Shown piece by piece: positions 1 to 49,080 of a stretch of DNA of 49,080 nt. Source of the DNA: Myxococcota bacterium (GTDB lineage: Bacteria > Myxococcota_A > UBA9160 > SMWR01); contig JBCCEW010000036.1 in NCBI GenBank assembly GCA_039030075.1, positions 1 through 49,080 of the forward strand, written 5' to 3'. Each line of letters begins with the position of its first letter. Within the stretch, counting starts at the first letter, position 1. Made by a program: the position numbers and the translations under genes. The notes beneath the pieces are model-generated. The model was not told where the DNA came from. It saw nothing but the letters and a program-made list of their open reading frames with translations, and made no database searches.

Positions 1-642
1 CTCGGCGCGCCGCACGCGGCGACTCGAGATCCGCCAACTCACAGCACAGCCCAGCAGGCCGAGAACCAGACCGAGGATGATCCGCAGATCGCCGAAGTGG
101 AACCAAGGATCGGCGGGAAAGGCGATCGCCCGCTCGATCGCGGCCACCTTGAAGACGTGGACCTGCGACATTCGCGGGTTCGTCGCGAAGTCCATGAAGT
201 CACGGCGGCTGCGGTATCGAATGGATACGGTGTCCCCCCACTCGCGCAAGTCGCCAGCGTTCAGTAGATCCATCGTGCCGCCTGCCGCGAGCCCGAACTG
301 GACCGGGTGGGACGCCCTGGAGATGAGGGCGGGGGCGACGTAGTCGAGATAGTGGGCGAGGACCTCTTCGGTGGACTGCCCAGGCTCGACGTCCTCGACG
401 AGGAGCGGCTCATCGTACGCTTTGCCGATGTTGAGCATGATGAAGTCGTCGCCCGTGTCCTCTTCCATGAAGCGACGCATCGTCTCGACCAGAACCGGGT
501 CCGGCGGCTCCAGCTTCTCGGCGGCACGCAAGTACGCCTCGATCTCGTCGTCCCTCAGTGGTCCGTCGAATGACGTGTACCAGCCGAAGAACGCGAACCA
601 GATCGTCACAAGAACAAGCCAGGTCCAACGGGTCGCGGTCAT
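1..642 (-). CDS. Hypothetical two-helix membrane protein (partial, C-terminus off the left edge)
   Basis: The frame is open for 214 codons from an ATG at 642 to the window edge, so the stop lies outside. A GGGAGAGGTGG ribosome site sits just upstream of the ATG. Residues about 6-22 (rich in W, L, V, F) form one membrane helix or signal anchor. Residues about 186-203 form a second helix, followed by an Arg-rich tail. The roughly 160 residues between them are acidic and amphipathic and would lie on one side of the membrane, probably the periplasm. I do not recognise the family. Codon use is like its neighbours. No partner gene is visible because its downstream side is off the window. Confidence 0.72.
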   Translation of the reverse strand, partial: MTATRWTWLVLVTIWFAFFGWYTSFDGPLRDDEIEAYLRAAEKLEPPDPVLVETMRRFMEEDTGDDFIMLNIGKAYDEPLLVEDVEPGQSTEEVLAHYLDYVAPALISRASHPVQFGLAAGGTMDLLNAGDLREWGDTVSIRYRSRRDFMDFATNPRMSQVHVFKVAAIERAIAFPADPWFHFGDLRIILGLVLGLLGCAVSWRISSRRVRRAE

Positions 643-981
643 GCCACCTCTCCCGCCTGCGCGTCGGGCAGGCGACGGCAGAAAGCGCTCGAGCTCGACC
701 AGCTTCGAGCCTTGCCTTCCGATGCCGGCACCCGGGTATAATGGCAGTCCCTATGCCATAAGTCGAGGGAGCTTCCCATCTCCTCGCCGTTTTCGCTCTC
801 CTCTTTGGTAGGACCGCGCGTCGCCGAACCCCTCTTCGGACATGGCACCGATCATTCCCTACCTCGTCGCGGTAAGTCCGGCGTGAGAACTACGGACCAG
901 GGAGCCGTCAATTCTGTCGCTCGCTTGGGCCTTTGGTTGTAGAGAGGCCATCTCGCGGGAAGGAAATCCGACCGGCGCCGG

Positions 982-1088
982 GTTCCGTGGGACAACTGTG
1001 GGACAAAGGCCTACTCCGTGGACTTCCTTTGTTTCGCGAATTTGCGCTTCTTGGTCCCGGGTTCGATTCCCGCTGCCTCCACCAGTTT
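982..1088 (+). repeat. tmRNA/tRNA 3'-end-like repeat, copy 1
   Basis: Positions 1060-1084 read like the T-arm and acceptor end of a tRNA or tmRNA: GGTTCGATTCCCGC followed by TGCCTCCACCA with an encoded CCA, then a T run. No matching 5' acceptor strand (GGRGGCA) or cloverleaf lies in the preceding 80 bases, so this is a 3' fragment and not a working RNA gene. The whole 107-base block matches 5063-5219, with long shared words such as CCTACTC, GTTTCGC, TTGCGCTTCT and GCCTCCACCAGTTT. A 3' fragment of ssrA is what integrative elements leave at attachment sites; that origin is inference. Confidence 0.6.
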
Positions 1089-1153
1089 TTTCGGCTCCGC
1101 ATCCGCTTCGCGGATGCTGCGCGCCGAGCGGGCGCTGGCGGTGGCGCGCGGAA

Positions 1154-1203
1154 GCCCGAGGTGGCGCAGGCGTGGGAGCGGCTTGCTCGGTTGGGGTCGG
1201 TCG
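1154..1203 (+). repeat. Second dispersed repeat, copy A
   Basis: About 50 bases (GCCCGAGGTGGCGCAGG... GCGGCTTGCTCGGTTGGGG...TCGGTC) match 8357-8405 with only a handful of substitutions. Both copies lie outside genes in GC-rich spacers. It begins about 65 bases after the tmRNA-like repeat. Function unknown; it may be a mobile-element relic or a dispersed intergenic repeat. Confidence 0.55.
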
Positions 1204-1283
1204 TCGCGGCGCTGCCGCGCCAGCTCTCGAGCCGGGCGCGTCGGGGACGCTCGCCTGAGAGCAGGATGGACGGACGCTGAGCC

Positions 1284-1853
1284 CTACTCGGCGGGGGGTG
1301 CGCCCAGCTTGGGAGGCGCCGCGCGTTGCTCTTCCTCACCGCCTGTGTGTTTGCCGATGGTCCAACCGAGATCCGCGAGGTTCAGCTGCGCCCAATCGCG
1401 CGACTCGGTGTCGGTGACCGTCGCGAGTGTGTCGTTGTAGCGGTTCATGAAGCCGCCCAGCGCGATCACGCCAATCAGTGTCCGCGCTTCCGCATCCGAG
1501 AAGTGCTTGCGCACGTCCGCGTGGTGCCCGGGGGTCACCGCGCTGGGAGAGACCCCGGCGGCGAGACCGAGTCGGAGCGCCGCTCGCTCCCGATCGTCGA
1601 AGAGATCGGAGGTCTCGAATTCCCAGAGCGCCTGGATCTTCTCGAGCGGTACCCCCATCTGGTCGAGCCCGTAGGCGCCATGCGCCTGACAGTGTCGACA
1701 GCCCGAGGCGAGGCTGGAGATCGTGAAAGTCATCAGATTGAGCGCCGGCCCGGGTGGGCTGGCCGCGATCATCACCTGAAGCTCCTTCAGCTTGTCGTAC
1801 ATCGCGGGCCAGCTGGGAAGATCCCAGTTCTGTCGGTCCTGGTAGTCGGTCAT
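1284..1853 (-). CDS. AhpD-like/carboxymuconolactone decarboxylase-family protein
   Basis: A 189-residue protein of the AhpD-like all-helical fold. The signature is Cys52-x-x-Cys55-x-x-His58 (GCRHCQAHG), which in AhpD and related peroxidase-type members forms a thiol relay that reduces peroxides or their partner peroxiredoxin. The start at 1853 is preferred over an in-frame codon at 1916 because GGAGG lies 8 bases before it and the longer N-terminus is low complexity. The C-terminus is a charged, Pro-rich tail. It is divergent from the TetR gene at 2021, with two palindromes between them, so it is a likely target of that regulator. The physiological substrate is not evident. Confidence 0.85.
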   Translation of the reverse strand: MTDYQDRQNWDLPSWPAMYDKLKELQVMIAASPPGPALNLMTFTISSLASGCRHCQAHGAYGLDQMGVPLEKIQALWEFETSDLFDDRERAALRLGLAAGVSPSAVTPGHHADVRKHFSDAEARTLIGVIALGGFMNRYNDTLATVTDTESRDWAQLNLADLGWTIGKHTGGEEEQRAAPPKLGAPPAE

Positions 1854-1964
1854 CGGCGGTTCCTCCGGTCGCGGGTCGCGACAAGGGCATTCCTGGTGCT
1901 CTCTCCTGCGCTGCAACCCGCCTCGAGACAGGTGAGCGCCATCGGGAGCATCTTCTCAAAAAAT

Positions 1965-1978
1965 TTGACTATAGTCAA
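1965..1978. promoter_or_regulatory. Perfect 14-bp palindrome, probable TetR operator
   Basis: TTGACTATAGTCAA is a perfect inverted repeat in an AT-rich island between divergent genes. Its half-site TGACT recurs at 1999-2010, centred 33 bp away (about three helical turns). Together they suit a TetR dimer acting on the gene at 2021 and the AhpD-like gene at 1853. Confidence 0.65.
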
Positions 1979-1998
1979 TTTTGGTATTGCACTATTTC

Positions 1999-2010
1999 TG
2001 ACTCTAGTCA
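1999..2010. promoter_or_regulatory. Second TGACT-AGTCA operator half-pair
   Basis: TGACTCTAGTCA pairs at 10 of 12 positions and repeats the half-site of the palindrome at 1965-1978. It ends 10 bases before the TetR start, consistent with autorepression. Confidence 0.55.
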
Positions 2011-2020
2011 TAATGGCGAT

Positions 2021-2653
2021 ATGGCCACGGAGAACACGAGCGAGCGGGGCATGTCGCGAGTCGAGCGCCGACGGGCTTCCACCCGGGCGCGGATCGTCGA
2101 GGCAGCCGAACGACTGATGCGGGACCGCGGGGTGGAGGCGGTGACCATCCAGGACATCACCGAGGCCGCCGACGTCGGGCACGGCACCTTCTACCTCCAC
2201 TTCAAGACGAAGGCCGACGTGCTGCAGCCGGTGATCGCGCACCTGTCGGAACAGGTGCACGCGCAGGTCGACCGAGCTGCGCGCGGGGCGGAGGATCCTG
2301 CGCTTCGCATGGCTTTGGGCTTTCGCATCTTGTTGCGAGCCATCAGCGAAGACCCGCTCTGGAGCTGGTACGCCCACTCGGGCAGGTCGTTCAGTGAGCT
2401 GATCGCGGGCATGGGGACGCCGCCTCTCGACGACGTGCGCCGCGGGCTGGAGAGCGGCCGATACGTTGTCGCCGATCTGTCCACCGCGTGGAGCTTCATC
2501 GACGGCGCCTTGATCGGAGTGATCACGTCGCTCGGCGCGGGCATGAACGTCGACACCGTCGCAGAAACCACCGTGGAGTTGGTTCTGCGGGCGCTTGGCA
2601 TCCCTGCAGACGAAGCGGCGCAGATCGCGCGCGAACCGTTGGAGCTTCACTAG
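2021..2653 (+). CDS. TetR/AcrR-family transcriptional regulator
   Basis: A 210-residue one-component repressor. The N-terminal helix-turn-helix occupies about residues 20-66 (TRARIVEAAERL... ITEAADVGHGTFYLHFKTK), with the typical Y-x-HF recognition end. The C-terminal ligand-binding half is divergent and gives no inducer. The frame is open far upstream, but the ATG at 2021 is chosen because it follows the AT-rich operator region; ATG 2051 is an alternative. It is divergent from the AhpD-like gene and precedes the flavin monooxygenase operon by 75 bases, so it probably senses that pathway's substrate. Confidence 0.9.
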   Translation: MATENTSERGMSRVERRRASTRARIVEAAERLMRDRGVEAVTIQDITEAADVGHGTFYLHFKTKADVLQPVIAHLSEQVHAQVDRAARGAEDPALRMALGFRILLRAISEDPLWSWYAHSGRSFSELIAGMGTPPLDDVRRGLESGRYVVADLSTAWSFIDGALIGVITSLGAGMNVDTVAETTVELVLRALGIPADEAAQIAREPLELH

Positions 2654-2728
2654 ACACCTGCGACCGAAGGGCTCGATCGCGGACCGACCCCTCAATCAAG
2701 ACAAGATGCGACCTCCAAGGAGACCCAC

Positions 2729-3904
2729 ATGTCGAACGCACCCCTCGAACCCGCCGCCCTGATCGAAGCTGCCGAGAAGCTCGTACCGCTCCTGCGCGAG
2801 AAGGCGCGGGCGGCCGAGGTCGCCCGTCGCCCGCTCGACGAGGTCATCGATGCGATTCGAGACAGCGGTCTCTTCTCCCTGATGGTTCCGCGGTGTTATG
2901 GCGGGCACGAAGCCGACGTCGACACCTTCTTCGAGGTCACGCTCGCGCTATCGCGTGCGGACGCTTCGATGGGCTGGCTCGTTGCGTTCTACCTGGAGCA
3001 TTCCTTCTGGTTCTGTGGCTTCCCCGACGAGTTCCAGAAGGAGCTCTTCGCCGATCGTGCCTACGTCCTTGCTCCCGCATCGCTCAACCTGACGGGTGGC
3101 TCCGCCAAGCAGGTCGAGGGTGGCTACCGCCTGAGCGGCCAGTGGCAGTGGGGAACGGGTGTCGTCCATGCGGACTGGATCATGGTGGGCGCGCTGATGA
3201 CCGACGATGAGGGCAACCTGAAACCCCTCTTCTTCGCGTTGCCTCGCGAAGAGGTGGAGACCATCGACACCTGGCATATGGCCGGCATGTGCTCGACCGG
3301 TTCCTATGACATCAAGATCGACGATGTGTTCGTGCCGAGTGCGCGTACGGTCGGGCTCTTCGATCTGACGGATGGCACGGCCACGAGTCGGCTCCACGAT
3401 GGGCCGCTCTACCGAACGCCGCTGATGCCCATCCTTGGGTTCGCGTCGGCGTTGTCCGCCCTCGGTGGTGCGCAGGGGGCGCTCGACGAGTACTGGACGC
3501 AAACCAAGGCCAAGATCGCCGCGAAACAGGCTCGCGCGGGCGGCGCCGTCAAGGACGAGGGCAAGCCCTCCGTCGTCGCCAGCGCAGCACTCGAGGTCGA
3601 GGCTGCCGAGCTCCTTTTGCGGGACGTGCTCCGCGACGTCATGGACCAGCGCAACACCGCCTCACGAGAAACGCGCAACAGCTGGCTCACCCGCATGGCC
3701 CACGCGGTCTTCATGTGCCGCAGCGCCGTTCAGGACATCGTTGCGGTGACGGGCGCGAGCGGGGGTCGACTGGACAGTCCGATCCAGCGCGCCCTGCGCG
3801 ACATCTCCATCGGCTCGAACCACGTGATCTTCGATCGCGAGGCCCGCTATGCCGACTATGGCCGCACGCACCTCGACCAACCGATCCAGACCCTGATGGT
3901 GTAG
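2729..3904 (+). CDS. Flavin-dependent monooxygenase, acyl-CoA dehydrogenase fold (HsaA/HpaH-like)
   Basis: A 391-residue protein with the acyl-CoA dehydrogenase fold: N-terminal helices, a central beta domain (about 120-210) and a C-terminal four-helix bundle. Sequence such as the GLFSLMVPRCYGG segment and the STGSYDIKIDDVFVP segment is typical of the oxygenase component of two-component flavin monooxygenases (HsaA, HpaH, DszC type). These use reduced flavin from a separate reductase to hydroxylate aromatic or steroid-derived phenols. A flavin reductase is encoded two genes downstream at 4483, which supports this reading over a true acyl-CoA dehydrogenase. AAGGAGA precedes the ATG. It is the first gene of a three-gene operon with gaps of 3 and -4 bases. 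Confidence 0.85.
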   Translation: MSNAPLEPAALIEAAEKLVPLLREKARAAEVARRPLDEVIDAIRDSGLFSLMVPRCYGGHEADVDTFFEVTLALSRADASMGWLVAFYLEHSFWFCGFPDEFQKELFADRAYVLAPASLNLTGGSAKQVEGGYRLSGQWQWGTGVVHADWIMVGALMTDDEGNLKPLFFALPREEVETIDTWHMAGMCSTGSYDIKIDDVFVPSARTVGLFDLTDGTATSRLHDGPLYRTPLMPILGFASALSALGGAQGALDEYWTQTKAKIAAKQARAGGAVKDEGKPSVVASAALEVEAAELLLRDVLRDVMDQRNTASRETRNSWLTRMAHAVFMCRSAVQDIVAVTGASGGRLDSPIQRALRDISIGSNHVIFDREARYADYGRTHLDQPIQTLMV

Positions 3905-3907
3905 TCG

Positions 3908-4486
3908 ATGACGACATCTCGCGTTCCTCTCCTGTCGAGCGAAGAAGCCAAGCGAGCCGCCGCTGAAGTCGAGCTCTTCGAACTCAAGGCGAACTTCTCG
4001 ATCTATCGCGTGCTGCTGCGTCAACCCCTGGTCGCGAAGCGACTCAGCGACCTGACCGATGTCCTCGTGGGAGCGTCGCACATCGATGCACGGCTTCGGG
4101 AACTGCTCATCATGCGCCTCGGTTGGGCGAATCGCGGCGTCTACGAGTGGTCGCAGCACTGGAAGATCGCACTGCTCCACGATGGCATCGAGAAGAGTGA
4201 CCTGCTCGCCATCCGGGACTGGGAAGTGCACGACCACTGGTCTCCGCGGGATCGCGCCGCCTTTCGCGCTACGGACGAAACGCTCGAGCACGGTGTCCTC
4301 TCGAAAGAGACCTGGAGCGAAGTGGCGCAGCATTTCCCGACTCATGAGGAACGGATCGAGCTCGTCACGATCATCTCCTGCTGGAAGATGCTCTCCGACA
4401 TCATGAAGACCCTCGAGGTGCCCCTCGACGAAGGCGTCGAGCCCTGGCTGCCGGACGGGCTCGAACCTCCGGGGCCGCAGCTGTGA
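3908..4486 (+). CDS. Carboxymuconolactone decarboxylase-family protein
   Basis: A 192-residue helical protein. It carries the CMD-family core with Glu80 and His84 (YEWSQHWKIA), the residues that line the active site in gamma-carboxymuconolactone decarboxylase. Unlike the AhpD-like gene at 1284 it lacks the Cys-x-x-Cys pair, so a peroxidase role is unlikely. It starts 3 bases after the monooxygenase stop and ends in a GTGA overlap with the flavin reductase, so all three are translated together. This points to a lyase or isomerase step on the hydroxylated product. The exact substrate is unknown. Confidence 0.82.
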   Translation: MTTSRVPLLSSEEAKRAAAEVELFELKANFSIYRVLLRQPLVAKRLSDLTDVLVGASHIDARLRELLIMRLGWANRGVYEWSQHWKIALLHDGIEKSDLLAIRDWEVHDHWSPRDRAAFRATDETLEHGVLSKETWSEVAQHFPTHEERIELVTIISCWKMLSDIMKTLEVPLDEGVEPWLPDGLEPPGPQL

Positions 4487-4986
4487 TCAGGGCCAGCACG
4501 CTCGAGCCGGTCGTGGATCCTGCGGCGCTGCGGCGCACGTTTGCGTGCTTTCCGAGTGGCGTCGCAGCGGTGTGCGCGATCGCGCCGCAGGGCCCGGTCG
4601 GGCTCCTGGTCAGCTCCTTCACTTCGGTTTCTCTGGAGCCGCCGCTGGCGTCGATCTGCATCATGAACGACTCGAGCCGCTGGTCGCAGTTGCGCAGTGC
4701 GGCGCGGCTGGGCCTGAGCTTCCTCGCCGATGGTCAGCAGCGGGTCTGCGAGCAGCTCTCGGCATCGCCGGAGCACGGGTTCGCTGGGCTGGAGATCAGC
4801 ACCACTTCGGAGGGTGCGGTGCTCCTGCGCGACGCGACGGCGTGGCTGGATTGCTCGCTTCACCAGGAGGTCGACGCCGGCGACCACACCCTCGTGCTGC
4901 TGCGGATCGAAGCGCTTCGCGCCCGTCCCGCACTGGCTCCGCTGGTCTTCCACAATTCGCAGTTCCATCGGCTGGCGTCCCTGTGA
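4483..4986 (+). CDS. Flavin reductase (HpaC/HsaB-like), reductase component of the monooxygenase
   Basis: A 167-residue FMN-binding split-barrel protein. The N-terminal pattern of an Arg-x-Thr-Phe-Ala opening, a G-V-A-A-V strand and an SSFTSVSLEPPLASICI flavin-binding segment is typical of the HpaC/HsaB/DIM6 NADH:flavin reductases. It would supply reduced flavin to the oxygenase encoded at 2729. It starts at a GTG that overlaps the previous stop (GTGA), which shows translational coupling. The order oxygenase, CMD protein, reductase forms one complete two-component monooxygenase module. Confidence 0.87.
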   Translation: MIRASTLEPVVDPAALRRTFACFPSGVAAVCAIAPQGPVGLLVSSFTSVSLEPPLASICIMNDSSRWSQLRSAARLGLSFLADGQQRVCEQLSASPEHGFAGLEISTTSEGAVLLRDATAWLDCSLHQEVDAGDHTLVLLRIEALRARPALAPLVFHNSQFHRLASL

Positions 4987-5062
4987 CCCAGCGCTGGCGC
5001 TCCGAGTTCCGAGGCGTACTGGCGATGGCGCTTCGCACGGGCGGCCCCGGCAGCGGCGGTGT

Positions 5063-5219
5063 GTTCCGCGGGACCACCCCGGGACAGACACCTACTCGGT
5101 AGACCTCTCTCGTTTCGCTGGGTTGCGCTTCTAGGGCGCGGGTTGCTCTTCCCGGCTCGGCCCAAGCTGGCGTCTTCGGCCTGCGGCCGAAGAACGATTC
5201 CTGCCGCCTCCACCAGTTT
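5063..5219 (+). repeat. tmRNA/tRNA 3'-end-like repeat, copy 2 (with a hairpin insertion)
   Basis: This block aligns with 982-1088 along its length and again ends in GATTCC-GC-GCCTCCACCAGTTT. Between the GGGTT of the T-arm and GATTCC it has an extra stretch of about 50 bases, including a perfect hairpin at 5173-5193 (TCTTCGGCC, loop TGC, GGCCGAAGA). The insertion destroys any T-arm, so it is not a functional RNA. The spacing and sequence suggest a degraded copy of an element that ended at an ssrA- or tRNA-type attachment site. Confidence 0.6.
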
Positions 5220-5272
5220 CTCGAGCAACCCCGCGAAATCAGCCCCACGGCTTGGAAGCGAGGGGCCTCCGT

Positions 5273-5692
5273 TCATCGTTGCGCGAGTGTCTGCTCCATC
5301 AATCTGATTCCGTATCGATACATGCTCTCCGCGGTCGCTACGGCCTCGGCCTCGCCGATCCCTTTCGGCTCGAACTCGCCTGACCAGCTGAGGCTGCAGC
5401 GGCCCTGGCCTAGTTCCTCTACTGCCATCGTCGCCCGATAGCTCACGAAGGGAAGGGTTGAACGGACGATGGAGTACGAATAGGTCCGGTGTCCCTCGGC
5501 TTCCAAGCGATCGACGACTTCGCGGCCGCCTGGAAGGGTGAGAGTTCGTAGGGCCCCGAGACCTTCGCCGTCGGACGTGCAGCTTCCCGCTCCAGGGCCG
5601 GCCCACTTCTCCATGTCTCCGAAATCGCCGATCAGCTCCCAGAGTGTGTCGGCGGAGACGCTGAACTCGTGCGTGATGCTTGCTTCGGCCAC
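5273..5692 (-). CDS. SRPBCC-family (polyketide cyclase/START-like) protein
   Basis: A 139-residue helix-grip protein. It opens with a typical SRPBCC strand (ASITHEFSVSADTLWELIGDFGDMEKW) and ends in the long amphipathic helix that closes the hydrophobic pocket. Such proteins bind or transform hydrophobic small molecules; the ligand cannot be read here. The GTG at 5692 is preferred because GAGGGGAG lies upstream; a TTG at 5743 would add 17 low-complexity residues. It is divergent from the TetR gene at 5811 with a short AT-rich spacer between. Confidence 0.8.
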   Translation of the reverse strand: MAEASITHEFSVSADTLWELIGDFGDMEKWAGPGAGSCTSDGEGLGALRTLTLPGGREVVDRLEAEGHRTYSYSIVRSTLPFVSYRATMAVEELGQGRCSLSWSGEFEPKGIGEAEAVATAESMYRYGIRLMEQTLAQR

Positions 5693-5747
5693 GGCGGACT
5701 CCCCTCGGTTCGGCGCAGCCGGGGAAGAGCCCGGCCCGGCCAATAGA

Positions 5748-5782
5748 TGAACATCGTTTTTTAATTAGATGAAGGGTGTTCA
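5748..5782. promoter_or_regulatory. Inverted repeat TGAACA-N23-TGTTCA between divergent genes
   Basis: An AT-rich spacer (TTTTTTAATTAGAT) is flanked by TGAACA (5748-5753) and TGTTCA (5777-5782). It lies between the SRPBCC gene and the TetR gene and could be the operator. The half-sites are short, so this is tentative. Confidence 0.4.
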
Positions 5783-5810
5783 CTTGTCAATGGCGCCCTA
5801 GAATCGCCCG

Positions 5811-6512
5811 ATGCCGAAGCCGCAGACACCCTCAGGGAAGCGCCGTTCGGAGAAGGAAAGGGCGTGGCAGCGCGCGCGTCAGCCTCACCAGAAGGCGGAG
5901 CGTCGCGAGGCCATCTTGGCGGCGGCCACGGAGCTGCTCGACGAAGCCGGAATCGATGGCGCGACACTTTCCGCCATCACGCGTCGAGCCGGGCTGTCCA
6001 AAGGCAACCTCTATCGATACTTCGAGAGCAGAGAAGCCGTATTGATGGCTCTCACCCTTGGTGAGGTCGAGAGGTGGTCTCGCGCGCTCGTGGAACGGCT
6101 CGAACCCATCGCCGATCCAGGAGACGTGGAGGCCGTTGCCGACGTGTTCTCACGAACGACGGCAGCGAACCCGCGCCTTTGCGTTCTCTTCTCGGCGCTT
6201 ACCTCTGTACTCGAGAGAAACGTGTCTGCGGAGGCGGTGATCGCATTCAAGCGCACGATTCCGCGGCTCCTGCTTGCTCCTTCAACCGCAGTACGCGACG
6301 CACTTCCTGGACTGAGCGCATCTCAAGCGCGTTCGTTCGTTCTGTATTTCGCGCTGTTCGTCGCGGGAACATGGCCTGCCGCCAATCCTGAGCCCGCGGT
6401 CGCGAAGTTGCTTTCGCGCAAGGGCTTCGAGTCACTCCGAGTCGACTTCGAGCGCACCAACTATGAGCATGCTCGCGCGCTGCTCGACGGACTGTTGGCC
6501 AGGCGCCGCTAA
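5811..6512 (+). CDS. TetR/AcrR-family transcriptional regulator
   Basis: A 233-residue regulator. An unusually basic 30-residue leader precedes the helix-turn-helix (about 31-78; AERREAILAAATELLDEAG and ITRRAGLSKGNLYRYFESRE). The C-terminal part resembles the TetR_C domain of regulators with long helices, including an FVLYFALFVAGTWPAANPEP segment. It is divergent from the SRPBCC gene and is the likely controller of that gene. The ligand is unknown. Confidence 0.9.
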   Translation: MPKPQTPSGKRRSEKERAWQRARQPHQKAERREAILAAATELLDEAGIDGATLSAITRRAGLSKGNLYRYFESREAVLMALTLGEVERWSRALVERLEPIADPGDVEAVADVFSRTTAANPRLCVLFSALTSVLERNVSAEAVIAFKRTIPRLLLAPSTAVRDALPGLSASQARSFVLYFALFVAGTWPAANPEPAVAKLLSRKGFESLRVDFERTNYEHARALLDGLLARRR

Positions 6513-6745
6513 GGGGACGGGAGGCTATCGCGAAGCGGCGTGTCCTTGGTCCGGCGCGAGGAAGGTAGAGACATCAGGCTTCGCCCCGAGGGTCGGGGGG
6601 CGAATCCCTCCCGGCGTGCCACTGAAGTCAAGTGGTCGGCGATTCGCGCATGCTGACCATCAGGTATCTGACGTGATCATCACGATCGAGAACCCACACG
6701 ATTGCCTACTGCCCGCTCATCTCTTGCCCCGCGTCGATTCGGCCT

Positions 6746-7255
6746 ATGATCAAGCGTCAACTCGTTCAATCGGTGTGTGAAGAAGTGACACAGATTCCGC
6801 TGAACCCGAACTTCAAGGAAGACCTCGAGGCCTTCGTGCTCCAGATGCCGATCGTCAGGTTCATTCAGCTGACGTTCGTGACGGTGAAGCACGGAATGGT
6901 AGAGATCTCGATTCCCTACCGAGACGAACTCTCGTTCACTGCGGGGTCATTTCAGGCGGGCCCGATCGGTATGTTGATGGACATCGCCGCCTGCGGCGCC
7001 GTCGGAACGACGCTCCCTGCTGGTTGGGCCTTCTCCACGATTGATTTCACGACCAAGATCGTTGCGCCTGCAACCGGCGAACGGTTTCTTGCGCGCGGGC
7101 ACGTGGTGTCCTCGGGCAAGACCGTGTCGGTCGGCGAAGCCGACGTATTCGCGGTGAGGGAGGGGCGAGAGACGTTGTGCGCGACGGGGTTGGTTACGAC
7201 CAGGAACTTCGAAGTGACTCCGTCCCCGACACCGCCAGACGCTCTGGGAACATGA
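6746..7255 (+). CDS. PaaI-like hotdog-fold thioesterase
   Basis: A 169-residue single hotdog domain. The pattern AGSFQAGPIGMLMDIAACGAVG matches the central helix of PaaI/YbgC-type acyl-CoA thioesterases, and FSTIDFTTKIVAPATGERFLARG matches the following strands. These enzymes hydrolyse aryl- or acyl-CoA and relieve trapped CoA in aromatic breakdown. The gene stands alone between TetR (6512) and a convergent gene at 7296. The acidic residue in the central helix that usually activates water is present (Asp in LMDIA). Confidence 0.82.
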   Translation: MIKRQLVQSVCEEVTQIPLNPNFKEDLEAFVLQMPIVRFIQLTFVTVKHGMVEISIPYRDELSFTAGSFQAGPIGMLMDIAACGAVGTTLPAGWAFSTIDFTTKIVAPATGERFLARGHVVSSGKTVSVGEADVFAVREGRETLCATGLVTTRNFEVTPSPTPPDALGT

Positions 7256-7295
7256 TCCGCCCAAAGCGGCATTGATGCTGGCGTGACTCAGGAGG

Positions 7296-7775
7296 TCACA
7301 ATTCTGCCTGCTTGAGAAGTTCATCCACCTCTTTCAGCCAAGCGGCGGGAAGAAACTCTCTCGCGGTTTCTATGTCGTAGTAATCGTTCCAGTAGGAGAT
7401 CTTTCCATCCGTGATCTTGTGGACGGTGGTGATCCCGATGGTCCCAACCTCTCCAGTTTCGAAGCGCCATTCTTCATCTCGCTCTGTCATGACGCAATGG
7501 TCTTGAGCCACAACGGTCTTCACATCCGCACGAACTCCGCTAACGCCAACCCATGCGAGTATGCCCAGTTTCTTCGCAATGCCTTCGGGTCCGATTGCGT
7601 CCCAAGCATGCTTCTTGGGTTCGTCTCGGTACAGCGCATCCGGTGTGAACAGGCTGCGAAGTGTTTCCATGTCGTGTCCAAGGGCTTCGAAGAAACACTC
7701 GATCAACGCGACATTCTCTCGTGCTAAGCCAGCAGCGCTCTCTTTGGCAATATCGAAGGGTGTCTTGTCGGTCAT
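7296..7775 (-). CDS. NTF2-like protein of the limonene-1,2-epoxide hydrolase type
   Basis: A 159-residue cone-shaped NTF2-like protein. The pattern ENVALIECFFEALGHDMETLRSLFTPDALYRDEP, followed by a charged Asp/Arg/Asp strand set (VRADVKTVVAQ, VMTERDEEW, TVHKITDGKISYWNDYYD), resembles limonene-1,2-epoxide hydrolase and SnoaL-like enzymes, which use an Asp-Arg-Asp centre. It could hydrate an epoxide produced by one of the nearby oxygenases. That link is inference. It stands alone on the minus strand. Confidence 0.75.
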   Translation of the reverse strand: MTDKTPFDIAKESAAGLARENVALIECFFEALGHDMETLRSLFTPDALYRDEPKKHAWDAIGPEGIAKKLGILAWVGVSGVRADVKTVVAQDHCVMTERDEEWRFETGEVGTIGITTVHKITDGKISYWNDYYDIETAREFLPAAWLKEVDELLKQAEL

Positions 7776-7928
7776 CGCGTCTCTCTCGTTCTCTGCTTGC
7801 TATCCGATTGTCCCGTCGCCATCGGGGTAGTGTGATCGTTCATTCGCGCCTTGATTCGGCGAGCGTGCGATCACCGCGGCGAACTCTCCGAAGCGGCCGG
7901 GCTCCCGGAGGCCCGACCGTCCGGCCCG

Positions 7929-8291
7929 TCAGCGGCCGTCGTCTCGTCGCGGGTCCTCGCTCATCGATTCGAGCGACTGACCTGGCGTGTAGTGGATGAA
8001 CTTCGCGCCCGACGGCGCGCCCGGCTTGTGCCAGACCCCTCGCGGCACGACGAAGGAGGTTCCTGGCTTTGCCGTGTAGAGCTGCGGCGGGGCATCGCCC
8101 TCTAGGAGCGTGATCTCGACCATGCCCTCGAGGACGAAGAAGAACTCGTCCGTATCGGGATGCATCTCCCAGCCCGGGTGGACCCCGGTGATGTCGCAGG
8201 TGCCGAAGCTCTTGCCATTGAAGGGCGAGAACTCGAGGAAGGTGCCCTCGGGGTGCTTACCCAGCAGGTCGAGGACGTTGGTGATGTCCAT
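7929..8291 (-). CDS. Single-domain cupin protein (3-hydroxyanthranilate dioxygenase-like small cupin)
   Basis: A 120-residue cupin. Motif 1 has His44 and Glu49 (MHPDTDEFFFVLEG) and motif 2 has His88 (VPRGVWHKP), which together could bind a metal. The domain is a bare beta-barrel with a short Arg/Asp-rich tail. It may be a dioxygenase, an isomerase or a small binding protein. Its stop lies about 150 bases from the neighbouring NTF2-like gene on the same strand, so they may be co-transcribed. Confidence 0.78.
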   Translation of the reverse strand: MDITNVLDLLGKHPEGTFLEFSPFNGKSFGTCDITGVHPGWEMHPDTDEFFFVLEGMVEITLLEGDAPPQLYTAKPGTSFVVPRGVWHKPGAPSGAKFIHYTPGQSLESMSEDPRRDDGR

Positions 8292-8356
8292 GGGGCCCCT
8301 CTATTGGACGGGAGCCGGAAGGCTACCCCAACCAGGGCGGGTCATTGGCGGGGGTG

Positions 8357-8405
8357 GCCCGAGGCGGCGCAGGCTCAGGAGCGGCTTGCTCGATTGGAGT
8401 CGGTC
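8357..8405 (+). repeat. Second dispersed repeat, copy B
   Basis: Matches 1154-1203 over about 49 bases, including the unbroken word GGAGCGGCTTGCTCG. It lies in the spacer between the cupin gene start and the end of the dioxygenase gene. Similarity to copy A stops sharply after GTCGGTC. Confidence 0.55.
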
Positions 8406-8488
8406 ACCGTTCCGGCTTCCGTCTGACGAGCCTTCGCTGGAACGCCGCACGCGTCACCTCGCCGGCCGCGCGGATGGGCCGGGCGGGA

Positions 8489-9373
8489 TCACGCGTTCGC
8501 GGTACAGCCCTCCGTCTCGACGTCCCCGGCGATTCGGGAGTGCAACATCACGCGCGCTTTGGTGTAGTCCCAGGGGCAGGCGCGGTGCATCAGGCACCGG
8601 TTGTCCCAGACGACGACGTCGCCCGCCTGCCAGCGGTGGGTGTAGACGCGCGACGCGTCGCTCACGGCGAAATCGATCAAGGCCGTGAGGAATGCGTCGG
8701 AGGCTTCGTCGTCCCATCCGGGGATGGCGTAGGCATGGCGGCCGACGGCAAGGGCCGGGATGCCGGTCTCCGGGTGGATCTTGACCAGGGGCCGAAGCGG
8801 TGCGCTCTCCACGTCGAGGCCGTAGCCCACATATTCGCTGTCCGCGCTCTCCTCCACCGCCTCTCCGAGAGCGATCTGGCTACGCGCCAGCGAGTGGTGG
8901 GCGGACAGACCCGCGATCTGTCGCTGGCGATCCTCGTCGAGCGCGGCGTAGGCCGCGCGCATGTCGGCGAAGGCGGTATCGCCCTGTTCGCGGGGCACGA
9001 CCTGCGCACTGAAGACGGCACCCTTGGCTTGGACGGGCATGTACGTGTTGTCCTGATGCCAGTGCATGTTGCCGCGGATGATCTTCATCATGTCGTCGTC
9101 GGGAGCATCGCGCAGGGAACCGTCCTGCTTGACGTTGCTGAGCAGCGCGGATTCGAGACCTTCGATCAGGTCGCCAAACCGGCGAGCGAAAGCAACCTGC
9201 TGATCGCGCGAGAGATGCTGCGCGGGAAACACGAGCAGCCCGTAGTCCAGCCAGGCCCGGTAGAGATCGGCGAAGGTCGCGTCGTCGATCTCGGACAGGC
9301 GGACCTCAGTCACCCGTGCGCCGAACGTCATTTCCAGCGGCTCGAGATTCATGGCGGTCACGCCACTGGTCAT
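8489..9373 (-). CDS. TauD/TfdA-family Fe(II)/2-oxoglutarate dioxygenase
   Basis: A 294-residue double-stranded beta-helix oxygenase. The iron facial triad is visible as His106-x-Asp108 (MHWHQDN) and His263 (CLMHRACPWD), and Arg280 (LHSRI) would bind the carboxylate of 2-oxoglutarate. Members oxidise taurine, 2,4-D, alkyl sulfates and similar substrates with release of succinate. The ATG at 9373 has GGAG 8 bases upstream and is preferred; ATG 9352 is possible and the ATG at 9418 adds a poor leader. All cofactor residues are intact. The substrate is unknown. Confidence 0.9.
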   Translation of the reverse strand: MTSGVTAMNLEPLEMTFGARVTEVRLSEIDDATFADLYRAWLDYGLLVFPAQHLSRDQQVAFARRFGDLIEGLESALLSNVKQDGSLRDAPDDDMMKIIRGNMHWHQDNTYMPVQAKGAVFSAQVVPREQGDTAFADMRAAYAALDEDRQRQIAGLSAHHSLARSQIALGEAVEESADSEYVGYGLDVESAPLRPLVKIHPETGIPALAVGRHAYAIPGWDDEASDAFLTALIDFAVSDASRVYTHRWQAGDVVVWDNRCLMHRACPWDYTKARVMLHSRIAGDVETEGCTANA

Positions 9374-9458
9374 GACGGAGTCTCCCCACGCGGAGGACGC
9401 GTCGCCGAACGCCGGCATGTCGAACGGAAAGGGGCCATCCGGAGCGGCATCTCCCGAT

Positions 9459-10286
9459 TCACGAGACCTGCACCACCAGCGCGGTCGCGTTGTCCTTTCC
9501 GCCGTTCTGGTTGGCGGCGTCGACGAGCCATGCCACGGCGGCGTGTGCGTCCGGCGCCCGGGTCAGGATCTCCCGGATCTCCTCGTCGCGCAGCATCTCG
9601 TAGATGCCGTCCGAGCAGAGCAGGTAGGTGTCCGCGGCGCGGATCTCCACGGGAACCACCTCCACCTGGACTCTCGGATCGACGCCGACGGCGCGGATGA
9701 GCACGCTGCGGCGGGGGTGCACGCGGGCTTCCTCCTCGGTGATCTCGCCGTTGCGAAGCAGCTGTGCGGCGAGGGAATGATCCTCGGTGAGGGCAGCCAG
9801 CGATCCCTGTCGGAGCCGGTAGAGACGGCTGTCGCCCACGTGTGCGACGCATGCGGGCCCCTCGGCGGACAGCAGGAGGGCGACCACCGTCGTTCCCATT
9901 CCCATCAGCCTGGGCGACGCCGCGGCGCGCTCGAAGATCTCTCGGTTGGCGCGCTTGACCGCAGCGCTGAGGCGGGCGGAGGCAGCGGCGCCGCCGACCC
10001 GTCCCATGTCGCCGAGCGTCCCGACGACCATCGCGCTCGCCACCTCGCCGCTGCGGTGTCCCCCCAGCCCGTCTGCGACCACCAGCAGGATCTCGCCGCG
10101 GGCCGGGTCGTCGAAGCGGTCGAAGGCGTCCTCGTTGGTCATCCGGACCCGACCGGCGTGGCTCGTCCCGGCGATGGAGAGCGCCCACGGCCCCCATACT
10201 TCGCGTCCGTCGTCATCGGTGTGTCGGGGCGACAAGCCGCACTGCCTCGCTCTCGTGATCGCGCGCGCGTTCGCGATCCGCCGCAC
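9459..10286 (-). CDS. PP2C-type serine/threonine protein phosphatase (Stp1/PrpC-like)
   Basis: A PPM phosphatase of about 250-275 residues with all core motifs: TNEDA, VVADGLGGHRSGE, GTTVV, AHVGDSRLYRL, LLCSDGIYEML and GKDNATALVV. The Asp residues in these motifs bind the two Mn/Mg ions. It removes phosphate from proteins phosphorylated by Hanks-type kinases. No kinase is encoded in this window. The first 30 residues are low complexity and the GTG at 10286 is uncertain; a later start is possible because the domain begins near WALSIAGTSHAG. It is followed by the TauD gene on the same strand, about 85 bases apart, without an obvious functional link. Confidence 0.88.
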   Translation of the reverse strand: MRRIANARAITRARQCGLSPRHTDDDGREVWGPWALSIAGTSHAGRVRMTNEDAFDRFDDPARGEILLVVADGLGGHRSGEVASAMVVGTLGDMGRVGGAAASARLSAAVKRANREIFERAAASPRLMGMGTTVVALLLSAEGPACVAHVGDSRLYRLRQGSLAALTEDHSLAAQLLRNGEITEEEARVHPRRSVLIRAVGVDPRVQVEVVPVEIRAADTYLLCSDGIYEMLRDEEIREILTRAPDAHAAVAWLVDAANQNGGKDNATALVVQVS

Positions 10287-10386
10287 ATTCTACGCGCGCA
10301 CCGACGAGACGGGTAGAGAGCCGCCCCCGCTCTTCGGCCCAGCTCTCGGCGCGACGGATGGGGCGGGGCGTCGTGTCAGAGGCCCC

Positions 10387-11576
10387 TCAGACGAGTTCGA
10401 CGCTGTTCGCGTCGTACTCCCCGAGCCACTGGTCGGGCGGGGTGTCGCCCTTCGATTCCGCGCTGCGTACTGCGGCGAACTGCTGTCGGAAGGCCTCGGC
10501 ATCGGGCTGGTGATAGGCGGCCTGCATCGCCGTACTGCCGTTCACCACGCGCGCGGTTCGCTCGAACCGATTGCGCTGGTAGCACTGCAAACCCGCCGCG
10601 ACCGAGCTCTCCTGGTCGAGTGCGCGCTGGAGGACGCGTGCGTCTTCGATGGCCATCGCGGCGCCCGAGGCCATGAAGGGCAGGGTGGCGTGCGCCGAGT
10701 CGCCGAGGAGGGTCGCCCGATCGGTGCTCCAGTCGTCGACGGGAACGCGATCGAAGAGGGCCCAGCGGTAGCACGCGTCCTTGGGGACGACGTCGATCAG
10801 CGTCTGGACGGTGTCGCACCAGCCCGCGAAGTCCGCCTTGAGCTCTTCCCAGGGCGCCTTGACGTTCCAGGCCTCTTCGCGCCAGGCGTCGTTCTCGACC
10901 ACGCCCACCATGTTCACGAGCTCTCCGCGACGCAGGTAGTAGACGACCATGTGCTTGCGGGGACCGACGAAGTTCGAGACGACGGTCTCCATGAAGTCGT
11001 CGGGCAGCCGCTTCGTCTCGACCGTGGCGCGCCAGGCGGCGTTCCCTGTCCAGTTCGCCTCGGTCGAACCGAGGATCCCGGCACGGATTGCGGACTTGAT
11101 TCCGTCCGCGCCCACGAGCACGTCGCCCTCGAAGCAGCGGCCGTCTGCCAGCTGCAGCGTGACGCCCTCCGCGGTTTCGGCGAAGGCCTTCGCATGGGCA
11201 CCGAGGTGGACACACTCCGGCGACGCGGCCTCGACGGCGCTGGCGAGGATCCCGTGCAGGTCGGCGCGATGGACGTGGAAGTAGGGAACCCCGTAGCGCT
11301 CCTGATAGACCTTGCCCTGCGGCACTTCGTGGAGGATCTCGCCGCTCTCGAACAGGCGGAAGTGGATCGCCTCGGGGCGGACGCTGACCGCTTCGAGCGC
11401 CTCCCGGAGTCCGAGGGAGTCGAGTACGCGCACGGCGTTTCCACCGAGCTGGATCCCCGCCCCGATCTCTCCGAGCTGGGCGCGCTCTCGAAAACCGAGA
11501 CCTCGTGCCCCGCCTGTTGGAGGCAGAGCGCAGCCGTGAGCCCGCCGAGGCCGGCTCCCGCGATCAGAACCCTCAC
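10387..11576 (-). pseudogene. FAD-dependent aromatic hydroxylase, interrupted by a -1 frameshift
   Basis: Reading from a GTG at 11576 gives the Rossmann start VRVLIAGAGLGGLTAALCL (GxGxxG) and continues to VSVFES. The expected next segment (QLGEIGAGIQLGGNAVRVLD) is in another frame, so one base is missing near 11480-11490. From there the frame is open to 10387, with the DG motif (VGADGIKSAIRAGIL) and the second FAD motif (GDSAHATLPFMASGAAMAIEDA). The reconstructed 396-residue protein would be a class A flavoprotein like salicylate or 3-hydroxybenzoate 6-hydroxylases, which use NAD(P)H to hydroxylate phenols. It is divergent from a second FAD hydroxylase at 11648. Either a sequencing error or a recent inactivation explains the break. 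Confidence 0.85.
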
Positions 11577-11607
11577 CTCGCCTCCTGCGTCGATTCCGAG
11601 AGGAAAA

Positions 11608-11619
11608 GATCGATCGATC
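11608..11619. promoter_or_regulatory. GATC-repeat palindrome between divergent FAD hydroxylase genes
   Basis: GATCGATCGATC is a perfect palindrome in the 71-base spacer between two divergent flavoprotein genes. It could be an operator, but this short tandem word also arises easily by chance in GC-rich DNA. Confidence 0.25.
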
Positions 11620-11647
11620 GAGTCATATTTCTAGCCGCCAAGGCGGG

Positions 11648-13387
11648 ATGCTGCCGGAGGGGAGGGCCCACCCGTTGACCGAGATTCCCGTACTCATCGC
11701 CGGCGGCGGCCCGGTGGGGCTGATCCTGGCCCTCGAGCTGGAGCATCGAGGGGTGCGGGCGCTGCTCGTGGAGCGGAACCCGTCGACGACGCGCCACCCC
11801 AAGATGGACGTCACCAACGGGCGAAGCATGGAGCACTTCCGGCGGCTCGGGATCGCGGACGAGATCCGTGCTCACGGCGTCCCCACCGATCATCCCATGA
11901 CGGTGGTGTGGGCCACGCGCGCTGCAGAGTGGGAGCTGGCGCGCTTCGACTACCCGAGCGTGGACTGGGGTCGCGACATCATCCACTACGTGAACGACGG
12001 GTCGCTCCCGCTCGAGCCCGACATGCGGATATCGCAGGTGATCCTCGAGCCCGTCCTCAAGGGCATCCTCGAGAAGCGCGCCGAGCACGTGACCGTGCGA
12101 TTCGGCTGGGGCCTCGAGAGCTTCGAGCAAGACGCGGAGGGCGTCACCGCCGTGATCCGGTCCAGCGAGACCGGGGAGACCGAGACGGTCCGCTGCGCGT
12201 ACCTCGCCGGATGCGATGGCGCCGGGAGCGTGACGCGGGCTGGGCTGGGAATTCCACTCCACGACCTGTCGGTTCGCGACCTGATGCGCGAATCGGGCGG
12301 CGCGTGGAGTGCGCTCACCGGCATGCTGAAGGGGCTGCTCCGCGGACAGCGCCCGCCGGACGGCCGGATGTACATGATCCACTTCACGTCGACCGACCGC
12401 GCGTTCTTCGAGCGCTTCGGGACCAGCTGGCACATCCAGTCGCCCATCGCGGGCACGATCATCTCGCAGAACGATGTCGACACCTGGACGATCCACGTCC
12501 CGCTGACATCGGGGGTCGATGCCGACGCGATCGATCCACGCGCCTTCCTCTTCGAGATGCTCGGCGAGGAGATCGATTGCGAGATCGTCGTCGCGAACCC
12601 GTGGCGACCTCGCCTCTCCCTCGCGGATCGATACGGAGAGGGCCGCGTGTGGCTTGCGGGCGACTCCGCCCACCAGGTGATTCCCAGCGGCGGTTACGGC
12701 ATGAACACGGGCGTCGGCGATGCGGTCGATCTCGGCTGGAAGCTCGCCGCGCTCCTCGAGGGATGGGGCGGGCCGGAGTTGCTTCCCGCGTACGAGTCCG
12801 AACGCCGCCACGTCGGTGAGCGCAACCGGCGGGCCTCGGCGCGGCACACGAGCGTTCGCATGCGGATCGCCCAGGCCCATCGTCCGGTGGTGCACGAGGA
12901 CTCGCCGCGGGGCGAAGTCGCGCGAGGCGAGTTGGGCGCTCGGATCCAGGAGTTGGGCAACCTCGAGAACGAGGCCCTCGGCATCGAGATCGGCTACCGC
13001 TACGATGATTCGCCGATCGTCTGCACGGAGCCGGGGCAGAGGCCTTCGTATGCGATGGAGCGCTACCTCCCGACGACCTGGCCGGGTGCGCGGCTGCCGA
13101 GCCTGATCCTCTCGGACGGCCGCGCCGTATTGGACCTCCTGGGAAAGGGTTTCACGCTGCTTCGCATGGCGGATGTCGACACCGCCCCGCTCGAGCGCGC
13201 CGCAGGGGAGCGGGGCGTTCCCCTGAGCATCGTGGACCTCCGCGACGAGAAGGCACGCACGCTCTACGAACGCGCGCTGATCCTCGTTCGCCCGGACGGA
13301 CACGTGGCCTGGCGCGGGGACGCGGCGCCGAACGACGCCCTGGCGATGATCGACCGGGTGCGTGGCGCCCACGCCTCTCCGGGGTAG
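11648..13387 (+). CDS. FAD-dependent monooxygenase (MhpA/PheA/PcpB-like) with thioredoxin-like tail
   Basis: A 579-residue class A flavoprotein hydroxylase. The N-terminus has the FAD-binding Rossmann motif (IAGGGPVGLILALEL), a mid-protein DG motif (LAGCDGAGSVTRAGL) and the GDSAHQVIPSGGYGMNTGVGDAVDL motif that contacts the flavin ribityl chain. Residues about 480-579 resemble the C-terminal thioredoxin-fold domain of phenol 2-monooxygenase and MhpA. It would hydroxylate an aromatic ring with NAD(P)H and oxygen in the cytoplasm. The length fits the family. The ATG at 11648 lacks a clear ribosome site, so the true start could be a few codons downstream. Confidence 0.87.
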   Translation: MLPEGRAHPLTEIPVLIAGGGPVGLILALELEHRGVRALLVERNPSTTRHPKMDVTNGRSMEHFRRLGIADEIRAHGVPTDHPMTVVWATRAAEWELARFDYPSVDWGRDIIHYVNDGSLPLEPDMRISQVILEPVLKGILEKRAEHVTVRFGWGLESFEQDAEGVTAVIRSSETGETETVRCAYLAGCDGAGSVTRAGLGIPLHDLSVRDLMRESGGAWSALTGMLKGLLRGQRPPDGRMYMIHFTSTDRAFFERFGTSWHIQSPIAGTIISQNDVDTWTIHVPLTSGVDADAIDPRAFLFEMLGEEIDCEIVVANPWRPRLSLADRYGEGRVWLAGDSAHQVIPSGGYGMNTGVGDAVDLGWKLAALLEGWGGPELLPAYESERRHVGERNRRASARHTSVRMRIAQAHRPVVHEDSPRGEVARGELGARIQELGNLENEALGIEIGYRYDDSPIVCTEPGQRPSYAMERYLPTTWPGARLPSLILSDGRAVLDLLGKGFTLLRMADVDTAPLERAAGERGVPLSIVDLRDEKARTLYERALILVRPDGHVAWRGDAAPNDALAMIDRVRGAHASPG

Positions 13388-13407
13388 GCGGAACCGGATC
13401 GCCCTCG

Positions 13408-14406
13408 CTACGCGTCCACCGGGTAGCGCCGAATGAACGAGATCATCTCCTCGGCGACCTCGGGCGACTGCAGGAAGTGCCCTCCGCCCTCGAGGGTCAC
13501 GTGGTCGACGTGCTTCGCGCCGGGAATGCGCTCCTGGAAACTCGACTCGTCACCGGGTCTCGCGACGTAGTCGTTGTCGCTGAACGACGTCCGGAACGGG
13601 CGCTCGAATGTGGCGAGCCGAGCCCAGGCCGCTCGGTTGGCCTCGAGCTCCGGATCGTCCGGGAAGATCGGTGCCATCGTCGGGAATCCACGAAGCGCTG
13701 CCATGTAGCGGTCATCGGGGTAGGGCGCCTCCTGGGCGGCGAGAATCTCCGGGGTCGATCCTCCCGGGTCTCCCGCGAGCGCGGCGGCGACGGTGAACTC
13801 GGGCGATTCGGCCGCGTACTTGCGCCAGTACCAGTAGCCGGGCGCCTCGCCTTTGGTCAGGAAGCGCTTGACCAGCTCATCGGTCGGGACGACCGGTAGC
13901 GCGTCGTAGGTCGCTCTCATTTCATCGGCCTTGCCGATCTGCATGCGCCCGCCGTCGGGGAGCGACGTGTTCCCGACGACCACGCGCCGGAACCTCTCGG
14001 GAGATTCGGAGACGATCCGCAACCCGATGAGTCCGCCCCAGTCCTGGCAGAAGAGGTTGCACGTGAGATCGAGCTCTTCGATCCACGCGCTCATCCAGCG
14101 GACGTGTCTGCTGTAGGTGTGGTCGCTCATCCGGGTCGGCTTGTCGGAACGGCCGAAGCCCACGAGGTCGGGCGCGATCACCCGAAACCCGGCATCGACG
14201 AAGACAGGAATCATGTTTCGATAGAGATACGACCAGCTGGGGTTGCCGTGCAGGCAAAGGATGACCTCGCCATCGGCGGGCCCTTCGTCGACATGATGAA
14301 CGCGCAGCTTGCCGCCTTCCCCATCTTCGATCTCCGTATAGTGCGGTGCGAACGGGTAGTCGGACAGGTTCTCGAAGCGATCGTCGGGGGTGCGGATCGT
14401 TTCCAT
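13408..14406 (-). CDS. Haloalkane dehalogenase-like alpha/beta hydrolase
   Basis: A 332-residue alpha/beta hydrolase. The nucleophile is Asp122 in QDWGG, the next residue is the halide-binding Trp123, the acid is probably Asp279 (SDNDYV) and the base His310 (GGGHFLQ). The His-Gly-Asn55-Pro motif supplies the oxyanion hole. Overall similarity is to DhlA-type (HLD-I) enzymes, for example FGRSDKP and LHG-P-WSYLYR. The Asn at position 55 replaces the Glu of DhlA, as in HLD-II/III. These enzymes hydrolyse carbon-halogen bonds to alcohols; related members are epoxide hydrolases or luciferases, so activity needs testing. It is convergent with the FAD monooxygenase at 11648. Confidence 0.85.
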   Translation of the reverse strand: METIRTPDDRFENLSDYPFAPHYTEIEDGEGGKLRVHHVDEGPADGEVILCLHGNPSWSYLYRNMIPVFVDAGFRVIAPDLVGFGRSDKPTRMSDHTYSRHVRWMSAWIEELDLTCNLFCQDWGGLIGLRIVSESPERFRRVVVGNTSLPDGGRMQIGKADEMRATYDALPVVPTDELVKRFLTKGEAPGYWYWRKYAAESPEFTVAAALAGDPGGSTPEILAAQEAPYPDDRYMAALRGFPTMAPIFPDDPELEANRAAWARLATFERPFRTSFSDNDYVARPGDESSFQERIPGAKHVDHVTLEGGGHFLQSPEVAEEMISFIRRYPVDA

Positions 14407-14470
14407 TCGCGGGACCTTTCTCGGCGTCGATCTGAATGGGGGCGGACGAAGCGCGACGCGTTACCGCGCT

Positions 14471-15136
14471 CTACTTGCTCGCGATGACTTCGTACTCGAT
14501 GACGTTGGCGAGCACGCCTTGCTCCCAGCCCCCTCTCACGAGGGCGGGGGCGTTCCGCTTGAGCGTTGCCGCGACGTCGCCCGCCCGGTGCTTCGCGCGT
14601 CCGTGCGCGTCGGCGTACAGGTCGACGATCGCGTAGTGGCCGGGGCGGTTCTCGTCGCGGAGGGCATACCAGTAGAACGTCTCTGGCTCCGAGTTGGCGA
14701 CTTCGCTCGGGCCGATGGCGAGTAGCTCCTCGAAGGCCTCGCTCTGGCCGTCGGCGACCTGGATCGGGATATAGGTGATCAGGCGAATGTCCACGGGATC
14801 GTCGGCCACCACGGATCCCAGTACGGAGAACAGCGACGCGTGGTCCCGCATCCTCCAGCCTTCTTCGAGGAGGTTGCTTGCGTTCTTGCGCACCGCACCC
14901 GGACCCCCTGCCGCAACGTACCCCTCGCGTGCCGTCTCGTCGGCGAAGAGGTCGAAGACGGCGAACCGGTCCGGATGCTTCTCTTCTCGCAGTGCATACC
15001 AGTACGTGGCTGCGGAGACCGACTTCGATGTCGTGCCCTCGCGCGGGGTGATGAAGTCGGCCAGGGCGTCGGCCTGGCCGCTTCGCGCGGGGAGCCGGAG
15101 GTAGTTCGACTTGGTGAGGTTCGGGGGGTTGATCAT
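14471..15136 (-). CDS. Tandem-duplicated ABM-like (dimeric ferredoxin-fold) protein
   Basis: A 221-residue protein built of two similar halves. TYWYALREEKHPDRFAVFDL in the first half matches TFYWYALRDENRPGHYAIVDL in the second, and both halves end with an NA--L---GW segment. This is the pattern of antibiotic-biosynthesis monooxygenase (ABM) domains, which normally dimerise; here the dimer is fused in one chain. Some ABM proteins are cofactor-free oxygenases, others are of unknown function. The ATG at 15136 follows GGGAG by 8 bases and is preferred to a start at 15160. The deacetylase gene lies just upstream on the same strand (37-base gap), so they may form an operon. Confidence 0.75.
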   Translation of the reverse strand: MINPPNLTKSNYLRLPARSGQADALADFITPREGTTSKSVSAATYWYALREEKHPDRFAVFDLFADETAREGYVAAGGPGAVRKNASNLLEEGWRMRDHASLFSVLGSVVADDPVDIRLITYIPIQVADGQSEAFEELLAIGPSEVANSEPETFYWYALRDENRPGHYAIVDLYADAHGRAKHRAGDVAATLKRNAPALVRGGWEQGVLANVIEYEVIASK

Positions 15137-15172
15137 GTTCGCTCCCTTGCGGTCGAGCACCTTCGGCGAGGG

Positions 15173-15835
15173 CTAGTCGAGTCCTGCGACTACATCGTTC
15201 AGCGAACGCTCGACGCTGCCGCGCAGGACGGGAACGCAGTCGGGCGGGAACTCCTGGACGATCTCGACGCCCGCCTCGAGGGCGGTGTCGAGGAAACGGG
15301 GAAGCGCCTTCATGGCCCCGGTCGGGATGTCGTGGACGACCATCAGCGTCCAATCCTGGCCGGCGGTCTGCTCGAGCGCGACCTCGGGCCAGCGGTCGGG
15401 TGCCTCCCAGTCTCGGGGAACGCTGTTCCAGAGCACCACCGAGAACGCGCCGGCGCACAGGTAGTCCAGAGCCGGTCGGCTGAGCAGGTTGGTTCCGAGG
15501 ATGCCTCCACCGCCGTACGGACGGAACCAGCGCTCGGGCTCGCTCAAGTCTCCGAGTGCGTCCTGCGCCTTGCCGATCTCGTCGCGCGCGACGTTCGCGT
15601 CGTCCGTCGTGCCCAGCTCGATGGTGTGGGTCTGCGTATGGTTTCCGAGCCAATGGCCCTCGGAGCGCGCGCGTTCCATCATGTCGCGTCGTTCGGGGAC
15701 CGTTGCGTCCTTTCCGCAGACGAAGAAGCTCGCGCGGAGATCACGGTCGCGAAGGGCGTCCAGGACGCCGGGCGTGACATCCGGAAACGGGCCGTTGTCG
15801 AAGCTGAGGGTGAGGCGCTTGCCCGACAGATCCAT
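15173..15835 (-). CDS. NodB-type polysaccharide deacetylase-family protein
   Basis: A 220-residue NodB-fold protein. Motif 1 reads SFD13-N14-G-P: the catalytic-base Asp is present but the metal-binding second Asp is Asn. Motif 2 has the His pair His66 and His70 (NHTQTH). The family normally removes N- or O-acetyl groups from polysaccharides with a Zn or Co ion. Without a signal peptide this one is cytoplasmic, and it may act on a small molecule. AGGAG precedes the ATG at 15835; a longer open frame upstream has no ribosome site. The VOC gene ends 5 bases before it, so the two are co-transcribed. Confidence 0.78.
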   Translation of the reverse strand: MDLSGKRLTLSFDNGPFPDVTPGVLDALRDRDLRASFFVCGKDATVPERRDMMERARSEGHWLGNHTQTHTIELGTTDDANVARDEIGKAQDALGDLSEPERWFRPYGGGGILGTNLLSRPALDYLCAGAFSVVLWNSVPRDWEAPDRWPEVALEQTAGQDWTLMVVHDIPTGAMKALPRFLDTALEAGVEIVQEFPPDCVPVLRGSVERSLNDVVAGLD

Positions 15836-15839
15836 GGAT

Positions 15840-16358
15840 CTACTCCTGTGGAGAGCGGCGGAAGTCGTTGTTGTCCGTCGTGTCGCCCGCGAGCCATCGG
15901 TCGAGCGATGCGCGCGCACGACTCCGGATCGAAGCCGCCGCCGAGACGGCATCGGGGTGGTCGACGGTGAGCTCGACGATCAGGCCGTCCGGGTCCCGGA
16001 GGTACAGCGACCGGCAATAGCCGTGGTCGACGAGGACGGTTTCCAGACCAGCGAGCCTGGCGCGCTCGGCCACGTCCGCCTGGAGCCCGTCCGTGGCCAG
16101 GAGGGCGACGTGGTCGAACGGTGAGGTCGATGCAAGGGACGCGTGCTCTTCGGTGACTTCGGTCTTCTCGAACTGGAAGAAAGCGAGAGAGCTGCCGTCT
16201 TCGAGCTCGAAGAAGACGTGGCAGTAGTTGTTTCCGAATTCGGACTCACACCAGGTCGCCGCGAGGGGCAACCCGAGGATCTCCTCGTAGAAGGCACGGG
16301 TGGCTTCGAGGTCGCGAGACACGTAGGCGTGGTGGTGCATCCGGCTAGGGCGTTCCAT
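15840..16358 (-). CDS. VOC-superfamily (glyoxalase/extradiol dioxygenase-fold) protein
   Basis: A 172-residue protein with two paired beta-alpha-beta-beta-beta units. His9 or His10 (MHHHAY) and the later FDHVAL, SLYLRDPDGLIVEL and Glu129 positions fit the VOC metal-binding pattern. Such proteins include glyoxalases, extradiol ring-cleavage dioxygenases and resistance proteins; the large aromatic content does not settle which. ATG 16358 is one start; a GTG at 16367 overlaps the TetR stop (GTGA) and would add three residues, so translational coupling to TetR is likely. Downstream it runs straight into the deacetylase gene. Confidence 0.78.
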   Translation of the reverse strand: MERPSRMHHHAYVSRDLEATRAFYEEILGLPLAATWCESEFGNNYCHVFFELEDGSSLAFFQFEKTEVTEEHASLASTSPFDHVALLATDGLQADVAERARLAGLETVLVDHGYCRSLYLRDPDGLIVELTVDHPDAVSAAASIRSRARASLDRWLAGDTTDNNDFRRSPQE

Positions 16359-16363
16359 GCGGG

Positions 16364-17029
16364 TCACCGTGGATTCACTGCGGAGGAGCGCTCCGAAGGC
16401 GCCGGGTAGAAGAGCGCGACGATCGCGTCCGCGTGTGCCTCGATGCGTTCCTTCGCGAACGGGTCCTCGCCGGTGACGAGTTCGACCTGCGCAGACGCGG
16501 CGAAGACCGTCGCCGCCGCGCCGATCATCGCGTAGAAGCGCTGCTCCGCGTCCATGGGGGCGGGGTATCCGGTGCTGGCAAGCTCGTCGGCGAGTTCCCG
16601 TGTGAGCGAGAACATGGGCCGTACGTGTTCGGCCACGAGCCACTCGAGTCGCGCCGTTCTCTCCGATCCGTCCTGCAGGAGGAAGCGATGGAGCTCGGGG
16701 TGCGCGGCGGAGAACACGACGAAGTCCCGGAGCAGGAGTCTCGAGCGCGTGAGGGCGTCGACACCGTCGAGTCCCTCGATCCGACGGACGAACTGCTCTC
16801 GGAAGATCCCGAAGAGGTGGTCGGCCGCCGCTTTCCACAGCGCTTCCTTCGTCTTGAAGTGATAGGGCAGCGAGGCGAGCGCGACGCCCGCACGCGACGC
16901 GATTCCCCGCGTCGAGGCCCCGCCGAAGCCCTTGTCGGCGAACTCGCCGACCGCGGCTTCGACAAGCCGGAGCCGCGTCTCGGCCGCCTTGGCGTTGACG
17001 CGTGTCGATCGCGGGTCGGAGGACGGCAT
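16364..17029 (-). CDS. TetR/AcrR-family transcriptional regulator
   Basis: A 221-residue regulator with the helix-turn-helix at about 18-62 (LRLVEAAVGEFADKGFGGAST and IASRAGVALASLPYHFKTKEALW). The C-terminal half has several Phe-rich helices as in TetR_C regulators. The stop overlaps the possible GTG of the VOC gene, so it is the first gene of an operon running through VOC, deacetylase and ABM genes. It is divergent from the winged-helix gene at 17138; the 108-base AT-rich spacer holds a GAACGTTC palindrome (17077-17084). Confidence 0.9.
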   Translation of the reverse strand: MPSSDPRSTRVNAKAAETRLRLVEAAVGEFADKGFGGASTRGIASRAGVALASLPYHFKTKEALWKAAADHLFGIFREQFVRRIEGLDGVDALTRSRLLLRDFVVFSAAHPELHRFLLQDGSERTARLEWLVAEHVRPMFSLTRELADELASTGYPAPMDAEQRFYAMIGAAATVFAASAQVELVTGEDPFAKERIEAHADAIVALFYPAPSERSSAVNPR

Positions 17030-17137
17030 GCGCCAAGAATAAACAATCGTACAAAAATAGACAAGAGGTCAGTACGAACGTTCAGTCGCCTCGGCTTCGC
17101 GTTCGTTCAAGCAACAAAAACGTTGCATGTTCTGCCC

Positions 17138-17446
17138 ATGGGCCTGGGGGAGCAGGAGACCAGCGGAGTTCTCGGCGCGCTCTCGAACGCGACGCGCAGG
17201 TGGGTGGTCGATGAGCTGGACGCACGCGACCGACAGTCTCTCTTCGAGCTGCACACGCGCCTGATCGAGAAGTATGGCCTCGCCCAGTCCCGTCAAGGGT
17301 TCTCGCGGCACCTCGCAACGCTGGAGGAGGCCGGAATCATCGAGGTCGAGTGGAGCGGGAGTACGAAGCTGCACTCGCTGAATCGGGCACCGATCCAGGC
17401 GCTACTGGTGGGATGGCTACGGAAGTTCGAGGAGTCGAGTGAATGA
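17138..17446 (+). CDS. Small ArsR-like winged-helix transcriptional regulator
   Basis: A 102-residue single-domain winged-helix protein. The order of a first helix (LSNATRRWVVDELD), the helix-turn-helix (LAQSRQGFSRHLATLEEAGIIEV) and a wing (WSGSTKLHSLNRAPI) is typical of ArsR/HxlR-like repressors. The metal-binding CxC motif of classical ArsR proteins is absent, so a non-metal signal is likely. The ATG at 17138 gives the shortest sensible protein; no strong ribosome site is visible. Its stop overlaps the VOC gene start by ATGA, so the pair is translationally coupled and it probably controls it. Confidence 0.8.
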   Translation: MGLGEQETSGVLGALSNATRRWVVDELDARDRQSLFELHTRLIEKYGLAQSRQGFSRHLATLEEAGIIEVEWSGSTKLHSLNRAPIQALLVGWLRKFEESSE

Positions 17447-17832
17447 AGATCTGGGTGATGAGCGTCTTCGTGGACGATCAAGCGAAGGCATTGGACTTCT
17501 ATACGACGCTGCTGGGGTTCGAGAAGAAGGAGGACATCCCTCTCGGCGCACACCGGTGGCTTTCCGTCGTGTCCCCTGAAAGTCGGGACGGTGTCGAGCT
17601 GCTCCTCGAGCCGAGCGAGCATCCGGCCGTGCCCCCCTACAAGGAGGCTCTCGTCGCCGACGGGATCCCCAGCGTGTCCTTTCAGGTGAACGACCTCGCG
17701 GCCGACCACGAGCGGCTCGCGGCGGCGGGTGTCGAGTTCGTTCAGGCTCCGATGGATGCCGGGACGACGCGCATCGCAGTCTTCAACGACACCTGCGGGA
17801 ATCTCGTCCAGCTGGTGGAGAGGCTCGACTAG
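17443..17832 (+). CDS. VOC-superfamily protein (glyoxalase-like)
   Basis: A 129-residue single VOC unit, PhnB/glyoxalase-like. It opens with the common pattern VFVDDQAKALDFYTTLLGF and ends with a strand carrying the typical Gly-Asn/Leu-Val-Gln motif (DTCGNLVQLVE). It shares its first bases with the stop of the winged-helix gene (ATGA overlap). Regulator and VOC protein form a two-gene unit of the kind often found in detoxification or small-molecule resistance. The substrate is unknown. Confidence 0.84.
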   Translation: MKIWVMSVFVDDQAKALDFYTTLLGFEKKEDIPLGAHRWLSVVSPESRDGVELLLEPSEHPAVPPYKEALVADGIPSVSFQVNDLAADHERLAAAGVEFVQAPMDAGTTRIAVFNDTCGNLVQLVERLD

Positions 17833-17932
17833 CGGACCGAGAGGGCGCGAGAACGCGCTGCGCGCCGTTGACCGGTCGGTTCTCGGGGGCATAGGATGGC
17901 CGCACAGCCCCAATTGCCCGAGGAGGATTCCG

Positions 17933-19516
17933 ATGCGATCGCTCTCCTTGCCGCGCCCTGCGCTCCGCAATCTGATGGTTTCGCTGTTGCTGTCGACCGT
18001 CGCGCTGATGGGTCTTCGCTGCCCCTTCGAGGAGCTGCTCCTCGTGGGCGTCTGCAAGCGGGACATCACCCCCGTCAGTCCGGGTCTCGTCGCCGCGTAC
18101 GAGGCGAAGTTCGGCGGCACGGCCGTCGTGAACCACACGGACCCGGTCTATCTCGCCGGCTTCGGCAATGACCGTCAGGCGACGGGCTACAACGACCAGC
18201 TCTGGGCACGGGGGCTGGTGTTGCAGGGACGGGGCGGGCGCATCGCGATCGTGTCCGTCGACCTGATCGGCTACTTCAACGCCGAGGTCAACACCATCCG
18301 GGCGCTGGTCGACCCCGAGTCCGACATCGACTACCTGGCGCTCAGCAGCACGCACCAGCACGAGGGCCCCGACACGCTCGGCATCTGGGGAGCGGACCAG
18401 GTCACGAGCGGTCTCGATCCGGGCTACATCGACTTCGTGAACGCCTCGGTCGCAAACTGCGTCGACGAGGCCGCCGACAACCTGAAGCTGGGTCGCATCA
18501 AGTTCGCCACGACGGACTCGGTGGGGCTCTCGCTGGGCATCGACGCCGAGGACGACGGCGAGGGCGTGGCAGACAGCCGCGTGCTCGTCGACGACGATCT
18601 GATCGCGCCCGCGACCGAGGGCCGCATCACCGATCCGCGTCTCTCGATCCTGCAGGTCACCGAGCGCCGTTGGCCCCGCCGCCCGCTCGCCACGCTCGTC
18701 AACTTCGCGAGTCACCCCGAGAGTCTCGGGAGCAACAACACGCTCGTCACCTCCGACTTCCCCCACTACGCGCGCGAAGCCATCGAGGCCTCCGTGGGCG
18801 GTACCGCGATCTGGGTGAGTGGTGACCTGGGCGTGCTGCAGGGGCCGCTCGACATCGACGTCGAGGATCCGGACACGGGCCAGCCCGCCGTGCGTCGGAC
18901 CTTCCGCTGGGCCGAGGTGCACGGGCAGCAGCTCGCCGAGCGCGTCGTCTCCGCGATCCCGCACAAGAAGGGCAAGGCGCGGGTTCACCTCGAATACGCC
19001 AGCGATCCCGCCGTGCCGGTGCGACTCGACAACCCCTTCTTCCGCTTCTTCATCGCGACCGGAGTGCTGCCGAGCGACGGCCTCTACACGAACGGCGTCC
19101 CCGACGCTTCCGTCGGCTTCCCGTTCCCGCCGCCCTTCGATCCGATCCCGCAGGCGCTGGGCGAGGACATCCAGACCGAGGTCGGGGTCTTCCGGATCAA
19201 CGAGGCGAGCTTCGCGGTGGTGCCGACGGAGCTCGATCCGCAGATCGGCGAGGTGTATCGCGACGCCATGGTAGGCGCGGAGCACACCTTCATCCTCGGG
19301 CTCGGCAACGACGAGATCGGGTACCAGCTGCCGGCGGAGAAGTTCGATCCGTCCTGCGAGACCTGCGCGCCGTTCATTCTCGCCGGCGCAACGGAGCTGT
19401 GCCCGCTGTTCCCGAACATCGACTGCAACACCGTCTTCCAGAACAACGTGGGGGTCGAAGTGGATCCCACGATCTCGGGAGCCATCCTGCCGTTGATCGA
19501 CGATCTCCACGATTGA
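17933..19516 (+). CDS. Secreted neutral/alkaline ceramidase-like hydrolase
   Basis: A 527-residue protein with a signal peptide (basic start, hydrophobic 14-28). The mature part begins like ceramidase N-terminal domains (CKRDITPVSP), then PVYLAGFGNDRQATGYNDQLWARGLVL and a probable zinc site SSTHQHEGPD (His141, His143), followed later by NFASHPESLG. Neutral ceramidases cleave the N-acyl bond of ceramide. It is shorter than the usual 650-700 residues and lacks the C-terminal immunoglobulin-like domain, so the true substrate may differ. AGGAGG precedes the ATG. The HEAT-repeat gene begins 16 bases after its stop, so the two are co-transcribed. Confidence 0.82.
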   Translation: MRSLSLPRPALRNLMVSLLLSTVALMGLRCPFEELLLVGVCKRDITPVSPGLVAAYEAKFGGTAVVNHTDPVYLAGFGNDRQATGYNDQLWARGLVLQGRGGRIAIVSVDLIGYFNAEVNTIRALVDPESDIDYLALSSTHQHEGPDTLGIWGADQVTSGLDPGYIDFVNASVANCVDEAADNLKLGRIKFATTDSVGLSLGIDAEDDGEGVADSRVLVDDDLIAPATEGRITDPRLSILQVTERRWPRRPLATLVNFASHPESLGSNNTLVTSDFPHYAREAIEASVGGTAIWVSGDLGVLQGPLDIDVEDPDTGQPAVRRTFRWAEVHGQQLAERVVSAIPHKKGKARVHLEYASDPAVPVRLDNPFFRFFIATGVLPSDGLYTNGVPDASVGFPFPPPFDPIPQALGEDIQTEVGVFRINEASFAVVPTELDPQIGEVYRDAMVGAEHTFILGLGNDEIGYQLPAEKFDPSCETCAPFILAGATELCPLFPNIDCNTVFQNNVGVEVDPTISGAILPLIDDLHD

Positions 19517-19532
19517 CGTCCCCACACGATCG

Positions 19533-20609
19533 ATGCGACTCGCCTCGAGGCTCGCGGGCCTCGTCGTCTTGCTGTGTGCGTTCAGCGCACACGGCCACAT
19601 CGTCTACGGCACGAAGACGCTGCGCGGGTTCGTGGTCGAGGCCGAGCTGGTGTTGCGGGCCCGGGTGGTGTCGGCCGGCGAGCGCGTCGGCGCTTCGAGT
19701 CCCACCGGGACCGCGAGTCGCCCGACCGTCGTCGCCGAGGTGCTCGAGGTCCTGAAGGGCGCCTACGAGGGCGAGCGTGTGCGCTTCGCCCAGCACGGTC
19801 ACGGGGTCGCCACCTTCTCGCCGGGCGAGGAGGTGCTGCTGTTCCTGCTCCCGATCGCCAAGAGCCGGGAACTCGAGGCTCTCGCCCGCTCGGGTGTCGT
19901 CGACTGGGTATCGCTCCAGGAGCACGATGACGCCTACCGGCTGCATGAGGAGACGCGCGGCGTCCTCCTCGGCGCGGTGCGGGACTACGTGTCTGCCCGG
20001 GACGCGTCCGATCCCGCGCTGCGCCGCGCCACCGTGGCGTTGCTGACCTCCGGCGACGCCACATGGGCTGCGTCGGCCCTGCGAGACCTGGCGATCGCTC
20101 CGGAGCGTTCGTGGATCGTGGAAGACGATCTGTCCGTGCTGCGCGGTGTGCTGGAGGACCCCAACGCCTCCATGGGCGTGCGCGCGGCCCTGCTCGTCGA
20201 GCTCGACCGACGGGGCCTGGTCGACGCGGCACCCGTTTGGGCTGGACTGCTCGCAGACGACGTGCCCGCGACGGATCGCATCACCGCGATCCGGGCGGCG
20301 GCCGCCAGCGCCGGGGCATCCGCGCGTCCGCGACTGATCGCACTCGTCGGGGATCCGGATCCGGACGTGGCGGCGGCCGCAGCAGCGGCGCTCGGTCGGC
20401 CCCGCGATGCAGCCGCCGTCGAACCCCTCGAGGCAGCGCTCGAGCACCAGGCGACAAAGGTCCGGATGGCGGCGATTCGCGCGCTCGGTCGGATCGCGAC
20501 GCCGGACGCGGAGCGCGTGTTGGCCGCCACCGCCGCCTCCCACGCCGATCCGGAGACCCGGCGGCGCGCCCGCGCCGAACTCGCGAAGGGCGCACGCGCG
20601 ACCGAGTGA
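19533..20609 (+). CDS. Secreted HEAT-repeat protein
   Basis: A 358-residue protein. It has a signal peptide (about 1-21, ending SAHG), a beta-rich region (about 25-110) and then short helical repeats. From about 200 onwards the text has repeated Ala/Leu/Arg helices such as DPDPDVAAAAAAALGRPRD and KVRMAAIRALGRIA, typical of HEAT or PBS-lyase-like repeats. Such repeats bind proteins. It follows the ceramidase-like gene at 16 bases, so it may assist that secreted enzyme or anchor it. No catalytic motif is seen. Confidence 0.75.
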   Translation: MRLASRLAGLVVLLCAFSAHGHIVYGTKTLRGFVVEAELVLRARVVSAGERVGASSPTGTASRPTVVAEVLEVLKGAYEGERVRFAQHGHGVATFSPGEEVLLFLLPIAKSRELEALARSGVVDWVSLQEHDDAYRLHEETRGVLLGAVRDYVSARDASDPALRRATVALLTSGDATWAASALRDLAIAPERSWIVEDDLSVLRGVLEDPNASMGVRAALLVELDRRGLVDAAPVWAGLLADDVPATDRITAIRAAAASAGASARPRLIALVGDPDPDVAAAAAAALGRPRDAAAVEPLEAALEHQATKVRMAAIRALGRIATPDAERVLAATAASHADPETRRRARAELAKGARATE

Positions 20610-20719
20610 GGGGCGACGGGGATCTGAGGGCCGAATTCTGCAAGACTGAGGCGCGCCCGGGTCCCCGAACGCGCGGCCCCGCCGCTCGCGCCGGACTCGG
20701 CGCTCCAAGGAAGGAAACG

Positions 20720-22009
20720 ATGAGCCGACTCCGATTCGAACAAGGCCCCGTGCAAGGCGATGTGGCACCGGGGTTCGAGTCCGTCAAGCGCCTCTACGCG
20801 CGAGAGACCGAGACGATGGCCGAACGAAATACGCAGCTCTGCGTGTACCACCGTGGCCGCAAGGTCGTCGATCTGTGGCGTGCCGCAGCCGACGATTCGG
20901 GGTTTTCCCCGGACTCTCTCGTGAACGTCTTCAGTAGCGGCAAGAGCCTGGAAACGATCGCGATGGCGCATCTCGTCGACCGCGGCCTGCTCCGTTTCGA
21001 CGATCGCGTCGAGTCGCACTGGCCGGAGTTTGCCTCCCATGGCAAAGAGAGTCTCCGGGTCGCGGACGTGATGCGTCACGAAGGGGGCATGGCTGCGTTC
21101 GATGCGTCTCTCGCCCCCGACGACACACTACGCGAGCGTATCAAGGACAACGCGATCGGCCGCATCGTCGAAGGCCAGAAGCTCCGCTTCCGATCCGAGA
21201 GCGAACCCCGCGAGTATCACGCGATCACCCGGGGCTGGATCGCCAACGAGATCTTCCGCCGCGTCGATCCGGCCGGCAGGACCATGGGGGAGTACTTTCG
21301 CGACGAGATCAGCGGCCCGCTCGGGGCCGACGTGCGGATCGGCGTGGAAGACCGAGACGTCGATCGGGTCTCGCCCGTCGAGATGCCTTCGCTGCGGTGG
21401 CAGTTCCTCGAGACGCTGCGGCCGCGCGCCCTCGGGCGTCGCATCAAGCTCGGTTTCCTGCAGCTGATCGGGCGACTCCTTCGCTTGCTCTGGACCGGCC
21501 GGAACGCGACGAGCCGAAGCGCCCCACAGCCCTTCACGGAGATGCGCTCGGTTCTCGTCTTCAACGACCCCATCATCACGGCCGGCGAAACTCCGTCGGC
21601 GGGCACCAAGGCATCGGCGCGGGGCCTGGCGCGGGTTGCCGCCTTGATGGCGGCGCGAGGGCGTTGGGACGGGAAGGACTACCTCGGCAGTGCGGCCTGG
21701 GAAGCCGCGCATGCGGAGCCCACCGAAGCCCACATGATCCTCGCCCCGACCGACTTCACCCAAGGCGGTGTGAATCGCTTCAGCGCGGCCCAAGCTGCGA
21801 AAGGCGACCTGGGCCGAGCGCTCAACGCCGGCCGTGAAGGGTTCTACGGCTGGATGGGGCTCGGCGGCTCCATCTTCCAATGGCATCCGGAGGCCGAGAT
21901 CGGCTTCGCGTTCGTCCCCACGTCGCTCCATGCCATCGATCTCTGCAACGAGCGCGGCAAGGTGTACCAAGCCGAGGTCGTGCGCTGCGTCGGGTCGATC
22001 GCGGGCTAG
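20720..22009 (+). CDS. Serine hydrolase of the beta-lactamase/EstB family
   Basis: A 429-residue protein with the class C beta-lactamase fold. The catalytic Ser-x-x-Lys is Ser72-Ser-Gly-Lys75 (FSSGK) and a Tyr motif follows at EYHAITRG, as in EstB/LACTB esterases. A later segment reads GFYGWMGLGGS, near the K-T-G/H-x-G strand. Residues about 225-260 are an amphipathic Arg/Leu stretch of unknown role. AAGGAAGG stands before the ATG. Such enzymes are esterases or D-amino-acid peptidases more often than lactamases. No signal peptide is seen. It is convergent with selO. Confidence 0.86.
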   Translation: MSRLRFEQGPVQGDVAPGFESVKRLYARETETMAERNTQLCVYHRGRKVVDLWRAAADDSGFSPDSLVNVFSSGKSLETIAMAHLVDRGLLRFDDRVESHWPEFASHGKESLRVADVMRHEGGMAAFDASLAPDDTLRERIKDNAIGRIVEGQKLRFRSESEPREYHAITRGWIANEIFRRVDPAGRTMGEYFRDEISGPLGADVRIGVEDRDVDRVSPVEMPSLRWQFLETLRPRALGRRIKLGFLQLIGRLLRLLWTGRNATSRSAPQPFTEMRSVLVFNDPIITAGETPSAGTKASARGLARVAALMAARGRWDGKDYLGSAAWEAAHAEPTEAHMILAPTDFTQGGVNRFSAAQAAKGDLGRALNAGREGFYGWMGLGGSIFQWHPEAEIGFAFVPTSLHAIDLCNERGKVYQAEVVRCVGSIAG

Positions 22010-22061
22010 CGGAGGCGTGCGGCAGGGCTTGCGGCCTTGGCGAGCCGGGCGCTGCGAAACC

Positions 22062-23573
22062 TCAGGTGCCGCAGAACGTCGCGTGGACGCGTTCGTGGGG
22101 CTCGGGCGGGTCGGCGTACTGCGACAGACCCGGGTGGTCCTCGAACGGTTTCGTCGTCACCGTCCACAGGTCATCCAGCGGCCCGAGGTTGCCTTCGGTC
22201 GCCGCGTCGATCGCCTGCTGCACGCGGTGGTTGCGCGGGATCATCGCGGGGTTCGTGGCACGCATCTCGGCCCGCGTCTGGTCGGCGTCGCGTCCTTCCG
22301 TGCGCAGCCGCTGTCTCCAGTCCGCGGCCCAGGCGTCGAAGCCGCTGGGATCGGCGAAGAGCGAGCGAGGCCCCGCATCGACATCCTTCGGAGGAGTGTC
22401 GACGACCCCGTCGCAGAGCCGGCGGAAGGTGAGGGTGAAGTTCGCCTGCTGCTCGGCCATGCGCTCGAGAAGCCGTGAGGCGACGTCCAGGTTCTCTTCG
22501 TTCGGCATCTCCAGGCCGATCTTCCGGAGCAGTCGCGTGCGGTAGGTCTGCTCGAAGCGCGGTGCGTAGGCCTCGAGCGCGTCCTTCGCCGCTTCGACCG
22601 CGGCTTCTTCGGATTCGTCGAGCAGCGGCAGCAGGGTCTCGGCGAACCGCGTCAGGTTCCAGAGTCCGATGTTCGGCTGCTGGGCGTAGGCGTAGCGACC
22701 GCCGTGATCGATCGAGCTGAATACCTTCCCTGGTTCGTACTCGTCGAGGAACGCGCAGGGCCCGTAATCGATCGTCTCCCCCAGGATCGACATGTTGTCT
22801 GTGTTCATGACGCCGTGGATGAATCCGACGAGCATCCAACGTGCGATCAGGTCGGCCTGGGCCGCGATCACGCGATCGAGGAGGGCGCGGTAGGGACCGT
22901 GGGGGGCTGCGGACTCCGCGGCTTCGGGGTAGCGGCGCTCGATCACGAAGTCGGCGAGCGCCCGGACGTGGTCCGTCATCCCACGGGCATGGAAGTACTG
23001 GAAGGTCCCGACCCGCACGTGTCCCGCGGAGACGCGCGCGAGGATCGCACCGGGTTGGACCGTGTCCCGAACGATGGAGTCGCCGGTCGTGAGCATGGCG
23101 AGGGCCCGCGTGGTCGGGATCCCGAGCGCCTGCATCGCCTCACTGACCACGTACTCGCGGAGCACGGGGCCCAGCGCGGCCCGGCCATCGCCTGCGCGCG
23201 AAAAGGGGGTGCGTCCGGCGCCCTTGAGTTGGATCTCGCGGAGCGCGCCGTCGCGATCACGCGCCTCGCCGATCAAGATGGCGCGACCATCCCCGAGGCT
23301 CGGGACCCAGTTGCCGAACTGGTGGCCCGCATAGGCCATGGCGAGGGGGGGCACGCCCTCCGCGGGCTGGTTTCCGGCGAGGACTGCGACGCCGTCCGCG
23401 CTCGAAAGCCAATCGACCGAGAGCCCGAGGTGGCTCGCGAGCCCTTCGTTCAGTCGGAGGAGCTGCGGCGCCGGCGTGGGCGTCGGGGGGACGCGCGCGA
23501 AGGACCCATCGGGAAGGGTTCCGTATCCGGGCTCCGTGAGCCCGCTGAAGCCGCTCGTCGCGGGCCCCGCCAT
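22062..23573 (-). CDS. selO: Protein adenylyltransferase SelO (YdiU/UPF0061)
   Basis: A 503-residue pseudokinase of the SelO family. Recognisable blocks are SLGDGRAILIGE, QLKGAGRTPFSRAGDGRAALGPVLREYVVSEAM, the IHGVMNTDNMSI catalytic loop and the DYGPCAFLDEY metal loop. The C-terminus is the conserved TFCGT, where the Cys is the position that is selenocysteine in animal SelO. SelO transfers AMP from ATP to Ser/Thr/Tyr of target proteins in redox control. The length is normal and all conserved blocks are present. Although human SelO is a selenoprotein, this copy is not. Confidence 0.95.
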   Translation of the reverse strand: MAGPATSGFSGLTEPGYGTLPDGSFARVPPTPTPAPQLLRLNEGLASHLGLSVDWLSSADGVAVLAGNQPAEGVPPLAMAYAGHQFGNWVPSLGDGRAILIGEARDRDGALREIQLKGAGRTPFSRAGDGRAALGPVLREYVVSEAMQALGIPTTRALAMLTTGDSIVRDTVQPGAILARVSAGHVRVGTFQYFHARGMTDHVRALADFVIERRYPEAAESAAPHGPYRALLDRVIAAQADLIARWMLVGFIHGVMNTDNMSILGETIDYGPCAFLDEYEPGKVFSSIDHGGRYAYAQQPNIGLWNLTRFAETLLPLLDESEEAAVEAAKDALEAYAPRFEQTYRTRLLRKIGLEMPNEENLDVASRLLERMAEQQANFTLTFRRLCDGVVDTPPKDVDAGPRSLFADPSGFDAWAADWRQRLRTEGRDADQTRAEMRATNPAMIPRNHRVQQAIDAATEGNLGPLDDLWTVTTKPFEDHPGLSQYADPPEPHERVHATFCGT

Positions 23574-23663
23574 GCCTTCAGACTAGGCGATCTCGCGCAG
23601 AACGCGCGGCGTCGGGTCGGGACGCTCACCGAACCCCGCCAGACACGCGGGGCGGGTAGGGTC

Positions 23664-24146
23664 TCAACCTTTGGAGGCCGCCGCGTTCCAGCCTGCGACG
23701 AGTTTCGCCGTCTCGTTCACTGCGCCTTCGCGCACGGCGTCGGCCAGAGGGAACGCTTCGGGGCCCGATGAAGCCACGTCTCGCCAGGTCTTCGTAAGCC
23801 GCGTGCCATCCGGGATCGCCTCGAGCGCCCAGTCCTCGATCATCGTGAACCCTGCATTCGCTTCGATGCGTTCCCGCGTGAACGGGGGCGCGAGGCCAAA
23901 CGCCGTCGTGACCTTCACAACCAAGACCTCGTCGTTCGACTCGGCCTCGACGCGCTCGAGCATCGAGGTGCCCATCTCTCCGCGGCACCAGATGGCGCGG
24001 CCGGGCTCGAGCACACCGCCGTCGACCGGCGACGGGTAGTAGTCGAGGATGCGCTCGGGCGTGAGGATGAAGGCGCGCACCTGCGCCGGCGTGGCGCGCA
24101 GATCGATCACCTCGCGGTGGACGAAGGTCGTGACGGGGTCGCTCAT
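23664..24146 (-). CDS. SRPBCC-family protein
   Basis: A 160-residue helix-grip protein: TFVHREVIDLRATPAQVRAFILTPERILDYYPSPVDGG opens the fold, and a conserved strand FTMIEDWALEAIPDGTRLTKTW lies near the end. It belongs to the polyketide cyclase/ligand-binding class; the ligand is unknown. The start ATG overlaps the stop of a 37-codon ORF upstream (ATGA), which suggests translational coupling. The NTF2-like gene follows upstream on the same strand, so it is probably the last gene of that operon. Confidence 0.82.
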   Translation of the reverse strand: MSDPVTTFVHREVIDLRATPAQVRAFILTPERILDYYPSPVDGGVLEPGRAIWCRGEMGTSMLERVEAESNDEVLVVKVTTAFGLAPPFTRERIEANAGFTMIEDWALEAIPDGTRLTKTWRDVASSGPEAFPLADAVREGAVNETAKLVAGWNAAASKG

Positions 24147-24256
24147 TCGTATCTCCCCACGAGCGCGACCTGGTCGGGAGGCGCGAGCGGCGGTGCCGCG
24201 AATCGTCCCCCTGCCTCGAGTGCCGCCTCGATCTCGCCTCGCTCGAACTTCGACAT
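24143..24256 (-). CDS. Small ORF (37 codons) coupled to the SRPBCC gene
   Basis: ATG at 24256 follows a strong GGAGGGAG site and the frame ends in an ATGA overlap with the SRPBCC start. The sequence starts MSKFERGEIEAAL, which resembles the first helix of NTF2/SnoaL-like proteins, then becomes Ala/Pro-rich. It could be a true small leader peptide, or the 5' remnant of a deleted NTF2-like gene. It is real enough as a translated frame, but its function is unknown. Confidence 0.4.
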   Translation of the reverse strand: MSKFERGEIEAALEAGGRFAAPPLAPPDQVALVGRYE

Positions 24257-24269
24257 TCCTGGCTCCCTC

Positions 24270-24770
24270 CTACTCGGACTGGGGAACCGGACCTGCCGGC
24301 ACCTTGACCTTGTATGGCAGATCCTTGCGGTAGAGCTCCTGATTCAGGACGCGTTTGTAGCCCGTCTTCGCGATTCGCCACGCACCGTCCTCGTAGCGGT
24401 AGACGTCGTCGTAGTAGGCGAACATCTCGTCGACGAACTCGTGACCACGGTGATAGAAGTAGTGGTAGAAGGCCCAGATTCCGGTCGCGTCGGTCTGGCT
24501 GGTCACCTCGATCTCCGGCATCCCGCACATCCAGTACGCGACCTGCTGGCCGGCGTGATGGGAATCGATGAGAAAGCGCAGCAGCTTCTCGCGGTCATCG
24601 AAGACGTACTCGCCGTCCGAATAGGAGGTGGACACGTCTTCCGTCAGCGTCTCCTCGAGCAGGTCGTAGTCGCCCAGCGTCATGGCCCGGAAGTAGCGGT
24701 GCTTCAGCGCCTTGATCTCTTCGAGGGCTTCGAGCCGAGCCAGCCGATCGGTGAGGTTCGCATCGGTCAT
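24270..24770 (-). CDS. NTF2-like/SnoaL-domain protein
   Basis: A 166-residue protein: LTDRLARLEALEEIKALKHRYFRAMTLGDYDLLEETLTEDV at the N-terminus, Tyr- and His-rich strands (YHYFYHRGHEFVD) and a final YEDGAWRIAKTGYKR strand. This matches the SnoaL-like bile-acid 7-alpha-dehydratase/steroid isomerase class. In this class the small cone-shaped barrel binds hydrophobic substrates. The ATG at 24770 has AGGAG 8 bases before it; the frame is open further up without a ribosome site. It is divergent from the TetR gene at 25000 and lies next to its operators. Confidence 0.83.
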   Translation of the reverse strand: MTDANLTDRLARLEALEEIKALKHRYFRAMTLGDYDLLEETLTEDVSTSYSDGEYVFDDREKLLRFLIDSHHAGQQVAYWMCGMPEIEVTSQTDATGIWAFYHYFYHRGHEFVDEMFAYYDDVYRYEDGAWRIAKTGYKRVLNQELYRKDLPYKVKVPAGPVPQSE

Positions 24771-24890
24771 CGCGGTTGCTCCTGGTGGTTCGTGTGCGAT
24801 CGAGAACGGCGGCCTCGATGTTCGAGCGCGAAGGGTCGGCGGCCCAGGCCCAGGAGGGCAACCCGGGAACCGATGGTCGTTTGACAAGAG

Positions 24891-24905
24891 ATATACAATG
24901 TATAT
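24891..24905. promoter_or_regulatory. Perfect ATATACA-A-TGTATAT palindrome, probable TetR operator
   Basis: ATATACAATGTATAT is a perfect 7-1-7 inverted repeat in an AT-rich island of an otherwise GC-rich region. It lies between the divergent NTF2-like and TetR genes. The related half-site GATAT reappears at 24963-24979. Confidence 0.6.
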
Positions 24906-24962
24906 ATTTAGATCGCGAAACAGAGGCTATTCGATCTCTGATCCTTATTTAGTCTCGTTTGA

Positions 24963-24979
24963 GATATACAGCGAATATC
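24963..24979. promoter_or_regulatory. Second inverted repeat GATAT-N7-ATATC
   Basis: GATATACAGCGAATATC has 5-bp arms, and its first eight bases echo the GATATACA preceding the first palindrome. It lies 20 bases before the TetR start, consistent with autorepression. Confidence 0.45.
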
Positions 24980-24999
24980 TTTGAGAGGGAGGAGCGGTC

Positions 25000-25641
25000 A
25001 TGGCAGAGCGCAGCGCAGAGGCACCCGTGACCGGGCGCCGACGGTTGTCCCGCCAGCGGGTGCTCGAGACGGCCCTCGACGTCGTGCGCCAGGAAGGCGC
25101 CGACCGCCTTTCCCTTCGCGCGGTCAGCCAACGCCTGGGCGTCACTCCGATGGCGCTCTACAACCACTTCGAGAACAAGAACGACCTCCTTGCCGGCGTC
25201 CTCGACCTGCTGGTGCGCGAGGCCGCGGCCTTCGACCACGACGTCCCGCGCGACGACTGGCGTGCCTGGACGAAGGAGTCGTTCCTCGGGATGTACGCCT
25301 CCCTGCGCGACCATCCCGGTCTCGTCGCACTCACCGTCGGGCTCGACGAGCTGACGCCGGCAACGCGGGAGGCGAGCGGTCTCGCGCTCACGGTTCTCCG
25401 CGACGCCGGGTTCTCGGCGGAGGACGCGGTGCGACTGTTCGCCACGCTGAGCCGATTCGTTCTGGGGTCCGTGATGCTGCCGATGCTCCGGGTATCGCCT
25501 CCCGAAGTCGTTCCGCAATCCCCTGATGACAGCGTTCGCGCAGGAATCGAAACCATCATCGATGGATTCGCGTTCTCGTCGCTCGTCGAAGCCAGGCTGG
25601 GTCGTTCGACGCAGCCTTCCCTCGACTCACCTCGCGTGTAG
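25000..25641 (+). CDS. TetR/AcrR-family transcriptional regulator
   Basis: A 213-residue regulator. The helix-turn-helix is at about 17-63 (LSRQRVLETALDVVRQEGADRLSLRAVSQRLGV and MALYNHFENKNDLL). The C-terminal half resembles the tetracycline-repressor C domain (AWTKESFLGMYASLRDHPGLVALT). GGGAGGAG precedes the ATG at 25000. It is divergent from the NTF2-like gene at 24770 and lies 13 bases before a secretory lipase, so it probably controls both directions through the palindromes at 24891 and 24963. Confidence 0.92.
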   Translation: MAERSAEAPVTGRRRLSRQRVLETALDVVRQEGADRLSLRAVSQRLGVTPMALYNHFENKNDLLAGVLDLLVREAAAFDHDVPRDDWRAWTKESFLGMYASLRDHPGLVALTVGLDELTPATREASGLALTVLRDAGFSAEDAVRLFATLSRFVLGSVMLPMLRVSPPEVVPQSPDDSVRAGIETIIDGFAFSSLVEARLGRSTQPSLDSPRV

Positions 25642-25654
25642 GAGAAGTCCCAAC

Positions 25655-26893
25655 ATGGTCCGATTCAATCGATGGCAACTCGTGCAGGCAGCGACCCTCG
25701 TCGCGCTGGCGACCGCCTTTGCGGGTAGCGGGTCAGCCCAGTCGCCGTCCGCCTCGGTCGACGGCGGAGCGGGCACCCCTTCGTCCTTCTACCAGTGGAG
25801 CGATTCGGTCCCGACGACAGCCGGCAAGCTGCTTCGTTCCGAGCCGCTGGAAGACCGACTGCAGCTCGAGCAGAGCGCCCGCTCGGTTCGCTTCCTCTAT
25901 TCGTCCGAGAGCTTCAGCGGAAAGCCGGTCGCGGTTTCGGCGGCTGCGTTCCTGCCGGAAGGAGAGGCGCCGAAGGGAGGGTGGCCCGTCATCGCCTGGT
26001 CCCACGGAACCGTCGGCATCGCCGATCAGTGCGCGCCTTCGTGGAGCGGGCGATCAGAGCGAGACGTCAGCTACCTGAACTACTGGCTCGCGAAGGGCTA
26101 CGCGATCGTCGCGACCGACTACGAAGGCCTCGGCACGCCTGGGCCGCACCCGTACCTCCACTGCGAGGCCGCGGCGAGGGGAAACATCGACGCCGTCGTC
26201 GCTGCCCAGGGTCTCGGGTGGGGCCTCTCGAAGAAGTGGCTCGTCACCGGCCAGTCACAGGGTGGGCATGGTGCACTGTGCACCGCGGTCCAAGCGAGCA
26301 GCCGGGCTCCGGACCTGGAGTTCGTCGGCACGCTCGCGACCGCGCCCGGAATCGGATTCTTGAAAGCCTATTCCGGCCAGCACACCGAGCGAGACGGGCC
26401 GATGCGGTATCTCGGGGTCGTGTTGCTGAACGTGACCGCGATGGAGACCTTCACCCCCACGTTCAGCGCCGAGACGTCGCTCACCGAGCCGGCCCGTGCG
26501 CTGCTGCCGCGTGTGCATGAGGCCTGCGTGTTCGAGTTGCTCCGCGAGGGGGCAGCACTCGGGCTGACGACATCGACCACGTTCACCCACGTGCCGTTCT
26601 CCGAGACCCCCGGCATCAAGGATGCGGTGCAGCACATGGAGATCCCCGCGGTCCGTCTTCCCCAGCCGATCCTGATCGGCCAGGGCACGGCGGACACGAT
26701 GACTCCGGTTGCGCTGGCCAACGCCTATGCGCGGGAGCATTGCGAGGCCGGGAGCCAGCTCACCTATCTGGTGTACGAAGGCGAGGAGCACAGTGGCCCG
26801 ATGAGCGTGGGGCGCGAGGACTTCTCGAAGTGGGTGGAGGGGCGGTTTCGCGGTGAAGTCTCGCCAGGCAACTGTGCGTCGCTCGAGCGTTAG
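25655..26893 (+). CDS. Secreted lipase (LIP/PF03583-type alpha/beta hydrolase)
   Basis: A 412-residue protein with a signal peptide (about 1-29, ending GSAQS). The nucleophile motif is VTGQSQGG, with the acid likely in GQGTADTMTP and the His in EGEEHSGPM, giving a complete triad. The segment VIAWSHGTVGIADQCAPS, where Cys can pair with a later Cys, is typical of secretory lipases. It would hydrolyse esters or acylglycerols outside the inner membrane. GGAGAA precedes the ATG at 25655; the TetR gene ends 13 bases before it, so the two are one operon. Confidence 0.87.
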   Translation: MVRFNRWQLVQAATLVALATAFAGSGSAQSPSASVDGGAGTPSSFYQWSDSVPTTAGKLLRSEPLEDRLQLEQSARSVRFLYSSESFSGKPVAVSAAAFLPEGEAPKGGWPVIAWSHGTVGIADQCAPSWSGRSERDVSYLNYWLAKGYAIVATDYEGLGTPGPHPYLHCEAAARGNIDAVVAAQGLGWGLSKKWLVTGQSQGGHGALCTAVQASSRAPDLEFVGTLATAPGIGFLKAYSGQHTERDGPMRYLGVVLLNVTAMETFTPTFSAETSLTEPARALLPRVHEACVFELLREGAALGLTTSTTFTHVPFSETPGIKDAVQHMEIPAVRLPQPILIGQGTADTMTPVALANAYAREHCEAGSQLTYLVYEGEEHSGPMSVGREDFSKWVEGRFRGEVSPGNCASLER

Positions 26894-26995
26894 GCGGCGA
26901 TTGCCAGCCGTGCGCGATGCGGGCTCCGTTCGTAGTCGCAGCCACGATCGAATTCCGCCTCGCTCTTCGAGCCTCGATCTCGCTACGCTTCGCAC

Positions 26996-28237
26996 GTGGA
27001 AGCGAATCCGCGCCAGAGTGGCCTCCCAACGCAGGTGAGCGAACTCCCGGTCCTCGCGGAGAACCCCGGCGAGCTACCGGAGAACGAACGCCCCTGGGAC
27101 CGCTACGCACGGGCAAAGCACGATGCACCGGTGTTTCGCTTCGGAGGGGCGGTCGTCGTCCGGAACCTCGAGGCGATCAAGGCGGTTCTGGCCGACCGTT
27201 CGTTTCAGCAGGGCGCCCGGAAGGCGATGGAGCTCATGCCCGGCCTCGACCCCCGGTTCGTCGCTCGCCGCAAGAAGAGCCTGCTCCTTCGAGATGGACC
27301 CGATCATCTGCGGATGCGACGGATCGCCTCGAAGTCGAGCTTCAGTCCGAAGAAGAGCGATCGCTACCGGCCGATGATGCAGTCGATCATGGAGCGGTTG
27401 ACGGACGGCGTCCCGGCGGACGGGGCGTGCGATGCCGTGTCGGTGCTGACCCATGACTACCCGACGCGCGTCATCATCCACGTGCTCGGCGGGGCCGAGA
27501 GCGATACAGAGATGTTCAGCGCGCTCGTCGAGACCGTTCTGGATGCCATGACCGGCGTCCCGGCGGCGGTCGAGGAAGCCCTGGTGGCCCACGAACAGCT
27601 CGACGCCTTCATTCTGGATCTAATCGAGGAGAAACGCACGTCTCCTGGGGCGGATCTCATCACTGATCTGGTTCAAGCCGAGACGGAAGAGGGGACGCTC
27701 AGTGCGGAGGAGGTGCTGAACACCGCGGTTTCCGTCATCACGGCGGGAACGGACACGACGCGGAACCAGCTTGCGATCGGGTTGCATCTCTTTGCCGATC
27801 ATCCTGCGCAATGGGAAGCGCTGGCGGACGAGTCGAGCCTCGAGGCGGCCGCCCATGAGATCCTGCGGTACTCCCCGCTCGCCCATGTCCTGTTGCGGAC
27901 GTCCGATGAGAATGCCCGAGTCGCCGGGGTCGACGTGCCGGCCGGTACGATGCTGGTCCTCGACATCGGCGGAGCGCAGCGCGACCCGGCGGTCTACGAC
28001 GACCCGAACACGTTCGATCTCGGACGGCCCGAGCCGGTCGACCATCTCGGGCTCGGCTTCGGTCACAAGTACTGTTTGGGGGCGAGTCTGGCGACGGCGG
28101 AGATCGTGGAGGCGTTGCGGGTCCTACGCCGACGGTTCGCCTCGATCGAACACGCGGGCGTGACCCGATGGAAGAGGGCGGGGTTCGTGAACGGGCCGCT
28201 CGAGCTGCCGCTGCGCCTGACGTCCCCCGAGCGGTAG
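26996..28237 (+). CDS. Cytochrome P450
   Basis: A 413-residue soluble bacterial P450. The I-helix has AGTDTTR (oxygen activation), the K-helix E-x-x-R is EILR, and the heme-binding loop is LGFGHKYCLGASLA with the thiolate Cys. All three are intact. It inserts one oxygen atom into a hydrophobic substrate and needs a ferredoxin and reductase, neither of which is adjacent. GTG at 26996 is the apparent start. It lies downstream of the lipase and convergent with the LLM oxidoreductase at 28302. The family cannot be named more precisely from sequence alone. Confidence 0.93.
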   Translation: MEANPRQSGLPTQVSELPVLAENPGELPENERPWDRYARAKHDAPVFRFGGAVVVRNLEAIKAVLADRSFQQGARKAMELMPGLDPRFVARRKKSLLLRDGPDHLRMRRIASKSSFSPKKSDRYRPMMQSIMERLTDGVPADGACDAVSVLTHDYPTRVIIHVLGGAESDTEMFSALVETVLDAMTGVPAAVEEALVAHEQLDAFILDLIEEKRTSPGADLITDLVQAETEEGTLSAEEVLNTAVSVITAGTDTTRNQLAIGLHLFADHPAQWEALADESSLEAAAHEILRYSPLAHVLLRTSDENARVAGVDVPAGTMLVLDIGGAQRDPAVYDDPNTFDLGRPEPVDHLGLGFGHKYCLGASLATAEIVEALRVLRRRFASIEHAGVTRWKRAGFVNGPLELPLRLTSPER

Positions 28238-28301
28238 GTTCTCCAAGCGACATGACTAGGGCCTGGGGCGCCGCCTTCTACAACGTCGCGCGAGGACGGC
28301 G

Positions 28302-29243
28302 CTAGAACGACAGCAGCGGTCGGACTTCCCGGCCGAAGCGCTCGATCTGCGCCTTCAGCGTCTTCCCGGTGGAGGTCAAGTCGAGCACGAAGTGCCGGCA
28401 CCCCGCTTCGTAGAACTCGTTGTACCGCGCGGCGACGTCCTCGGGGCGGCCCAGGGCGCAGTACTTCTTCGTCGCGCGCGAGAAGTCCATCGCGTAGCGC
28501 ATGCTCAGGTGGGCGTTCGCGCTCTCGAAGGCTTCTTCGTAGGTGTCGCCGATCTGGGTGAAGAGCAGGTCTCCGGTGCCGAACACGTCGATCTCCCGCC
28601 CGGCGCCCGCGGCGGCCGCCTCGATCGTCGTGAGTGCATCGCGATACATCTCGGGGGTGACGGAGTAGCCGATCCATCCGTCGGCCATGGCGCCGGAGCG
28701 CGTCAGCGCCGCCTTGGACCGTCCGCCGGTCCACACCGGCGGGCCAGGTGCGGAGGTGGCGGCGGGCTTCAACGTCAATTGGTCGAAGGGGTAGAAGCGT
28801 CCTTCCGGGTTCTCCACCGTCTCGCCCGTCAGGAGCTGCTTGAGCAGCGGGATGCCCTCGGACATCCGCGCGCCGCGTTCGGAGTGCGGGACTCCGCAGG
28901 CCGCCCACTCGTTCGGGAACTCGCCCCCGACGCCGGCGCCGAAGATGAAACGGCCGTCGCTCATGATGTCGAGGCTGGCGACCTGTTTCGCCAGGGGGAC
29001 GAGGTGCCGGAGCGGCATCAGGTACACCGCGGTGCCGAAGGTGAGCTTCGTGCTGAAGGCCGCGGCATGCGACAACTGCACGAACGGGTCGAGCAGGGGT
29101 AGGGGGAACTCGATGTGATCGCCGACCCAGATCGAGTCGTATCCCCAGCGCTCCGCGAGCTCGACGGTGTCGCGCGCATCGCGTGAGTCGCGCATGCCGC
29201 AGATGAATCCGAACTTCGCTCCCGACTCGACGCTCAGGGCCAT
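28302..29243 (-). CDS. LLM-class flavin/F420-dependent oxidoreductase
   Basis: A 313-residue TIM-barrel protein of the luciferase-like monooxygenase family. It starts with KFGFICGMRDSRDARDTVELAERWGYDSIWVGDHI, then LTFGTAVYLMPLRHLVPLAKQVASLDIMSDGRFIFGAGVG, which lines the flavin or F420 site. Members include F420-dependent dehydrogenases and FMN monooxygenases; which cofactor is used cannot be read from this window. AAGGA precedes the ATG at 29243, and the frame upstream lacks a ribosome site. It is convergent with the P450 gene, and both are likely part of the same hydrophobic-compound breakdown theme. Confidence 0.88.
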   Translation of the reverse strand: MALSVESGAKFGFICGMRDSRDARDTVELAERWGYDSIWVGDHIEFPLPLLDPFVQLSHAAAFSTKLTFGTAVYLMPLRHLVPLAKQVASLDIMSDGRFIFGAGVGGEFPNEWAACGVPHSERGARMSEGIPLLKQLLTGETVENPEGRFYPFDQLTLKPAATSAPGPPVWTGGRSKAALTRSGAMADGWIGYSVTPEMYRDALTTIEAAAAGAGREIDVFGTGDLLFTQIGDTYEEAFESANAHLSMRYAMDFSRATKKYCALGRPEDVAARYNEFYEAGCRHFVLDLTSTGKTLKAQIERFGREVRPLLSF

Positions 29244-29488
29244 CTTCACGGTCCTTTCCTGAACGGGATGCGCTCTCAGCGCTTGCGGACGTGCATGCGC
29301 AAGGGGAGGTGTTTCACCCCACTGACGAAGCTCGACATCATACGCTCGACGGGGCAGACGGGGTGACGCGGCAGCGCCCTCCGATCCTCGAAACCGACGC
29401 ATGTGTGCCGACTCGAGCCGATCCTGCTCGAGCCGCTAGACGGACTTCCAGGTCGTCTGTAGGTTGGGGAACCCCCGAGGCTTCTTCG

Positions 29489-32308
29489 ATGCGCCGTACG
29501 CTCCTGCTGGTCCTGTTCCTGCTCGCGCTGACCTCCCACTCCGCCCATGCCGCTTGCGGTGATGGCGGGCTGATCGGGTACTGGCCGCTCGACGGCGACG
29601 CCGCGGACGCCAGTGGCTGCGGAAACGACGGCACGGTGACCGGCGCCGTGCCCGCCGCCGACGCGCTGGGCAACCCGGCTGGCGCGCTGTCCTTCGATGG
29701 CATCGACGACATCGTGGGCCTGGGCACGTCGGCCACCCTCAAGCCGAGCCTTCCGGTGACGGTGTCGGTGCTCGTGAATCACAGCTGCCCCAATGGGGTG
29801 AACTGCTGGATCTTCGAGAACGACGCGAACCTCACGCAGTACTCGGGCTTCTCCTTCCTGATCTCGACGACCAACGTGCTCTACGCGCAGGTGGGGGACG
29901 GCGGCTCGCCCTCGTCGTTCAGCCGGCGATCGGCCGTCGCGCCGGTGACGATTCCCTCGAGTGCCTGGGTCCATCTGGCCCTCGTCGTGCGCTCACCCAC
30001 CGACTTCGAGTACTTCATCGACGGCGTCCGCGTCGACCCGGACACCATCGTCTACGATGGCACGGGATCCGGCCTGGTCTACCTGGGCCAGCAGGCGCAG
30101 ATCGGGTTCGGCGCGGGCTCCTTCACCGACCCCTTCGTCGGGGAGATGGACGAGGTGCGCTTCTACGACCGCGCCCTGTCCCAGAGCGAGATCGTCGCCC
30201 TCGATCCGCGCGTGGCGGCCGCCAACACGTCGCCGCTGGTGGCGAGCGGCACCCAGAAGATCAGCGACACGGACGGCTTCCTGAGCAGTCCGGGCACGCC
30301 GGGCGCGAACCCGGGCGGCCTGCTCGCCGACGGTGACCGTTTCGGCAGCGCGACCGCGCCGCTCGGCGACGTCGATGGCGACGGCGTCGAGGATCTCGCC
30401 GTGGGGGCCTTGTTCGACGCCGACGGCGGGGCGCTGAGTGGATCCGTGTACTTGCTCCTGCTGAACGCCGACGGGACGGTCAAAGCCCGTACGAAACTGT
30501 CTGCGACCAGCGGCGGCCTCGATACGGCGCTCGCCACCGCGGGCCTGAGCCTCACCGGGAGCCAGTTCGGCGCGGCGGTCACCTCCTTGGGCGATCTCGA
30601 TGGGCCCGGCGGCAGCGACTTCGCGCTCGCCGTGGGCGCCTTCGAGGACGACGGCGGCGGGAGCGCCCGCGGCGCGGTCTACGTCCTGTTCATGGACGCG
30701 AGTCCGCTGCAGGTGGCGTCGCTCGTGAAGATCGGCGACGCGAGCGGTGGCTTCCCTTCGGCGGTGCTCGACGACGACGATTTCTTCGGAAGCGGGCTCG
30801 CCGCGGTGGGCGACCTCGACGGCGATGGCCGCACCGAGCTGGCCGTGGGCGCTGCGGGGGACGACGACGGCGGGAGCCTGGCCGGCGCCGTCTACGTGCT
30901 CTTCCTGGGAGCGAACGGCGAGCTGGCATCGCCCCCGGTGAAGCTGGCCACGCCGGCCGCGGTTGGCGCGCAATGGGGCTCGGGCATCGCCGCGCTGGGT
31001 CCCTTCGATGGCGACGCACTGCCCGACCTCGCCGTCTCGGCGCCCCTCGATCGCGGGAGCACGGGCTCGATCTGGCTGGTCCCCCTGAACGCCGATGGAA
31101 CCGCGAAGGGGTCGGCTGTGGAACTCAGCGTCGCGACCAGCGCGGTCCTCGATCGACACCTCGAGTCGGGAGATCGGCTGGGCCTGGGGCTCGCCACGCT
31201 TCCCGACCTGGACGGAGACGGTCGGGTCGAGCTGCTGGCGGGAGCCAGCCGCGACGACGACGGGCACCCCGACGCGGGCGCTGCCTACGTCCTCCACCCG
31301 ACGCCAGCCGGCACGCTGACGGTCGTCGACAAGCTCTCGGAGCGTTGGAACTGTCTGGGCGACGTGCTCGCGCCGAGCGACCTGGCCGGCATCGGCGTCG
31401 CGCCCATCGGAGACCTCGATGGCGACGGCACCCACGAGGTGGCGCTCGGCGTGCTCCTGGACGACGACGGCGGCTCGAACCGGGGCGCCGTTCAGGTCGT
31501 GAGTTTGGAGCGGCCGATGGTCACGAGCCTCTCCGCGCTCTGCGTCACCCTCGACTACGAACTCGGCGTGAATCGCGCTCCGAGCGAGTCGATCGCGCTG
31601 CGTCAGGGGGTGAGTCCGATCACCGGTCTGGTGGCTTCCCCGGACGTGTTGACCCTGCCCGCCTCCGTTCTCGGCACCACGATGGGCACGATCCAGAGCC
31701 CCTTCCTGAGCCTGCCGAGTACGGGCGCTGGCGATGTCGCCTACACCCTCGCGCTGGGGAACCTCACGATTGGCCCCACCGGGCCCTCCAGCGCGGTCGC
31801 GGTCCCCACCGGCGTTCCCGCCTCGCCGTGCACGGTGGCGTGGCCCGGAGACACCTTCGGGCGGATCGATGGAGGCGGCCACCGGGGCCTGGGCGCAGTC
31901 CTGGGAAACGTGCAGATCGAGGTGCTCGGGATCTTCGACCTCTCGTTCGCACAGTCGGTCCCCGGAGTCAGCACGGCGACCAACTGTGGCCGACTGGGAG
32001 GGGTCGAGAACCGCATCGCGGGGCTGCCCTGGACCGATCGCACCGCGACGGTTTTCTACCGCACGGGCACGGCGGGCTTCGGCGATGCGCCGAATGCGTC
32101 GGCCACCCGACGCGGTCTTCACGCGCGGGCGCCTGGAGGCGCAGGCCACCTGAGCGTCGTCACGCCGATCGTTCTCCAGTCGAACGTCAACGAGGACTTT
32201 CCGAGCTTCGCGCGCGTCAACGTGACGCTCGTGCCCGAGCCGGTCACGGCCGTGACGTTGGTGGCCGGGGCGCTCGTTCTCCTCGTCCTGGCCGCACGCC
32301 GGCGCTGA
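29489..32308 (+). CDS. Large secreted LamG/FG-GAP repeat protein with PEP-CTERM anchor
   Basis: A 939-residue secreted protein. After a signal peptide (about 1-22, ending SAHAA), residues about 27-240 form a LamG/concanavalin-like domain (YWPLDGDAADASGCGNDGTV, FYDRALSQSEI). Then at least five FG-GAP/beta-propeller repeats follow, each with a D-x-DGDG calcium loop (GDVDGDGVEDLAVGA, GDLDGDGRTELAVGA, PDLDGDGRVELLAGA, GDLDGDGTHEVALGV). The C-terminus is a PEP-CTERM signal: VPEP, a hydrophobic helix and an Arg cluster. Exosortase would cut there and release or anchor the protein at the cell surface. The exosortase gene is not in this window. Binding or adhesion is likely. Confidence 0.88.
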   Translation: MRRTLLLVLFLLALTSHSAHAACGDGGLIGYWPLDGDAADASGCGNDGTVTGAVPAADALGNPAGALSFDGIDDIVGLGTSATLKPSLPVTVSVLVNHSCPNGVNCWIFENDANLTQYSGFSFLISTTNVLYAQVGDGGSPSSFSRRSAVAPVTIPSSAWVHLALVVRSPTDFEYFIDGVRVDPDTIVYDGTGSGLVYLGQQAQIGFGAGSFTDPFVGEMDEVRFYDRALSQSEIVALDPRVAAANTSPLVASGTQKISDTDGFLSSPGTPGANPGGLLADGDRFGSATAPLGDVDGDGVEDLAVGALFDADGGALSGSVYLLLLNADGTVKARTKLSATSGGLDTALATAGLSLTGSQFGAAVTSLGDLDGPGGSDFALAVGAFEDDGGGSARGAVYVLFMDASPLQVASLVKIGDASGGFPSAVLDDDDFFGSGLAAVGDLDGDGRTELAVGAAGDDDGGSLAGAVYVLFLGANGELASPPVKLATPAAVGAQWGSGIAALGPFDGDALPDLAVSAPLDRGSTGSIWLVPLNADGTAKGSAVELSVATSAVLDRHLESGDRLGLGLATLPDLDGDGRVELLAGASRDDDGHPDAGAAYVLHPTPAGTLTVVDKLSERWNCLGDVLAPSDLAGIGVAPIGDLDGDGTHEVALGVLLDDDGGSNRGAVQVVSLERPMVTSLSALCVTLDYELGVNRAPSESIALRQGVSPITGLVASPDVLTLPASVLGTTMGTIQSPFLSLPSTGAGDVAYTLALGNLTIGPTGPSSAVAVPTGVPASPCTVAWPGDTFGRIDGGGHRGLGAVLGNVQIEVLGIFDLSFAQSVPGVSTATNCGRLGGVENRIAGLPWTDRTATVFYRTGTAGFGDAPNASATRRGLHARAPGGAGHLSVVTPIVLQSNVNEDFPSFARVNVTLVPEPVTAVTLVAGALVLLVLAARRR

Positions 32309-32381
32309 CAGACTCCAGTGTCGGGGTCACGAGCCGTTTCGGTTGGCACCCGAACGACCGCGACACCCCAGGGGCCCGTCT

Positions 32382-33281
32382 CTAGTCTTCGATCCACGGA
32401 CTCTGTCGTAGCCGATCGATCACGAAGTCGACGAACCTCGAGACTCGAGTCGGAACGAAGTTCCGTGACGGGTAGACCATGTTGATCTCGATGGGGTCGC
32501 CTTCGAACCTCTCCAGGACGACCTCGACGTCTCCGTTCTCGATGTCCCCGGCATAGAGCCAGACCGGTGCCAGGGAGACCCCTTGTCCCGCGAGTACCGC
32601 CTCCCGGGCCGCGGAGGGGCTGTCTACGAGGAGTCGGCCATCCACTGGAATCGAGATCTCGCCGGTACGGGCGCGGAAGGACCAGAGTCGAAACGGAGAG
32701 ATACAGCGGTGAACCGCCAGGTCTTTCGGATGTGACAACTTCGGGGTTCGCGCGAGGTAGTCGGGAGACGCGACAGCGACGCGCCGCGCGTTTCCGACAC
32801 GACGAGTGACCAGCGAGTTGTCCGGCGGTGCACCGACTCGCAAGCCCACGTCGATTCCCTCGCCGACCAGATCCACCCACCGATCGGTCATCGTGAGATT
32901 CAGGGTGAGTCCCGGGTTCTCGTCAAGGAATCGCTCGAGATGCGGAACGACTTCTTGTGATCCGAGCACCGTTGGCAACGTCACGCGAAGCTCCCCGCGC
33001 GGCGCCCCAGAGGTTCCGACCGTCGCCTCGGCTGCCTCGAGTTGATCGAGTACCAAGAGGCATGCGCGGTAGTACTCCGAGCCTTCCTCGGTCAGGCTCA
33101 GTGTCCGGTTCGATCGCTGGATCAAACGCACACCGAGGTGCTCTTCCAGGGCCGCGATGTGTTTGCTCACCGTGGATTGGTTCATGCCTCGCGCGGTTGC
33201 CGCGCCAGAGAAGCTCCTCGTCTCGGCGACGCGCGCGAAGGTGGTCATCCAGCTGAATCGGTCCATATTGCGCGATTCCAT
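32382..33281 (-). CDS. LysR-family transcriptional regulator
   Basis: A 299-residue LysR protein. The winged helix-turn-helix is at about 6-65 (FARVAETRSFSGAATARGMNQSTVSKHIAALEEHLGVRLIQRSNRTLSLTEEG) and the periplasmic-binding-like effector domain occupies about 95-295. The start at 33281 or an internal ATG at 33266 are both possible. It is divergent from the four-helix membrane protein and selenocysteine-redoxin pair at 33390, so it is the likely regulator of that operon. The inducer is unknown. Confidence 0.92.
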   Translation of the reverse strand: MESRNMDRFSWMTTFARVAETRSFSGAATARGMNQSTVSKHIAALEEHLGVRLIQRSNRTLSLTEEGSEYYRACLLVLDQLEAAEATVGTSGAPRGELRVTLPTVLGSQEVVPHLERFLDENPGLTLNLTMTDRWVDLVGEGIDVGLRVGAPPDNSLVTRRVGNARRVAVASPDYLARTPKLSHPKDLAVHRCISPFRLWSFRARTGEISIPVDGRLLVDSPSAAREAVLAGQGVSLAPVWLYAGDIENGDVEVVLERFEGDPIEINMVYPSRNFVPTRVSRFVDFVIDRLRQSPWIED

Positions 33282-33389
33282 TCTCGAATAGGAACCATTC
33301 CAAGGTTCCGTCTTTACGTCTCAGCTGGAATTGTTGAAGCTTCGGACGTGCCGACGCAACCAGGCACGCTTTGGAGGGAGATCCGCTCG

Positions 33390-33797
33390 ATGCCCTATCG
33401 AGTTCTCAGCGGGGTCGTTGGTGTGCTGCTCGTGCTCGGAGGGGGCGTCTTTCTCATGGGCTTTCTCAGCGCCATGGGACCGGGGGGTACCGTGGACGGG
33501 TCACTCTCCCCGCTCGGCCCGAACGGTGTCTACTTCATGGCATTCACGGCGTGCGGATTGATCGGATGGGGTGGCGGCCTGATCGGAGTCGCACGCGAAC
33601 CCGCGCTCGGACGCACGGTGGGCACCTTCACGATCGTCGCGATGATCCTGATGGCCTTCTACCGGTTCGTGGGCTGGTTCCTCGGTGACTTTGCCCATCT
33701 CGGCGTACTGCCTCGCGTCGAGGCATGGATCTTTCTCGCGATCGCGCTCGGCTTCGTGTGGTTGCGACCGCCTGCTCCAGAGAGGAACGCCGCATGA
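33390..33797 (+). CDS. Four-helix membrane protein coupled to the selenocysteine redoxin
   Basis: A 135-residue integral membrane protein with hydrophobic segments at about 3-28, 47-69, 74-98 and 109-126. I do not recognise a family with confidence; it resembles small DUF4345-like membrane proteins. GGAGGGAG precedes the ATG at 33390. The last codon and stop overlap the start of the redoxin gene (GCATGA), so the two proteins are made together. The redoxin is membrane-anchored, so the pair probably works at the inner membrane. Confidence 0.75.
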   Translation: MPYRVLSGVVGVLLVLGGGVFLMGFLSAMGPGGTVDGSLSPLGPNGVYFMAFTACGLIGWGGGLIGVAREPALGRTVGTFTIVAMILMAFYRFVGWFLGDFAHLGVLPRVEAWIFLAIALGFVWLRPPAPERNAA

Positions 33798-34399
33798 CCC
33801 GTTGGATCTGGACGTTTGCCATTCTCGTCATCGCAGCGCTGACGATCATCGCGCCGAATACGGAGTTTGGTCGCCGGGGTAGCGACGCAGCAGTCCGCAG
33901 CGATGCGCCGTCGGCGTGGAAGGCCGTCGGTCAGTCTCTCCCGGAACTCTCGCTGCAACACCTCGACGGAACACCCTTCGACCTCTCGAGTCTCGCGGGG
34001 CATCGGGTGCTCCTCACCTTCGAACGCAGCGTGGATTGGTGACCCTTCACCAAGGCGCGGCTGGTTCAGCTGCGGGATGCATTCGAGAGTCACCCGGATG
34101 TCCACATCGTTTGGGTCATGGCGGACAACCAGGTGACACCCAAAGCACTCAGCTACATCGACGGCATGGGGCTACGCCAGCGCGTCCATTTCGCGATGGA
34201 TCCCGAGAGCCGTGCGATCGATGGGCTCGGGCTGCGAAGGCCGAACCCCGAGCCCATCGAGGAAGGGGTTCCCCACCCTACGACATACCTCATCGATCGA
34301 GAAGGCACCGTGCGATTCGTCGACGTGCGCGAGGACTTCCGACTCTGGCTCGATCCGAGCGCGATCCTCAGCGCGCTGGCTCGACTGCCCACCCGTTAG
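33794..34399 (+). CDS. Redoxin-domain selenoprotein, with in-frame TGA read as selenocysteine
   Basis: Reading from ATG 33794, the frame meets one TGA at 34040-34042 and is then open to a normal stop at 34399, giving 201 residues with Sec83. A signal anchor (about 4-21) is followed by a thioredoxin/AhpC-fold domain. Around the TGA the protein reads VDW-U-PFT: the TGA takes the place of the redox Cys of DWCPFC-type peroxiredoxin-like proteins, and Thr fills the second position. HPTTYLID near 161-168 supplies the cis-Pro loop. A bSECIS-like hairpin lies 13 bases after the TGA. A nonsense mutation is the alternative, but the intact downstream domain argues against it. Confidence 0.86.
34056..34074 (+). 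promoter_or_regulatory. Probable bacterial SECIS hairpin
   Basis: CGCGGCTG (34056-34063) pairs with CAGCTGCG (34067-34074) across eight base pairs including one G-U, leaving a GTT loop. The loop starts 21 bases after the TGA at 34040, inside the spacing usual for bacterial SECIS elements, and the G next to the loop with the following U's suits SelB binding. It lies inside the coding region, as bacterial SECIS elements do. Confidence 0.72.
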
Positions 34400-34496
34400 C
34401 GATCGCTTGCTCATCGTCGGCCAAGTCCTGCGGTAGAACCGACACGAACGTGTCGCCTCGCCGGGCGAGTGACTGCCGCGTCGAGGGCAGCTTGTG

Positions 34497-35267
34497 CTAG
34501 GCGCGGCGGCGGCTGCGCATGGCAAGCGCGAAGACGCCCGCGAGAAGCTGGAGGGATGTCGCGGGCTCGGGAACGGGGACGAGTTCCTGCCAGAGCGCGA
34601 TGTCGTTGCCCTGGCTGAAGAGGTTCGCGACCCCGCCCGGTGTGACAACGACGAGTTCGCTCGCGAGCACCTCGCTTTCGTAGCTCCAGCCTGCGGGCAG
34701 ATCGAGCCCGCCAAGGCCGCCCACGACGGTCGGGTCGTAGGTGGCCGTCGACGCTCCGTCCATCGAGAAGAGCACGAACTCGGTGCCGCTCGTGTCCGTG
34801 ACCGTGTGCAGGACGCTCCCGGCGTCGTAGGTGAGGGTGGTGTTTCGGGCGACCTGGGGGCGAGCGAACGCGCCCTGGGCGCCGAATCCGATGACCGTCC
34901 CGCTGAGCACCCGAGCGATGAACTCGTGGTCGTCGCCAGCGATCTCGGGGACCAAATCCAGCGAGGCGGGGGTTCCCAGCGGCGGCGCCGGCGCGATACT
35001 GACCGTCTCGTCCGCGATGAGGTATCGCGGGTTGATCGCCGTCGAGTTCTTCTCCCAGCTCGGCCCGGGCAGGGGCGCCGCGAGGTACTGCTCGAACGTG
35101 CAGTTGCAGAGGTAGACGTTCCGGGCGAACGGGTTCTCGCCCGTCAGCTCGCGGAGTTCGGGGTTGAGCGTCAGCGCCGAGGCGGAGCCGGGGAGCCCCC
35201 CCACCAGGAGGGCCGGTGCGAGGAGGAAGGCGGCGACGATGGAAACGAGTCGAAGCGGGAGCTTCAT
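34497..35267 (-). CDS. PEP-CTERM-sorted secreted protein
   Basis: A 256-residue exported protein: signal peptide (about 1-31, ending ASA), a beta-rich middle of about 200 residues without a recognised domain, and a C-terminal VPVPEPATS motif followed by a hydrophobic helix and an Arg cluster (RSRRRA). This is the PEP-CTERM signal recognised by exosortase. It is divergent from the TetR gene at 35361, which has a perfect inverted repeat in the spacer. Its function is unknown; the fold is likely a surface or matrix protein. Confidence 0.87.
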   Translation of the reverse strand: MKLPLRLVSIVAAFLLAPALLVGGLPGSASALTLNPELRELTGENPFARNVYLCNCTFEQYLAAPLPGPSWEKNSTAINPRYLIADETVSIAPAPPLGTPASLDLVPEIAGDDHEFIARVLSGTVIGFGAQGAFARPQVARNTTLTYDAGSVLHTVTDTSGTEFVLFSMDGASTATYDPTVVGGLGGLDLPAGWSYESEVLASELVVVTPGGVANLFSQGNDIALWQELVPVPEPATSLQLLAGVFALAMRSRRRA

Positions 35268-35308
35268 CGAGGGATCTCCAATCTCGTGAGTTCGTAAACA
35301 ATTGAAAA

Positions 35309-35335
35309 TCTGATTCTCAATAGTTTAGAATCAGA
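35309..35335. promoter_or_regulatory. Perfect 9-bp inverted repeat, probable TetR operator
   Basis: TCTGATTCT (35309-35317) and AGAATCAGA (35327-35335) are perfect inverted repeats separated by nine AT-rich bases. They lie between the divergent PEP-CTERM gene and the TetR gene. ATTGA (35301) and TCAAT (35317) form a second nested pair. Confidence 0.65.
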
Positions 35336-35360
35336 ACACAAGCGATTTTCCAGGGGATCC

Positions 35361-35987
35361 ATGTCAGATCCGACCCACGAGCTGGGCGAGTCGCCCGAAC
35401 CGGAGCGGGACGGGCGGAAGCGGCGCCGGCAGCAGAGCCGCGAGGCCATTCTCCGCGCGCTGGCCGAGGCGATCGTCGAGCCCGACTTCCAACCCAGCCC
35501 GGAGTGGCTCGCGGCGCGCTCCGGCTACAGCATCAGCACGATCTTCCGGCACTTCGGCGGGCGGGACGGTCTGGCCGCTGCGGTTCAGGACCTCGTGCGG
35601 CAGCGCGTGGACGAGCACTTGTCGGGAGGCCCCCCTGAAGGGGACGTCCGCACCCGCGTCGCCGAACTCGTGCGCCGCGTCAGCGCAGTGTTCGAAACCG
35701 CGTCGCCCTTCTTGCGGGCCGTCGAGCCGGATCGCCAGCGGATGATCGGCGACCGCGCTCGCCACATCCTCGATCTCCGGGTCCGGTGTCAGATCGACGA
35801 TGCCCTGGCACAGGAGCTCTCGGCGCAGCCCGCCGACACGACCGATCTCCTCGCGACCGTCCTCTCGGTGGGCGCTTGGGGCCACATGCGTGCCGCACAG
35901 GGCCACAGCACCGAGCGCGCCGCCGAGCTGATGGAGGCTGCGGTCCTTCGCCTGCTCGGCGTTCCGGTGGAGACTCCCCGAGCCTGA
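35361..35987 (+). CDS. TetR-like transcriptional regulator
   Basis: A 208-residue regulator. An acidic-basic leader is followed by a helix-turn-helix at about 27-72 (REAILRALAEAIVE and LAARSGYSISTIFRHFGGRDGL). The C-terminal half is helical with no recognised ligand motif. It is divergent from the PEP-CTERM gene, and the perfect 9-9-9 inverted repeat lies just before it. It probably represses itself and the secreted protein. Confidence 0.87.
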   Translation: MSDPTHELGESPEPERDGRKRRRQQSREAILRALAEAIVEPDFQPSPEWLAARSGYSISTIFRHFGGRDGLAAAVQDLVRQRVDEHLSGGPPEGDVRTRVAELVRRVSAVFETASPFLRAVEPDRQRMIGDRARHILDLRVRCQIDDALAQELSAQPADTTDLLATVLSVGAWGHMRAAQGHSTERAAELMEAAVLRLLGVPVETPRA

Positions 35988-36288
35988 ACCGGCAGCGCGG
36001 TGGGCCGGTCCCATCGGGCTCTGCCCGCGTCGCCTGCCACCGGATCGGGTCGCCTGGGCTGGTCCGAAGAGCGCTACCGGCGCGCTCGCCTCCGAGGCGG
36101 ACCGCGTCGACGCCGGCGCGGGCAGAAACCGCCGAAATGGAGGGCGTTCACGATACCGCCATACGTTCTTTGATTCGTCACAGAAACGACACATGGCGAC
36201 AGCAGCATGCGCGCGTCCCGACCCCCCGGTTCGAGTGACGTTCGCTGGGGGTCTCAACCGAACACTGGGGGGTGATCTCTTGAATCCC
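35988..36288. other. 301-base spacer without a recognised feature
   Basis: Between the TetR stop and the porin start. GC-rich at first, then AT-richer (around 36150-36195) before the porin, where a promoter would be expected, but I can defend no -35/-10 pair. A GGGGGGTG motif at 36267-36274 may be the ribosome site. Confidence 0.5.
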
Positions 36289-37755
36289 ATGCTGTCGCCG
36301 GGCTTCGCGGCTCGCGCACTCTGCGTCTTACTCTTCGTCCTCGCGACTCCGGCCCTCGCGGCCGACCGCCACCAGGAGCTCCTCGACGCACTGCTCGAGA
36401 ACGGGTCCATCACCCAGGAGCAGCACGACGAGCTCTCCGAAGAGGAAGAGCGGAAGGCCGAGGAAGAAAGTGCGAAACGGGACTCGGCGGACCTGCCTCC
36501 CGTCGGCGCCGGCCCGGACGACGAAGTCGACGAGCGGGTCAACGAGGAGATCGCCCGGGCGGTGGAGCGGGTGCTCGAGCGGGAGTTCCCGATCAAGGGG
36601 AGCTACGGCAGCAAGGGTTTCCGTCTCGAGACGCGCGACGGCAACTGGCAGACGAACCTGCAGTGGCGCTTCCAGTTCCGACTCACGCACCCCTACACGG
36701 GCGATCCCCGGCAGGTGGCCAACTTCAATTCCTCGCAGGAGCGCACGAGCTTCGACGCGCGACGTCTGCGCATGAAGATCGGCGGACACGGCTACCGGCC
36801 GTGGCTGAAGTACTACTTCGAGATCGATCTCCAGCCTCTGCGCGACGCCGACGACTCGAGCGCGAGGTCGAGCGCGCGCGTGATCGACTGGCGCGTCGAC
36901 ATCGCGAAGTTCGAGAAGATCGCCCTGCGGCTGGGTCAGTGGAAGATCGACTACAACCGTGAGCGGGTCGATTCCTCGGGTCGCCAGCAGTTCGTCGAAC
37001 GGTCGATCGTCAACCGGATCTTCACGATCGATCGCCAGGTCGGCGTCTCGCTGCGTGGGCGCCTCTTCGCGGGGACGCCCGCCGATCTCCGCTACTACGC
37101 CGGCATCTTCAACGGCGAGGGGCGGGGGACCTCGAACGACGACAACGAGCTGATGTACGTCGGCCGGATCCAGTGGAACTTCCTCGGTCGCGATCTCGCC
37201 CTGCGGCAGACGGACGTCGAGCGCACCGAGAAGCCCACGGGCAGCCTCGCCTTCGGCGCGGCGCAGACCCGTAGCCGCTGCACGCGCTGGTCTTCGAGCG
37301 GCTGCGGCAACCTCGACGGCTTCGCGGCCCCGGGCGCCGCCAACCTCCGGCAGTTCGAGACGCGCCAGGCCGTGCAGGAACTCGCCTTCAAGTGGCAGGG
37401 CTTCTCGTTCCAGCAGGAATGGCATTGGAAGCGCGTCGAGGACAAGGCGATGAACACGGAGAACGACCTCTACGGGTTCTACGCCCAGAGCGGCTACTTC
37501 TTCCACGAGCTCTTCGAGGTCGTCCCCGAGGAGCTCGAACTCGCCTTCCGCTACGCCTTCGTTCGCGAGCCGAACGCGACCTCGAGGAACCGGAGCAACG
37601 AGCGCCAGGAGTTCACCCTGGGCGCGAACTGGTTCTTCTGGGGCCACAACAACAAGATCACGGCCGACTGGTCCTACCTGACGCTCGACGACGACGTGCT
37701 CCGTCGCGACGTCTTCGACCACCGCTTCCGGCTGCAGTGGGACATCTCCTTCTGA
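36289..37755 (+). CDS. Outer-membrane porin of the phosphate-selective OprP/OprO type
   Basis: A 488-residue outer-membrane protein. A signal peptide (about 1-24, ending ALAAD) is followed by a predicted alpha-helical, acidic coiled-coil stretch (about 30-85; rich in Glu) and then a beta-barrel of about 390 residues with alternating aromatic strands, ending in a Phe (WDISF) as outer-membrane proteins do. Blocks such as GWRVDIAKFEKIALRLGQWK-like strands fit the OprO/P family, which takes up phosphate, pyrophosphate or other anions. Start is ATG 36289 or TTG 36280. It could also import the organic substrates used nearby. Confidence 0.87.
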   Translation: MLSPGFAARALCVLLFVLATPALAADRHQELLDALLENGSITQEQHDELSEEEERKAEEESAKRDSADLPPVGAGPDDEVDERVNEEIARAVERVLEREFPIKGSYGSKGFRLETRDGNWQTNLQWRFQFRLTHPYTGDPRQVANFNSSQERTSFDARRLRMKIGGHGYRPWLKYYFEIDLQPLRDADDSSARSSARVIDWRVDIAKFEKIALRLGQWKIDYNRERVDSSGRQQFVERSIVNRIFTIDRQVGVSLRGRLFAGTPADLRYYAGIFNGEGRGTSNDDNELMYVGRIQWNFLGRDLALRQTDVERTEKPTGSLAFGAAQTRSRCTRWSSSGCGNLDGFAAPGAANLRQFETRQAVQELAFKWQGFSFQQEWHWKRVEDKAMNTENDLYGFYAQSGYFFHELFEVVPEELELAFRYAFVREPNATSRNRSNERQEFTLGANWFFWGHNNKITADWSYLTLDDDVLRRDVFDHRFRLQWDISF

Positions 37756-37792
37756 CGTCGGACTGCGGCCTTTTCGGGCCTGCGCGCTAGCC

Positions 37793-37821
37793 GGGGGCAG
37801 CCTCTTCGCGGGGCTGCCCCC
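37793..37821 (+). terminator. Strong GC hairpin, probable transcription terminator
   Basis: GGGGGCAGCC (37793-37802) pairs perfectly with GGCTGCCCCC (37812-37821) around a nine-base loop, 38 bases after the porin stop. There is no clear T run, so it may be a weak or Rho-assisted terminator. Confidence 0.55.
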
Positions 37822-37858
37822 GAGCCGTTGCATCCGGTGCTTGAGCTAGCATCCGGAC

Positions 37859-38683
37859 GTGTTCACCTACCTCAACCCCAAGATTCGCGAGCGCCTGATC
37901 GACGAAGGCAAGCTCGTCCGGATCGGTGCGCAGGGGCAACTTCTCGACCCGCGGGCCCAGCCCCCCTCGGACGCGTTGGCGTTGAACGTCCTGGGCCCGA
38001 TCCCGCTACCGATGGGGATCGGAGAGCATCCGGAGACGGTGGACTGGTACGCGGCGGTTCGCAGCACCGAGCTCGGAGAGGTCGAGTCTCTCGCCGGTAC
38101 CCTCCGCAAGAGCGGCGGCCAACATCTCTTCTCGATGCTGGCGTCGTCGATGGCGGTCAACAGCGTGCTCGTCGTCGGGAACCCCAAAGCCGCCGAGTCT
38201 CCGCTGGTGCGGGTGCACTCGAGCTGCCTCACGGGTGACGTCTTCGGCTCGCACCGCTGCGAGTGCGGCCCCCAGCTCAGCGCGGCGACGGATCGGATCA
38301 CCACCGAACCCCAGGGCGGCATCCTCGTCTACATGGCCGGGCACGAGGGGCGCGGCATCGGGCTCTGGGCCAAGGCGGCCACCTACATCCTGCAGGACGA
38401 GGGCGAGAACACCTATCAGGCGAACCGGTCCCTCGGGCTCCCGGACGATTCCCGCGACTTCAGCGACGCGGGGGCGCTCCTCCACTACTTCCTCGGCAAC
38501 CGGCCCTTCCGCTTGCTAACCAACAACCCGAAGAAGATCGAGGACCTCGCCGCCTTCGGCCTCGAGCAGATCACGCGGGTGAAGCACGTCACCGGGGTCG
38601 GGGACTGGAACCGCCGCTACCTGAGTGCGAAGCAGGACTGGGGGCACAAGATCGATTCGGACGATCTGGAGCCCGAGAGCTAG
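37859..38683 (+). CDS. ribA: GTP cyclohydrolase II (stand-alone)
   Basis: A 274-residue GTP cyclohydrolase II. The zinc site is Cys123, Cys134 and Cys136 (SSCLTGDVFGSHRCECGPQ). GHEGRGIGL and LLTNNPKK fit the GTP-binding and catalytic loops of E. coli RibA. It opens GTP and releases formate and pyrophosphate, the first riboflavin step. The N-terminal 110 residues are longer than in E. coli RibA. GTG 37859 is the start. It stands convergent with the RibBA-like gene, which lacks a working cyclohydrolase zinc site, so it is the likely supplier of that activity. Confidence 0.9.
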   Translation: MFTYLNPKIRERLIDEGKLVRIGAQGQLLDPRAQPPSDALALNVLGPIPLPMGIGEHPETVDWYAAVRSTELGEVESLAGTLRKSGGQHLFSMLASSMAVNSVLVVGNPKAAESPLVRVHSSCLTGDVFGSHRCECGPQLSAATDRITTEPQGGILVYMAGHEGRGIGLWAKAATYILQDEGENTYQANRSLGLPDDSRDFSDAGALLHYFLGNRPFRLLTNNPKKIEDLAAFGLEQITRVKHVTGVGDWNRRYLSAKQDWGHKIDSDDLEPES

Positions 38684-38698
38684 CGCTGCGCCCTCGCT

Positions 38699-39844
38699 TC
38701 AGCTCTTGGGCTTGAGGCGGTGAACACTCGCCGAGACCGGCTCGAGGGGCACGACCTCGTCGACCGAGAGCTCGAAGCCTTCGAGCCCCACGATGCGCCG
38801 CGGACGGTTGGTCATCAGGCGCATCCGGTGGATCCCGAGGTCCGACAGGATCTGCGCCCCGACGCCATAGTCTCGCAGCCGGTCCGAGTCTGCGCGCGGA
38901 GGTGCGGCGTCCATGCCCTTCTCGAGGGTTCGTTGGAGGAGCTCGCTGATGCGTTCGCCACCGCCGGGCTGCCCGATCAAGACGATGGCACCGCGGCCTT
39001 CCTCTTGAATCCGGCACATCGGCGCCTCGAGCACCGTCGGCCGCCCGAGGTCCGGGAGGTAGCCGTTCATGGCGGACATCGCCTGCATCCGGACCAGCAC
39101 CGGCTCCCCACTCCCGATGTCGCCCTGGGTGAAGACCACGTGCTCGATCTCGTCCGGGAGGCTGCGGTAGACGATCGAGTGGAAGGTGCCGTGCAGGAAG
39201 TCGATGTCGAGCTCGACGTGGCGCCGGACGAGCTTCTCCTTGACGCGGCGGAACGCGATCAGATCCGCGATGGAGATGATCTTGAGGTCGTGCTCCTTCG
39301 CGAACTGCTCGAGCTCCGCGCGTCGCGCCATACTGCCGTCGTCCTTGAGAATCTCGCAGATGACGCCGGCCGGCGTCAGACCGGCGAGGCGGGCGAGATC
39401 CACGGAGCCCTCGGTATGGCCCGTGCGCACGAGCACGCCGCCGTCCCGTGCGATCAAGGGGAAGATGTGGCCCGGGCGGGCGAGGTCCCGTGCCGTCGAC
39501 TTGGGGTCCACGGCGACCTGAATCGTGCGCGCGCGGTCCGCGGCGCTGATCCCTGTCGTGACACCCTCGCGGGCCTCGATCGACACCGTGAAGGCCGTCT
39601 GGAACTGGGCCGAGTTGTTCCCGACCATCGGCGGGAGGTCGAGTTCGGCGGCGCGCTCCTCGGTCACGGTGAGGCAGATGAGCCCGCGCCCGTGTTTCGC
39701 CATGAAGTTCACCCACTCGGGAGTGATCTTCTCGGCGGCAATCACGATGTCGCCCTCGTTTTCCCGGTCCTCGTCATCGACCACGATCACGGGTTTGCCG
39801 CGCTGGATCTCCTGGATCGCTTCATGGACGTGGTCGAGCGGCAT
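38699..39844 (-). CDS. ribB: 3,4-dihydroxy-2-butanone-4-phosphate synthase with degenerate GTP cyclohydrolase II domain (RibBA-like)
   Basis: A 381-residue two-domain protein. Residues about 1-200 are an intact RibB domain: [10 protein letters not shown], the HGRGLICL loop, RPGHIFPL and [13 protein letters not shown], which bind ribulose 5-phosphate and Mg. The second half aligns with GTP cyclohydrolase II but has [18 protein letters not shown] in place of the zinc Cys motif, so it should be inactive or regulatory. RibB makes the four-carbon riboflavin precursor. The ATG at 39844 has AAGGAGG six bases upstream. It is adjacent to and convergent with the intact ribA at 37859. Confidence 0.93.
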
Positions 39845-39951
39845 GGGAGGCCTCCTTGGCGAGCCGGTCCGTGGCTGCGCACGCGAAGCTACCACGGTTG
39901 GCGAGTGAGGTCCGCGGGTGGCTCGAAGGCCAGCGAGTGTATCGGGCGCCT

Positions 39952-41145
39952 TCAGTCGATCGTACGCACGTTCTTGGGCCAGGGGTCGCGGAACCGCTTT
40001 CCGCGTTGCCAGGCTGCGATCTCGTCGTCGGTGCAGAGGGCGTTTCGCAGGGCAGCGGCGAAGGCCTCGCGCTCCGCGGGGAGACCGATGAGCGTGAGCT
40101 CGTTGCGACGATCCCCGAAGATCGGGTGCGCCGTTTCGAGCTGCCTTCGGAGCACCTCGGCTTCCTCGCGCGTGAGTTTCCCGTAGCGGTTCTCAGCCGC
40201 CTCGACGGTCCAGATGCCCGTGAGTTCGAGGTCGATCTGGCTGCCGGACTGTTGCCAGAGGAGGACGTCCTCCGGTCGAGAGGCGAGCCACAGGAATCCC
40301 TTGATGCGGTACAGGCCGGTGCCGAGCTGGCTTTGGCACGCGTCGTACAGTCGCTGAGGATGGAAGGGGCGCCGGTCGCGGAACACGATCGCCTCGACAT
40401 CGTCCGCGGTGGCGGCTTCAGGGCCGAGGCGGAAGCGTTCGGCTCGGCGCTCGAGCTCGCCGGGCTCGGGCGCCCGTGCGGAGTCGAGCTGCGCCAAGCG
40501 CAGCCCGCCTTGCGCCGAGAGCCCCACCGTGGCCAGCGGTTGGAGCTGCTGCAGGGTACGCACCTGGGCATCGACCACGGACCGGGGAAGGGTGTCGACC
40601 TTCGTCAGGAGGATCACGCTGGCGAAGGCGAGCTGCTCGACGAACAGCTCGGCGGCCCGTTGGAGGGCGACGTCGCTGGATGCGGCGGCTTCGCGGGTGA
40701 AGACGCGACCATCCGCGAAGTCGCGGTGCAGATTGAGCGCGTCGACCGTCACGATGAAGTGGCGCAGGGTGAAGCGTTCATCCTGCGTGAGCGCCGAGAT
40801 GAGCGGCCAGGGCCTCGCCACACCCGTGCTCTCGCACAGGACATGCGGCGGCGCCGGGTCGAGGGTTGCGATCTCGGCCAGCGTGCGGCCGACGGAGGCG
40901 TGGAGTTGTTCTCGGGCGTGCACTCCATGCAGGGCGGCCACGCGATCGACGAGACAACCCATCTCCGGTGTGGCGTTCTCGTCGGAGAGGAGTCCCGCAT
41001 CGAGGCCGAACTCGCTGAGGTCGTGAACGATGAGTGCTGCGCCGCGCAGCGCCTCGTCGCGGCGCCAACGTCGGAGCAGGGTCGTCTTTCCCGAGCCCAG
41101 GAAACCGCAGGGAACCGTGACGGGCAGTCTCTCGGAAGTGCCCAT
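39952..41145 (-). CDS. COG0523/CobW-like GTPase without a CxCC metal motif
   Basis: A 397-residue P-loop GTPase. The Walker A is GFLGSGKT (14-21), the Walker B/ESTG and LLTKVD motifs follow, and the C-terminal CobW_C domain (about 250-390) is complete. CobW-family proteins insert metals into proteins. The usual GCICC or CxCC motif after switch I is replaced by Met-Gly-Cys64-Leu-Val-Asp, so only one Cys remains. It may serve a different metal or protein. It is not near a zinc-transport operon. It lies downstream on the same strand after LysR at 41365. Confidence 0.87.
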   Translation of the reverse strand: MGTSERLPVTVPCGFLGSGKTTLLRRWRRDEALRGAALIVHDLSEFGLDAGLLSDENATPEMGCLVDRVAALHGVHAREQLHASVGRTLAEIATLDPAPPHVLCESTGVARPWPLISALTQDERFTLRHFIVTVDALNLHRDFADGRVFTREAAASSDVALQRAAELFVEQLAFASVILLTKVDTLPRSVVDAQVRTLQQLQPLATVGLSAQGGLRLAQLDSARAPEPGELERRAERFRLGPEAATADDVEAIVFRDRRPFHPQRLYDACQSQLGTGLYRIKGFLWLASRPEDVLLWQQSGSQIDLELTGIWTVEAAENRYGKLTREEAEVLRRQLETAHPIFGDRRNELTLIGLPAEREAFAAALRNALCTDDEIAAWQRGKRFRDPWPKNVRTID

Positions 41146-41364
41146 CTGCGGCTACTCCGTCCGCTCGTCGTCTATCGGGGCCATCCTTCCGCGAACCTCC
41201 CTCTCGAGCCGCATTCTCGCATAGGGCATCATGGTTGCCTCTCTGGCAGCGCCGCGTGTGCCGCCCTCGGCTCAGGTCTTTGGAAGCGTGTTGCTCGATC
41301 GGCCCCGACGCTCCCCAGCACGATCGGCGTAGGAAGCCTCGCAGATCTCGGGACGGGGCAGTCG

Positions 41365-42267
41365 CTATGGACCGTCGGATGCGTTCGCACTTCGTCGCGC
41401 AGCGCGAATCAGCTGTTGGATGGACTCTTCGCGTTCGCCGCTTCTCCACGCGAGCTGCAGCGGGAGTTCGACCTTCAGGTCCCGGGCCGAAACGAAGTCC
41501 ACGAGCTTGGGGGGCCGCATCCGGTTGGCCGAGTTGGCGAACCCGATGCCAACCCCAGCCGAGACCAGGCTCAGCATGGTCTGTTCGTCGCGGGTTTCCT
41601 GGACGATGTTCGGTGACAGCCCGGCTCGCTGAGTCGCCGCCAGGATCCGGTCATGGTAGTCAGGGGAGGTCTTCCTCCGAAAGAGGACGAGCGGCTCCGT
41701 GGCGAGATCCCGAAGGCGAAGGTCCGTGCGACCGCGCCAGCCGCGACTCCGAGGGACGGCGAGCACGACGTCGTCTCTTTGAACCAGGAGGGACCGGATG
41801 CCCCCGGGCCTGGGCCCGAGGAGATAGGCGAACCCGGCCCCGACTCGGTGCGCTTCGAGCTGATGGACGAGCTCGGCTGCGAGCAGGGGCATCAGCTCGA
41901 TCGTCACGTCAGGGAACTTCGTACGGTAATGACGCAGCAGCCGAGGCATCACCCCTCCCCACGCTGCGTTCTCCGCGTAGCCGACACGCAAGAAGCCGCT
42001 CTGGCCCCGGGCCACTTTCTGGGCCCTGCCACGCGCGGCTTCCGCTCGCGCGAGGATCTCCCGGGCCTCCCTCAGAAACGCCTCGCCCGCGGCCGTCAGT
42101 CGCACACCTCGGGGCAGGCGCTCGAAGACCTCGCAGTCCAGATCCTCCTCGAGGCTCATGATCTGCCGGCTGAGCGCGGGTTGGGCAATGTGCAGCCGCC
42201 CAGCGGCGCCCTTCACGCTCCCTTCCTCGGCCACCGCGACGAAGTAACGGAGGTGTCTCAGTTCCAT
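41365..42267 (-). CDS. LysR-family transcriptional regulator
   Basis: A 300-residue LysR protein with the helix-turn-helix at about 1-60 (MELRHLRYFVAVAEEGSVKGAAGRLHIAQPALSRQI, E-DL-CEVFERLPRGV). The effector domain runs from about 90 to 290 and resembles BenM/CatR-type regulators of aromatic breakdown. It is divergent from the alpha/beta hydrolase at 42371, so it is its probable regulator. The 103-base spacer contains an AT-rich stretch (42268-42320) suitable for binding. Confidence 0.92.
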   Translation of the reverse strand: MELRHLRYFVAVAEEGSVKGAAGRLHIAQPALSRQIMSLEEDLDCEVFERLPRGVRLTAAGEAFLREAREILARAEAARGRAQKVARGQSGFLRVGYAENAAWGGVMPRLLRHYRTKFPDVTIELMPLLAAELVHQLEAHRVGAGFAYLLGPRPGGIRSLLVQRDDVVLAVPRSRGWRGRTDLRLRDLATEPLVLFRRKTSPDYHDRILAATQRAGLSPNIVQETRDEQTMLSLVSAGVGIGFANSANRMRPPKLVDFVSARDLKVELPLQLAWRSGEREESIQQLIRAARRSANASDGP

Positions 42268-42370
42268 TTATACCTTCTAGGCATCGCACCTATGCAAAGA
42301 AAGCATTTTACGCATATCGAGAGCTGGCGTACATCCTCTGCGTGCATTCAAGGGAGAAGGGACAGGAAGC

Positions 42371-43294
42371 ATGAGCCAGCGATTGAACTTGCAGAACACA
42401 CCCGACCCGACGGCGATCGAGGCCGAGCGCGTCCGCTTCTCGAACCGGGGCGTCGAGTTGCAGGGGGTCGTGTACAAGCGGGCCGACGGCGGCCATGTCC
42501 GTCCGGGGGTGATCACTGCGGGCGCTTGGACCGCGGTCAAGGAACAAATGTCCGGGACCTACGCCCGCGAGCTCGCCCTGCGCGGTTTCACCGCGCTTGC
42601 CTTCGACTTCACGGGTTGGGGCGAGAGCGGAGGAGAGCTCCGATTCGTCGAAGACCCGGAGGTGAAGACCGCAGACCTCCATGCGGCCGCCGACTATCTG
42701 GCAGGCCGGGCCGACGTGGATGCCCACGACATCACGGGCCTGGGAATCTGTGCGTCGTCCGGATACATGGCGGAGGTCGTCGCCGACAACCGCCAGCTTG
42801 CGCGGCTGGCGCTGGTCGCTCCGTGGCTTCACGACCGCTCGATCGCCGAGGAGGCCTACGGTGGCGCCGCGTCGGTCGCGGGGCTCATCCAGGCGACGGA
42901 GGCAGCAGAAGGCGCTTCGGACCCGCTGATCTTGACGGCAGCGAGCCTGACCGACGAGACAGCGCCGATGTATGGGGCTCCCTACTACACGGAAAGAGAC
43001 CGCGGCCTGATTCCCGAGTTCGACAACAAGTTCAGCGTGCTCACCTGGAAGCCGTGGCTCACCTACGACGGGCTCGCGTCGGCGGAGCGAATGACGAAGC
43101 CGGTGCTGATGGTCGGTTCGCCCTCGATGGCGCTTCCTGTCGGCGCAGAGGCCTACGAACGCCGCACGAAAGCCCCTCTCTCGAAAGTATGGCTCGGGGA
43201 GGACGTCAGCCAGTTCGATTTCTACGACCAAGCGGACGTTGTCGAAGTCGCGACCGATGCCGTCGCGAGATTCGTCCGCGGAGAGGGCTCGTGA
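42371..43294 (+). CDS. Alpha/beta hydrolase with Cys nucleophile motif and a missing His
   Basis: A 307-residue alpha/beta hydrolase of the dienelactone-hydrolase/YcjY type. The nucleophile elbow is GLGIC127ASSG, so the nucleophile is Cys rather than Ser. The usual His in the last motif (expected -HVDLYD) is Gln281 here (SQFDFYD), which would leave the triad incomplete. It either has a different base or is not a normal hydrolase. It is divergent from LysR at 41365 and its stop overlaps the GTG of the lipoprotein at 43291 (GTGA). The pair is therefore translationally coupled. Confidence 0.78.
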   Translation: MSQRLNLQNTPDPTAIEAERVRFSNRGVELQGVVYKRADGGHVRPGVITAGAWTAVKEQMSGTYARELALRGFTALAFDFTGWGESGGELRFVEDPEVKTADLHAAADYLAGRADVDAHDITGLGICASSGYMAEVVADNRQLARLALVAPWLHDRSIAEEAYGGAASVAGLIQATEAAEGASDPLILTAASLTDETAPMYGAPYYTERDRGLIPEFDNKFSVLTWKPWLTYDGLASAERMTKPVLMVGSPSMALPVGAEAYERRTKAPLSKVWLGEDVSQFDFYDQADVVEVATDAVARFVRGEGS

Positions 43295-44250
43295 TACCTC
43301 GGCGCTCGCTCGGAGGCTTGCTGATCGCGCTCCTCGCTGGGTGTGCCCACCCCGGGGGCGCGGTGTCACCCGACGAGGCGGCGGTCACCACCATCGTCGA
43401 GAGCGTCGCTGTCCTGGCCGACCGCGGGGAGTTCGACGCCTTGTCTCGCCTCTACGCCGATGAGTTCACGCTCGACTATTCCTCCTTGAACGCCCAGCCG
43501 GTGGCGAAGAAGACGCCGCTCGCGCTGATGGCTGAGTGGGCCAGCGTGCTGCCGGGGTTCGACCGGACACGACACGCGCTCTCCGGCGTTGCAGTGGGGG
43601 TGAGCGGGGACTTGGCCACTGCTCGTGCCGATGTCACCGCTTCTCACTGGATCGGCGGGGACGTCTGGCGCGTGAGTGGCCGCTATCACTACGCGCTGCG
43701 GAAGAGGAGCGGTCGATGGAGGATCACGTCCATGACGTTCACGCTGGGTAGGGAGGAGGGCTCGAGAGAGATTCTCCAGGTGGCATCGGAACTCGCGGCG
43801 TCGAGGGACTTGCCCGGAAACCACCGAGTCCGGGCCGAGCGGAACAAGCAGACGGTCCGTCGTTTCTTCGGGGCGCTCGACGCCGAGGACATGAGTGCGC
43901 TCGTGGACCTGTTCACGGAGGACGCGGTCCAGCGGAACCCCTATCACGGTGGTGTTTTCCCGCCTGAAGCCCGAGGCGAACAGGCATTGCGCGAATACTG
44001 GACTCCGTTACCTGCGAGCTTCGACCGAATGCGCTTTTCGGTCGACGCGCTGCTCGCTACCGAGGACCCGGACCTGGTCTTCGTGACCTTCCGGGGCGAG
44101 ATCACCCTGAAGAACGGAGCCGGACTCTACGAGAACCACTACTACGCCACGTTCCGCTTCGACGATGCCGGTCGGATCGTCGAGTATGTCGAGGTCTTCG
44201 ACCCCGTGGTGGCTGCGCGCGCGTTCGGTCGGCTCGAGGAACTCCGATAG
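43291..44250 (+). CDS. Lipoprotein with two NTF2-like domains
   Basis: A 319-residue protein. The N-terminus is a lipoprotein signal with lipobox LLAGC18, so it is anchored to a membrane facing the periplasm. Two NTF2-like cones follow: about 25-155 (IVESVAVLADRGEFDALSRLYADEF, SGRYHYALRKRSGRWRI) and about 175-315 (VRRFFGALDAEDMSALVDLFTED, NHYYATFRFDDAGRIVEYVEVFD). NTF2-like domains bind hydrophobic small molecules. The GTG at 43291 overlaps the hydrolase stop. It may present a substrate to its coupled partner or stabilise an enzyme. Confidence 0.78.
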   Translation: MIPRRSLGGLLIALLAGCAHPGGAVSPDEAAVTTIVESVAVLADRGEFDALSRLYADEFTLDYSSLNAQPVAKKTPLALMAEWASVLPGFDRTRHALSGVAVGVSGDLATARADVTASHWIGGDVWRVSGRYHYALRKRSGRWRITSMTFTLGREEGSREILQVASELAASRDLPGNHRVRAERNKQTVRRFFGALDAEDMSALVDLFTEDAVQRNPYHGGVFPPEARGEQALREYWTPLPASFDRMRFSVDALLATEDPDLVFVTFRGEITLKNGAGLYENHYYATFRFDDAGRIVEYVEVFDPVVAARAFGRLEELR

Positions 44251-44299
44251 ACGCTTGGAGCGGGCGCAGAAAGACGAGGTGACGAGTTCGCCGATGGGC

Positions 44300-45100
44300 T
44301 CAGCTGACGAGCATTCCGCCGTCGCAGCTGATGACCTCACCCACGGTGAACGCCCCCGCGCGCGAGCTCAGGAAGATCGCGAGGCCCGCGATGTCCTCGG
44401 GCGTTCCGACGCGCCCTCGCGGGTTGCCGGCGCCCAGCGCATCCCAGTCGGTGCCTTCGACGTCGCCGCCCGTCCCGACCCCGGTGCTGAGCATCCAGGT
44501 GGGGAAGGGGCCCGGCGCGATCGCGTTGACGATGATGTTTCGCTTCACGAGGCGCGCCGCCATCTGCTTGGTGAGCGCGTGCACGGCCGCTTTGGAGGGA
44601 CCGTAGGAGAAGGTCTCGAAGACGGGCGTCTTGATGCCGTCGATCGAGCCCACGTTGATCACGCGCGCCGGGTCGTCGGCCGTGCCGGCGGCTTCGAGCA
44701 GCGGCAGGGTCTGCTGGATCAGGAAGAACACGCCCTTGACGTTCGTGTCCATCACCTTGTCCCAGCCGTTCTCGGGGAACTCCTCGACGGGAGCGCCCCA
44801 GGAGACGCCGGCGTTGTTCACGAGGATGTCGAGCTTCTCCTCGCGCTCTTTCAGGAGACCCGCCAGCTCCGCGGCGCCCTCCCGGTCCGAGACGTTCGCC
44901 GGCAGGGAGATGCACTCGCCGCCGTACGCCTCGCTGAGTCGCTTCGCCGTGGCGTTGCACGCCTCGGCCTTCCGGGAGCTGATGTACACCTTGGCACCGG
45001 CTGCGAGGAAGCCCGCGGCGATCATCTCGCCGATCCCTCGCGAGCCGCCGGTCACGAGAGCGACCTTGCCCTCGATGGAAAAGAGGTTCTCGAAACCCAT
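44300..45100 (-). CDS. Short-chain dehydrogenase/reductase (RhlG/FabG-like)
   Basis: A 266-residue SDR. The NAD(P)-binding motif is TGGSRGIGE, the NNAG motif is present (LVNNAGVSWGAP), and the catalytic residues are Ser (VGSIDG), Tyr and Lys (SYGPSKAA). It oxidises or reduces an alcohol/ketone pair. The length and motifs are complete; the classical RhlG-like segment SRKAEACNATAKRL suggests NADPH use. It is the last of the minus-strand genes, 113 bases after the amidase stop, probably read from the same transcript. Confidence 0.9.
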   Translation of the reverse strand: MGFENLFSIEGKVALVTGGSRGIGEMIAAGFLAAGAKVYISSRKAEACNATAKRLSEAYGGECISLPANVSDREGAAELAGLLKEREEKLDILVNNAGVSWGAPVEEFPENGWDKVMDTNVKGVFFLIQQTLPLLEAAGTADDPARVINVGSIDGIKTPVFETFSYGPSKAAVHALTKQMAARLVKRNIIVNAIAPGPFPTWMLSTGVGTGGDVEGTDWDALGAGNPRGRVGTPEDIAGLAIFLSSRAGAFTVGEVISCDGGMLVS

Positions 45101-45214
45101 GGCTGGCTTCCTCCTGATTGGGTCCTTGGCGCGGTGGAGGATGCTAGACGATCTGGGCTCCGAGCGGACGCGGGAGGCGCAGCCCGTTCCGGTCCTAGCG
45201 GCGACGGTCCCCGA

Positions 45215-46630
45215 TCAGTCGAGCGGGGGGCGGCGCTTCCAGTGCTCCGTGGCCTCTTGAAAGGCGTAGGCCAGCTGGAGCACGCCAAAGTCGTCGTGGT
45301 GTCGGCCGACGATCTGGAGACCGACCGGGAGCCCATCGTCGGTGAAGCCGGCCGGGACCGAGATCGCAGGGTGGCCGGTGAGCGTCACGTAGGACGCAGA
45401 GCGCATCCAGTCGATGTAGTGCTTCATCGGGACGCCCTCGATCTCGGACGGGTACTCGAGGTCGACGTCGAAGGGCGGGACCTGGTTCACCGGGAGCATC
45501 ACGAACTCCACCTCTTCGAGGAGGGCGGCAAAGCGGGCGTGGACGGCGCTGCGCTCGCGCTCCGCGCGCAGCAGGTCCGTCGCTCCCAGGTCGTCGGCGA
45601 GCGCCAGGTTCCAGCGGATCGCGGGCTTGAGCGCTTCGCGGGCGGCGTCGGGAAGGCCGGAGAGGCCGGATGCAAAGAGGAGGGCACGGAAGGTATGGAA
45701 CGCCTCGTTCGCGCCGCTCCAGTCCATCTTCGATGCCTCGATGACCGCACCCAGCGACTCGAGCACCGGAATGGCTTCTGCTACGACGCGCGCGACACGC
45801 CGGTCCACGGGCAGTCCGCCGAGATCGGGGTCGAAGGCGATTCGCACGCCGCCGAATGAGCGCTCCAACCCGTCGCGAAAGTGCGCGCCGGGCGTCTCGA
45901 GAGAGATCGGCGACCGCGGGTCGGGGCCTGCCATGGCCGAGAGCAGAAGCGCGGTGTCCTCGACGGTGCGCGCCATCGGTCCGAGGACGGTGAACGCTTC
46001 CCAGGCCATGTGCGAGGCGGGCACGTTCGGGACGCGCCCCGGCGAGGGACGCAGCCCCACGACATTGTTGAAGTTGCCCGGGTTGCGGAGCGAGCCGCCC
46101 ATGTCCGAGCCGTCGGCGATCGGGAGCAGGCGCGCGGCGAGTGCGGCCCCGGCGCCGCCACTGGAACCGCCCGCCGATCGGGTGGTGTCGTAGGGATTGC
46201 GGGTCGGCCCGAAGACCGGGTTGAAGGTGTGCGACCCCGCGCCGAACTCGGGCATGTTCGTCTTGCCGATCGTGATCGCCCCCGCCGCGCGTACGCGCTG
46301 GACCAGCAGGTCGTCTGCTTCGGGCACGTGGTTCGCCAGGAGCGGAGAGCCCATCGTCGAGCGGATCCCTGCGGTCTGGACCGCGTCCTTGTGCGCGATC
46401 GGGAGCCCGTGGAGGGGCCCGAGGGATTCGCCCCGCGCCTGCTTCTCGTCCGCCTCCGCGGCCGACGCGCGCGCCTGCTCTGGCACGAGCGTGACGATGG
46501 CGTTGATCGCCGGATTCAGGCGCTCGATCCGCTCGAGGTGTGCCTCGAGGAGCTCGCGCGCCGAGAGCTCCCCGGACGCGACGAGTGCCGCGAGCTCGCA
46601 GGCGGTCTTTGCGCAGAGCAGCTCGTCCAC
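45215..46630 (-). CDS. Amidase (amidase-signature family)
   Basis: A 471-residue amidase-signature enzyme. The triad is Lys81 (PIAHKD), cis-Ser156 (AGGSSGGAG) and Ser180 (DMGGSLRNP), with the normal 24-residue spacing. The conserved segment GAITIGKTNMPEFG precedes the glycine-rich motif, as in all members. It hydrolyses an amide or ester in the cytoplasm. A GTG at 46630 starts the protein. The SDR lies downstream, and the Rieske oxygenase upstream, so all may be part of one catabolic cluster. Confidence 0.92.
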   Translation of the reverse strand: MDELLCAKTACELAALVASGELSARELLEAHLERIERLNPAINAIVTLVPEQARASAAEADEKQARGESLGPLHGLPIAHKDAVQTAGIRSTMGSPLLANHVPEADDLLVQRVRAAGAITIGKTNMPEFGAGSHTFNPVFGPTRNPYDTTRSAGGSSGGAGAALAARLLPIADGSDMGGSLRNPGNFNNVVGLRPSPGRVPNVPASHMAWEAFTVLGPMARTVEDTALLLSAMAGPDPRSPISLETPGAHFRDGLERSFGGVRIAFDPDLGGLPVDRRVARVVAEAIPVLESLGAVIEASKMDWSGANEAFHTFRALLFASGLSGLPDAAREALKPAIRWNLALADDLGATDLLRAERERSAVHARFAALLEEVEFVMLPVNQVPPFDVDLEYPSEIEGVPMKHYIDWMRSASYVTLTGHPAISVPAGFTDDGLPVGLQIVGRHHDDFGVLQLAYAFQEATEHWKRRPPLD

Positions 46631-46784
46631 GGCCCGAGAGCGTACCCGCCGCAGCCGATGCGCGCCGTGGATGGGTGTCGTCGCGACACGCCGGAGATCT
46701 CCGTCTCCTCGAGACCCGGACCACGGCAGGAACCGAGGGCGACCCGGAGATCTGGAAGGAGCAGGGTGGCCGTCAGCGAACGGC

Positions 46785-47915
46785 CTACGTCACCGGATCC
46801 AGCTCCGCCAGCGCTGTGCGGAGATTGCGATGGAAGTGGACGATCGCGGTTTCGAAACGCCCGAAGGTGAAGTGTTCGTTCGCGCCGCTCTCCATGGTCC
46901 GTTGGATGCTCTGCACGAGCGCGAGGTCTTCCGGGGCGCCGGTCTGCGTCACGAATTGGGCGTCCCGTCTTGCTGTTTCGATCGCTGCGGGTTCGCCGCC
47001 CGTGGGTGCGAGGGAATAGGCGATGTTGCGGGTTCGGCCCGGCGCGAGCGGCTCGTGTACGACCAGGATGGTGTGGCGCGACAAGACGGTGACCAGGGCG
47101 TTCGGAAACAGGTGGTAGACGTAGGTCACCCGGCCATCGATGCGACGCTCGGCCGCCGGGATGTCGGCGAGCTTCTCGATGCGTCGAAACGGGAAGGTCA
47201 CCCGGCTGTTCCGACCACAGTGCTCCACCACGTTCAGGTTGTCGTAGCCGTAGGGATAGAACGTCTCCGGATGGCCGTAGCGGATGTGGTAGCCCTCGAT
47301 GGCTCCCTCGATCGAGACCTTCCAGTTCGCCTCGACCTCGTTGTCGTGCGCATCGATCAGGTCGTGGTCGGCCGTGATCAGGTCGGGCAGACCCTCACCG
47401 GGTTCTTGCTCGCTGGGCTGTCCCGTCTGGGTGACGAAGACGATGCCGGCGCGCTCCTGCGCCAGGACCGGGACGAGGCCGTGGTTGTCCTTCTCGAGCC
47501 CCGGAAACCCGCGCTCGTGGGGGACCCCCGCGAGTCGACCGTCGAGACCGTAGGTCCAGCCGTGGTAGGGGCACTGGAACGCCTTCGCACAGCCCATCCC
47601 GCTCGCCACCTCGGCTCCCCGGTGGCGGCATGCGTTGCGGAAGGCGCGGACCTGGCCGTCCTTCCCCCGCACGGCCAGGATCGGGACGCCGGCCGCCTGG
47701 CGCGCGACGTAATCGCCGGGCTGCCGGAGCGCCGCGGACGGGCAGAAGGGTACGGCCACTCGGCGCAGCACGCTGAGCTCTCGAACGAAGCGCTCCTCGC
47801 TGCGATAGTGCTCGACCGGCTCGCGCCATACCTCGTCGCCGGTGTCGGTGGTTCCGTTGCGCACGTGCGAGAGGACGCGCTCCACCACGGCCTGGTCGTT
47901 CATGAAGCTGCTCAT
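46785..47915 (-). CDS. Rieske non-heme iron aromatic-ring oxygenase, alpha subunit
   Basis: A 376-residue Rieske oxygenase. The [2Fe-2S] site is Cys96-x-His98 and Cys115-x2-His118 (CRHRG, CPYHGW) and the mononuclear iron site is the Glu-rich NWKVSIEGAIEGYHIRYGHP segment with two His residues. It activates oxygen to hydroxylate or demethylate a ring, with electrons from a ferredoxin reductase not seen here. The ATG at 47915 gives MSSF; an ATG at 47903 is possible. It lies 23 bases after the CoA-transferase gene, so they are one operon. Confidence 0.92.
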   Translation of the reverse strand: MSSFMNDQAVVERVLSHVRNGTTDTGDEVWREPVEHYRSEERFVRELSVLRRVAVPFCPSAALRQPGDYVARQAAGVPILAVRGKDGQVRAFRNACRHRGAEVASGMGCAKAFQCPYHGWTYGLDGRLAGVPHERGFPGLEKDNHGLVPVLAQERAGIVFVTQTGQPSEQEPGEGLPDLITADHDLIDAHDNEVEANWKVSIEGAIEGYHIRYGHPETFYPYGYDNLNVVEHCGRNSRVTFPFRRIEKLADIPAAERRIDGRVTYVYHLFPNALVTVLSRHTILVVHEPLAPGRTRNIAYSLAPTGGEPAAIETARRDAQFVTQTGAPEDLALVQSIQRTMESGANEHFTFGRFETAIVHFHRNLRTALAELDPVT

Positions 47916-47938
47916 GGCGCTGCTTTCCCTTCGCAGGC

Positions 47939-49080
47939 TCAGTCCGCGGCGGCCAGGAGCAGCGCGATGGTTTCCTCGTCGACGCCGGCTTCGGCGAGCA
48001 CCTCGCGCGTGTGGGCACCGAGCGCAGGCGCCACGGCGTCGCCCGCCATCGGGTGCCGACTCAAGCGCAGCGGCGGGCCGACGGTCCGGAACTTTCCCCA
48101 CTCCGGGTGGTCGACTGTCGGGAAGCTGCCGTTGGCCGCGGCCTGGGGATCGGCGACGCCCTCCGCCACGGTTCGCACCGGTGCCCAGATCAGGCGTTTC
48201 CCGGCGAAGTGTTCGCTCCACTCGGCGAGGCTGCGGCTGGCGAAGACGGCGTCGAGCTGCTCGATCAAGGCCTTCGAGTGCTGGAAGCGGCCCACTGCAT
48301 CCGCGAAGCGTTCGTCCTCGAGGATCCGACGCTCGCCGAGCGACTCGCAGAACGTCTTCCAGTAGCGATCCGACTCGATCATCACCAGGAAGAGCCAGCG
48401 CCCGTCGCCGCACTGATAGTGGTTCCACAACGGGTTGCGGGCCTCGCGCCGATCGTGGCGCGGGGGCGACTCGCCGGTGGCCAGCGCCACCGCCGCATCG
48501 TTGCCCTCGATGTAGAAGCCGGTGTGCTGCAGCGAGACATCGATCACCTGGCCGTGGCCGTCCCGGTCGCGGGTCCGCAGCGCAGACAGGATCCCCACCG
48601 ACAGCGACAGGCTCGCCGAGTGATCGCCCATGCCGGGTCGTTGGAAGGCGGGCGGCGCGTCCGGCTCGTGGAGCTGGTCCATCAGGCCCGTGCGCGCCCA
48701 ATAGCTCGAGTAGTCGAAGGCCGGGGCGTCGGCCTCCGGGCCTTCCGGCCCGTAGCCGGACAGGCGCGCGATGATCAGCCCCGGGTGCTTCGCATGCAGG
48801 CTCTCGGGGTCGAGGCCGAACTTCGCCTGGCGCGCGGGCAGCAGGTTCGTGAGCAGCACGTCGGCCTGGTCCACGACCCGGTGGAGTGCCTCGACGGCCT
48901 GCGGCAGCGCGAGGTCCAGCGTCAGTGAGCGCTTGCCCCGGTTGTCCATGTGGAAGTGGGGCGCTCCGGCGAAGTCGCTATCGAAGCCCGCCATCCGCGG
49001 GAGGCTGTGGCGATAGATCTCGCCCCACGGCACTTCGATCTTGATGACTTCGGCGCCGAGATCGGCGAGGAGCGCGCCAC
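47939..49080 (-). CDS. Class III (CaiB/BaiF) CoA-transferase (partial, N-terminus off the right edge)
   Basis: The frame runs to 49080 and continues beyond; the last codons visible at the edge read GALLADLGAEVIKIEVPWGE, the conserved N-terminal part of the family. The transferase motif segments DNRGKRSLTLDL, LARLSGYGPEGP, the Asp residue in GMGDHSASLS and the interlocked C-terminal domain are present. It moves CoA from a thioester to a carboxylic acid. About 25 N-terminal residues are probably missing. The Rieske oxygenase follows at 23 bases, so an acid activated by this enzyme may enter the same route. Confidence 0.92.
   Translation of the reverse strand, partial: GALLADLGAEVIKIEVPWGEIYRHSLPRMAGFDSDFAGAPHFHMDNRGKRSLTLDLALPQAVEALHRVVDQADVLLTNLLPARQAKFGLDPESLHAKHPGLIIARLSGYGPEGPEADAPAFDYSSYWARTGLMDQLHEPDAPPAFQRPGMGDHSASLSLSVGILSALRTRDRDGHGQVIDVSLQHTGFYIEGNDAAVALATGESPPRHDRREARNPLWNHYQCGDGRWLFLVMIESDRYWKTFCESLGERRILEDERFADAVGRFQHSKALIEQLDAVFASRSLAEWSEHFAGKRLIWAPVRTVAEGVADPQAAANGSFPTVDHPEWGKFRTVGPPLRLSRHPMAGDAVAPALGAHTREVLAEAGVDEETIALLLAAAD

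Follow-up and report, generated by a model that had tools for sequence, protein, structure and literature searches.

Two partial tmRNA 3′ ends lie 4 kb apart in the window (the whole 49,080-nucleotide stretch analysed here, contig C36 of a 5.76-Mb Myxococcota genome), co-oriented on the + strand at positions 973–1084 and 5054–5215. Very probably, both are attR-type (right-hand) scars of tyrosine-integrase islands that target the 3′ end of ssrA, with the gene block between them being the segment closed by the second copy and most likely its cargo. We favour this attachment-site reading because the two copies share their element-side ends, arm-type repeats are phased ahead of displaced ends, such ends are co-oriented downstream of ssrA in relatives, and integrases stand beside ssrA or a copy in some of those genomes.

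The initial annotation had placed the repeats at 982–1088 and 5063–5219; they are real, and their bounds have been slightly extended. The stretch common to both copies (973–1063 and 5054–5144) is 91 nt long, ungapped and identical at 67/91 positions (74%), and a further 25 nt agree at 92%. The homology that had been noted is genuine, but the claim of shared long words over 100 bases was overstated. When the window was scanned, the next-best match to this 91-nt stretch of copy 1 reached 44/91 on the + strand and 40/91 on the − strand.

Copy 1 consists of an element-side (P′-like) end (973–1058, +) and a displaced tmRNA 3′ end (1059–1084, +) that holds the T arm, the acceptor strand and CCA, with one mismatch to ssrA. 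Within the element-side end lies a direct-repeat pair of the 9-nt sequence GTGGGACAA (987–995 and 998–1006, +), with a spacing of 11 and a start 72 nt upstream of the core. Copy 2 has a homologous element-side end (5054–5139, +), in which an imperfect repeat pair (∼5068–5087) sits at the place matching the pair of copy 1. Both copies are tmRNA 3′-end-like, as had been described, but copy 2 is not one run. The first five bases of its core (GGGTT) are at 5140–5144 (+); the T loop is then split by a 50-nt stretch with a hairpin and no assigned strand (5145–5194), and the rest of the displaced end follows at 5195–5215 (+). A search of the genome for a second copy of the 50-nt stretch found none. 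Because its core is split, copy 2 is probably fixed in place. Neither copy has a 5′ half, as first reported: ARAGORN found no tRNA or tmRNA gene in the window, no Rfam family was found at gathering score in this sequence, and the tmRNA model scored only 17.8 bits (gathering 47) at 1000–1084.

The full ssrA gene (C34:1490–1856, − strand; tag ADDNYAIAA) lies on a different contig from the window. Searching the genome for the 23-nt tmRNA 3′ end with up to three mismatches gave four sites, namely the ssrA gene, both copies in the window and a genuine tRNA-Lys, and a reversed-pattern control gave 0 matches. At this threshold there is no further displaced tmRNA 3′ end in the genome beyond the window copies, so the repeat is not one that recurs in many unrelated intergenic places here. 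Weak matches on C16, C13, C3 and C4 were considered as further copies and rejected as real tRNAs.

The match of the window copies to ssrA is confined to the tmRNA part. The ∼90 nt upstream of the cores are common to both copies, align poorly to ssrA and match displaced ends in relatives, which supports the original suggestion of a site-specific integration footprint. Seven such ends in five relatives (three in G008 and one each in G051, G044, G057 and G024) aligned with this upstream sequence, and behind each, except in G057, there is a tmRNA 3′ end with at most one mismatch.

To place these copies among their counterparts, we used a pattern search for the tmRNA 3′ end in 60 genomes of the order, the present genome included. 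This gave 120 matches, counted by hand, in 50 of the 60 genomes. The classified set comprised 119 of these (a tRNA-Lys was left out) together with window copy 2, and the rules called 63 displaced ends, 41 ssrA genes, 14 tRNAs and 2 others. A strict displaced class of 44 copies in 23/60 genomes was obtained by dropping 19 of the 63, including window copy 2. Among the dropped copies, some (G022:C19, G025:C62, G040:C181, G045:C115:51230, G047:C47 and G049:C97) proved on reading to be tRNA-Ala-type or other tRNA-like ends or variant ssrA. Where displaced copies shared a contig with ssrA, 16/16 were downstream of it and on the same strand. Seven contigs, C36 among them, have at least two copies and no ssrA, and on each the copies are co-oriented. 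Copies farther from ssrA were more decayed in 10/12 non-tied neighbours (8/10 minus two doubtful ends), a weak age gradient that rests on mismatch counts read by eye. Displaced ends produced by ssrA-targeting islands are a known kind of event and appear to be common in this bacterial group. In a wider search of the phylum, the exact tmRNA end was mostly unmatched outside the order. The window-type end pattern was found in three stretches of genome_contigs and in none of viral_contigs, giving no link to phage.

Arm-type repeats on the element side are a feature of tyrosine integrases. We scored exact repeat pairs of at least 7 nt, with a spacing of 9–13, at −125 to −45 of the core. Such a pair was present in 26/43 strict displaced copies and absent from 17/43, the 44th copy being too short. 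The corresponding frequencies were 2/40 at −325 to −245, 6/42 at +200 to +280, 121/4300 in mononucleotide shuffles and 0/41 in ssrA genes; the downstream control exceeds the shuffle rate. The spacing was 11 in 19 pairs and 10 in seven. Of the spacing-11 pairs, 18/19 have start positions from −79 to −69, and about ten motifs are represented; the seven spacing-10 pairs start farther up, at −113 to −103. Related genomes share repeat motifs, so the 26 pairs are not independent events. Repeat pairs that vary in sequence but keep their position and spacing make a usable signature for such scars in fragmented genomes.

In relatives, tyrosine integrases immediately follow ssrA or a copy; they are encoded on the opposite strand and their C-terminus faces the core. 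Long integrase frames adjoin ssrA in G025, G019, G035 and G048 and a displaced copy in G025, and broken or short pieces were found in G004, G018, G032, G043, G014, G044, G022 and G024; most displaced copies have no integrase beside them. With both strands searched, all 20 rows of an integrase HMM were on the strand opposite the tmRNA. Some of these matches were among the 12 frames used to build the HMM, which makes the rows for G025 C1/C62, G004 and G043 circular, although the loci came first from Pfam; one of its frames, C32, was a sub-threshold Pfam match and looks doubtful. Ends with GGGACA arms, the end family of the window, twice precede another tRNA-like 3′ end in G025:C31, and both adjoin broken integrases of one clade. 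The present genome has eight tyrosine-recombinase (PF00589) matches, none of them on C36 or C34, and no integrase was found in the 1.5 kb examined downstream of ssrA on C34.

An island of this kind would bring its own ssrA 3′ end, so that insertion restores ssrA, and the old 3′ end would be displaced to the far side with the island's arm-type repeats ahead of it. Two islands with related ends, and hence related integrases, would then have left the two scars. The island to the left of copy 1 would be cut by the contig end, and the one closed by copy 2 would be the block, which would have come as cargo and then lost its integrase or been carried by that of a neighbour. Loss after insertion is the simplest account, given the graded decay of integrases in relatives; movement of the block in trans is possible. 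The position of ssrA, upstream of the window, and the integrase that acted on the window copies are both inferred.

Among known systems, the layout is close to the tyrosine-integrase islands catalogued by Islander (PMC4383910). There, tmRNA is the most enriched target, and 125 tandems of at least two islands and four of at least three are counted in 2168 genomes; the tmRNA target, the displaced 3′ fragment lying downstream of the gene in the same orientation (here in relatives) and the existence of tandems are all alike. A full tDNA and displaced 3′ fragments are present (ssrA on C34; 1059–1084 and 5140–5215), although here ssrA and the copies are on different contigs, and the element-side repeats comprise the 9-nt pair of copy 1 and the imperfect pair of copy 2. 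No integrase (PF00589) matched on C36, which covers the element left of copy 1 only in part. Islander discards candidates that lack an integrase or measure less than 2 kb. Screens that require an integrase would miss segments of the present type.

The block between the scars encodes an AhpD/peroxidase-related-like protein (1284–1853, −), which has no Pfam match and scores far below the NCBIfam cut-off, followed by a TetR-family regulator (2021–2653, +; PF00440, PF21306), a flavin monooxygenase of the acyl-CoA-dehydrogenase fold (2729–3904, +; PF08028), a carboxymuconolactone decarboxylase (CMD) family protein (3908–4486, +; PF02627) and a flavin reductase (4483–4986, +; PF01613). The monooxygenase and reductase are nearest to HsaA (NF045629, E 6.7e-64) and HsaB (NF045630), both below the curated NCBIfam cut-offs, and we make no claim to exact substrates. 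The Pfam search found no integrase within the block. Its GC content, 0.651 compared with 0.675 ± 0.012 for 3.7-kb pieces of the rest, is not clearly foreign.

The scars could be real and the block nonetheless resident or older island DNA left between them by deletions rather than a one-unit arrival, and this is a serious possibility that we place somewhat short of an even balance. A displaced 3′ end closes just the element to its left; since each repeat alone is the right-hand end of such an element, one insertion, two events and a deletion are equally possible. Copy 1 is directly followed by a 108-nt dispersed repeat (1085–1192, +) with copies elsewhere in the genome, and a further scar, a displaced 3′ end of tRNA-Arg(tcg) (6566–6621, +), lies 1.4 kb beyond copy 2, which implies repeated remodelling of the region. 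In other genomes, the relatives of the block genes are dispersed among different contigs and do not lie together. The nearest monooxygenases found, in G045, G049 and G044 (65–67% amino-acid identity), have no other block gene beside them within the 4–12 kb examined; in G045, a weaker CMD match is ∼35 kb distant and a TetR match is on a separate contig. Against residence, the TetR, monooxygenase, CMD and reductase genes form a compact cluster between the scars, and the block is resident DNA in none of the relatives: among the 60 genomes none has the whole block, so that its presence throughout the relatives without flanking repeats does not hold. Comparison of window DNA 1–9500 with the same 60 genomes revealed both flanks in no relative, and no empty site. 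The initial proposal that the operon arrived as one unit is plausible, and likely, but unproven: the block has no integrase, its gene relatives are scattered, ssrA is on another contig and this set gave no empty site.

Another reading sees a CIME-like cassette in the segment, mobilised in trans through its two attachment sites by the integrase of another island; we consider this unlikely. The concept of CIMEs and accretion, as presented by McMurdie et al. (PMC3146451), describes a segment that is flanked on both sides by attachment sites and carries no recombination genes, and the segment here has two such sites with no recombination genes between them. Several intervals of 1–5 kb bounded by tmRNA 3′ ends and without a recognised integrase were seen in relatives, though not formally counted. 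The same paper also describes tandem ssrA islands in Dehalococcoides with a serine recombinase, 15/31 of which have no integration module and are proposed to be cis-mobilizable. However, the 50 nt that split the core of copy 2 make it unlikely that both attachment sites function with mobilisation in trans, the graded integrase decay makes simple loss sufficient, and an excised form was not seen.

The Dehalococcoides islands resemble the present arrangement in having tandem segments downstream of ssrA, ssrA 3′ direct repeats as bounds and catabolic cargo (PMC3146451). They differ in the enzyme, which is a DsiB/DsiA serine recombinase there, compared with tyrosine integrases and paired arm-type repeats here. 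A serine-integrase (DsiB/Ccr-like) origin for the window copies is very improbable despite the same target and similar tandem layout. The serine-recombinase family PF07508 had matches in 5/21 genomes searched, and in one of these five, G050, a match lies upstream of a displaced copy on the same contig (C62); PF07508 was absent from the other 16/21, with 0 matches in this genome, and phased arm repeats and tyrosine integrases occur at these sites.

Equally improbable is a role of the repeats as functional RNA elements, or their origin by local duplication of the ssrA end: copy 1 retains a foldable acceptor/T-arm part, but fold energies of the two repeats are ordinary compared with shuffles (z −1.33 and −0.02), the shared upstream sequence is not derived from ssrA, and the phased repeat pairs and the integrases of relatives would be left unaccounted for.

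With integration at ssrA as the preferred reading, the locus offers a route by which a catabolic gene block entered an uncultured lineage, and segments stacked at ssrA, poor in integrases, are found widely across the order. Within the partial literature covered, we recognised no published treatment of ssrA arrays in this bacterial group. Tycheposons are alike in being tRNA-bounded islands with displaced tRNA ends. More speculatively, and with a low likelihood, the region downstream of ssrA might serve across the order as a cassette store, holding short segments with one or a few genes, most of them integrase-free, that each terminate in an arm-repeat pair plus a tmRNA 3′ end and are shuffled in trans by varied tyrosine integrases. 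This would be integron-like, with the difference that an integron uses IntI and attC sites, whereas the sites here are tmRNA 3′ ends.

Some array segments in relatives have recurrent content. The same two-gene module (185–188 and 123–142 aa) adjoins a displaced tmRNA end at L073 (G045:C115) and L074 (G044:C51), in two families, and in G044 it occupies the whole of a 1.06-kb segment; from the sequence, we guess that it may be a toxin–antitoxin pair. A similar gene pair (126–137 and 249–250 aa) is present in ssrA-array segments at L062 (G013:C173) and L073, again in two families.

The dispersed repeat that follows copy 1 has five other places in the genome (C5:116665, C2:247633, C7:32718, C39:42641 and C19:1954), all intergenic and ∼100–145 nt long, and a partial match at 8357–8405 of the window. 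It stands twice behind a frame with a Gly/Met-rich tail, presumably GroEL-like, and once behind tRNA-Pro. A similar sequence (75%) occurs in the same genus (G001:C39), and the fold energy is ordinary compared with shuffles.

Other tRNA genes show comparable scars. Displaced tRNA-Ala-type 3′ ends were seen at G025:C62:20380, G040:C181:4386 and G022:C19:4428, one of them adjoining a long integrase frame, and tRNA-Ala appears to be targeted likewise in this order. In the present genome, a displaced tRNA-Arg(tcg) 3′ end also lies at C34:1311–1336 (−), ∼150 nt downstream of the intact ssrA; like the one beyond copy 2 in the window, it follows a tmRNA end. Contig C7 allows an internal comparison, with the full tRNA-Arg(tcg) at 15203–15279 and displaced ends at 6941 and 3310. 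These two ends have 157 nt in common (87%), element-side sequence included, and integrases adjoin the tRNA-Arg gene and one of the displaced ends.

Follow-up and report, generated by a model that had tools for sequence, protein, structure and literature searches.

The window analysed here is a 49,080-nucleotide stretch of DNA from a Myxococcota bacterium (contig JBCCEW010000036.1). It carries two overlapping genes, one for a small membrane protein and one for a redoxin, the second of which contains an in-frame TGA that is almost certainly read as selenocysteine (Sec). The features of the locus are as follows:

33390–33797, + strand: partner gene, encoding a 135-aa four-helix membrane protein with no Pfam family; its TGA stop overlaps the redoxin ATG
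33794–34399, + strand: putative Sec redoxin gene, 201 aa with Sec83; N-terminal membrane helix at residues 2–22, AhpC-TSA domain at 45–175
34040–34042, + strand: TGA predicted to encode selenocysteine, codon 83, in the context D-W-U-P-F-T; supported by TGA/Cys homologues and the Sec machinery
34056–34074, + strand: bacterial SECIS-like hairpin, with an 8-bp stem and a 3-base loop, GTT, starting with G, 13 bases after the TGA

The redoxin frame runs from an ATG at 33794 to a TAG at 34397–34399, and W-U-P-F-T forms residues 82–86 of the read-through product. The original prediction described a redoxin gene interrupted by a single TGA at 34040 and open for 119 more codons; the interruption and the open frame are as described, but the sense codons past the TGA number 118, the figure of 119 including the stop. 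It was also expected that standard annotation would cut the gene in two, and a mechanical list of open reading frames does break it into 33725–34042 and 34118–34399. The read-through product matches the Pfam families AhpC-TSA (E = 1.8e-14) and Redoxin (E = 2e-9), both above their cut-offs. For AhpC-TSA (PF00578) the score is 54.1 bits against a cut-off of 26, and this family is matched by 31 of 31 members.

The redoxin has an N-terminal hydrophobic helix (residues 2–22), a linker and a thioredoxin-fold domain. Its AF2 model has a mean pLDDT of 84 and a pTM of 0.77; in a fold search of the PDB the best match was ResA, with thiol peroxidase (Tpx) and the 1-Cys AhpE also among the closest. The predicted thioredoxin fold and the Pfam gathering score place the protein in the AhpC-TSA/redoxin superfamily, and P162 lies in the expected cis-Pro loop, which agrees with the thioredoxin-fold sequence and cis-Pro loop that had been proposed. 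Its topology by the positive-inside rule is ambiguous, with one N-terminal Arg set against RRG and acidic residues after the helix.

Residues invariant in 31 aligned proteins are P50, G59, ERS77–79, DWUP81–84, T86, K87, Q113 (past the next strand), P162, D177, R179 and W185. At the active site they form the cluster E77 R78 S79 x D81 W82 U83 P84 x T86 K87 x R89, and the motif UP[FY]T is invariant in the family. No other cysteine occurs in 28 of 29 Sec-containing members, and the remaining one has a single Cys in the membrane helix. This leaves no way to form an internal selenenylsulfide in the catalytic domain, and with no internal resolving thiol the Sec would be reduced by an external thiol or would act in a state needing none. 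Neither this absence of other cysteines nor the membrane partner formed part of the original prediction.

On the minus strand, at 34497–35267, the window encodes a protein whose C-terminus, VPEPATSLQLLAGVFALAMRSRRRA, resembles a PEP-CTERM sorting signal; a Pfam search gave no match for its body.

Distribution of the family and the selenocysteine machinery

A profile search covered 379 genomes of the phylum, 91 from the window's own class and about 288 from elsewhere. Of the 91 genomes sampled in the class, 34 have a redoxin orthologue; among the about 288 others there was none. Their identity to the window redoxin is 45–67%. Homologues with Cys or Sec at residue 83 had been proposed as a check, and both were found: 31 genomes have TGA at the site and three have a Cys codon (G038, TGC; G075, TGT; G061, TGC), the in-frame TGA thus aligning with Cys in homologues, as is looked for in a selenoprotein gene. 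In a maximum-likelihood protein tree for which UxxC redoxins of the window's class served as outgroup, the UxxT proteins group into one clade (100/98). Because the Cys forms nest at three separate positions inside this clade, the sequences suggest a repeated change from Sec to Cys. In the tree the outgroup nearest to this clade, though on long branches, is a second small group of Sec redoxins, L059 and L096 (WUPPC and DWUPYC).

The assembly containing the window is MAG-like, with 5.76 Mb in 55 contigs and 95% completeness. All four components of the Sec machinery that the original prediction had named for checking were found in it by family search: tRNA-Sec with anticodon TCA (69.7 bits), SelA (517.2 bits), SelB (322.6 bits) and SelD (271.2 bits). 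The genome thus holds the complete set that accompanies a selenoprotein. SelA was also found in all 33 other redoxin-bearing genomes. The second candidate above the tRNA-Sec cut-off (L002) is actually a tRNA-Ser with anticodon TGA. As for the Cys-form genomes, G075 has two selA-like genes, and G061 has two incomplete selA matches, which lie on separate contigs and may be parts of a single split gene. TGA is also used as a stop: that at 33795–33797 ends the upstream gene overlapping the redoxin start, and TGA is the natural stop of many redoxin orthologues.

The same genome contains four other redoxin genes with an in-frame TGA, namely L057 (G000:C9:149914-150282; WUPFC), L058 (C37:6507-6971; WUPYC), L059 (C12:112110-112541; WUPPC) and L060 (C3:141307-141522; WUPYC). 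Three of the four share the exact hairpin geometry of the window redoxin, and none of L057, L058 and L059 reaches an NCBIfam cut-off. Further likely selenoproteins are a SelL-related redoxin (L061, G000:C6:137139-137483; GULFC), a peroxiredoxin (L063, C41:5277-5657; TPGU) and a glutathione peroxidase with one in-frame TGA (L121, C9:162288-162611). L058, together with L091–L095 and L097–L107, belongs to a separate family of Sec redoxins, 'R[GA]HWUPYCVAEL[RQ]RWE', which is widespread in the order and has UxxC in every copy read.

The hairpin and the reading of the TGA

The predicted 8-bp stem with a GTT loop shortly past the TGA was recovered at bases 14–32 after it. Its arms, CGCGGCTG (34056–34063) and CAGCTGCG (34067–34074), flank the loop GTT (34064–34066) and pair over 8 bp, including one G-U. 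A hairpin just 3′ of the UGA, with a small loop and a G near its start, is what is expected of a selenoprotein gene. Among all 973 TGA triplets in the window, on both strands, a comparable hairpin occurs at three places, and only that at 34040 lies in a homologous coding frame. One of the others sits in a frame that stops 4 codons past the TGA, while the other, near 2698 on the minus strand, is antisense to TetR and acyl-CoA dehydrogenase genes and has no Pfam match of its own. An Rfam scan of the window gave no match.

All 8 stem pairs are present in 28 of the 29 Sec loci examined, with compensatory changes; the Cys genes retain 5, 7 and 2 of them. In the three other Sec redoxins of the genome with WUPFC, WUPPC and WUPYC, the hairpin agrees with it in spacing, stem length and loop size. 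When their hairpins were aligned with the 29 UxxT hairpins, 99.6% of cells were paired and two-sided change was seen at 4 of 8 pairs, these three paralogue hairpins included. On those measures none of 500 shuffled alignments was as good, and slid controls had 32–45% of cells paired. Within the UxxT family itself, it is the loop-closing pair that changes on both sides: codon 90 is CTG where codon 92 is CAG, and CTC where codon 92 is GAG. The remaining two-sided changes are contributed by the paralogue hairpins.

Codon choice is stronger evidence for the hairpin than the two-sided pair changes. When 28 Sec genes were compared at 52 columns that are both conserved and degenerate, constraint was strongest at codons 89, 93, 88 and 90, and these are precisely the codons of the stem. 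All 29 of 29 genes use CGG for codon 89, against a usage of 0.29 elsewhere, and codon 91, in the loop, varies freely at its third base. Folding of single sequences against synonymous resampling gave a mean z of −0.9, which is weak; since the codons of R-L-V-x-L-R tend to pair anyway, the case for the hairpin rests on conservation across species. Judged by this comparison, selection acts on the hairpin as an RNA structure.

A true stop at 34040, leaving either a pseudogene or a truncated 82-aa product with the downstream frame as its remnant, would fit the codon itself and the way annotation pipelines would split the gene. However, the same TGA stands in 31 genomes at 45–67% protein identity with the downstream sequence intact, invariant residues lie beyond it too, and a pseudogene would not retain one stop and no others, all of which makes a stop exceedingly improbable. 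A sequencing or assembly error at 34040–34042 might be suspected because the source is a single MAG-like assembly of 55 contigs. The occurrence of the same TGA in independent genomes, and the presence of the full hairpin in TGA genes and its decay in Cys genes, leave this hardly any probability. The original prediction had itself raised the prospect of a different base in this codon, and a base-calling error cannot account for 31 genomes. Since identity to the window redoxin is 45–67%, the TGA that these genes share can be explained neither by faulty assembly nor by a recently formed pseudogene.

Genome-wide reassignment of TGA, for instance to Trp, has in its favour that a Trp codon adjoins the TGA. 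It is nonetheless a negligible prospect: TGA terminates the overlapping upstream gene and many orthologues and so is also a normal stop in this genome, homologues have Cys and never Trp at the site, and tRNA-Sec, SelA, SelB and SelD are all present. By sequence comparison, then, the gene at 33794–34399 can be taken with near certainty to encode a selenoprotein. The fuller account, in which this selenoprotein gene is the second of a two-gene unit and encodes a membrane-anchored redoxin with one Sec, is probably the best explanation of the locus as a whole.

Relation to known families

In a 2026 table of 119 prokaryotic selenoprotein families, PF00578 appears with UxxC, UxxU, TxxU and related motifs, and UxxT is confined to GPX-like, OsmC-like, Grx-like and DUF3179 families and to an entry named VPGUxxT (PMC13188914). 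Under that paper's own rule a different Sec motif counts as a distinct subfamily (PMC13188914). The original prediction held that the UxxT form is found in known Sec redoxins; the motif is indeed known, in GPX-like, OsmC-like, Grx-like and other selenoproteins, but these are not AhpC-TSA redoxins, so the UxxT redoxin is an unlisted variant. The literature searched held no UxxT AhpC-TSA selenoprotein, though coverage of subscription journals was incomplete and an earlier description is possible. NCBIfam 20 (June 2026) contains no fitting model: best scores are weak for all 31 members, and the window redoxin stays well short of every curated cut-off. The test remains valid when Cys stands for Sec, because the known SelL-related paralogue (L061), used as a control, passes at 149.7 bits against a cut-off of 120 for NF040769. 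The UxxT form of AhpC-TSA redoxin is absent from both NCBIfam 20 and the 119-family table, and it is probably new, as is its linked membrane protein.

Closest in kind are the Prx-like thiol:disulfide oxidoreductase selenoproteins (PF00578, UxxC/UxxU; PMC13188914), exemplified in the same genome by WUPFC, WUPYC and WUPPC. They share the AhpC-TSA domain, the SECIS-like hairpin and a Sec that follows Trp, precedes Pro and comes first in a CxxC-type site. That group has a second Cys or Sec in the motif, whereas here every member has Thr in that place (Thr86, invariant in 31), no other Cys is conserved, and the UxxT proteins form a separate clade (100/98) with an obligate membrane partner. The peroxiredoxin-like UxxS selenoprotein of an Olavius symbiont (cd02970; PMC13188914) has an AhpC/TSA-type fold and likewise a hydroxyl residue in place of the resolving Cys, Ser there and Thr here. 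Its listed Pfam family is AhpC-TSA_2 (PF13911) (PMC9312934), and a Pfam scan of the UxxT redoxins gave no match to that family.

Glutathione peroxidases (GPX) have a UxxT motif and a catalytic Gln that follows the next beta strand. The window redoxin shares the motif and the single active Sec, and its invariant Q113 is placed like that Gln, yet none of 31 members matches the GPX family of Pfam (GSHPx) at E ≤ 0.1, and the same genome carries a separate GPX with a TGA. The iodothyronine deiodinase family (T4_deiodinase) was likewise without a match at E ≤ 0.1 in 31 members. SelL-related redox proteins (NF040769) and ResA/TlpA belong to the same superfamily, but profile similarity is weak (20.3 and 23.8 bits, against cut-offs of 120 and 170) and their sites are CxxC or UxxU. 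Finally, typical peroxiredoxins have PxxxTxxC/U, with the peroxidatic residue second; here Sec comes first, in UxxT.

The membrane partner and possible functions

The gene directly upstream overlaps the redoxin gene by 4 bases (ATGA). Its product, modelled as four helices (pLDDT 89), could be assigned to no Pfam family and had no significant match in a PDB fold search (best E 1.0). It adjoins the redoxin gene upstream in 30 of 30 loci with enough upstream DNA, and is present in 34 of 34 redoxin-bearing genomes and in only one other of the 379, as a weak match (E = 2.8e-7). Its invariant residues include R69, R92, W96, D100, R109 and E111. No Cys is conserved in it, and electron transfer by a DsbD-type dithiol is for that reason unlikely. 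The linkage between the two proteins is the most useful clue to function, and their constant pairing, as read from the genomes, suggests an undescribed two-protein redox system. There is about an even chance that the four-helix protein serves the redoxin as a partner for membrane docking or substrate access.

In the proposed mechanism, SelB and Sec-tRNA would, with little room for doubt, decode the UGA at 34040 as selenocysteine, guided by the hairpin 13 bases downstream. The product would, with equal confidence, be a membrane-anchored thioredoxin-fold protein of the AhpC-TSA/ResA type, with Sec83 in U-P-[FY]-T as its sole chalcogen redox residue. The selenolate of Sec83 may be stabilised by Thr86 and the helix N-terminus, and may attack either a disulfide or a peroxide, the latter perhaps a lipid hydroperoxide. 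Since there is no internal resolving Cys, oxidised Sec83 would then be reduced by an external thiol or redoxin.

What this chemistry serves is a matter of more tentative judgement. The redoxin could be a membrane-tethered one-Sec reductase of peroxides or thiols, resolved by an external thiol, which is a plausible reading at somewhat under an even chance, and a function as a membrane-proximal peroxide reductase is likewise plausible without being probable. It might instead be a selenoprotein but no peroxidase: a mono-selenol thiol-disulfide isomerase or de-thiolating reductase like ResA, TlpA or MauD, which would work with the four-helix protein in the maturation of cofactors or proteins. The position of Sec, first in a CxxC-type site as in ResA/TlpA, speaks for such an isomerase or de-thiolating reductase, as do ResA/TlpA as best fold and profile matches, one family member that matches MauD at 4.5e-6, and the pairing with a small membrane protein, comparable to that of MauD with MauE. 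The partner, however, has no MauE match, and ResA/TlpA need both cysteines, the second of which is replaced by Thr86 in all members; the idea is a serious but rather doubtful one. The residual probability beyond the peroxide reductase and the mono-selenol enzyme falls to other functions. A more speculative and on balance unlikely proposal is a new membrane redox enzyme, in which the four-helix protein, free of conserved Cys, would present a lipid-phase substrate or electron donor, such as lipid hydroperoxides or quinol, to the tethered one-Sec redoxin.

The family adds a selenoprotein subfamily whose genes annotation pipelines would split in two. Near-perfect co-occurrence ties this selenoprotein to a membrane protein that has no family of its own, a functional handle that most predicted selenoproteins lack. 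Three separate Sec/Cys differences in one clade, with SelA kept and the hairpin degraded in the Cys genes, also amount to a natural experiment, and the question it poses is why Sec is retained without a resolving thiol.
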